Origin: Dicyema japonicum
Lineage: Eukaryota > Dicyemida > Rhombozoa > Dicyemidae
Assembly (NCBI GenBank): GCA_011109175.1
Contig: RDEW01000057.1
Span: 33,605-77,804, forward strand
Direction of reading: 5' to 3'
DNA length: 44,200 nt
Below are positions 1 through 44,200 of this stretch, piece by piece; the stretch's first letter is position 1; each line of letters starts with the position of its first letter. A program made the position numbers and the translations under genes. The notes below the pieces were generated by a model, which was not told the DNA's origin, searched no databases, and saw only the letters and a list, made by a program, of their open reading frames with translations.

Positions 1-285
1 GAGAGACTCCTTTTATATCTATGCAAAATCAATCTGGTTTTCCGAAAAATTAATATTTAGATCAAAAAAATATAAATCAACTAATTGATCCAAAACCTAC
101 GTATCCAATGCAACAACAGCCACTTGTTAAAGACACCTTTAATTTTTGACAAAATAAACCTTTTAGCGGAAATTCTACTACTTTCATCCAAAAAACAACC
201 CAGAATTCAAATATTGACGATTTATTTAATTTATAACAGAAATAAACTTTATTTTCCATATAATTTTTTTAAATTACAAAATTAA
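1..285 (+). CDS. 3' end of an unrecognised, possibly clathrin-adaptor-like gene (partial)
   Basis: The window opens inside an exon. Removing a 24-bp GT-AG intron (about 50-73 region) gives a Gln/Asn/Pro-rich reading that includes PKPTYPMQQQPLVKDTFNF and then a TGA. A further stretch after it, NKPFSGNSTTF and ending NIDDLFNL before TAA at about 231, also looks coding. Joining the two needs either an unplaced intron or a frame change. Short F/L-rich motifs such as DTFNF and DDLFNL resemble the endocytic adaptor tails of epsin/CALM-type proteins, but no folded domain is visible, so the family is only a guess. The 5' part lies outside the window. Confidence 0.3.
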
Positions 286-692
286 TTTCCGAGATTTTAA
301 CAATCAAGTTTAAGAAGTGAAATACGCGCTGACTTTCACAAAGAATGTCGACTTTGATTTATATGTACTACTGGGAAATCAAAAAATCATTATCGTCTTT
401 GATAGTGAGAACTTCTTCAACATGAGTCATTTTATAACTCAATAGGATAATTACCTTAAAATATCTAAACAATTTTATGGCGATAAATTTATGATGTGAA
501 TTAATCACACTTTTACCCATTTCACAATTGAGTAGTTTTAACATGAATCTTACTTACTTGAGATTTACTCTCCAATGCGAATTTAAATGTAGCGACGTGG
601 TAAAATTACCTACTCATTAAAGTTAAATTCATATATTTTAGTTTTTTTTTTACCAAAGATGGTATTAATGTTACCTTGGTTATATTTACTTT
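286..692. other. AT-rich intergenic stretch
   Basis: No convincing exon, repeat or RNA gene is seen. This stretch probably contains the promoter or 5' UTR of the following plus-strand gene. A poly-T run at about 640-650 precedes the first clear exon. Confidence 0.4.
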
Positions 693-3151
693 ATGTCTTT
701 TGTGTGTGAAGTTGATTTTTTTGATTCTCAATTTACAAATAATTCATATGGTATTCATGCAGTGAGCATATATATCATAGTTAGAGAACTTATTCTGTCG
801 ATGTTGGATAACGTTTTTGAATTACTGTATTTTAAGCAATTGAGAATAGAAAATAAAATCGAATGCGAAACATATATCAAACATACTGATACATTTGATG
901 TAAAAAATTATAATTGTATAATAATATTTTTTAGATTGAACATTCTATAAATTTTGTTATCCAAGACAGTATTGTTGAAACATTTATAATTGGTTCTGAT
1001 CGAATTATTTTAATATACGATTATTCTTTTGTAAATCTAATGAAATGTAAATATGATGTAATACATGGAGTTTCATTCGACGAGCTATCTTTTCATCAAA
1101 TTTCTTTATTTCTTACTAGTGAAGGTTCGCTTTAATAATGACGATTTTGCAAGGTAAAATGGATTTTGTATTTTATCAAAATAACAACATTTTTGTTATA
1201 CGTTCTATTGATAATTCAGTAATTTTTATTTTAAATATATTCAGAAATCAAACAATGATGATAGAATACACGATTTTACACTTTCACACTGCAAGAATTT
1301 TATTGCAGTTAACATTAAAAGTAATAATATTTATGAAAATAATAAATTTAGAACCAAATAATACATATTACGTAGAAATTTATGAAATTCCTAGAAAAAA
1401 TTGGGAGAACGAACTTAATAATATGAAATTTGAAGTGGAAGATAATTTAATAATTGTTTAGAAACCTTTAAAATATTTTTAGGACAAGTCATCAAGTTTT
1501 TCGCCCTTAGTCTTCCTTTTTAAAATTTCTCCTCCAAGCAAACTGAGTCGTTGATTTAATTAACTTTTATTATCCATATAGCTCCTACTATAAACTCAAT
1601 ACAATCGTTGCTAAATAAAAGTGAATATGATAAATGTATTGCAACTGGAAATAATCATTTACTGACGCAAGCCTTCTTTGAAAACTTCCTTTTTAAAATT
1701 TCTCCTCCAAGCAAACTGAGTCGTTGATTTAATTAACTTTTATTATTCATTTAGCTCCTACTATAAACTCAATACAATCGTTGCTAAATAAAAGTGAATA
1801 TGATAAATGTATTGCAACTGGAAATAATCATTTACTGACGCAAGCCTTCTTTGAAAATTATTCAAGAGTATTTAATAAAACAGAGATATCTTATAATATT
1901 GGGTAATTTCAATTTATAATCTTAATTAATTAATATTTATTATGTGATTAATTTTAAGATCAGGAAAAGTTTCGTTTTCTGAAAATGGTAATGGAATATT
2001 TGAAATTATTTTAGGAATTTTACAATTTTACGTGCATTGGGAAGGAGATAATAATATTTATTGTTATAAATTACAGAAAACAAGTATGAACTGTGTATTT
2101 ACTAAATTAGGTGATACAAAACCTATTTCGTTAGTGCCAACTTCAGATAGTATTACATGCTTTTCANGGAATTTCACAATTTTACGTGCATTGGTAAGGA
2201 GATAATAATATTTATTGTTATAAATTACAGAAAACAAGTATGAACTGTGTATTTACTAAATTAGGTGATACAAAACCTATTTCGTTAGTGCCAACTTCAG
2301 ATAGTATTACATGCTTTTCAACAGCAAAAAGAAAATCAATTTTTATTTATAGTCTGGAAGATAACGTATTTGTTATTAAAAAATATTCAACAAGTATAAT
2401 TTTAAATTGTAAAATTTTTAGATGAGACACTTTTGGTCACCTCAATACCTAAAATACATAAAGTTAAGAAAATAGTCTTTATAAATGAGTTTTTTTACAA
2501 AGACGAGAACCATGGAGTCGTTGTTATTTTATTCAAAGATAGTTTTATTTATAAAATAGAATTTTGCAATAAGAAATCTGAAGTATCACTAGTACTTCAA
2601 AGGTGTCGCCGTAAATGACTATTTAAGGAATGAATTTGGAAGAGAGGGGAAAATAGAAAGTTTAAAAACTCTTGATTATTGTAAAGATCTAGTAATTATT
2701 TTTATAACTATTACAGATTTTTGTTGGGCAAACAAATAGAATCATTGCTATTGATGTAATTAAAAACAATATTTTATTCAATTTAAACCTCAAATTCGAC
2801 GATTTTTTCTTTAAAAGTTTTTTAATAACTGAAGATTATAAAATAATTGCATATGGACAAAATGGTCGAGGTTTACATTAAAAAAATTTCCCTGAATTAG
2901 ATGTAAACTCAAGTCGTTTAATAAAATGTGATATAAATGAAAAATTAAATGAATTTGATTTAATATTCAAACCAGATGATTCAGAAGAATACGAAGATAT
3001 ACTACGTAAAAATGATGAAGATTTGTACCAAATTTATGAAAATAGGTATAGTTTTGTTTTGATTAAAAATAATAGATTTGTGTGCGAAAGGAGTTATATT
3101 AATAGATTAGAAAATAAATGGAATAAATGGTTAGCCTCAGATTTTAACTAA
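693..3151 (+). CDS. Multi-exon unrecognised gene, possibly a beta-propeller protein
   Basis: At least ten exons join in frame across short GT-AG introns. Examples are a 30-bp intron near 750-779, a 37-bp one near 899-935, 27-30 bp ones near 1125-1153, 1220, 1975-2015, 2390-2421 and 2600-2626, a 25-bp one near 2691 and a 30-bp one near 2871. The joined protein ends NRLENKWNKWLASDFN, with TAA at 3149-3151. Many segments alternate short hydrophobic strands with turns, such as DRIILIYDYS, KNFIAVNIKSNNIY and NRIIAIDVIKNN, the texture of WD/beta-propeller repeats. The KLGDTKPISLVP region is faintly like the CPSF/DDB1/SF3b130 propellers, but the length (about 600-700 residues) and C-terminus do not confirm that. 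The start codon is uncertain. The gene carries two internal duplications, 1512-1857 and 2014-2320. Function is unassigned. Confidence 0.55.
1512..1857 (+). repeat. Two-copy tandem duplication of an exon-intron-exon segment, 173-bp unit
   Basis: Positions 1512-1684 recur at 1685-1857 with very few differences (for example tccata versus ttcatt near 1575/1748). Each unit contains a 35-bp GT-AG intron, leaving 138 coding bases (46 codons). Both copies can therefore be translated in one frame, giving a protein that repeats the LFKISPPSKL...TINSIQSLLNKSEYDK segment. Confidence 0.85.
2014..2320 (+). repeat. Near-identical direct duplication split by a single n
   Basis: Positions 2014-2166 recur at 2168-2320, with one unknown base (n) at 2167 between them. 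The differences are few (gaattt versus gaattc-type changes and gggaagg versus ggtaagg). The single n at the exact boundary points to two overlapping contig ends that were joined without merging, so the gene probably has one copy here. Confidence 0.8.
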
Positions 3152-3778
3152 TTAATTTTAATAAAGCTATTGCATAAAATCAGTTGTTATCTTGTTCATC
3201 GAAATTTTGTTGTTATGTAACGAATAACCAATTGGGCGATTTGCTTCAACAGGAGCTGTTGATATTTTCAAACATGATCATCTTCAACTAGATTCTTATT
3301 AATTTTAATAGTTCTATTAAACAATATAATCGAAAAGTAATAGCACATAACATGAAAATTATTTTGACTTAGCGCTCAAGAATTTCACAAGCGAACGAGG
3401 GCGTCCACAGGTTTCCAATCACCTTCTGCATTCGTCTCACAATGTGTAAGATTAGAATCCCCACTATAGGTCTTTAAACACCAGAGTTTTAATTACATTA
3501 TTTTTTTGGATTTTTATAAATTTCATTAAGTAATAATCGAATTATATGATATGACTAGGGCAACCAAAAGTCAATAAAGTCAACTCAACAAAAAATTATT
3601 ATTCTGTTATAAAAATACTAGAAATACATTTTTTATTTAAAATACTTGGTCAATTTTTGCATTTTTAGGTCAGCTTTGTCAATTTTTGTGTCATTTTGTA
3701 ATTTTCCGTCTAAAAATTTTTAAAAAATTATAAATATTAAATTTTCAACCACACTGACTATTATTCGATTGTTTTTTA
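3152..3778. other. AT-rich intergenic stretch
   Basis: No gene is seen. The stretch is A/T-dominated with many short stops in all frames. It separates the unrecognised gene from the hAT-like remnant. Confidence 0.4.
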
Positions 3779-4128
3779 ATGTCTAAATCGAAAAAATCCA
3801 CCTATTCGAGAGCTTCGAGAATTATCCAAGAATTTCCGAATGAATTTTTTAATTACCCCCGGTGGAGCATTATATTGTAATTTATGCGATATTTGTGTAA
3901 ATCAGCTATCTTATCGATTGTATAGCATTAAATTCTTTGGATTATACAATTCGATGTTTACATTTTGAGAAGAAAAATTTTTCCTCTTTATTGACGGCAG
4001 CGGCAGAGTATAGGGTTTCAGCCGGAAAAAAACTAAAAAATATGTATCCTGACCTTTTCCATGTAACATGTATTACACGTTTGATTCACAATTGTTTATA
4101 TCATATGACTAAAGATTTATTAGATTGA
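3779..4128 (+). pseudogene. Degenerate hAT/BED-finger (CGGBP1/DUF659-like) transposase fragment
   Basis: An ATG at 3779 opens a short reading with SRIIQEFPNEFF. After a one-base frame change it reads TPGGALYCNLCDICVN, a CxxC BED-type zinc-binding start as seen in CGGBP1/hAT-like proteins. Further on, 3937-4128 reads YRVSAGKKLKNMYPDLFHVT followed by CITRLIHNC. That matches the DUF659/hAT phrase in which 'aGk.Lk..YP...HVTC..h.lH' is conserved. The middle and C-terminal dimerisation parts are missing. I saw no terminal repeats or target-site duplication. This is a fossil fragment rather than a working gene. Confidence 0.55.
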
Positions 4129-4208
4129 AGATAATTTGAAACTCTTAAATTAAAATTATAAATAAAATATTAACGTTTCTATTAATTCGACGTGTGTTTT
4201 TGAAATAA

Positions 4209-6409
4209 ATGATTACAAATTCTAAAAACTGGAAAAAAGTGGACAATTCAAATTTAAAAAGCAATACTTTCGATGCTGTTATAGAGATTGAGGAAAGTAA
4301 TGACTACTGTCTACTAACAACGAATAAGGTTCCAAATAATAGTATACACATAGAAATCCAGATTCACACTAGTTTGACGTTTTCAAAAAAAAGAAAGCAT
4401 GTGCAGTCACTTAAAGGAAATGGAAAATTAAAAAAGACATATAGTGAAGAAATTGAAAATACAGCAAACATTGGTTTTATTGAACCTCTTTATCCCAATT
4501 TGCCTAGATTCTGGAATTTCTGCTTGGAATGCTTTAGAAATACATCCAAAAATTATTTCTGCACTAAAAAAGCTAGAATTTTATGAACCGACTGAAATTC
4601 AATCAAAAACCATTTCTTCCGCTTTGAATTCCCAATCCGACATCATTGGATGTGCTCAAACAGTTTAATTTGAAAATAAATTCAAAGGGAAGTGGGAAAA
4701 CGTTAGCTTTTGGCATTCCGATAGTTGATTTTATTCTCAAAAATAAAATGAAATCTAATTCCAATGTTGCTTTAAATTTATTAATTTTCAGCCTCAAGCA
4801 CTTGTTTTAACCCCTACTCGAGAGCTGGCGATTCAGATACGCGAGCATATTCTGCATATTGTGAAAACTGCAGATATTAAGGTCATTATTAAACTTGTAG
4901 TTTTTAGGTTGAATGTATTGTAGGAGGAATTGCCCAAGTTAAACAGGAACGGATATTTCAATCTTGCCCTGAAATTGTAGTTGCAACCCCAGGGCGGTTA
5001 TGGCAACTTATCCAAGATGTTGATTTCATACAATTTAAACAAAGGGATTTGATTTTGCATCTAAAGTCCGAAACGTTCGATTTCTGGTGATCGACGAAGC
5101 AGATAGAATGATTGGAAAAGATTATTTCGAACATTTTTCATTCATAATTAACGACTTGAATAGGTAATTCTATATATTTCATACTTACAGTGCTCTTGGG
5201 AGATCAATGAGGCGGACATTTGTGTTTTCAGCCACAATGACCTTTGTTCACGATACAAAAAATCGTCAAAATCCAAATGGAAAAAAGCAAACTCTCAAGT
5301 CAAAACTTAGTGAGTTCAATAGTACTAACTAATAATTAGAATCCCTGGTGAGTAAGACTGGAATAAGACGAAATTATACTTTAATTGATTTATCGAATAC
5401 TTCGTTTCTTGTAAACACTCTTTACGAGCAAAAGCTGTATTGTAAACGAGAAGAGAAGGCATTTTATTTTATAAATTATAAAAGGATCATTATCTTTACT
5501 ATATATTGGAATCTCTGAAAGGGAGATCTATCGTATTCACAAACTCGAAAGATTGCACGCGCAGAATTGCTGCATTTCTTCGAATTTTATCTCCTCCTAT
5601 TACTGGAAGTTTTTCTGTTTGCATTCTACATGCCGACATGCTTCAGAAACATCGATTCCGTAACATTGAGAGATTTCGTGGTTTGTCAAGCTGAGATAGT
5701 TATTCTTCAGCTGCAAAGGGTCCCTCCGTTTTGGTCGCAACGGACGTAGCTTCACGTGGACTGGATATCGAGGATATCGAAAATATCATACACTATCAAG
5801 TATCGACTGTGACTGAAGTTATTTAATTTTAATTATTTTTAGATTTATGTTCATCGTAGTGGAAGAACGGCGAGGGCTGACAAACCTGGGTGTACTATTA
5901 CTATCGTTGGTTACGATGAGCATAAAAGATTTCTGAATATTCAACGCCAACTCAATACAGGTTTATTTTATGTTTTGATTATTAGTTTCTAATATGGCTA
6001 CCTATGAGATAAAGCTATCGTTGGTTACGATGAGCATAAAAGATTTCTGAATATTCAACGCCAACTCAATAGAGGTTTATTTTATGTTTTGATTATTAGT
6101 TTCTAATATGGCTACCTATGAGATAAAGGATTTTGATTTGCTTAAAAAGTCGAAAGAACGAGTTTCACTTGCAGTCAAGATTATGAATTTAGAACATACG
6201 TTTTCCTTATAATAACCAAGTATAGAAATGAAAAGGCAAAACAGCATCATAACTGGATTGAAAAATGTGCTCATGATGCGGAAATAGATATTATCGAGTT
6301 TATTAGTTTTTTGACTGTTAATAGTATGCCTGAAGTTAATGCTTATAAAGAGAACGGTGAAAGAGCAGATACTATCCGTATCTTGCGAACTCAACTAAGG
6401 GGACTTTGA
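4209..6409 (+). CDS. DDX24: DEAD-box RNA helicase of the DDX24/Mak5 type
   Basis: Ribosome-biogenesis helicase of the nucleolus by family. Removing short introns restores the motifs in order: Q-motif ([24 protein letters not shown]), motif I AQT-GSGKT split by a 25-bp intron (4663-4687), Ia PTRELA, GG, Ib TPGRLW, II DEAD as [33 protein letters not shown] and [11 protein letters not shown]. Introns checked: 4474-4507, 4663-4687, 4766-4791, 4882-4907, 5019-5044, 5164-5190, 5310-5339, 5459-5484 (GC-AG), 5678-5710, 5818-5842, 5961-5985 and 6200-6225. The N-terminal WKKVD...IEEsnDY and the C-terminal [14 protein letters not shown] segments are diagnostic of DDX24 rather than other DEAD proteins. 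The start ATG at 4209 matches the family's WK.V opening. The acidic insert of animal DDX24 is missing, so the protein is compact. A 114-bp duplication lies at 5901-6128. Confidence 0.93.
5901..6128 (+). repeat. 114-bp tandem duplication inside the DDX24 gene
   Basis: Positions 5901-6014 recur at 6015-6128 with a c/g difference (aatacagg versus aatagagg). Each unit contains the 25-bp intron 5961-5985, leaving 89 coding bases. Translating both copies as exons therefore shifts frame and hits a stop. The frame is kept only if the second copy is skipped, for example by splicing from 5961 to the equivalent acceptor near 6099, or if the duplication is an assembly artefact. Confidence 0.8.
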
Positions 6410-7394
6410 TTTTATTTTGAATAAATTTTTTATTATATTATGTTTAAATGGCGATTTTTGAAGTTATCAAAGTCAATAATACAAAATTGATTAGTCTTGA
6501 TACATACAGCTTCGAGCCAAATTATTATGAAATGAAACAAGTCAGTACAAAAATCAATTTTATTACAAACGAAAACCACTAAACAGATATACGAAAATTT
6601 TAAGATTCACCGAAAACAGTAAAATATATTATTTGGCTTTCTTAAAAGGATCATCGCTTCAAAGTATTTACACGATTTATTAATCGTATCTTAGGAATTT
6701 AATTGCAAAAAATTGATTAACATTGGTTTTCTCAGTGAAAAATATTTTTAAAAATAAAAATAAAATTGTAGATATTTTTACCAAAAAATTATTGAAAGTT
6801 TTAATTTGAAAAAGAAATGTTTCTCATATTTATAAATTTGAACATTCGCAGATCTTATGTTGGAATCCATTCAATTTTTCCAAAGTATAATCTGATTGTT
6901 TTTTCTGACAGGCATGTGCATTTATTTACTAGAAAGAAAAACTAAGAATAAGTACAGTTAATATTTTAAACAAAGTTTAATTTCATTTAAATTCCTAGAA
7001 ATACACAATTGCTCAATCTGGTCTTTCAAATCACAAAGCAAATAGATAGTTTACTATAATGTAAAAAAGCAGCGCTATTACATATAGATAGCAAAAAGGC
7101 CAGTTGGGTAAGTTGAACAAAAATTGTTTCCAAATATCTTTTCTGCTCATAAAAATTCTTTCAGCGGAATATTAAATCAAATGATCCATTTAATAGTATA
7201 GTTTTTTCAAGAGCCAGAACCAAAATTCATCTTTCTCTTACTTAAAACAATAGCATCTATTTTCTATTTTCTTATATTATGTAATTTTTTTTATTAATAT
7301 GTTAAATATTTTTAAATTTTGAAACCATTATTATAAAATATTAATTTCTTGAGTGATTTTGTGGTTGAATCATTTATTAACGAATAAGTTACAG
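6410..7394. other. Intergenic, no clear gene
   Basis: A 44-codon reading starts with ATG near 6447 (MAIFEVIKVNNTKLISLD), and there are scattered intron-like GT...AG pieces, but no recognisable protein emerges. The remainder is A/T-rich and should hold the DDX24 3' end and the CCDC124 promoter. Confidence 0.35.
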
Positions 7395-8247
7395 ATGCCG
7401 AAAAAATTTAAAACTGAAAATACTAAAGCAGTCATAGCAAGAGAACGGAAAGCTCAGACAAAAAAGGATGCTGAAGATACACAACAAAAACAACGTAACG
7501 ACGAATTGTGGAAGGATGATGATAGATTAGTTTTAAAAAAACAAAAAAGAAATGTAAATTATTTTTTAATTATATATTCATTTAGGAAGAGAAGGAAGCC
7601 AAAAAACAAGAAAAAATAACTCGCCGAAGAGAATTGAAAGAATTTGAATTACAGGAAAACCAAGGCACAGAAGCAATAGTAGAAACTTCTTTAAAAGTTG
7701 AATCTGAATATGTTCCTCAACCGAAGCCTATTAAGGCTCCTAGCAGAATCAGTAAAGCTTTATTTCTCTATTTTAGGTGAAAATAACATTTTATTTGATG
7801 AAGAATTTTCCATTAATAATAAATCTTTGAACATGGAGGAAGTCGAGTATGAAAATGAAAATTCAAGGTAAAATTACGCCTAAAAATTTTAGAAATAAAA
7901 AAGACCAAAAAATTGATCGACATCCAGAAAAAAGAATGAAGCTTGCATTCCGTGAATTCGAGGAAGTTCGGTTACCTGAATTACGCAAAGAATTTCCAAA
8001 AATGCGATATAAACAACATTTGAAGATGATGAGAGACGAATTTGAAAAATCAGATGTTAATCCAATGAACAAGCCTCACATGTCGTATAATGCTCCTGGT
8101 ATTCCATATTTGTGCACTTTTTTTAATATTAGATGAAAGGAAAGTTAAGGTTATTGAGAAGAAATTGGAAAAGTTGAGGTAATTTTGTATTATACTGATT
8201 TGAGTTTCATCAGTTTGGAGGCAGAGTGTGAGAATAATCAGGAATGA
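7395..8247 (+). CDS. CCDC124: CCDC124 (ribosome-associated coiled-coil protein, Lso2 relative)
   Basis: Small basic ribosome-binding protein; family members associate with idle or hibernating ribosomes. The start MPKKFKTENTK at 7395 is the conserved family N-terminus, followed by a long Lys/Glu/Gln-rich helix (ARERKAQTKKDAEDTQQKQ). The C-terminal domain is intact: DRHPEKRMKLAFREFEE, LPELRKEFPKMR and NPMNKPHMSYNAP. Five introns are visible: 7554-7585 (32 bp), 7752-7776 (25), 7868-7892 (25), 8099-8132 (34) and 8179-8213 (35). After the NAP motif, where most homologues end, the gene continues with a short Lys/Glu-rich tail (DERKVKVIEKKLEKLR...) to TGA at 8245. All joins are in frame and no breaks are seen. 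Confidence 0.92.
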
Positions 8248-8657
8248 GTCGCATTGGTTTTGATTAACTTACAAAATTTTCGGCATTCATGTTTGGTTCG
8301 TTTTTTAATTTGGTATTTGTCAGAATAATCTTTTTTTACTATCTTTTATTTTCAATATCTTAGTTTCAAGAAATATTTTCGCTAGTTACTTTATTAAGTT
8401 CTGTTTATTAATTTGAGTTTATAGTTTTAGAAAATTAATTATATTGTGATCTTCTTCTAAAAAAATATTCATGATTACCGAATTAGATCAAATGTTAACG
8501 ATTTTTTTTGATTTTATAACATTTTAAAACACGTATTTCATGTAATTTGAGCTCTTGTTTTTGAGTTAAAGTCAAGTATCACTTTTCTAACTGGTTTTCG
8601 ATATGTCACCTATCATTTAAATGATATTTGAAGAATTTAAATACATAAACGGAGTAT
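8248..8657. other. Short convergent intergenic region
   Basis: This separates the 3' ends of CCDC124 (+) and IFT74 (-). No gene is seen. It is T-rich on the plus strand and likely carries both polyadenylation regions. Confidence 0.4.
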
Positions 8658-11002
8658 TTATTCGTACTGTTTAATTAACACAGTATTATAACTAGTTAAA
8701 AGTTTTTTAAGCTCATTCCTACTAGGTTGTAATCCTCCTTCATTCATTCTTTGTTGAATGGCTAAAATCACTAAAAAATTTAAAACCTTCTTTGTAAGTG
8801 TAATTGGATTCTGTTAAATGTTTCAAATTTTTTTTCATTGAAGAGATCTAATGGGTTTATTAATCTAAAAAATACATATTTATAATTTTTATTTCCTGAA
8901 AGTCTTGTAGTTATTGATTTAATTTCTTCTGTGATACCTTCCATAAATGGATCATATATTTTTTCAGATCTATTAAACATTTCAATGTCTTCTTGAATTT
9001 TCTTTATAAGTAAAATTTTATCTCATAAAACTTTTGTTTTTTCTATAAAATCTTGCTTTAGTTTATCAAAATCTGAAAGTAGAGGAATGCTAGATTGCAT
9101 CTGATTATACTCAAATTGTAATTTCTGAGCTTCTGCTGCAATTTGTTCTTCAATGTTTTTAAGTTTTTCAAGTTCAGCAGTACGCGATTCGGATTCTAAT
9201 TAATTACAAATCAGCAAAATATATTTTAGCACACTTAATTGTAACCTGCAAGTAAATTTGTAATTGACATTCCTGAGTTGCTAATATTTTTCATATCATT
9301 TCGCATTTGAGATCGTATTGCTCTCAATTCTATCTCAGAAGGAACTGTTCTTGCTTGTTTTTTTTTCTAAAAATATTATTAATATAAAATATACAGATTG
9401 TATGCACATATTCAATTGGTCAATTTGATTTTTAATACTCTTTAATTCTTTCTATTCGTTGTTAGAATTAAATCAGAAAATACATTTTTTTCGTCTTGAA
9501 TATTTGGGTAATCGTACAGAAATTCTGCCATGTAATTAATTTTTTTACCATTTATATATTTTTGCTCAGTATTTAATTCTTCTAATTTGGCTTTTAAATC
9601 CCCTTTAAGGTTAGTTTTGTTTTAAAAACCTTCACTTGAATTTAATTCACAATTCAATTTTGAGAGTTCATCTTCGAGTTGTTGAATCTCAGATTTTGAA
9701 GTTTCAATTCTATATATTTTAAAATAAATGATTCATTACTGTCTTTCTATAATAGATATTTCTTGATTGTCTTGAATCACTTTCGCTAGTAGATCTTCAC
9801 GCTCTCTAGCCGGATCAACTCTGGGAGAGTTTTCATTGTACAATTCATCTCTTTTATTGGTCAGATTGTTTAGTTCATACAGTAGATTGACTATAATTAT
9901 TAATCACACGTTCAATATTTTAATATCGAATTAAACGTCAGTTACCAATTTCGCTTTTGTCTGGGTCTACTGAAAGAGTCTATAAATTCATTTGAATTTA
10001 TAATTAACTTCTAGAATCTCTTGTTTTTCGTTTTGTAGAGATATGATTTGTGAGTGGTCATTATCTAATTTCAATTCACACTGATTTTTTTCCATCAAAA
10101 GGCGTCGATATTCTTGAACCATTACCTCATCCTTCATATATAATAAGCTTCAAATAAACCATATCTGCAATTATATTATCGTAAATTTTATTATTCAGCT
10201 GTGTTTCATAAAATTCAATTTGTCTGTCAAGTCTAAGAATAGATATTTTCGAATATTAATTCATACTCTTTTTTACTATGAAGTAATTTATCGACTTCTT
10301 TTGACAATTTATGGTTATCAAAACTCATCTATTTTTTTTATTTTAATTATACTTCGTTGACTTCTCTTTCTAGATCGCTAATATTTTCTCCCATGTTAAC
10401 CTTCTCCAATAACTAAAAAATTGTCAATAAATAAGACCGTATTATATTGAGCAAGTTTATCTTTTAAATTTTTATTATCTATAGTGATTTGAGTTAATCT
10501 AATGTAAAAATGTTATATTTTTGTACTTTTGTTTGTAAAAAGATTGCATTTCGTTCTCAGTTTTTTGTTTTTCAACTTGTTCTTCCAGACGGTTATTCTC
10601 AGCTTCAATTTCGTTAATCTTATTCCTTCAAAATGATAAATATAAATTGCAACCGCAAGACTCCAATATAATAAGTTTTATCTTGAACAGTTCGGGTGGA
10701 AGCTAAGAATTCATCATTTTGTAAAGCTACCAGTATCCATCCGAAGTCCTCCGAGACCATGCTGAGTCGTAGGACGGTCTTGAATTTTGATTGGCGGGTT
10801 AATGACTATAGTGCAAAAATTGAGATTCAAATAATCAATAAATACCTACTCCAGAAGGCTTAGAAGACTGTTGATTTCTCTATGATATTAAATAAGCTTC
10901 ATTAAATACAGCTGCAGTAGATAAGCGAGTTGCTGTTCCAGTCATTTGTCGATTTGTTGATACTAAAATTGTAAATTGTTGTAAACCATTTTCTTTCTTC
11001 AT
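8658..11002 (-). CDS. IFT74: IFT74, intraflagellar transport complex B coiled-coil protein
   Basis: Core IFT-B subunit that pairs with IFT81 to carry tubulin and cargo in cilia. On the minus strand the start at 11002 reads MKKEN; after several micro-introns the segment IQDRPTTQHGLGGLR continues to TVQDKTYYIGVLRNKI, the diagnostic IFT74 stretch just before the coiled coil. The central part reads LLYELNNLTNKRDELY and later EDLLAKVIQDNQEISIIERQ, again matching IFT74. The C-terminus, ESNYTYKEAIQQRMNEGG then LQPSRNELKKLL, ends at TAA 8658-8660. Introns I could place include 10806-10845 (40 bp), 10703-10730 (28 bp), a 30-bp one near 10860-10900 and a 25-bp one just before the last exon (near 8760-8790). 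Roughly twenty are needed in all. The basic disordered N-terminus is shorter than in vertebrates. Its presence implies cilia. Confidence 0.9.
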
Positions 11003-11230
11003 CACAAAATTTTTTATATGGTTTCTATAACAAAATTATATTTATATAAATAACAAAAAAATGCCAAAATAAAAAACACTAACAGAATTATGTAATTTCT
11101 TATACGACATTGGTAAATAAAAAAATATATAGGCGTATAATTTTTTACTAAAAAACGAATTTTCTTCTAAGACAGCTTTTCTGAGTATTTTCAATTTCTA
11201 AAAAAACTTTAAATAGAATCGATCAGAAGT
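11003..11230. other. Intergenic between IFT74 and a LINE remnant
   Basis: A/T-rich sequence with no gene seen. It should include the IFT74 promoter, on the minus strand. Confidence 0.35.
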
Positions 11231-13245
11231 CTGTTGTAAATTTAGCATGATTTTATAAAAACCATCATTGAATGCTTTCCAAATTGAAAGTCTTGTGGGT
11301 GCGATGCTGTCTATGGTTTTTTGTCAAGAAATTTGAGTCCCTGCGATGAATTATTCAAAGTTGTCAGTGAAAGATACTCACCAGACATGTGGTTCTATAC
11401 AGGAGTAACCTATTTAATTTCTAAAAACGAAATTTGAAGATCACCAGATGATTTACGTCTGATCTATTGTATACCAATATTATATAAATTACTCACAAAG
11501 TGTGTTCATTTCAAACTTACTGATTAGTGGGATCTTTCGATCTTATTTCTGACAATCAGCTGGAAGGGAAGAGAAAGTGTCAAGATCCAAAAGAGCAAGT
11601 TCTGAGAGCAGTGTGTGATTGTTCACGTCTTCCAACCTAGATAAAAAACTTTGTGATGAGTTTAACTGGCAGATGGAGAGGTATATTAAATTTTAAAAAA
11701 GAGAGGATTGGAATCATAAAACTAAACCGTTGAATATTGCAAGGAAATTCATTGTCTCCGTAGCTTTTTGTCTTATTTATGAATCCGTTAAGTAAAATTT
11801 GTCAAAACGCCAATCAACGAAAACATATTCAAAAAACCACTTATGACCTGAAAACTCTTGAGGAGATGGAAGATACAATGATTAAAGTTTTGGAAAAGAT
11901 AGATAAATATTGTGACGTTGTTGGTCTAAAAAGTCGGCAACCGATCTAAAATACATAAACGGCGTGAAATGTTTGGATGGATTTTAAGGCTACCTATATC
12001 TCGGGGTTTTAGAAGACAAGGAAAGTAATGTAATGAAACATGAAGTTTTGAAGACTATTTTGAAAAATTTGAGGAAGGAGATTGTGAGTTTGTTGCATAC
12101 ATAACTCAATTTTGTAAATATTTTTAAAGCTATAAACGAATATGCGTTATCTCTTTACAATTACTATATTGGACTAGTAAATATTGAATTAAACGAGTTT
12201 GAAAATATTGATTTTGAAATTCGACCTGTATTTTCTGAGTATAAAATTTATCTAAAACCGGCTAACACGGAAAAACCAAGTCGGCAAGCGGAAATATGCT
12301 GTTTCAATTTACTAATGATTTGGAAAGAAAATCTGACATTTTTACCAGAAAGAATGGAATCTTGCGGGTCTTGAAAGCAAAGAGAACATATAGGACCACG
12401 ATCGCTAGATTTCTATATTTAAAGTTGAATCCAATTCGAGTTGATATCAAAGCTATCAGAGAAACGCAGAAGTTTCTTTTTGAATCAATTGCAAAAAACC
12501 CGCTCAATTCTATTCTTTTTAACAGTTATGAGAATGAGAAGTTGATATTACTGAATCTTCCGAGCCATGCATTGTTTGCTTCGAGATAAAAATTTATTTT
12601 TTAATGAAAAAGAATCAACAGCAATCACTGGTTAGAAGACATAATGAAGTTTTTAGATGCGCAAATCTTCATCTATACGTTACAAGAAACACTCAGTTCG
12701 GTCGATTGTTGCGATACATAGGGTGGAAATCCGAGTGGACACTTCAATTATGACTGACGCTGAAGTGCAACACAACAAACCAGAAATTTCGGTTTATGAC
12801 AGAGTGAAGAATGAGATCGTGATTATAGAAGTTGGAATCATCAAACTGAGGTGGAAAAGCTACACAGATATGACTTGTTAGCTAGTGAATTGAAAATTTT
12901 ATATAATTCTCCGGTCAAAATTGTTTCAATTATTTTAACATGAAATGGAATTGGTACAAAATGCTTAGATAATCATGTGAATGTTTTATTGATTTATATG
13001 TCGAGTAGGTCATATATTCGGTCTTTAGTACTAAAGAAGACCATAGAAAGCATTATCATCGAACATAAAAAATGAGATCAGAACTCCGATTGAGGATATT
13101 CTAGTGCCACAGATCGATTGTAAGAGCGCGCAACTAATTACGTTCACGAAATGACGAGTCCGGCTGTCGAGAACGAGATGGAAATCGGGTGGATTCTCAG
13201 TGAGAATGCTTATAAAGAGGAAGAGTCTGTTAATTAAATCATATT
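11230..13245 (+). mobile_element. Degenerate R2-like non-LTR retrotransposon (RT plus restriction-like endonuclease)
   Basis: Several frames together follow the order of an R2/NeSL-type LINE. Near 11733 is RT motif ILQGNSLSP, followed directly by a stop and then LFVLFMNPLSKICQN. TTYDLKTLEEMEDTM follows where the F-x-DD catalytic motif should be, so one Asp is lost. Then come GYLYLGVLEDKESNVMK, FKAINEYALSLYNYYIGLV (thumb) and a further basic segment at 12296-12589. At 12700-12880 HNKPEISVYDRVKNEIVII matches the restriction-like endonuclease core, followed after a frameshift by YDLLASELKILY. Multiple stops and frameshifts show it is dead. A second, opposite-strand copy of the same family is at 41100-42740. 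Confidence 0.75.
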
Positions 13246-13389
13246 AGTTAGTGGGACTTTTCTGTTTGCATTTTATTTTTATTTAGTGCTTAAAACTTTT
13301 CAATAGGTTTTAAATTAAAAATTAAATTAGATGTCAAAGGTCTTAATATTTAACTCCAATTATTGTTTTGGTTCAAATAATACCTGTTC

Positions 13390-14520
13390 TCTATATTATA
13401 AAACCCAGCTAAAACATACTCGAATATAAATTCTAGTTTTATTTTTTTCTTTGAAATTCCTTGAAAATTAATATAGGCATACTCGAATATAAGCCCTATC
13501 AATTTTTTTTATGAAATAGCTCCCTTGATATTGCCACTAATAATTGTCGTATGTCATAGTGTCCGGGCTGATGAGACCTGATTTATCACATGACAACATC
13601 TAACAAATCATATGAAACTCCCTTTTTTGCAAGATAACAAAAAATATTTTGAGTCGATNNNNNNNNNNNNNNNNNNNNNNNNNNNNNNNNNNNNNNNNNN
13701 NNNNNNNNNNNNNNNNNNNNNNNNNNNNNNNNNNNNNNNNNNNNNNNNNNNNNNNNNNNNNNNNNNNNNNNNNNNNNNNNNNNNNNNNNNNNNNNNNNNN
13801 NNNNNNNNNNNNNNNNNNNNNNNNNNNNNNNNNNNNNNNNNNNNNNNNNNNNNNNNNNNNNNNNNNNNNNNNNNNNNNNNNNNNNNNNNNNNNNNNNNNN
13901 NNNNNNNNNNNNNNNNNNNNNNNNNNNNNNNNNNNNNNNNNNNNNNNNNNNNNNNNNNNNNNNNNNNNNNNNNNNNNNNNNNNNNNNNNNNNNNNNNNNN
14001 NNNNNNNNNNNNNNNNNNNNNNNNNNNNNNNNNNNNNNNNNNNNNNNNNNNNNNNNNNNNNNNNNNNNNNNNNNNNNTTATGCTAAAAGTGATAATGTGG
14101 TTTGGTGAAGGCATAACACTTTCTCCGCAAAGGTAAGAACACTCATTGGTTTATTGTCAACGCGTGCGTCAGCTAATGCGTGTGTGTGACGCCAGACACA
14201 CAGACAGTTGACTTGGCGAATGACTCACGTAGCTAGATTCAATTCAGTGTGTTAAATAAACGGAAAAACGTATGTGGGGATGGATAAAATTAGTGTGGCA
14301 AGGCGGGTGCGGCTTATACACGGTGTATACCTGTAACTCAAAAAACAACCTTCAAAGTTTGGGGTGCGGCCTATACACGGTGGCGGCTTATACACGAGGA
14401 TTTACGGTAACTAAAATAAAACAAAAAAATTATTTTTTCCCAAAACCTGATTTCAAAATAAAAAGTTAAAAATTTCTTCAATAAAATTTATTACCGTATA
14501 TTTTCGAATAAAAATCGAAA
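13390..14520. repeat. Cluster of pogo/Tigger-like terminal-repeat sequences around an assembly gap
   Basis: Two copies of a 'tactcgaatataa' word lie at about 13417 and 13480. To the right of the gap, 'gcggcttatacacg' or a close variant occurs three times (about 14310, 14367 and 14384), followed by 'aggatttacggta'. At 14490 'accgtatattttcgaataa' is similar. These words resemble the ends of pogo/Tigger-type or related TIR elements and non-autonomous derivatives. No transposase is visible here. The internal part may be hidden in the run of n. Confidence 0.45.
13659..14077. other. Assembly gap (419 n)
   Basis: Continuous unknown bases. Apparent open frames across this interval are meaningless. 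Confidence 0.99.
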
Positions 14521-14646
14521 TTTATTATCCTTATTAATTTTCTTCGACTCATATTCCAGTTTCCAGTTTACCTATTCAATATTAACTAAATTGTCTTTAT
14601 ATTCTCATAAAATGTTTTTCAGGAATGTTACGAGTGGCATTGGACA

Positions 14647-14715
14647 ATACACTGCGACCCCGAATTGGGGAAATTTTTCCCCAATTTTGAGGTTTTCCCC
14701 AAAAAGAGGGTTTTC
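14647..14715 (-). repeat. Terminal inverted repeat of Tigger element A
   Basis: The sequence starts near 'tacactgcgaccccgaatt' and continues with ggggaaa/ttcccc inverted words and 'gaggttttccccaaaaagag'. It sits where the 3' end of the minus-strand transposon should be. A similar layout occurs at 28970-29010 and, with different bases, at 25580-25615. Confidence 0.5.
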
Positions 14716-14784
14716 CTTAAATTTATGTCTCTCATGTTCGATATCCTACCTTAATAATATAACCAAGACGGATAACTACAATTT

Positions 14785-15311
14785 TTATTTTTTATTAACA
14801 AAATCAGTTAATTTTAATCGAGTGTTTTGTTTTTTCACATAGAACTCATAATATTTGCATGCCAATTTCGAACATGAAATAGCATCCAATATTGTGATTC
14901 CCTTTATTGCTTCATCTATTTGTGCTGCAGGATTTTTATCATAGATAATCGTTTTCATCATCCAGTTATTGAAATGATTCTTAAATGCCTTTATTATTTT
15001 CCTTGGTCACATGGCTGAATTAAGGAACTTGTATTTTTTGGAAAAAATATTACGTCGACATTTGAAAAAACAGCATGACAAGTTGCATTGTCAATTAACA
15101 ATGCTATTTTACTTCTTTTCCCCTCGTTAAATCGAGATAACCAATTTTCAAAAATATTTTTTGTCATCCAGGCTTTGTTGCAGGAAGCATCATATTCAAT
15201 GCCGATTTCTTTCAGATTCACACTTTTTAATACTTTTGGTGACTTCGTACGCCCAATTATAACCGGTTTATATTTTTCTCCCGTGTAACTGCAACACAAA
15301 AGAAATGTCAT
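14785..15311 (-). pseudogene. pogo/Tigger transposase, C-terminal half (element A)
   Basis: The minus-strand reading covers the second part of a DDE_1 (pogo/Tigger) transposase: KPVIIGRTKSPKVLKS, NKAWMTKNIFENWLSRFN, the second catalytic Asp in IALLIDNATCH, FFPKNTSSLIQPCDQG with the third acidic residue, then a stretch ending KLTDFVNKK with a stop at 14785-14787. Family members cut and paste at TA sites. The N-terminal CENP-B-like helix-turn-helix and first Asp are missing on this strand upstream of 15311, so the copy is 5' truncated. A GC-rich terminal repeat with paired 'ccccaa' blocks lies just outside the C-terminus at 14647-14715. Confidence 0.8.
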
Positions 15312-15477
15312 ATGTTCTTTTATTATTTTTTTATTTTCTAGTTTATAAAATATGTTCTTACTTTTTAAAATAATAAAAGTTCTATTTAAGTATTTTTATT
15401 ATTTATGTGTGTTATGCTAAAACTCAATTTATACTAGTTTCTATTGATATGAATAGTATTTGAGCAGATACACATAT
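15312..15477. other. Short A/T-rich spacer
   Basis: No feature is seen. This stretch marks the boundary between the truncated Tigger copy and the small gene that follows. Confidence 0.3.
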
Positions 15478-15947
15478 ATGAAAAAATACAGTGAAGATAT
15501 CAGAAATGGAGTAAAAAAAACTTATCTATCCCCTAATACTGAAGCGACAAATCCTGATAATTTAAATGTAAATAAGATTTCTATGTTAGCTAGATAAAGA
15601 TACGCTCATTGAAACCGATTAAAGGGGAAATGCTCGAGTCCAAAGATAATTTCATTGTGCTGCCGTCTTATAAATTAACAAGATCTAAAACAGAATCAAG
15701 TAGCATTTTCTGGAACCATGATATGATAAGACACTGGTCGCAAACTGTTTTATATACTTTTTTAAATAATTTCAGGGAACAGTTTTATTGGATGGTTCTG
15801 GAAAAATTAACAATTTTGAGTGTGCTGGTAAAAAAACCGAAGAAAATGGAGTTTGTTACGAAAATAATATTTTTAGATTATTCCTGATAATTTTGATGTT
15901 AAAAATTCTAAAGTGCGCCGTTATGATAATGGACCAGACACATCTTG
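15478..15947 (+). CDS. Small unrecognised spliced gene (about 125 residues)
   Basis: From ATG 15478 a continuous reading results after removal of three introns: 15568-15593 (26 bp), 15747-15775 (29 bp) and 15851-15876 (26 bp), with TGA at 15945-15947. All three are GT-AG, in frame, and match the size of introns in the recognised host genes. The protein begins MKKYSEDIRNGVKKTYLSP, has KDNFIVLPSYKLTRSKTESS and IFWNHDMIRHWSQTGTVLLD in the middle, and ends VKNSKVRRYDNGPDTS. It is basic and soluble, with no membrane segment or signal peptide. I do not recognise the family. Its consistent splicing between two transposon remnants suggests a real gene, but a transposon-encoded accessory protein is not excluded. 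Confidence 0.5.
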
Positions 15948-16111
15948 AATTGATGTGGGAATTGATTCCATCATTATTATTTACTAAAAATAATATTTTT
16001 AGATTATTCCTGATAATTTTGATGTTAAAAATTCTAAAGTGCGCCGTTATGATAATGGACCAGACACATCTTGAATTGATGTGGGAATTGATTCCATCAT
16101 TATTATTTACT
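15859..16111 (+). repeat. 126-bp tandem duplication of the last exon and 3' flank
   Basis: Positions about 15859-15985 recur at 15985-16111 with essentially no change. The unit begins inside the third intron of the small gene (end of the polypyrimidine tract and acceptor) and includes the final exon. The second copy is therefore an unused spare terminal exon downstream of the stop. Confidence 0.85.
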
Positions 16112-16239
16112 ATGTGTTAATTAATCTTTTTTAATTCTGTTTCTTTTTATAAAAATGGAAATATTAAAAAATCCATATTTCTAAATACAAAAAGTAACTT
16201 TTCTTAAAGATAAAGGCCGCACATGGTTTTTAATGATAT

Positions 16240-16413
16240 ATTTGGCCGGGTGGCTGATTGGTTGAGAGCCCGTTGTTCCCCAGTGGTCCAGGGTTCGATT
16301 CCCAGAGGCTGCCTGTGCCGGAAGCTCCGATCGGGTTTGACGAGTGACGCCGTCATGGACATCTCATCAAACACGGACTCCGCATCGAACGGATCTCCGG
16401 ATGGGATGTCGAG
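16240..16413 (+). mobile_element. tRNA-derived SINE head
   Basis: RNA polymerase III promoter boxes are visible: an A-box-like TGGCTGATTGG near 16251 and a perfect B box GGTTCGATTCC at about 16291. Spacing is tRNA-like, and a G/C-rich body follows that is unlike its surroundings. The flanking arms do not pair as a true tRNA acceptor stem, so this is a tRNA-related SINE 5' region rather than a functional tRNA. The sequence ends at an n (16414), so the 3' tail is not seen. Confidence 0.6.
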
Positions 16414-16621
16414 NAAAAATTTATTTCGCCTTCAAAGCATTCTTCGGCAAAAACTTCGTTCACCATTTCTGTCATGTCTGTATGAATCTCTGTACTGATA
16501 TTTGATGTTCCCTCGCATCGACACTCAAAAAATTTTTCCCAACAATTTTGAATTTGCACTAAAGTTACATTCGCCCATGCCTCTGAAATTAATTTCATGA
16601 CATTTCGCAAATTGAGACATT

Positions 16622-17010
16622 TTATTGATTCCAAAAAATGGTCTGTATTTTCACAAAAGCAAACGAATTCAATAAGTAAATTGTTGTAATTTGNAGAAGC
16701 CATTTGTAATTTTCCCTTTTTCGATTATCAGCTTTTAGAACGGTCTCAAGAGCGAATTTGATCGTAGGATGGGTAGAGATTCTTTTGTAACAGTCAAGAA
16801 ATTCCTCGGAGATCTTGTTTTCAAAATAAGACTTAGAGACTAAGAGGTTGGGATGCTTCAAAAAATAATACTCTAAGAGGTTGGGATGCTTTTTGACGAA
16901 CTCTTTGACCTTTAGAGTTTATTGAGACATTTTATTGATTCCAAAAAATGGTCTGTATTTTCACAAAGGCAAACGAATTCAATAAGTAAATTGCTGTAAT
17001 TTGTTTTGAA
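16622..17010. repeat. Duplicated 85-bp Tigger segment bracketing an n
   Basis: The stretch 16613-16693 (attgattccaaaaaatggtc and onward) recurs at about 16921-17003 with a few substitutions. The n at 16694 lies at the end of the first copy. This may be an allelic or overlapping contig end, or two different copies of the element wrongly joined. Confidence 0.65.
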
Positions 17011-17116
17011 TCCTTTAATTATCCCCATATTCAATGGCTGGATTAATGATGTTGTATTTTTAGGTAAATAAAAAAATTCAATGTTTGAACAATCAACTAA
17101 TCGACGTGGGCTACAA

Positions 17117-17323
17117 CATTAATATTTTTCTTTCTTCTGAAAGCATTTTTGCATTTATTTTAAAAATCCAGGTTTTAAAAATTTCAATCGTCATCCACGA
17201 ATTTTTAGAGGAGGAGTNAACATTAATATTTTTCTTTCTTCTGAAAGCATTTTTGCATTTATTTTAAAAATCCAGGTTTTAAAAATTTCAATCGTCATCC
17301 ACGAATTTTTAGAGGAGGAGTAC
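17117..17323. repeat. Identical 101-bp overlap on both sides of a single n
   Basis: Positions 17117-17217 are repeated exactly after the n at 17218 (17219-17320), followed by a short 'gaggaggagtac' repeat. This is the signature of two contig ends that overlap but were scaffolded with one n. Confidence 0.85.
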
Positions 17324-18164
17324 ATGAGAGGAGGAGTACATTCTTTGTGCTGCTTAAAACCGAACGAATTTTAGCCACGCTGCACAAATGACTTAGTTGG
17401 TGTATATTTGAAATAGAGTGCTGTTTCTTCGCAGTTAAAAATATTTTCTTTACCATAAAGGACAACTTTAGCGTCCAATTCTTAAAAAAATCAGCAAGCT
17501 TGGATGAATCTGCAGATCCCTTTTCACCACACAATGTTTTGTATTGTAAATTGTGTCGCTTCTTGAATCTTTGAAGCCAACCATTAGACGATTTAAAATC
17601 ATTCATTGATAATTTAGATGCGACCATGGATCCAATTTTCTTAATCGTAGGACCAGACAGAGGAACTTTTTCAAGTCTCAATTTTTCAAAAATTTCGAAA
17701 ACTTTGAGATCAATATTTTTCAGCTTTTCAGAATCACTTTTATGTTCGAAAGAATTGAAATAAGTTCCATTATCAAGAAAAGGAGCATCCTTTTTTATGC
17801 GTGAGATTGTAGCCTTGCTAACTTTGAAGATGTCCGCAATTCTACGCTCTGAAAGATCCTTTTGTTTGATATATTGAGATATTTCGAGTTTTTTTTGTAA
17901 GCAATTTTCATTTTAGGCATCTATTCAACATAGAACAGTGGAGAATACTTTAACAATGATGACAACGTGACAAGGAAAAATTATCTTTAATTAAACAAAA
18001 AAATATATAAATAAAAAATTAATTATATTAAAAACTATTTAGTTTGTAGAAATTTTTAGGTGGCTCATAACGAGGTCTATTTTTAATTGATTTTTACAAA
18101 TTCCCTAGGAAAAATGCAGTTTTAAAAATCGTGGCTCAAGAATTGAGTTTGTATCATAAAGCGA

Positions 18165-18212
18165 GTATGGATCATACCCGAGGTCTGGCTCAAACCGAGG
18201 TCCGATTGTATT
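18165..18212 (-). repeat. 5' terminal inverted repeat of Tigger element B
   Basis: Read on the minus strand, it starts near 'tacaatcggacctcggttt' and contains two 'acctcgg' words spaced by 'gagccag'. This resembles pogo/Tigger ends and lies upstream of the minus-strand transposase. A related word (tggctcataacgaggtc) is at 18060. Confidence 0.55.
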
Positions 18213-18252
18213 TGTATTTGAAATAATCAATAAGAGGCAAGATGTATATTAA

Positions 18253-18522
18253 TTGGTCGCTTACCCAGGACACGCAGCGAACAAGGCGGAGCACGTGAAA
18301 ACCAACAAATACCATACTCTTACGGCCAACCACCTCTTTGCCCCCGTCGTATTCAAAACTTCGGGGGTAGCCGGAATCCTGACGACGACCTTCATCCACA
18401 ATATCGGGAAAAGAGTTGCTTCCCGCAGAACTGAGCCTCGAGAATCATCATGGCTCTGGCAGAGTATTTTGATTAATATCTACCGCGGAAACAGCCAACC
18501 GATCTTCTCTGCACACGTTTGA
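18253..18522 (+). pseudogene. Orphan C-terminal fragment of a non-LTR retrotransposon polyprotein
   Basis: The reading contains ANKAEHVKTNKYHTLT, FAPVVFKTSGVAGILTTTFI and PRESSWLWQSILINIYRGNS. This pattern (K-Y-x-x-L, F-x-P-v-v-x-E/K-T-S-G, then S-W-L-x-Q-x-I-x-I-x-x-x-R-G-N) ends many LINE-encoded proteins of aquatic invertebrates. It lacks any RT domain upstream and is higher in G+C than its surroundings. Confidence 0.65.
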
Positions 18523-18675
18523 TTCTTTCTCATTTAAAACTTCAAACCACAATTCTTTTTGTAACATTTGTTAAATTTGCATTCCTTGTTTGGTTTCTCT
18601 TATCACCCGCATCAGTCAACACACAAATGACATACCTGGCGATTCAACAAATTATATTCTTGTCGCTCTAAAAGC

Positions 18676-18840
18676 CAAGAATGAAAAAGGAAAATTATAA
18701 ACGACTCATGAACCGTTTCAGTTTTATTCCCGAATCAGTAGAAAATTCCGGAGTTATAAGTGCGCAGACCTTGCACCTCATCAAAAAAATAGGGCTCCAA
18801 GTTTCGAAAAGGAAGAACGACCCTTGGAAAACCTCTTAGT
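18676..18840 (+). pseudogene. Second orphan LINE C-terminal fragment
   Basis: The reading YKRLMNRFSFIPESVENSG, then VISAQTLHLIKKIGLQVSK and NDPWKTS, follows the same conserved layout (F-x-P...E-x-S-G, then K-K-I-G) as the fragment at 18253 but is a different family member. It ends at TAG 18838. Confidence 0.6.
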
Positions 18841-19629
18841 TTTACTATAAGATCTTTCTAGTGATCCTTCTCGGGTACGCTACGTTAGTCTCCGGATCGT
18901 TCTCTTGGGGATCAAATTATTTTAGAAAAAAAATTCAATAAAAACTACTATCGGGAATTTAGAAAATTCACTAAGAAACACAATATTATGGACCTCTATG
19001 GTAAATAGTGATTAGGTAGTTTAAAATTTTGTTCCAATTTTATTACACACTGGAAAAATTGTTGCCAGATTCGCATAAAGTAACCAGGTCACCGCTACTT
19101 AAAAATCAAATAAAACTGGATTTTTTAATTGATGATATAAATTAACATGATTCAATATTTTCAGACTTTTTGTTGATTATAGAGAGTCAGTAGCCTGAAA
19201 ATGCACCTCCAGACCATAGTTAGTAAAATCTTTGAGTACTAATTTGTGGGGATCTAAATTCATCAGAATGAACTTCCAGAAACCCTCCAATCACAATAAT
19301 GTAGTATAATAATTTTTAAAAATCACAAGAATACATTCAGTACTTGAAGGCACAATTTTTGCTATAAAAATAGAAAAAACCCCTGCTTGTAAAGATTTTT
19401 TCCAATCATTTAAATATTCTACGTAACGAAAGCAAGAGGAAACGTAAAAGCATGTATTCCCTGCGGAGCCGTAAAAACTCGAAATTTAGATACCAACAAC
19501 TAAATTTTCCCTCTTTTCAAGCTTTTTAAATAATTTTTTTTAATAAATGATCAGCATTTAAGAATAATTAAGATCCATATAAAAACAAAAAATCTGATTT
19601 TTCATAATACATCCAGAAAGAAATATTAG
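18841..19629. other. No gene recognised
   Basis: A/T-rich sequence with no repeat or coding signal I can support. It precedes the stop of the minus-strand gene at 19630. Confidence 0.35.
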
Positions 19630-22430
19630 TTATTTTTCTATTTTATTATTGAGTTCAGATATTAAAATAATTAGTTTATCAGCCAAAACGTCTTCCAAAA
19701 TCATTCCGTTAGTATCAAACCATTCCGAATAGCTTATAGTATTACTTACTTCATTCCACAATAACTTATGTTTATAACGTCCTTGAATTTTGATCAGAAA
19801 AATTGAAGAATACCTAAAATATTCCGTGAATAAAACTCGAAAAATATAACTTGAATTTAAATTTAATAATATTTGTAATAAAAATAAATACTTTTGAGAT
19901 TTAATAGAAACTCTGTACTGGATATCAGGAAGATGGCAAGCACAGTCTGCGCTTGTTCCTTCGTAAACAATGTCGCCGATAATAAAATAATAAAGATAAT
20001 AATAAACAGGACAAAAAATGTAATATCTAAAATGAATATTTAATCATAAAATATTACATTGAAACACAAGTTATAAGCAAATTTTTGGATTGTGGAAAAG
20101 GATATGAATAATCATAAACAGTGGCAACGGTAATAGAAAAAACCATTATAAAATCAACTAATAATTTCACATCAAACAAAAAATGATTTTGTTTAGCATT
20201 AAAATGGCGACTAAAAATCTAGAATAAATGTAAATTAAATGAACTTTGCTTATAGAATCGGAAGTCGTTTGTTTTGCTGTAACTGAATTCCATTTATCTA
20301 TAGGTTTCATCAAGCACCAGTAAAATCAGATCACAAGATTAACACGTAGTTGTTCTATTTTAAATAATTAATATTTTGAATAATTAAAATAATTTAATCG
20401 ACTAGTTATAAACCAAATAAATGTTAGTTTAATCGAGAAATATTTAATAACTTTTGACTATCGTAGACAGCCGTTTCTGAGAATCGTAAAGCGGTGAAGA
20501 CCTCCTAAGAGTAATGGCTTATTCGTTAAAACTCTAAAGATGGAAAAGTATACCTGGTTAAAAAAAGTCAGCCGAAAGTCAATCACTGGTGAAATTTTGA
20601 CATGAAAATAGATTGTCGAAGCTGGATATAAAGACGAAATATTAGCTGATTCTATGCAAAATTTCTTAAAGGATAGCTAGTGTTCGTTTCATATGTTAAA
20701 GCGAATATTCCGAACGGGTGCATACTATTCTGACAAGTGAGAGATGTGGCTCACTTGATTAGATGCACATTTAAAAATAGACCAAATTGGCCAATTCGGG
20801 TAGTTATGACATGCGCTGCAGGATGAACAAAATGCCTGGTTAAAGTAGTTAACTAGACGCAAACAAGATACCATAAAATGTGTCAGTTGATTATGATAAC
20901 TGACAGGTGACCATAAAAATCAGAATTTTCTAAAGAGTGGTTAACAACTCACCTATCGAAATAACTGTCCTTGAAAATCAACTCAACTTCTGAATTTCTT
21001 TTCTTTGGAATTATTCGCAAAATTGGCCTTTTCAATGTAGATGGAACATAGTCAAAACTCTATTATGAAATATTTAGTATTAATAAAATATTCAAAAAAG
21101 GAATTCTTAAACACACTTATTCGGATAAAGTCATATCAAGTGCTTCATTTTTGAAACTAAATGGTGTTTTATTCTCCAGTTGAGATTGGATGAAAAAAAA
21201 ATTTATGTGGTAACAAACAATTTCCATTCTTGTGAGATTTTTTTAATCTCTAACTGAAAATCGGATTTGGAATAGACCTCCTGAATTTTTGCTAACTGTT
21301 CTCTCAATATTTCCGGCAATTTATCTTCATATTTGAAGCAGAATTCATCAGAATTTTTTGATTATTAAAGTCATACTGTTAGACAAGGCTGTATTTTATC
21401 TCCCTTTCTATTTAATATTTACACTGAGAAAATTATGGAGGAGTTAAATTGTGAAAATAATATCGGAATCAAAATTGGTGGCCTAAACATAAATAATCTT
21501 CGTTATGCGGACGACACCACGTTGCTTTCGGAAACAGAGGATGGCCTGAGACAGTTAGTATTGAGAGTAAAAGAGAAAAGTGCCTCTTTGGTCTTTTTCT
21601 AAATGTGAAAAAACCAAAATAATGGCAACTTCACTATCTGGAAAAATGAGAGTTATCGTCAACAACGAAGAAATAGAATGTGCCGAAAGCAATATCTTTC
21701 TGGGTAGTCTGATAACTAGAGATGGTGGTTGTGTCTCGGAAATCAATAGACGGATGGCCATGTGCAGAAGTACGATGATAAAACTGAATCGGATCTGGAG
21801 TAGCAAGGATGTCTGTCTCAGGACAAAGATAAGACTTGTTAACGCGATTGTGTTCCCAGTCTTCCTCTATGGTTGTGAATCGTGGACATTGTCCAAAGCA
21901 GACACCAGAAGAGTGGATTCATTAGAATTATGGTGCTGGCGTAAACTTTTGAAAGTAAATTGGTACGACAAAGTATCAAATGACAAAGTTCTTGTAAAAA
22001 TTAAACCATCGTTGTCGCTTGTATCGAAAATATGGAAACAACAATTATCTTACTTGGGACACATACTTCGGGGGGACGGCATAGAAAAGATGATCTTGCT
22101 GTCTTCGTTTACCGGAAAGAGAAAGCAAGGAAGGCCAAAATTAAGTTGGTCTTCGCAAGTCGTTAAAATGGCCGGACATGATTTTCTCGAGATTGTAGAG
22201 CTCGTTAAGGACAGGGGTTCGTGGAGGAATTTGATCAACAGAATCGCCAATGGCCGGAATCGGCTGAATACGGCTAACTTAACTTAACTTAAGGTCGTCT
22301 ATTCTTGAGAAGAGTTTAACGAAATTTAGATTTTTGTGGCGAAGTTGGAAAATTCTCTTTTCCTGTCCTGAGAATCCCAGCATACTTTAGTTCATTTACC
22401 AAGTTTCTCTTTTTATGAAGAAAACCGCAT
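19630..22430 (-). CDS. Unrecognised minus-strand spliced gene interrupted by a LINE
   Basis: The C-terminal exon region (19630-19970) reads DIVYEGTSADCACHLPDIQY, later SYSEWFDTNGMILEDVLADK and ELNNKIEK to TAA at 19630-19632. Further upstream on the minus strand, 21120-21350 reads DKLPEILREQLAKIQEVYSK and KTPFSFKNEALDMTLSE, and 20950-21060 reads DYVPSTLKRPILRIIPKKRN. Beyond the inserted LINE, 22310-22430 reads HKKRNLVNELKYAGILRTGK. These pieces have coding texture and short GT-AG separators (for example 23 bp near 20935-20957), but I could not join every exon, and the family is not recognised. It may be a split or decaying gene. Confidence 0.4.
21372..22295 (+). mobile_element. 5'-truncated RTE/BovB-like LINE (RT domain and C-terminus)
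   Basis: The reading starts at TVRQGCILSPFLFNIYTEKI, has the catalytic YADD at 21504-21515, then two frameshifts near 21590-21615. A long open stretch follows with FLGSLITRDGGCVSEINRRM, VFPVFLYGCESWTLSKA, LELWCWRKLLKVNW, YLGHILRGDG and a terminal DRGSWRNLINRI. This succession is typical of RTE/BovB (Cfdp2-like) reverse transcriptases. No endonuclease domain is present. The 3' end runs into 'taacttaacttaactt', a short tandem tail as expected for RTE elements. It lies between two coding-looking pieces of a minus-strand gene. Confidence 0.85.
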
Positions 22431-23170
22431 TGTTTTCTGGTCATCTGATTATGAAATTTCTGGTCTAAGAATTATTCTTTATTTAAACAGCTCCAGCTTC
22501 AGATTAAACCAACTTATAAGATATCTTTAGAAGTCGTTAAGAATGTATAGATAATAGGTAAAACCTTCACCTTAGCATTGTGAATTAATCTTAATTCGCT
22601 GACTAGAATGCCATTTTTTAAATTTTTAAAGTTTTTAGATTATCTATTGCCAAAAACTCTTTGACATAATAATCTGAATTGAGTAGTTTTTAATCTTTTA
22701 GAATTGCTTCATTCTAAATCAACGTTTTAAATGTAAATTCCTCTCACAATCTCATTATGTTCAAATGCAATCTGAAATGAGCATTCTATTAAATCTAATT
22801 GCCATATGGTCCATCGAGTTAGTTGAAAATTCCTCAATAAATAATAGTTGATTTCTCGGAATTCTTCTCTAAACCACACAGTTCAACTAAATGTTCACAT
22901 CGTCCATCATAAGTGTCAGAATAGAGCGATTTTTTCATTCACACACATTTTAACTAGTTTATATAAAATTGGCATGCAATTTAATCACTCTATAATCATT
23001 CGGATCAAGAAAAGTTCGATTTTATTCGGATTAGATATGCAATTCCCATATAAGACTATTTTTGTAAATGATTAATACCATTAATAATAATTCTGATCTG
23101 TTGGAATACAAAATTTTGATAAAAGTTTAGCTTTTGGATGAATTAATTATTCAGCTCCATGCTCATGAAA
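22431..23170 (-). other. Possible further exons, unassigned
   Basis: On the minus strand around 22790-22940 the readings SLYSDTYDGRCEHLVELCGL and WTIWQLDLIECSFQIAFEHN look coding, in different frames. They may belong to the upstream part of the gene that ends at 19630. No start, domain or complete splice path could be fixed. Confidence 0.25.
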
Positions 23171-23217
23171 TTTATCCGACTGTGACATAGTACTGTCACA
23201 GTCCGATAAATGGACAC
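23171..23217. repeat. Palindromic left terminus of the Ginger-like element
   Basis: The stretch tttatccgactgtgacat through agtactgtcacag to tccgataaatgg forms a near-perfect palindrome centred near 23191. The left arm is identical to the right terminus of the element (25116-25137). It could be the footprint of a second, head-to-head element or a circular/tandem transposition junction. Confidence 0.8.
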
Positions 23218-23297
23218 TTGGCTTAAAAATGTATAAAAAATATATAAATAGCTATTGTATACGTCAATATTAAGAATTAGTTAAATATTTTAGAGAA

Positions 23298-24696
23298 ATG
23301 TTATACTTTTTAATTTATAAAAAAAGCGTGTAACTATACGTATTGTGAAGCTCAGCAAAGAAATTCTTGAAAAAATCAAAAAAATAACTGAAAACCAAGA
23401 AGAAAACACATTAGACGACAATCCAAACAGAAAACAACGATTTAGGCTAAAGCAGCTTGCGAAAAACATATGCTTTGAAAATGGAAATGTATTCTTTATT
23501 AAGAATTCAACCAAATTGCGATTTTTCGCAGAGGATGACATTGAGTTGAAGCTTAAATGCATTGAGGTATCGGATTAATTAACATTAATTAGGCGGAACA
23601 TAATTATAATCATTTTGGTAGAGATCGACTGTTCAGTAAGCTAAAGACTAAGTATTATGGTTTGACTAGAGATGAAATTGCAGGAGTAATTAATAAATGT
23701 GTTCATTGCCAGGTAAATATTAATTCTATAATGTTAGGCTAAGAAATTAATGGCGACTAAGCCACAAATAACCCCAATCATCGCTCGTGGGCCTAGAGAT
23801 AGATATATAGCAGATCTCATTGATCTTCGCAGATATTCTGAAATTAACGATAAATTCTCTTGGGTATTTTAGATGAGATATTTAATATAAAGATTCTTGT
23901 AATCGTTGATTCCTTCTCGAAATATGTAGTTGTCGAATTATCAAAGTCGAAATCTGCGGTAGAAATAGCTAACCTATTCCAAAATATTTTTTATTACATC
24001 GGACCACCAATCATCCTCCAAACAGACAATGGGAAAGAATTCTGTAATTCGTTAATTGACGAAGTCTGTGAAAAATATTCGATCAAGCATGTGCGTGGTA
24101 GGGCACGAGCGCCCTGGATACAAGGTCAAGTAGAGAGGTTGCCTGATGGTTTTAATTTTTTAAGGTTCAACCAAAGCATAAAACGTTGGATATCTTCAGC
24201 AAGTGCCTCTCGTGGATATTTTGGGCGATATTGTACCATAATCAAAGACATTGTTTATGATTACAATAACACAATACATTCCACAACCGGAAAAGTCCCG
24301 TTCTACTTGTTTATGGGTGCTCAAAATCCGAATCCAATAACGGAGTCGGAAATGGAACAATTATTATCGGGAGATGTCGACAGTGCAATCGTAGATGCAC
24401 GTGAAGAAGCGTATTCAAAACTTCTTATCGCTGGAGATAAAATGATAGAAAGGAGAAGATGGAAATATGATGAAGATTCCATAAAAGTCGGAGCTACAGT
24501 ATTACTAAGGTAGTAATTTTTTAATACATTTCCAAGACAAGACAATGATGCCAATATTCGAAGGTTCCCATTATACGATGGATTATCAACCAACCAATAT
24601 GTTGTGGTAGATCAACAAAATGACATGTACTTGATCGAAGATGAGAATGGTGAAAAAACTAACGTACATATATCAAGAATTACAAAAATTGACTAA
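23298..24696 (+). CDS. Ginger/KRBA2-like transposase with six micro-introns
   Basis: Integrase-type transposase, predicted to cut and join element ends. The proposed start is ATG 23298 (MLYFLIYKKS), which joins across a 23-bp intron (23328-23350). Other introns are 23567-23592 (26), 23713-23743 (31), 23864-23892 (29), 24138-24164 (27) and 24510-24536 (27), all GT-AG and all restoring frame. Domains in order: an N-terminal Lys/Glu-rich helix, then an H2C2 zinc-binding module (EHNYNHFGRDRLFSKLK ... VINKCVHCQ). The rve core follows, with ADLIDLRRYSEIND (first Asp), VIVDSFSKYV, PPIILQTDNGKEFCN (second Asp) and PWIQGQVERFNQS (Glu). The C-terminus is YVVVDQQNDMYLIEDENG up to HISRITKID, then TAA. 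No internal stop remains, so the gene is intact. Without splicing each exon would be closed within about 70 codons. Confidence 0.88.
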
Positions 24697-25108
24697 CGAT
24701 TTTGTTTAAAATTTTTCATCTAAATTTTTTTAAGATTTGGAAGCCCGCATAGGGTTAGTTGTTTAAGATTTGAGTTAGGGTTAGGAGCAGACGAAGCTTT
24801 TATATGGAATCTAGAATTTTTTTCTATTTTCTAATGTAAATTTTAATTATTATCTCAATTTTAACCGATTTTTTTACAATTTTAAATCATTATTTTTCAA
24901 TGGTTAACCAAAAATCATATAGACTTCTCGATAATCAAAAAACACCGTTGATGTTAGTGTGATGTTGGTTTTTCCGTAATTCTGCTTCTTTCAACATGTA
25001 CCAAAATTATTAAAAATGGGTTTAAAGTGGGACTTGAAAAAAATTAACATGTATTTTGTATGGCCATATTTCTCAAAAATGAAATTTTGAAATTGTCCAT
25101 TTATTCGC

Positions 25109-25137
25109 GTGTCCATTTATCCGACTGTGACATAGTA
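25109..25137 (-). repeat. Right terminal inverted repeat of the Ginger-like element
   Basis: Inverted partner of 23191-23217. Just inside it, 'tgtccattta' occurs twice (25094 and 25110), a subterminal direct repeat. Confidence 0.85.
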
Positions 25138-25174
25138 TGACCCTTTTTAAAAAATATATTCATTTAATTTAGGC

Positions 25175-25504
25175 AAATATCATATGGGATTCGTATCGTG
25201 CCCATATTTCTTTAAAAGTCAAAGAGCATTGTCGAAAAAGGAATATCCAACTTATTGTTATCCCTGGTGGATTGACTCCCTATTTACAGGCTGGTGTCAT
25301 AAAGATATTTAAGGAGTTTAGGGATAAAATTTCCCTTATTATTAATGAATGGGAAAACTCCTCAGATATTGAATATATTAGTGGTGATTGTAGTAAACGG
25401 TTAGGTTAAATCTTCTTGGAATACTTTAAGCAATGCTACAATTTTGAATTATATTAATTCAGCAGGGTTCTTAAACTCGACTGAAAATTGGCATATTATT
25501 AACT
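25175..25504 (+). pseudogene. pogo/Jerky-like DDE transposase fragment, catalytic Asp missing
   Basis: The reading WDSYRAHISLKVKEHC, then IQLIVIPGGLTPYLQAGVIK, is the classic second-Asp and 'IPGGlT..LQ..D' region of a pogo-type transposase. The expected Asp after LQ is Val here (LQAGVIK). It continues with FRDKISLIINEWENSS and, after a frame change, SWNTLSNATILNYINSAGF to TAA at about 25502. The N-terminal half is absent. The intact Ginger-like element lies immediately upstream and may have inserted into it. Confidence 0.75.
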
Positions 25505-25569
25505 AACTTAACTGTCCCAAACTGGGATCATCAAAAATAAATATAATGAAAAATTGACTGTTTTCAAAA

Positions 25570-25615
25570 ACTGCCCCTAAAAGCGGGGGTGCCCCAAACC
25601 GGGGCCGTACTGTAG
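25570..25615 (+). repeat. GC-rich terminal inverted repeat downstream of the pogo fragment
   Basis: 'gcgggggtgccccaaaccgg' followed by 'ggccgtactgtag' ends the element 3' of the transposase fragment. The contrast with the A/T-rich surroundings is sharp, and it ends in 'tactgta', compatible with TA-flanked pogo insertions. Confidence 0.55.
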
Positions 25616-25619
25616 TGAT

Positions 25620-26420
25620 ATTTTGATATTGATTGAAATTGTTGTTAACAAGGAAAAAGAGTAAACAAAGTAACTAATAACTACAGCATTATCAAGAAGA
25701 TCGTGATTCGTGTCTCGGATCCAGTAGTTTTTGTGAATTGATATGTTGATCCCTACTTTCTTGTACTGTTTCTTTATTGAAAGTCATTTTAGTGGGAGGT
25801 GTATTTGTAGCACAACTATTTGTTGTAGAGTTTGGTGTATTAGGTATTGTATTCGGTCGAAAACATGTTTTTTGGTTGAATACGACATTCTACTGGTTCC
25901 AAGAGAAGCTATAAAAAGTAATTAAATTTGGAGACCACCAACCTAAATTGATTTTGTAGATAATTGGTGTCTATATCAAACTGTTAACCAGTTCGAAATT
26001 GATGAAAGACTTGAGTGTATGTTTGATCTAACATATAAATCAATTTATTTTGTGAAATACAATAATAGACAGCAGGGAAAGGAATTAAGATAATTGAATA
26101 TCCATAATATGTATCAAACGTTTCGGCCACGAATTGAGTTTCTGCAGAATTTTTTTTATTTTCAGAATCACCCTTAAAATGTGTTATGATCACCAATACA
26201 GTGGTATTGTAGTTATTCGCCATGTATAGAGGCATGTATGTATCTCCTAATGTAAACTAACTGATTATTTTGAAATTCAACACTGTCAGCCGGGAGTATT
26301 GTGACGATGCAGTCCGTGAAATAGTTATCCGCGTATAAAATTCACTTATCCTCGAACATTTTCCATCCAGTCAAGTAGGCCCGGGAAACTCTATTGGGAG
26401 TAAGCATGTTGTGCCCTAAT
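25620..26420 (-). CDS. Unrecognised coding pieces, possibly an extracellular/membrane protein
   Basis: On the minus strand 25984-26235 is open: NNYNTTVLVIITHFKGDSE and TYYGYSIILIPFPAVYYC are visible. Upstream at 26250-26340 another frame reads ADNYFTDCIVTILPADSVEF. Strand-like hydrophobic stretches and Asn-x-Thr sites suggest an extracellular beta-rich protein, but no signature motif is present and the splice path is not resolved. Confidence 0.3.
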
Positions 26421-26721
26421 AACTGTCAATGATTACAAATGACAATACTTTTTCAGTACTCATTTTAATTCTTTTGAATATACCTTTCACTTCAACGACT
26501 CTTGTGGAAATGATTACTTTGACTTTTGTTTGGGTCGATGTGGTCCCAGAGTAACTGTCAATGAATACAAATGACAATACTCTTTCACTACTCATTTCAA
26601 TCCCGTTGAATACTCTGTTCACTTCGATGACTCTTGTGGAGATTATTCCTCTGGCTTTTGTTTTGGTCGGGTCAGAAATAAGGAAAGATGAGTCTACAAA
26701 TGTGAACAAACCACTTTTCAA
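26416..26721 (-). CDS. Open reading with a 44-residue internal repeat
   Basis: A minus-strand frame of 101 codons contains two copies of a 44-residue module, including TKARGIISTRVIEV and SSERVLSFVFIDSYS in one and TKVKVIISTRVVEV and STEKVLSFVIIDSY in the other. The underlying DNA repeat is a diverged 132-bp tandem duplication (26421-26552 and 26553-26684). The unit is a multiple of three and both copies are open. The protein family is not recognised. It may belong to the same transcript as the pieces at 25984-26420. Confidence 0.35.
   Translation of the reverse strand: MKSGLFTFVDSSFLISDPTKTKARGIISTRVIEVNRVFNGIEMSSERVLSFVFIDSYSGTTSTQTKVKVIISTRVVEVKGIFKRIKMSTEKVLSFVIIDSY
26421..26684. repeat. 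132-bp diverged tandem duplication
   Basis: 'aactgtcaatga' starts copies at 26421 and 26553. The copies share the order of words (tacaaatgacaatac, cactactcatt, gactcttgtgga) but differ at many positions, so the duplication is old compared with others in the window. Confidence 0.8.
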
Positions 26722-27080
26722 ACTATAAGTGGATATCAGTTATTCAACTATTATTGTTTTTAATCCGAAACATGAAAGAATACACATGTGCAGCATCCAA
26801 AGTAATTTTCTCCTCCATTTTCACATGTTAAATGAGATACTATCTGGGCAGGAATTGCAGTTTATGTTAAGGAAAATGGCGAAATTTGTTTCAAGACTTT
26901 TATTGAGATAAAGAATATCACGGAAAACTTCTTAGGGAAATTTTATATTATTAGAAATTATTTCGATAGAACTCTGTTCATGACTGTCTTATCTTGTTGT
27001 AAATTACAATGGAAGCCAGCATTGTTAATCAACATAAGCCAAACTTGAAGGTTAATTTCATAGCATATCTTTTTGTTTTG
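26722..27080 (+). other. Possible plus-strand exon, otherwise unassigned
   Basis: A plus-strand frame at 26846-27053 is open for 69 codons (GIAVYVKENGEICFKTFIEI, NITENFLGKFYIIRNY), without a clear start or known domain. Nothing else is seen. Confidence 0.25.
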
Positions 27081-27089
27081 TCAAAAATG

Positions 27090-28863
27090 TCAATAATCAG
27101 TTGCTTTTCGTCGGAGAACATTCAACATTCGCATCCATATAAAAGTCCTGGTTCGATCACACTCTTTTAGATATAAACAAACGTGTCGGTATTCAAGTCG
27201 AAGTGAATCAGGCTCTTTAGGATTCTTGTTGCCTTCTTTTTCTTCAATACGCATCCATTGATCCTTTTTCCATGGTTGTCGAAAACCATTCCAAGATAAC
27301 GGACTCTGAGTCCGAACCAACTCTGATATTAGACTATCAGCCTGTCTCTCACTTATTTTCTTCGATATGTGCGTAACTGTACATTTTTCCGACGCCATAG
27401 AGAGACCCTTCCTTGTACACCAGTTTTGATTCTCGAAACTATACCATTTAACTTTCAAAATGAGAATAGCCACTTTCAAAATGAAATAGTCACTTTCAAA
27501 ATGAGAATAACCACTTTCAAAATGAAATAGTCACTTTCAAAATGAGAATAGTCACTTTCAAAATGGAATAGTCACTTTCAATATGAGAATAGTCACTTTC
27601 AAAATGAGAATAGTCACTTTCAATAGTTTGAGAAGCCTGCGTTGTGAATCCACCAATCTTCAAGACATGTCCGTTATGAGCACATCATCCGCATAAATGA
27701 TAAGATTGCCATTCTGGTGTTCTGGCTTTGGAATATCCGCCATGTAGATGTTGAATAATAGTGGACTAAGAGGATATCCTTGTGGAACTTCTCTTTTCAA
27801 CATCAAGACTTTTGAAACATTATTTCCGCATCGGAAGTAGGATTTTCTATTTTCTATGAAACTTCTGAGCCAGTTGAAACATGTTTCGTCGATTTTTGTG
27901 TGGGCAATTTGGACAAAAAGTTCCAAATGCCACACACTGTCAAACGCCATTGAAATATCCAGACAAACGGTGATAAGAGTCACATCACTTGTTTAGAATT
28001 GTTCAATTTCTTCGTGAACCTAGAAAAGGCAGTCGCCACGTGATCGTACACGCCGAAAACCCCATTGTTGATCGCAAAGAAATTTTATGCTCTCAACGTG
28101 GGCGGATGATTTTCTGAACACGAATTTCTCCATTATCTTGACAGTGAGCAGATAAGGCTAATAAATCTATAGTTAAAAGCTCGGTCTTTGCTTTTCTTCG
28201 ATTTTGGTATCATCCGTACTTCTGACCGTCTCCAGGCTGATGGTAGATTTTCATTTAAAATCTCAATTATTAAAAGAAGCAGTCTAGCTGTTGCATTCTT
28301 GTATACCGCCATTGGGATCCGGCCAAAACCAGGTGCGTTGTTTTTGCAGGTATTTATCATATCAGATAATTCCTTTATAGTGATCCCGTCATATTTATTT
28401 GACAAGTATTTCATAAAATCTTCCAGTCGCATTCTTTGTCTTCAAAAGTATCGATGGATACTATATTTCTTGGGTCGACCTCTTGGACTTTTTCTAACTG
28501 TTCTCGAAATAGAGATGGGGCATCCTCTTTTGCCATCGACTGACCATCCTCATTCTTTAGAGAAATCTCTTCTCCTTTAGAATCCTTATCATTTAGACGA
28601 TTGTTGGCCTTCCAAAAATTTGGATTCTTTTTATTCTGCTTCATACATTTGCCCCTCCAAAATTTATTCTCTTCTTCTTTAGGTTGTGTGAAAATGATCT
28701 TCTGAATATTATAAATTCTGATTCTAAGTTCTTGACGATCCAAGGGATTGACACATCTTCGCAATTTCTTGCATAATCTTTGTTTTTTCTCAATTTGAGC
28801 GTTCCTGTTATTTGGTCCTTTTTTAAGGATAACTTTTGGCGAATACATTTCAAGAAAAACCAA
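27090..28863 (-). pseudogene. Degenerate Jockey-like non-LTR retrotransposon (RT region)
   Basis: Minus-strand readings in order are a pre-RT helix with WRGKCMKQNKKNPNFWK, then NNAPGFGRIPMAVYKNA, SAWRRSEVRMIPKSKKS, VCLDISMAFDSVWHLEL, REVPQGYPLSPLLFNIYMAD and IIYADDVLITD (catalytic YADD, about 27680-27695). After a minisatellite comes KGLSMASEKCTVTHISKK. This order is typical of Jockey/CR1-group LINEs. At least four frame changes and a repeat expansion inside the RT gene show that it is dead. No endonuclease domain is visible upstream. Confidence 0.8.
27455..27626. repeat. Minisatellite of 20-21 bp units inside the LINE RT gene
   Basis: About eight copies of 'cactttcaaaatgagaatag' alternate with a shorter form (cactttcaaaatgaaatagt). 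On the LINE strand it would read Leu-Lys-Val-Thr-Ile-like repeats, but alternating unit lengths break the frame. It lies between the YADD motif and the EKCTVTHIS segment. Confidence 0.9.
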
Positions 28864-29260
28864 AATTAGTTTCCTGAAAAAAACAAAGATTATGCAGGAA
28901 ATGAGGTCAGAATCAATTTTTCCGATTTTCCTATTGATTTAATTGGTTCAATAACTTCTTTTTGGGACACCTAGTGCGCCAAAAACAAGGGTTTCCCCAG
29001 ATAGAGGATTTTTTGATACTAACAAAAAAATTAAAGTTTTGTTACTTTAAAACCAAAAAGATGTTTATTTTAAATTTCATTTAACGATTTTAATCTTTAG
29101 TCTTTCTTCCCGAATTTGTACTATTGAATTATTAACTTGTTCTCTTGCTGTTGCAAAACTGTGTGGCTTGCACGTGCGTAGTTTAGGCACGTACGTGCCT
29201 TGGCTATGCTCTAAGAGCTCTATTGATTATTTATTATTATTATTTAAACACCAAGACCAC
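28864..29260 (-). mobile_element. Tigger-like element end with short transposase tail
   Basis: At 28970-29012 'ccaaaaacaagggtttcccc' and 'agatagaggatttttt' repeat the layout of the Tigger A terminus. Just inside, a minus-strand frame 29077-29166 reads SFATAREQVNNSIVQIREER, ending KIKIVK and a stop, as a C-terminal transposase tail might. At 29168-29205 'cacgtgcgtag' and 'ggcacgtacgtgcc' form a palindrome. Confidence 0.35.
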
Positions 29261-29261
29261 G

Positions 29262-29425
29262 GTAAAAACCGAACAAAAGTCACGTGATCCCGATGCACTC
29301 AACCAGGGACCGCATCCTCTCTCGGTGCTTTACCCACGAGCCCACACAAGATTGTACCGGGCGGCTAGCCGGTTTCGCCGCGACATTGGCCGGCAATCTG
29401 GAGGTCTGCTTCTAAAAAGAATTTC
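29262..29425 (-). mobile_element. Possible tRNA-like SINE
   Basis: A G/C-rich island. On the minus strand it contains 'gtgggtaaagcaccgag' and 'ggtccctggttgagtgcatc', resembling a degenerate tRNA D-arm and B box at tRNA-like spacing. It ends beside a remnant of an NPC2 last exon. The boxes are weaker than in the SINE at 16240. Confidence 0.35.
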
Positions 29426-29457
29426 GAAAACGAAATTAATGTCAAAATTAGATTTGA
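29426..29457 (+). pseudogene. Remnant of a second NPC2 last exon
   Basis: The reading NFENEINVKIRFD then TGA, just downstream of the SINE-like island, is a clear relative of the last 14 codons of the intact NPC2 gene (NFKEGIDVKISFE, TGA at 30106). DNA identity continues into the 3' flank (tgaatttcat). It implies that a tandem NPC2 copy existed here and lost its body. Confidence 0.55.
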
Positions 29458-29581
29458 CTGAATTTCATTAATCTTTTAATTAAAATGAATTCCTCATTAA
29501 AATTATATACTTTTTTTAATAATAATAAAATTTGTTCGAATTAAATTACATTAAAATAATTAGGTCCGCTTGTGATTATAT

Positions 29582-30108
29582 ATGCTAATAACAATTTTAA
29601 TTTTTATTCTGTCTAATGTGACTTGTGGTCCAGTACTATTTGAAACATGTGGGGGATCATCTTCTATAACAAGCATTGATGTTACAGACTGCAACACGAC
29701 TTCGTGTATTCTATATGGAGGAGAGAATTTAGACATAAAAATAAATCTAACAATATGTATAGCTACGACTTTATTTTTAGCAAAATCACTCAACAATTTA
29801 AAAGCGGAAGGATTCGTTAAAACACCTCACATTACTATTTTTCCAACTTCTGACGCATGTCCTTATATTTCAGGGGAGTGTCCACCTGTGGAAAACGATA
29901 AAATCTGCTTTGACTATAAAACGAAACTTCCCAATATACGTTTGATAGTATTTTTAATATATTTATCATATAGCGGATGAGTCTAGAAGTTTTTTGGAGG
30001 TTTTTTGAAGGTAATGAAATAATCGCCTGCGCAAAATTTGATGTAAAGACCACCTCGCACAAAAATAATTTCAAAGAGGGAATTGATGTCAAAATTAGTT
30101 TTGAATGA
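29582..30108 (+). CDS. NPC2: NPC2-like cholesterol-binding protein (ML domain)
   Basis: Small secreted/lysosomal lipid-transfer protein that hands cholesterol to NPC1. ATG 29582 opens a signal peptide (MLITILIFILSNVTC) followed by the ML-domain start GPVLFETCG and cysteines in the family order: CNTTSC, then DACPYISGECPPVENDKIC and a final Cys in EIIACAKFDV. A 24-bp intron (29757-29780) joins NLTI to SKSLNNLKAEG. A second short intron near 29940-29976 joins KLPNI to RMSLEVFWRFFEGNE. With the canonical AG the frame is off by one base and would end in PDESRSFLEVF, so that splice site or a base is uncertain. The tail KEGIDVKISFE ends at TGA 30106-30108. 'aaaataattag' just upstream (29554-29564) could be a splice or trans-splice acceptor. 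Confidence 0.85.
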
Positions 30109-30129
30109 ATTTCATNAAATATAGTAAGT

Positions 30130-31375
30130 TTATTGAGAGGTGCATTGAGTAGTATGTGACTGACCATGAAAATGGCTTCTTTCTTCATCCTCTTGTTCAT
30201 CATCAGACTGAGTTCCTCCAGTAAATCGAGTTTGTTCAACAAAGCTATCCATTTTGACAAGAACAGCATCAGATTGATTACATTCCTTTTCAGGCCCAAA
30301 GTTTCTATTCAAATGTTTTTTCAAAATCTAAAAATAAGAATCTCAAAATAAAACTAAAAGGTCCGATTCTGATGCAAAGTTGTCAGGAGGATACTCCACT
30401 GTGAAACAAATATAAAGATTGCCTCGAGGTCCGTCATTGGGAGGCATTCCTTCATTCTTCACTATCCGAATATCGTCTACACTACATATACCAATAAAAC
30501 CATTTTTTATTATCTTGTTGACATGCAAATAGAAACACGTACCATCCAAACGTTGGACGGGAAATTTAGCCCCACAGATGGCTTCCGACATTATCACAGT
30601 TTTGTTCATTATCAAATCACCACGTTCGCATCTGAATGTATCATGTGGTTTCTGATCAACTTTAATTACAATATCTCCAGCCTCCATTCCCGGCTATAAA
30701 TAGTGAAACCCCAAACCAACCAATTGGTCGCCTTCTCCTCTCAAAGTAATACACGAGTCTTGACAGGATCCGGGTGGGAAGGTCACTTCCACCGTATTGC
30801 AGGATGCAATTACTTTATTTCCCTCACATTCCGAACACCGGTCAGAATAGTCAACCGACTCCCCTTAAAAAAATTATTAGTAATGAAAATTATTTAAGTT
30901 TTGGATAAATGGTACAATCGAATATTTATACCTTGTCCTCCACAGTCATCACATTGAGCTTGAACCTGAGTTCTTAGTCCGAGACCAATTTGTTGGACAC
31001 GAATGACTCTGCCTTTTCCTCTACAGGTAGAGCAGGAATAATTTCGACCAGATTTACTCCCAGAACTTAATAATGTAATGATTATTCTTACCCACGGCAT
31101 GTTTTACAAGTAACTTTCTTTTTAATCATAAGTTTTGTTTTTTTGCCTTTGTAGCAATCCTCTAAAGACAGACTTAAGGAAATAAAGCTCATTTGGGGGT
31201 TACCCGAATGGTATATATGTCATCTCAGATTTACGAGATGACCTGCTTCTTCTTGAATTTCCTTGACGACCAAGAAAACTCTCAAATATTCCTTCACCAA
31301 AACCATCCCCAAAAACTAAGAAAATGTTATTAAGACATTACAGTCATCAGATGAAGTAAAAAATCTGTCGACCAT
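30130..31375 (-). CDS. DNAJA: Type I DnaJ/Hsp40 (DNAJA family), J domain not visible, CaaX end
   Basis: Co-chaperone body on the minus strand. From 31375: MVDRFFTSSDDFFGDGFGEG, a G/F-like region (IFESFLGRQGNSRRS), then LEDCYKGKKTKLMIKKKVTC. The four zinc-binding modules are CKTCRG (split by intron 31066-31091), CSTCRGKG, CDDCGGQG and CSECEG. The substrate-binding C-terminal domains include VEVTFPPG, GEGDQLVG, GDIVIKVDQKPHDTF, NEGMPPNDGPRGNLYI and VEYPPDNF. The C-terminus is acidic/His-rich and ends CTSQ, a CaaX prenylation box as in DNAJA1/Ydj1, with TAA at 30130-30132. No HPD motif or J-domain helices are seen upstream before the LINE fragment at 31600, so this is either a J-less paralogue or a gene cut off from its first exons. 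One very short intron near 30690-30706 is unresolved. Confidence 0.88.
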
Positions 31376-31639
31376 CTTCAACTATTTTAAAAAATAGAAA
31401 TATTAACAAGACCACGTAGAATGAAACGAGCAAGAATTAAGTTCCTAGAATTTTCGATAATTATATAATTTTTAGAAGATAATTAGAAAAAACTAATAAC
31501 AAAGACAATATATGTATTTAATTTCCCGAAAATCAATCATTTCAGAAGAACTGGAACAAACCTTCCAGTGTCGAACGTTGTTTTTTGGGCACAACATACG
31601 CAGATACTTTCGCTCAACATCCCTGGACTTTTCTGTCAT

Positions 31640-31905
31640 GACTCCTTGATATACATTTTCGGGAAAAAGAGACAAAGATAAAAATATATGCCTTTCTCCC
31701 AATGTCAGTTTTTGTTCCCCTTGCCTTTGAAACCAGTGGTTTTGTTGGCAAGCGTGCACATGTGTGTCTTTCTAAGCTCGGGTACAAATCATTGCGAAGA
31801 TTCATGACTATTTCAAGACCATCTAGCTGTTCCAAATGGTCTCATTTACAATCCTTCGTGGGCAATGCTAGTCAATCTGATTGCCAACTGTTTGTTGGAT
31901 GTTAA
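31640..31905 (+). pseudogene. Orphan LINE C-terminal fragment (third copy of this layout)
   Basis: The reading AFLPMSVFVPLAFETSGFVG, then RAHVCLSKLGYKSLRRF, has the same F-x-P-x-x-x-E-T-S-G signature as the fragments at 18253 and 18676. No RT domain is adjacent. Confidence 0.6.
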
Positions 31906-32635
31906 TTATTAACTTTTTTACATTTAAACAGACAAATCAAATTAATCTAATAATTGGATTTATTCTCCTTTTTGGTAATCAATTCGCTGATCCATCAAGT
32001 CCTGACATATTTTCTCGTCATATTTCAGTAAGGTAGCTGACTCCTCTGCAAGCTAACTGACATTCGCAGTTCTCATTTAGCAACTGACTGTTTGTTACCA
32101 TCACAATTTGATTGTTATAGTTTTTTATTTTCATGCCATGTTCTGTGTTCACTAACTATTTGTAAATAATTTAATTATCAGCTGACTCTGTCCAACTTTA
32201 TTCTTTTAGAAGTTAGTTAGTTATTAACCCTGACTTCTTATGGACGAAGACGGCGGCTATTAGAAAACTGTGCAGGTATTACTGGTCGCTTCCGGAGATG
32301 TTGAGGTCAGATGTGGAAAGAGAATGACGGTGGGTTTGGGCAGGTGAAGAGGTGGTGGACATCATAAACAATGCCCTGGGACTATCAATCAAAGAATAAA
32401 TAGTTCCCATATGACGGTTCAAATATCCATTAGTAACTAAACACGGAAGGCAAGGCTCTCTAAACCGAAAAAGCGACTTTGGCCAATAGTCAAATTAAAC
32501 TCCCCTGTCTTTCTTGGAAAATTTTGAATAACCTGAATGTATTCAAATTCCTACACAGTTTAACCTTTATTGCTCGCCATTTAAAAAATTTTAGCCAACT
32601 TTTAAATTTTCATTAATACTTTGCGCAAATATGAC
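31906..32635. other. No gene recognised
   Basis: Repeated short words such as 'agctaactg' and 'tagttagttatta' occur at 32040-32230, with a more G-rich patch at 32235-32390, but there is no feature I can name. Confidence 0.3.
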
Positions 32636-32818
32636 TTGATATGATAAAAGAACCCCATCGATGATCGGAAAGTCTAAGAAACCAAGGTGTTTTAAAAACA
32701 TGAACGTTGATGAGGAGTATTTACAATACAACAATTCTTCAAAGGCTTGGGTTGGATAATTGTATAATTGGAACATGACTGTCAAACAAAAACAAAGGAG
32801 GATACTTTTGATTGTAGA
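32636..32818 (+). pseudogene. pogo/Tigger transposase fragment broken at the catalytic Asp
   Basis: With one frame change it reads PSMIGKSKKPRCFKNMNVD, NSSKAWVG and QKQRRILLIVD. This is the stretch between the first and second catalytic Asp of a Tigger-type DDE transposase. It stops exactly after the 'LLIVD' Asp, where a hAT terminal repeat begins, so it was interrupted by that insertion. Confidence 0.65.
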
Positions 32819-33480
32819 CCAGCGGTTCTCAACATTTGGGTTGTGGAAGCCAAATCAATATTTAAATTTCCTTACCGGGGCCGCCATAATTCTTAACAAT
32901 AATTTGGGCGGCGGCCAGCATTCTCCCTCTCTTACGGATCGCTAAGGAGTTCGCAACCTGTTTGCAGATCATGGAATTAAACTTTTATTTCCTTTAAATT
33001 AAAGTATTATTTGTTTATTAAGTTATTGAAATCAAGAATAATTAAGGTTGAAGATGTTCGTAGCAGCTGATTCAAGTGATTATCTGTGAGTTTGTTGCGA
33101 TATTTATTTTTTATTCGAATCATTTTACTAAATATTGATTCGCATACATATGTAGATCCAAACATTGATATATTCATATATGCATTGTATGTTATATTTT
33201 CGAACTTTTCTTGAGAAAGTAATTCGTAAAAATTACATTTACATAAATGCACCCCAAAACGTGCTTCAAATTGATTAATTAAATCAGAAATTATAGATAT
33301 GTATTTTTCATAGTCAGCGCCTTCATTGTTTTCAGATAGTGAATAAAATCTCCGTCTTTAAGTAAAGTCATCCATAAATATAATTTTTCGATAAACGAGG
33401 AAATATATCCATATAAATGATAACAAATATATCCAAAAGAGCTCTTCAAGAGTTGCAACGTGTTACATCTTAATAATAAA
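32819..33480 (-). mobile_element. hAT-family transposon, 3' part
   Basis: The left boundary is a typical hAT terminal repeat, 'cagcggttctcaacatttgg', directly after the Tigger fragment. On the minus strand 33007-33252 and its upstream extension to about 33450 encode the hAT C-terminal dimerisation domain: FEARFGVHLCKCNFYEL, MFGSTYVCESIFSKMIRIKN and KYRNKLTDNHLNQLLR. The N-terminal BED finger and catalytic core are not found to the right. The copy is therefore truncated or its other end lies in the low-complexity region beyond 33480. Confidence 0.75.
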
Positions 33481-33482
33481 AT

Positions 33483-33540
33483 GGTATGTGTGTGTGTCTG
33501 TCTGTCTGTGTGTCTGTCTGTCTGTGTGTCTGTGTACACC
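33483..33540. repeat. TG/TGTC microsatellite
   Basis: Irregular (tg)n and (tctg)n repeat: tgtgtgtgtctgtctgtctg and onward. Confidence 0.95.
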
Positions 33541-33618
33541 AACTTCAAATTGGCAAAATACAGATAAATTGTCAGAATCCTTTCCTTTTATAATTAGCCA
33601 ATAATGGGGAACAAAAAA

Positions 33619-33897
33619 TGATGAGGTCCCTAAAACCTTCCCGCCAAGAAAATTAAAAAAATTTTCTGCATTTTGGTTAAAATGAACAGCAACGATGTCC
33701 TCGACTTACATGATGAGGTCCCTAAAACCTTCCCCAAAAAAATTAAAAAAACATTTTCTGCATTTTGGTTAAAATGAACAACAACGATGTCCTCGACTTA
33801 CATGATGCAGTCCCTAAAACCTTCCAGCCAAAAAAAATTAAAAAAACATTTTCTGCATTTTGATTAAAATGAACAACAAGCATGTCCCCGACTCACA
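33619..33897. repeat. Three tandem copies of a 92-bp unit
   Basis: Copies start with 'tgatgaggtccctaaaacc' at 33619, 33711 and 33803. They differ by small indels (the a-run near the middle) and substitutions such as gcagtcc for gaggtcc. Not coding in any frame I can follow. Confidence 0.9.
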
Positions 33898-34170
33898 TGT
33901 AGGTCCTTTAAAATTAAATGCCAATATATCATTATCGACCATGAATCAAGATTAAAGCTATTATCATATTTGACCTTGCCAGAGTGTGCAATTAATAGAT
34001 TGCACGACCTTGAATAGACTGTGTAATTAACAGATTTGACAACCACTTTAACACTTATTAACCACATTAGCACAATCATTAACACAATTGACCACCAATT
34101 GACAGCGAAATTAGAAGAATTTTCGTAGAAATATTAACTATTTAATTAAGTTTTTCGTAAAGATACAAAT

Positions 34171-34376
34171 TATTTTCGGTATGCCTCTCTTCCTAATCTT
34201 TTTTATTATTCAAAAATAATTTTTTCAATAGATAACCGATGGAAGGAATACGAAGTTGAAACGAAGTCGAATTTATTTTCGGTATGCCTCTCTTCCTATT
34301 CTTTTTTATTATTCAAAAATAATTTTTTCAATAGATAACCGAGGGAAGGAAAACGAAGTTGAAGAACAGAAAGCTC
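34171..34376. repeat. Two tandem copies of a 103-bp unit
   Basis: 'tattttcggtatgcctctc' begins copies at 34171 and 34274. A few substitutions separate them (cctaatc versus cctattc, gatggaa versus gagggaa). Confidence 0.9.
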
Positions 34377-34680
34377 AGCATAAGGTAATTAATGATGTTG
34401 CCTGCCTCTTTTTTGCGTGCCGCTTTTTTTGCTGCTGCAAATCCGCCTGCTGCTTCTTTTCCTGCTCTTAATGTGTAAGTTATTTATTTATTTAATTTGT
34501 CTGTTTGATTTTGTGTGTTTGATTGGTCTGTTTGATTGTGTTTGTGTTGTGCTACCTTCAAAAGCTCCTCCACTGCTCCAAAGAAACCAAAAAAGACCAG
34601 AAAGAAAATCCTCAAAATCAAAAAAAACACACAAAAATAAAAAAAAAAGCACAAAATAAAAAAAACTAAAAAAAATAAAT

Positions 34681-35112
34681 TCCTTAGATCCCTTTGGAAT
34701 GCCTAATCATTTTTTAAAATTAAAGATAGGCGTTCCAGTGGTTTTATTACCAAATCTTGCGCCACCTAAATTATGCAACGGAACGAGGTTAGTTACCAAA
34801 AATTTGATGGCTACGTAATAGAAGCGACGATATTAATAGGTAAGTATAGAGGTGAGGATGCACTACAAATTCCGATGATTACCGTTTAGATTTAAAAGAC
34901 TGCAATTTGCGTTGAGGATGAGTTTTGCGATGACAATAAACAAGGCCCAGGGACAGTCATTAAAGGTAGTTGGCTTATTTTTAGAAAAGCGAGTGCTTTT
35001 CACATGGACAGCTGTATGTGGATGCTCAAGGGTAGGCAGAAGAGAAAATTTATTCATATATGCCAAGGAAGGACGGACGACAAACATCGTTTATCAACAG
35101 GCGTTAGAATAG
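34681..35112 (+). pseudogene. Helitron/PIF1-like helicase C-terminal fragment
   Basis: Joined readings give GMPNHFLKLKIGVPVVLL, PPKLCNGTRLVTKNLMAT and IEATILIGKYRGEDALQIP. From 34912 they continue with RMSFAMTINKAQGQSLKVVG and CSRVGRRENLFIYAKEGRTT. These are the last motifs of PIF1-type helicases carried by Helitrons. The Rep domain and Walker motifs are missing, and frame changes occur near 34800 and 34890. Confidence 0.8.
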
Positions 35113-35159
35113 GGTTACATCAAACCAGGTCGTTTTATATATCTACATAAACTTATAGT

Positions 35160-35224
35160 TGTTTGATGAAACAGGCCCTCCGCAGGAGCTAGGTCGCGGT
35201 GAGCGAAGCGAGCTGCCGAGCTAG
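35160..35224 (+). mobile_element. Helitron 3' terminus
   Basis: The hairpin-forming stretch 'ggtgagcgaagcgagctgcc' is followed by 'gagctag' and then T, i.e. a stem-loop just before a CTAG (CTRR) end and a T, as expected for a Helitron insertion. It is downstream of, and on the same strand as, the helicase fragment. Confidence 0.65.
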
Positions 35225-35898
35225 TTATATAATAATAATTAATCTAATTTTCGTGTGTTCTCTCGTTCTATAATTAAAACCGAAAAAAGAGAGAAATTAA
35301 TGAGACAAAGTATGCCTCTTAAAATTATATGTTCATTTTCATAATTTTTTCATTCAAAATCTGAATTTTTCTGTGGCTCCCCTAAAAAGTTCTGTGGCTC
35401 TCAAAGGGGGCACTGGCTCCCCTTGGCAGGGCTGGTTTAGACTGTATATATTTTGTCATAAAAGAGAAAACAGAATCCTAACCACCAATAATACATATTC
35501 AAAAAACAGGGAACAATACAAAAATTTAGAACATGGAAAAGTACATTATTTTAAATGTTAATGACATATTGCTGTCATGAAAGGATTTTCCTCATAACAG
35601 CCTCTCTTATTTATTTAAAATAAAAATTTTGTTGTTGGTATCAAAATATTCTTTCACACAAAATTGTTTTTGGAAAAAATGCATTAAAGTTGACTATCTT
35701 TTCTGACATCGATATACATTTTCTTCATTAATATAATTAACCAATTTATTTCTGACATCGATATGAAAAAATAAAAAAATGAAGATAATAAACGCGTGAA
35801 ATCTTTGTTAGTATAAATAATTTATTATTATTTTAGTTTAAATTCATAGGTGCTGCTGCTGAGTTAAATTTCTTTAAATAAAATTTGAATTTAAAATT
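35225..35898. other. A/T-rich spacer
   Basis: No gene is recognised. 'ctgtggctcccctaaaaag' and 'ctgtggctctcaaagggg' near 35370-35410 form an imperfect direct repeat, perhaps another element end. Confidence 0.3.
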
Positions 35899-36813
35899 AC
35901 CGTTCTAAATTATTCGGTTTACGCGATTTTCTGTTTTTTCTTATTATAAAGACGACAATGACACAGATTATCAAAAGTGTAATACCAATAGGTATGAGAA
36001 AATACATTTTAGATCTTTTAACACTTAGTGCGTTCAAATTTGTATTTTTTCTACCCGAAGTGAAACGATTTACAAAATAATAATAAATATTTTACATTTT
36101 GAAATGTGGAATTTTTTTGTTGAATCAGAAAGTGAGCCGTCTAAAAAAGTGATTTGGAAAATAATATTTATAAAGAAATATTTTTACCAATTGTAGCCGG
36201 AGATTTTGTCAGAACATGTGAGCTCTTATGGACTAAAAGGTATTATTCAGTAGATATTTCACTCTCTAAAGTAGTCGGAAATGTTGTCGTGATATTTGTG
36301 CTCTTATGGACTAAAAAGCGATTATTCAGTAGATAATTTACTCTCTAAAGTAGTCGGAGATTTTGTCGTGATATTTGAGCTCTTATGGACTAAAAAGCGA
36401 TTATTCAGTAGATAATTTACTCTCTAAAGTAGTCGGAGATTTTGTCGTGATATTTGAGCTCTTATGGACTAAAAAGCGATTATTCAGTAGATAATTTACT
36501 CTCTAAAGTAGTCGGAGATTTTGTCGTGATATTTGAGCTCTTATGGACTAAAAAGCGATTATTCAGTAGATAATTTACTCTCTAAAGTAGTCGGAGATTT
36601 TGTCGTGATATTTGAGCTCTTATGGACTAAAAAGCGATTATTGAGTAGATAATTTACTCTCTAAAGTAGTCGGAGATTTTGTCGTGATATTTGAGCTCTT
36701 ATGGACTAAAAAGCGATTATTCAGTAGATAATTTACTCTCTAAAGTAGTCAGAGACATTGTTGATTGCTTCTCTGTTGGTGTTATTCGACTTTCAAAAGA
36801 AGTGATAAGGTTG
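35899..36813 (-). CDS. Single-pass membrane protein with Ser/Thr-rich stalk from a 79-bp exon-intron array
   Basis: On the minus strand, seven consecutive small exons (36658-36705, 36579-36626, 36500-36547, 36421-36468, 36342-36389, 36263-36310, 36188-36232) follow a longer one (36737-36813). They are separated by GT-AG introns of 31 bp (30 bp in the last). The repeated exons are 48 bp, phase 1, each giving a 16-residue module IHKSSNITTKSPTTLE; the last is 45 bp. The first exon reads ITSFESRITPTEKQSTMSLT. After two more introns (near 36141-36187 and 36051-36095) the C-terminal exon gives VKRSKMYF, a hydrophobic span LIPIGITLLIICVIVVFII and a basic tail RKNRKSRKPNNLER to TAA near 35899. The frame across the last intron is off by one base as read, and the 5' exons are not found. 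The stalk is mucin-like, with N-I-T and N-x-S/T-type potential glycosylation. Confidence 0.65.
36188..36813 (-). repeat. 79-bp tandem array, seven units, each one exon plus one intron
   Basis: 'ctcttatgga' recurs at 36223, 36301, 36380, 36459, 36538, 36617 and 36696. The five internal units are nearly identical and the outer ones diverge. Where the total is 78 bp (36223 to 36301) the missing base is in the intron, so the coding part stays 48 bp. Confidence 0.95.
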
Positions 36814-36837
36814 CTAAAAATTTTAATTTTTAATTAC

Positions 36838-37618
36838 TGTCATTTTTAAGTGGTCCATATTTCGAAGATAATTAAACTCATTTTTTGACAATATTCGATT
36901 ACTTAGATAAGAATGACATAGAATTACCACAAGGTATTATTCATAACATAATTTTTATTGGTCGAATTAGGCAAACCAAGCAAGTGTAATATATTATATA
37001 GAATTGCTCCATCATATTTCTAGATAAATTTAATTTCTAATACATTTTTATCGTTGTATTTTACGTATATTACATTAATCTCATTCAAGGTTTGTATATT
37101 ATTCCCACCTCTGTTTTCTTTACTTTAAAAAATGAAAAGTAATAGAAAGAACTCTATTTTGATAGTCAAGTAATTTAATTCTTTTGAATTCTCATCAACT
37201 TCGGTTATTTCAATTACATCACAAAGAACCTATTATATATCCAAAAATTATTACTGTTTTAATCATTAAACTATCGTTTGTCTATAATTATTAGTTATAA
37301 AGCAAACAGGGACTTCTCCGAAGGAAATTTTTAGGTTCCATGGATAGCCTATGCATACATTTCACATTAAATTTTAAATTACCGAATGATTGAAAAGCTA
37401 ACCCTCCTAATAATAAATAGATATATACCATTTCTTTTTCACGCTAAAGTCAAATATAAATGTTTCATGCGGAAATTTCGAATACATTATGACGATTATC
37501 TCAGAAATATGAATAATTCATTCATTCTTGACATTATTATAAGAATCAATTCACCATATAAAGCCCACATGTAATTTTATCTTTATCACTGCTTTGTTTA
37601 ATACTATAAATCTGGAGT
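36838..37618. other. No gene recognised
   Basis: A/T-rich. A plus-strand frame of 62 codons at 37386 has no recognisable feature. The missing 5' exons of the repeat-stalk gene should lie here if the gene is intact. Confidence 0.3.
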
Positions 37619-37660
37619 TATACAGTCTGTTCAAAAAAAACGTGACCACTTGAAAATGTA
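37619..37660 (+). repeat. Possible Tc1/mariner-type terminal repeat
   Basis: 'tatacagtctgttcaaaaa' then 'aaacgtgaccac' resembles the 'TA-CAGT.TGTTCAAAA..' ends of Tc1/mariner elements. No mate and no transposase are seen nearby. Confidence 0.3.
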
Positions 37661-37751
37661 TGTTTTTTTAATCTGTGTGACTTATTTTTGAAAATTTCCA
37701 AAGAATACTAAATTTAAAATCTTTTTATTTACACAATTCAATTTTTATTTT

Positions 37752-38093
37752 TGTCACGGTCGTCTTGGAACAACATCGTCTAGACCTTTCCTGACAAATG
37801 TGGGAACTCCTCAAGGCGACTCTCTCTCGCCTCTGCTGTTTGTGATCTACCTCGAGGCTGCCTTGCGAGAGTTGAGAAGCCTATATGAGGGGTCAATCAC
37901 CGAAGTAATTTACGCCGATGACGTCGACTTTGTGTCGGCCGACAAATCCGCGCTCCTCAAACTATTGGAGATTGCACCGGGAAAACTCGGGGAATGGTTT
38001 CTAACCATGAACACGGACAAGACTGACGTTGTTAATGTATCACGTTCGGATACCCAACTTATGGAAACATGGAGACTNTTGTAACTTGGAACT
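37752..38093 (+). pseudogene. Non-LTR reverse transcriptase fragment
   Basis: The reading TNVGTPQGDSLSPLLFVIYL, then EAALRELRSL and VIYADDVDFVSADKSALL, continues to KTDVVNVSRSD. These are RT motifs with catalytic YADD. It has no flanking RT parts and ends at the n (38078). It is much richer in G+C than its neighbours and of a different LINE family from the others in the window. Confidence 0.8.
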
Positions 38094-38378
38094 ACCGACT
38101 GAAAATCCCAAAGATTGGGAATCATCCCTGGTTGAGCAATACCAAACAGTCTCAGGTTCTTAAGATAATGATAGTGACTCAAATTCCGATGGATGGTCGG
38201 AGAGAAGGTCGCTTGTCTCAGAGCAGTGTCGGGTCAAATCCTCGGTTAATATCAGCCTTACCTTACCATTAGTTGGGGGTTCCGTACTTGCATGAACGAC
38301 CGAGTCTGTTCAGTCTTTATTTTTCCGCCATTATTAGAAGATTTTGACCATGAGATCAAAAATCGAATTTACAATCAG

Positions 38379-39120
38379 TTTGAGATTATCGAAAATGCAC
38401 GATTTTGTTGTGCCTCAAGAGACTCGAGATCGTCCTCAGTACTCACTTAAAGGGCAACCTGAAGAACGGAGGTCTCAACGGAGAAGCCAGGAACTTCTCC
38501 TTCAACGTCAGATTAAAGGATGTGATGTACAAGTCAGTCGAAAACCACCTACTCGGTAATATTTTCCATAACTGTCCAGAACAGCAGAATTCTGATGAGC
38601 AATCGAGGACACGGATTGACCCTCCCCCAGAAGCAAGACAGCCTCCGACCATTCCTATGTGGACCCCAATGGGGAACCCTCAGGAGATGTTCAATCCAGG
38701 CTACCCCGGGTACCTCATTGACCCCTGCTAGCCTATATACAACAGTCGTACCAAATGTTGTATCAAAATTACATGATAAATCAAAGAATGATACAATCGG
38801 TTTTTTATGTGCGAAATTGTCTATATTACATATTTATGGCTGCGAATGGCTTCCCACCGCAACTCGCCTTACAAAATGAAGAAATGGCCAGGTCAGGGCT
38901 TTCTGAACTATATGAAATGTGATACGATTTAAATTTAGTGCCAGAAACCAGCCCGTCGTGTTTCCAAATTTCATATTCCAAAAAGGCATGGTTAATAATC
39001 GATTCGGAGCGACTCAGGAAAATAACATTAAAGTTGCTCCACCAGCAGAGGCAACCATGGAGGAGTCAACCCAGGAAGTTAGGGGACAACATTTAATGGA
39101 TACGGTGGAGACTGTTGTTT
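38379..39120 (+). CDS. Unrecognised Pro/Gln-rich gene pieces, faintly HERPUD-like
   Basis: Plus-strand frames read SVLTLKGNLKNGGLNGEA, then DPPPEARQPPTIPMWTPMGN and PQEMFNPGYPGYLIDP. In the next frame they give YIQQSYQMLYQNYMINQ, AANGFPPQLALQNEEMA and finally QPVVFPNFIFQKG with PPAEATMEEST. The Pro-rich centre followed by a Tyr/Gln-rich 'QQ.Y..QY' segment recalls Herp (HERPUD), but neither its N-terminal ubiquitin-like domain nor its membrane hairpin can be confirmed. Frame changes need splices that I could not fix. Confidence 0.25.
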
Positions 39121-40240
39121 GAGGAGTTGCAGCCCAATATTGATGGGAGTTTTGAAACATATTATTCCAGCAAGACGAAGGACCTTGGAACTAAAAATAA
39201 GTGTGAGACTAGTCCCCTCAAACGGGAGATCCTCTTCCTACAAACTAGTCAAGAAGACAGTGACTACTGCATGTAACACTAATTAGAGATAAAAAGTGGA
39301 ACAAGGAAATATTAGAATGAATAATCAGGTTAGTAAATAAGCGACATCCAAATATTTTATTACGCACACTCCTCTCTGCATATCATATTTTTTGAAAAGG
39401 GGTAGCGGCAGAAGTTGCAATCTATTGTGAGTAAACTAACCCACCAAATGCTTCCTCCGTCGTTAACATCGCCTCGGAAGATGAACCTGCGTCTATTCTC
39501 ACACTTTTGTTAGTTAAGGTGATTTTCACCGCAAAAACCGAGTTCGTCGCTTCCGTAATCCTTATATAAGAATATCTAAGTATACATTGTGGGTTGGGAA
39601 CCCTTACTGAATATACACATTTTCTGCCTCTCAGAAATACTACACAGTTAGTAATTTAAACTACTTAATGTTTAGCCTACCACTGATTTTTAGCGACTGA
39701 AAAATGGCATTTCGTGGCATCTCACTTTAATGTTAGAATAAGATTTGTACAGGGTTCTTAAACTGCCTAGACCTGCAACGGCATCTACATCCAGGTAACG
39801 AAGGTTACTACACTCATACAGCAATCTAATGAATTAAAATATTTGAATATACATCCGAGATAAGCTTTCTAACCCATAAAATGAGTCGTTTAGTATTCTC
39901 TTTAATGAGTCTCCTTTACAGTTACTGTTATTAATGATAGGTCTATTACAATATAATCAAGTTGGTTAAATTCGTGAATATTTCTCCATTGAGAAATGTA
40001 ACGCCTCTAAGAATTGCAATAGATGTAGAATGTTCCGCCACATATTCTCGAATGAAATCACAGCCTGACAACTGCCTTATTTAAATTAAGCAATTCTTCA
40101 AAAACGGATTTGTTAAGTCACAGTCACGTTGGATCACTACGTGAACAAAAAATAGGACAAGTGGGAGCATTATAATAAAGGTCATATTTTATTGTGAATA
40201 ACTCATTGGTTAGACATTGAATTAATATATTTATTAAACT
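39121..40240. other. No gene recognised
   Basis: No long coding signal. Sequence composition is mixed and there is no clear repeat. Confidence 0.3.
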
Positions 40241-41110
40241 TTATTTGTTAATATATATTAGATTGCACTTATTTTCCGCGGAGATTAACTGCGTCAAACT
40301 TACAAAGCGTGGTTCTGCATCGATATTTGCATGGAAGTGTCCTAAATGTCTGCAGCACTGCGCGATAGTTAAACCTCCTGCACGCCCTGCCACCATTCCA
40401 CCTGACGAATTTNTACAAACAATAATGAAAAACTCGAATAAATGATTAAATGTACACAATCCATAAATCTCGTTATCGGCCTTATACAGTTCGTCTTTCT
40501 TTTTAAAAATCTTGATAATACACTTTTGATAACTGAAAACGAAAATGAAGAAAAATTCAAGGAAAGACGATAAACACACGACAATTACGAGAATATGTTT
40601 CGAATTGAGTGACGTATGAATACTCGTGGAATGCGGTGCCATCAATAAGACAGTGAACGAATATCGCATGGAATAATACTTTTTGACAAATATATAATTT
40701 TTAATTAGTAGGTCTTGCCAGTCAAAGGGATTTCACTAATTATGGTCACGTCCCCGGAATATGGATCAATTGTCAAATATTCTAAGGAACCCAGAAAGGT
40801 CCTGAAAATAAAATCACTCAGAAAATTCGGAATTGAAGCAGTATTATCGAGAAACGTATCCCCAACCTTAATTTTCAACAAAGAAATCGTCTGAGATTGT
40901 TTTACTCCATTCCCGTTGATGGAATATGCGAAAATATAGGACAATCCAACTACATGGACCAGACAGTATAAATTGCCAAACAATTTTTGGGGACCTGAGT
41001 CGGTGGATTGGATATGCAGCAGAAAATATCCGGTCATGTCAAGGGTTTCGAGAAGATTGTGAGTTTTCTGTTAATGAACTTAGAAAATGGCTGTTTTACT
41101 TATGAAAATT
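40241..41110 (-). CDS. Cadherin-like single-pass membrane protein (partial)
   Basis: On the minus strand 41080-40705 reads NLLETLDMTGYFLLHIQSTD, GNLYCLVHVVGLSYIFAYSI and SLEYLTIDPYSGDVTIISEI. The last has the 'f.iD..sGdv.i...L' pattern of a cadherin repeat. The next reading (40669 leftward) has HSTSIHTSLNSKH, a hydrophobic span ILVIVVCLSSFLEFFFIFVF, a basic stop-transfer (YQKCIIKIFKKKDELYK) and a short cytoplasmic stretch that runs into an n at 40413. No DxND-type calcium motif is visible, so a degenerate cadherin or another beta-sandwich receptor is possible. The upstream extracellular repeats are cut off by the LINE on the right, or were never part of this gene. Confidence 0.4.
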
Positions 41111-42740
41111 TTCGTTGAGTAGCAGTGGCGGAGTGGATGGCCTAAAACCGATACACCTAAAAGACCTTGTCGCTCCTCTGACAGGGGAATCCGGTGCACG
41201 TCTCTTGAAGTCAATTGCATCTTTGTGCAGCAGAATAATTATATAGCGACAGTGCGTATTCGTTTATGGCATGAAACAAGTTTGTAGAGATTAATTATTC
41301 TTTCCATAATTCTCTGCAGGATTGACTCCAGAACTTTTTTTTTAAGAACAATACTCCCTTTGTCTTCTAAAACCCCCAATAACGGTATCCTTCCACCCCT
41401 TCCATAGGTTTACAGGACGGAAGATTGTCCAAATTGGACGCAGATTTTTGAGGATTCATCTCCAACCCGACAGTTTCGAAAAACTTCCGGACTGTTTTCA
41501 TCATTTCTACAATCGTATCCTCTTTATGTACAAGTAGTTTAAGATCGTCCACAAAGAACAATAGTTCGTCTTCATATTAGGGTTACTTTGGTTGATTACC
41601 AATTTGGGAAATTTCGCATTTAGTATTCGACTGAGAGGATCCATGACCATAACGAACAATTAAGGGGATAATGTAAGATCCCACAACCAAGTTCTAACAA
41701 AGAGATCCCTGAACACTCTAGCTCATGGAATAGAAAGTCACGATCTACAGAATCGAATACCTTCTTGACATCGATCCATGCCGAAATTATTCATTGATTA
41801 ATGAGAGTCTGTTCTTTTACATCCTGGCATCGCTTTCTCGTCCCAAGCTGGTTATCGGAAATTTGACAAAATGAATCCACTAAGTCCGATAGTTTCAAAT
41901 TGACGCATTTAGTTATTATCTTGTATAGATTATGGGGGTTTCACAGACTTCTTTTTTGGGATCAAATATGTGATTCCTGTATAAAACCATTTTCCTGGAA
42001 TGTAATCTCTTTGGACTATTCTGATAATCTCCTTACTGGAAGACATGCAGCGAGTCCATTTTTAAAATAAAGTAGCTGTAGACGCCGCCTAAAGTGGGGC
42101 GTGGTAGTCTCGCAGTTAGTTATTCTAATTACGATACCATCGAATTCGGAGTTTTCAGCTTTTCTACTCCAAACGTTTTTCCAAAAATTCATGCATTCTT
42201 ACTCCTCAAAATTCAATTTAGCAACACTATTTTCGCATAGATTTCTGTAGAACCTTCTGCGTTTCGTTCAAAGCATCTGTTGTCTTTTCGGAACTCATTC
42301 CTCGTTTTGTGAACAGATATTTGTTTCTTTTTAATCCGTATTAAGTCTTCAATTAGCGACTGGATAGTTCTCCCTTCTTCGCACCTCTTATAGCCAAATG
42401 CACACAATACGTCCATCACATTTTGTTTTTAGTTGATCCTTTTAGGTTTATCGGCCTTTTTTAAAATCATCAGTTTCTTGACATCACATAGGGTCATGTT
42501 CTTTGAGTATCGTCTATTGTACTTGCTTGAAATAAGTTTCCAACCCCCTCTTAGAATTCTTCTTAGTAGCATCGATAATAAGAGAGATCCAAGTGGATTC
42601 AGAGCCATCAACCTCACTGATGATAGCTGACAGTAAGTGGAGGTTTGATAGTATCTTCCTGACTCTCTCGACGGGACTACCCACGCAATTTTCCGCGACT
42701 CCTCGAGACTCGAACTATTATTTTCCACAGGGCCACCCAT
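41111..42740 (-). pseudogene. Second R2-like non-LTR retrotransposon, degenerate
   Basis: Minus-strand pieces in order are LNPLGSLLLSMLLRRILRGG (42560), VMDVLCAFGYKRCEEGRTIQ (42420) and PKKEVCETPI with NYR/ITKCVNLKLSDLVDSF-like fragments (41950-41880). NQLGTRKRCQD (41850), a broken 'IDVKKVFDSVD' (41780) and the catalytic FVDDLKLLVHKEDTI at 41567-41525 follow. Then come FETVGLEMNPQKSAS and GYRYWGFLEDKGS. It has the same motif wording as the plus-strand copy at 11230-13245. Stops and frameshifts are frequent. Confidence 0.7.
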
Positions 42741-42790
42741 AGTATTAGACTTTCAATAAAGAATTATTTAAAAAAGGGAAAACATATAAT

Positions 42791-43602
42791 TTATATATCA
42801 CAAATTAGTTGATTCGACTCGTCTTCAACCTGAAATGACATACTTTTATTCCCAACCCAATTAACTTGCAAACAAAAAGGTCTGAACTCCCAGTAGAAGG
42901 TCCCCATATACACAAAGGTCCCCACAAATACAGTCCACTCACAGAAGGCACTCCAATCCAAACAGTCCTTATCGATAACATCAGTCTTCACCAACAAGAG
43001 TACCACAATATCTAAATGTGGATTATCAACTCAGTCTGTACACAAAACAAACGAGAACCCCGACACTACAGTGACGAATCACCTCACAGCCACAGTCCAT
43101 CCTTTCTTGTAGTCAGGGTACAGACTGTGAGACACCACAGAGACCAGAAACAAGCCCGTCACGTCTGCAATAAATCCAACGACTGCCCCAGACAAGTGCA
43201 GAGTCTCGAGAAAACGAATCTGCCAGTGAAATCATTACGTAACAAACCTGAAAATTGGCTGAAATTATAAATCCGATGATTGTGATGATAGCAGTGATAA
43301 ACGTAAAGTTGTTTATGATTTTTTAGACAAGGTCAGTTTCCGTCGATTGTCACACAGGTATATGGAGAGGATCAAAAGAGCATGGAGGAAGGAGACTGTA
43401 AAATATAAGGAGAAAAATGAGCTTGGGGGACGGAGGTTGGCGATTTCACTATTTGGATTATGTCCAGGGGTTACCTGATGTAGGGGATTCCTGGTTGTGT
43501 CATGTTTGTGTTGTATTTCCATATTAGAACTGTCCCGGATATGGCCAGTGATCCGCATATTAAATATGTCACCACAAGAAAATGAAAATAAATTATTTTC
43601 AT
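42791..43602 (-). CDS. DRAM/TMEM150 (Frag1/DRAM/Sfk1) family membrane protein
   Basis: Multi-pass membrane protein; relatives act in autophagy/lysosomes (DRAM) or at the plasma membrane (TMEM150/Sfk1). From ATG at 43602: MKIIYFHFLVVTYLICGSLA, ISGTVLIWKYNTNMTQPGIP, then YI-S across a 26-bp intron (43449-43474) and EIANLRPPSSFFSLYF. This is the family signature 'P.iPYIS..g..pP...f'. Further helices are VSFLHALLILSIYLCDN, SGAVVGFIADVTGLFLVSVV and, after another very short intron, the terminal WSAFCEWTVFVGTFVYMGTF, whose 'CEW' matches the conserved 'iCEW' of the fifth helix. The stop is at 42791. About five helices are expected and four to five are seen. Two introns around 43200-43330 are inferred from frame changes. 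Confidence 0.8.
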
Positions 43603-44200
43603 TATTGTTAAATACTTTATTTATAATATTATTAATATAACAAACTAATATTAAAGACTTAATAAATAGATAATTATCATGTGTTGTTCGCCCTCTTGTG
43701 CTTCCATTTATCTTATATATTCTTCTTGTTAACAAAATGATGAGTTAACTGTCAATCCTTTGATTTGCTGATATTTAACTTTCCTGATTATTATTACTCG
43801 TATAATTGGTCATTAATTTTTACTACTCAATCAGGAAAGATTTACTGAATGGTTTTTAAAATTCTAATTGCCACTGTTGCTAAAAATTGTTTAAGATTTA
43901 TAACTTGCATTTTTGACTGTTAACAGCCATCACTTCTAAGCGGCCAGACTTGTTTGGCAGGATACCGGTGCTTCTATGGGTTGCCGAGAACTCATTCTAA
44001 AAGTGACCAGATTTGTTTAAACAATTNATGAAATTTTCGTTTTTTGCTTTATTCTTTAAAACTACTTTATAAAATAAACGATTAATTATATTAATAGTTA
44101 GAATAATACAAATAAGGAATCTCAAATAAATTATTTTATTGAAAATGATTAAAAATTTGCTTAAAATTAAGCGTTCGGATTTTAATGTCGAGGGGTGTAT
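43603..44200. other. No gene recognised; single n at 44027
   Basis: A/T-rich sequence upstream of the DRAM-like gene. 'agtgaccagatttgtttaa' and 'aagcggccagacttgtttgg' (43937-44020) form a loose direct repeat. No coding signal is seen. Confidence 0.3.

Follow-up and report, generated by a model that had tools for sequence, protein, structure and literature searches.

A 79-bp tandem array beside a membrane-anchor reading frame in Dicyema japonicum: minisatellite or repeated exons?

Can a short tandem repeat consist of complete exons and introns, or does it only resemble such a series? The question is raised by an array on the minus strand of a 44,200-nucleotide stretch of Dicyema japonicum DNA (contig RDEW01000057.1, positions 33,605 to 77,804; hereafter the window, with position 1 as its first letter), in which each 79-bp unit can be read as a GT-AG intron and an exon of 48 nt. 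The reading leaned towards here, with modest confidence, is that of a non-coding minisatellite; that its unit looks like an exon with an intron would be due to chance. The array would then lie beside a receptor-like gene, or between the parts of one, and outside the spliced message. Held more tentatively is the reading as a spliced coding array, in which each unit would add 16 Ser/Thr-rich residues to a stalk placed before a membrane anchor, and copy number would shift by whole exon-intron units.

Anatomy of the array

As a DNA repeat the array is far beyond chance, with 95% matches between units and a TRF score of 1014. Used as a query against the genome of the window (64.67 Mb in 191 contigs), it matched a single place, and so did its flanks, except for one 31-bp match elsewhere. 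A minisatellite is recognized by head-to-tail units of ~10-100 bp that are highly alike and occupy one locus, and the 79-bp array has these properties. With ordinary minisatellites it also shares the diverged end copies, and in its DNA it is set apart from them only by the neighbouring anchor ORF.

Seven GT...AG stretches lie on the minus strand of the array, six with a length of 31 nt and one with 30 nt (Table 1). The six 48-nt stretches between or after them are in phase 1 and read IHKSSNITTKSPTTLE or nearly so, and a seventh has 45 nt. Five of the six are identical, and the sixth carries three base differences, all three amino-acid changing; variation among the units shows no sign of coding constraint. 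One unit has 78 bp, and its missing base falls inside the GT...AG stretch. The base-level details of the original prediction, namely seven 79-bp units that can be read as GT-AG introns and 48-bp phase-1 exons, one of them shortened within its possible intron, are therefore present, with a seventh possible exon of 45 nt. Spliced coding draws support from the frame, which runs stop-free through the array once the introns are removed, and from the position of the sole single-base length change inside a GT-AG stretch. It also requires two further introns, of 47 and 23 nt, to join the array to the anchor ORF, and the weak sites of the second count against it.

Table 1. Features of the array and its immediate surroundings, in window coordinates
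Feature	Position	Strand	Remark
Possible 5' exon, 77 nt	36737..36813	-	Ends in first partial copy (SLTTLE); first in-frame ATG at 36758
Tandem array	36193..36755	-	Unit of 79 bp, 7.1 copies; minisatellite is the preferred reading
31-nt GT...AG stretches	36736-36706, 36657-36627, 36578-36548, 36499-36469, 36420-36390, 36341-36311	-	Candidate introns; the first is 36706..36736
First 48-nt stretch	36658..36705	-	Possible phase-1 exon, IHKSSNITTKSPTTLE
Sixth 48-nt stretch	36263..36310	-	Three bases unlike the others, all amino-acid changing
30-nt GT...AG stretch	36262-36233	-	Candidate intron, in the 78-bp unit
Last 45-nt stretch	36188..36232	-	Diverged; seventh in the series
47-nt GT...AG stretch	36141..36187	-	Possible intron between array and anchor ORF
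23-nt GT...AG stretch	36051..36073	-	Possible intron; weak sites, score 4.43
Anchor ORF	35897..36050	-	Hydrophobic helix and basic tail, YFLIPIGITLLIICVIVVFIIRKNRKSRKPNNLER; stop codon 35899-35897; likely receptor-like gene end

Splice grammar, intron length and codon choice

The exon-intron structure of the array is not clearly beyond chance. A null was built by drawing 3000 79-mers at random from the window outside the array, treating each as a tandem unit and checking whether a GT-AG intron, 18-60 nt long and on either strand, leaves an open exon with a length that is a multiple of three. Such a reading was allowed by 91% of them, and 53% had splice sites as good as or better than those of the array according to a self-trained splice model; for shuffled copies of the 79-bp unit the proportions were 97% and 60%. 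With a splice model made from 15 hand-picked introns alone, 2759 of the 3000 allowed the reading and 2062 did as well as the array. Even under the strictest setting, which is the most favourable to coding (one given strand, introns of 28-34 nt), 910 of the 3000 allowed it and 359 (12%) were as good. Of the nine other tandem arrays of the window with a period of at least 60, eight were tested; all eight allow the reading and four have a better splice score. As most random 79-mers and these other arrays allow it, a tidy structure of this sort is the usual outcome for such a unit. Where DNA is AT-rich and splice sites are loose, a 79-base unit would thus mostly hold a GT...AG pair that leaves an open multiple of three, and a grammar of this kind needs no gene. 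The original prediction of spliced exon-intron modules accordingly stands for the array and its adjoining anchor ORF, which are real, and is weakened for the splicing itself, as the same grammar turns up in the majority of random 79-mers. Read on its plus strand, the unit likewise offers a 25-nt intron, a more usual length here, and a 54-nt exon; coding on that strand was considered and set aside, as the peptide is hydrophobic and has no neighbouring gene part.

Intron length also speaks against the coding reading. The introns of this genome are very short. Twenty-seven pairs of adjacent domain pieces, from HSP70 or kinases, yielded 15 introns kept by hand (the other 12 pairs were overlapping, without a candidate or ambiguous), of which 14 measure 22-26 nt and one 54 nt. 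When a self-trained gene finder was run on 35 HSP70 and kinase loci, it placed 221 introns; 187 measure 21-27 nt, and the lengths peak at 22-24 nt. In the reference set of 231 that combines the gene-finder introns with the hand-picked ones, a single intron has 30-32 nt and 31 have at least 28 nt, which makes the 31-nt array introns length outliers in this genome. Their splice score is 7.84, where the training introns have a median of 11.0 and reach 7.6 at the 10% quantile; when length is included, they rank among the bottom 2% of the modelled set. The length test is softened by the introns of receptor loci (n = 14), eight of which have 23-27 nt and two 28-35 nt. Published values for dicyemids include 26.2 +/- 1.9 nt (n = 16; PMC2222250) and, for Dicyema japonicum with its 67.5-Mb genome, a mean intron of 38.2 bp (PMC6736024), so that longer introns exist in such genomes.

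Codon choice points the same way, and as evidence it is weak. The unit scores -1.19 bits, less than the median for 48-mers that are open but non-coding: 58% of the 32,745 open 48-mers of the window reach this value or a higher one, and it corresponds to the 5% point of 5,907 kinase and HSP70 coding 48-mers. Low scores also occur in the receptor controls, which limits the weight of the comparison; among 1,054 48-mers from cadherin domains, 17.6% have scores as low as that of the unit. Gene models had to be forced through the array, at a score of -75 bits, which falls to -97 bits when the model is extended to the anchor ORF (forced models range from -75 to -106 bits). When the gene end is forced at the anchor, the model favours 76-nt introns that skip most of each unit, which again counts against splicing of the 48-nt stretches. 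Nor were there protein relatives at E<=1 among 7984 scored candidates. For a 209-residue reading, the Pfam listing at E<=1 holds eight families, and a SEA domain is not among them; the best row, zf-met, was rejected, as no single stretch rose above threshold. A search of 35500-37700 for RNA families gave two sub-threshold matches and none above the gathering score.

The membrane anchor, the 5' end and neighbouring gene pieces

Downstream of the repeats, the ORF listed in Table 1 carries a hydrophobic helix followed by a cytoplasmic-type basic tail. This part of the original prediction is borne out, as the ORF is real and unlikely to arise by chance. A filter that called for an uncharged, hydrophobic stretch of 19 residues and then for five or more K/R within a span of twelve found three cases in 2.64 Mb of simulated DNA (both strands), a rarity somewhat flattered by the filter having been set after the ORF was seen. 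In 254 kb of examined loci and window, the pattern gave 17 rows, several of which are overlapping loci of one gene. They comprise 14 rows from the cadherin search, L051 (fetched by likeness to the window ORF), L029 and the window ORF; 15 of the 17 sit in loci fetched as receptors or for this likeness. The codon score of the ORF (-6.4) is within the range of real receptor anchors (-9.2 to 4.9). Because such an ORF is rare in simulated DNA, a receptor-like gene end is likely here. Possible paralogues of the ORF were sought and discounted, as beyond the self-match there were two weak matches, with E of 0.039 (L051) and 0.18. By its translation L051 appears to be an Ig/FN3-like receptor, and it gave the one tblastx match among 31 fetched loci; the similarity may be that common to membrane helices only.

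The anchor is the principal argument for coding. It is rare, lies within ~150 nt downstream of the array and is on the same strand. If the anchor gene is whole and short-introned, a further exon should lie close upstream, and no other candidate is as near as the array; mainly for this reason the coding reading retains the tentative standing given to it above.

At the other end, the 77-nt stretch upstream of the array is open in the array frame. The best models, in which introns longer than 90 nt were disallowed, start with MSLTTLE or, when that start is barred, with MDHLKMTQSTMSLTTLE, and neither is hydrophobic. Read by eye, these models contain no upstream in-frame secretion signal within reach of introns of up to 90 nt, a further point against a spliced stalk. 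A protein with an anchor near its C-terminus and no signal peptide is expected to be tail-anchored, with its repeats in the cytosol. For this reason the surface-protein stalk of the original prediction is not established. Further upstream, a 24-nt stretch (36814-36837, minus strand) scores as a typical intron (10.07), and joining it in the array frame brings a TGA immediately before the 77-nt stretch; this intron-like stretch may be part of a different transcript or be due to chance.

More distant gene pieces raise another, unlikely, reading, in which the array was originally part of a receptor gene. Decay of that gene, in a locus rich in retroelements, would have left behind an anchor exon that still looks intact and a repeat that has ceased to be spliced. 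Leucine-rich-repeat gene pieces with a signal-peptide-like start and stop-broken readings occupy 39261-40259 on the minus strand. Their relatives (C177, 79-91%; C36, 80%; C25, 65%; C67, 72%) lie at 65-91% DNA identity on short contigs. These pieces, with their broken readings, would suit decay, as would the reverse-transcriptase pieces on both strands and the retroelement fragments at 37650-39290. A cadherin-like piece (41070-40705) shares its strand with the anchor ORF, with no continuous gene between them. Against decay, the anchor ORF has no disabling change, and the leucine-rich relatives show no translated-level match to the array or anchor region (tblastx, 31 loci). A leucine-rich receptor running from 40259 to 39261 was also considered as the missing 5' part of the anchor gene and was rejected, as its relatives have no match beyond 39261 to this region.

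The cadherin-like piece was recognized by eye, from a motif, IDPYSGDV, that is presumably cadherin-like; it has no Pfam family at E<=0.001. Among the retroelement fragments, a ~107-bp piece (38084-38190) is present in many copies, with at least 24 genome matches among the 41 listed for 37650-39290. A run of N at ~13653-14077 gives rise to spurious X ORFs in the window.

Comparable gene designs and the origin of the array

Gene designs of this kind have precedents. In chicken Muc13, one Ser/Thr/Pro repeat is encoded per exon upstream of the transmembrane domain, the exons are near-identical, and length change through exon number has already been proposed (PMC1552070). The suggestion that no such family had been described is thus superseded, since a mucin stalk with one repeat per exon was already present there. 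If the coding reading is right, the array would resemble Muc13 in its Ser/Thr-rich repeat per exon, its near-identical exons and their place before a transmembrane domain. The two also differ, as Muc13 has at least 12 repeats of 20 residues, a signal sequence, a SEA domain and EST support, whereas the exon-intron unit of the array would be only 79 bp. Muc13 therefore lends the coding reading an existing example, and the array, even if coding, would be a variant of a known design. The coding regions of schistosome micro-exon genes likewise consist for the most part of very small symmetric exons, and in a parasitic worm; however, alternative splicing lets them yield a set of protein variants, whereas the array exons would be near-identical copies (PMC4350168). 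Internal tandem repeats at human exon-intron boundaries alter gene structure and can create introns, but these cases were checked against transcripts (PMC2812944).

The origin of the array is suggested by its ends, which have in common an 11-base near-match, TCTCTGACTAC and TCTCCGGCTAC. A first 79-bp tandem duplication may have been seeded between the two, and unequal exchange or slippage could then have enlarged the array. Two-copy tandem duplications of ~100-200 bp are common in the examined sequence: 14 of the 17 tandem repeats with a period of at least 60 in ~241 kb of distinct sequence have 1.9-2.1 copies with 83-100% matches, in a set of loci (ten repeats in the window, the others in L020, L061, L067, L077 and L090) that is not a random sample. 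The wide spread of identity among these duplications speaks against a simple assembly artefact.

One of them falls in a DEAD-box-type helicase gene of the window (Helicase_C, E 3e-16), where a 114-bp tandem duplication (5901-6128) includes the 25-nt intron of the gene together with 89 nt of exon. As 89 is not a multiple of three, a message that used the two copies would change frame, unless one of them were skipped. A tandem duplication spanning an exon end and an intron can therefore occur in a real gene here. With introns this small, a short duplication easily takes in a whole one, which favours spliced coding; the helicase case gives fair support to the possibility of a whole-exon mechanism, not to its presence at the array. 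That the array works as a gene cassette, with each repeat a complete exon and intron and the stalk of a membrane protein changing by whole 16-residue exons while its frame is kept safe, is rather doubtful. If it were, extreme intron shortening would have turned minisatellite growth into whole-exon protein growth, an invertebrate case would be added to the Muc13 design, and 79 bp would be, to our knowledge, the smallest exon-intron repeat unit. The wider caution is that, in AT-rich DNA with loose splice sites, tandem units usually show a neat in-frame exon-intron structure, and such structures therefore need evidence from RNA or from other species.

A further two-copy tandem duplication, of 162 bp (L067:2075-2398), belongs to a cadherin-like gene and covers its membrane helix region.
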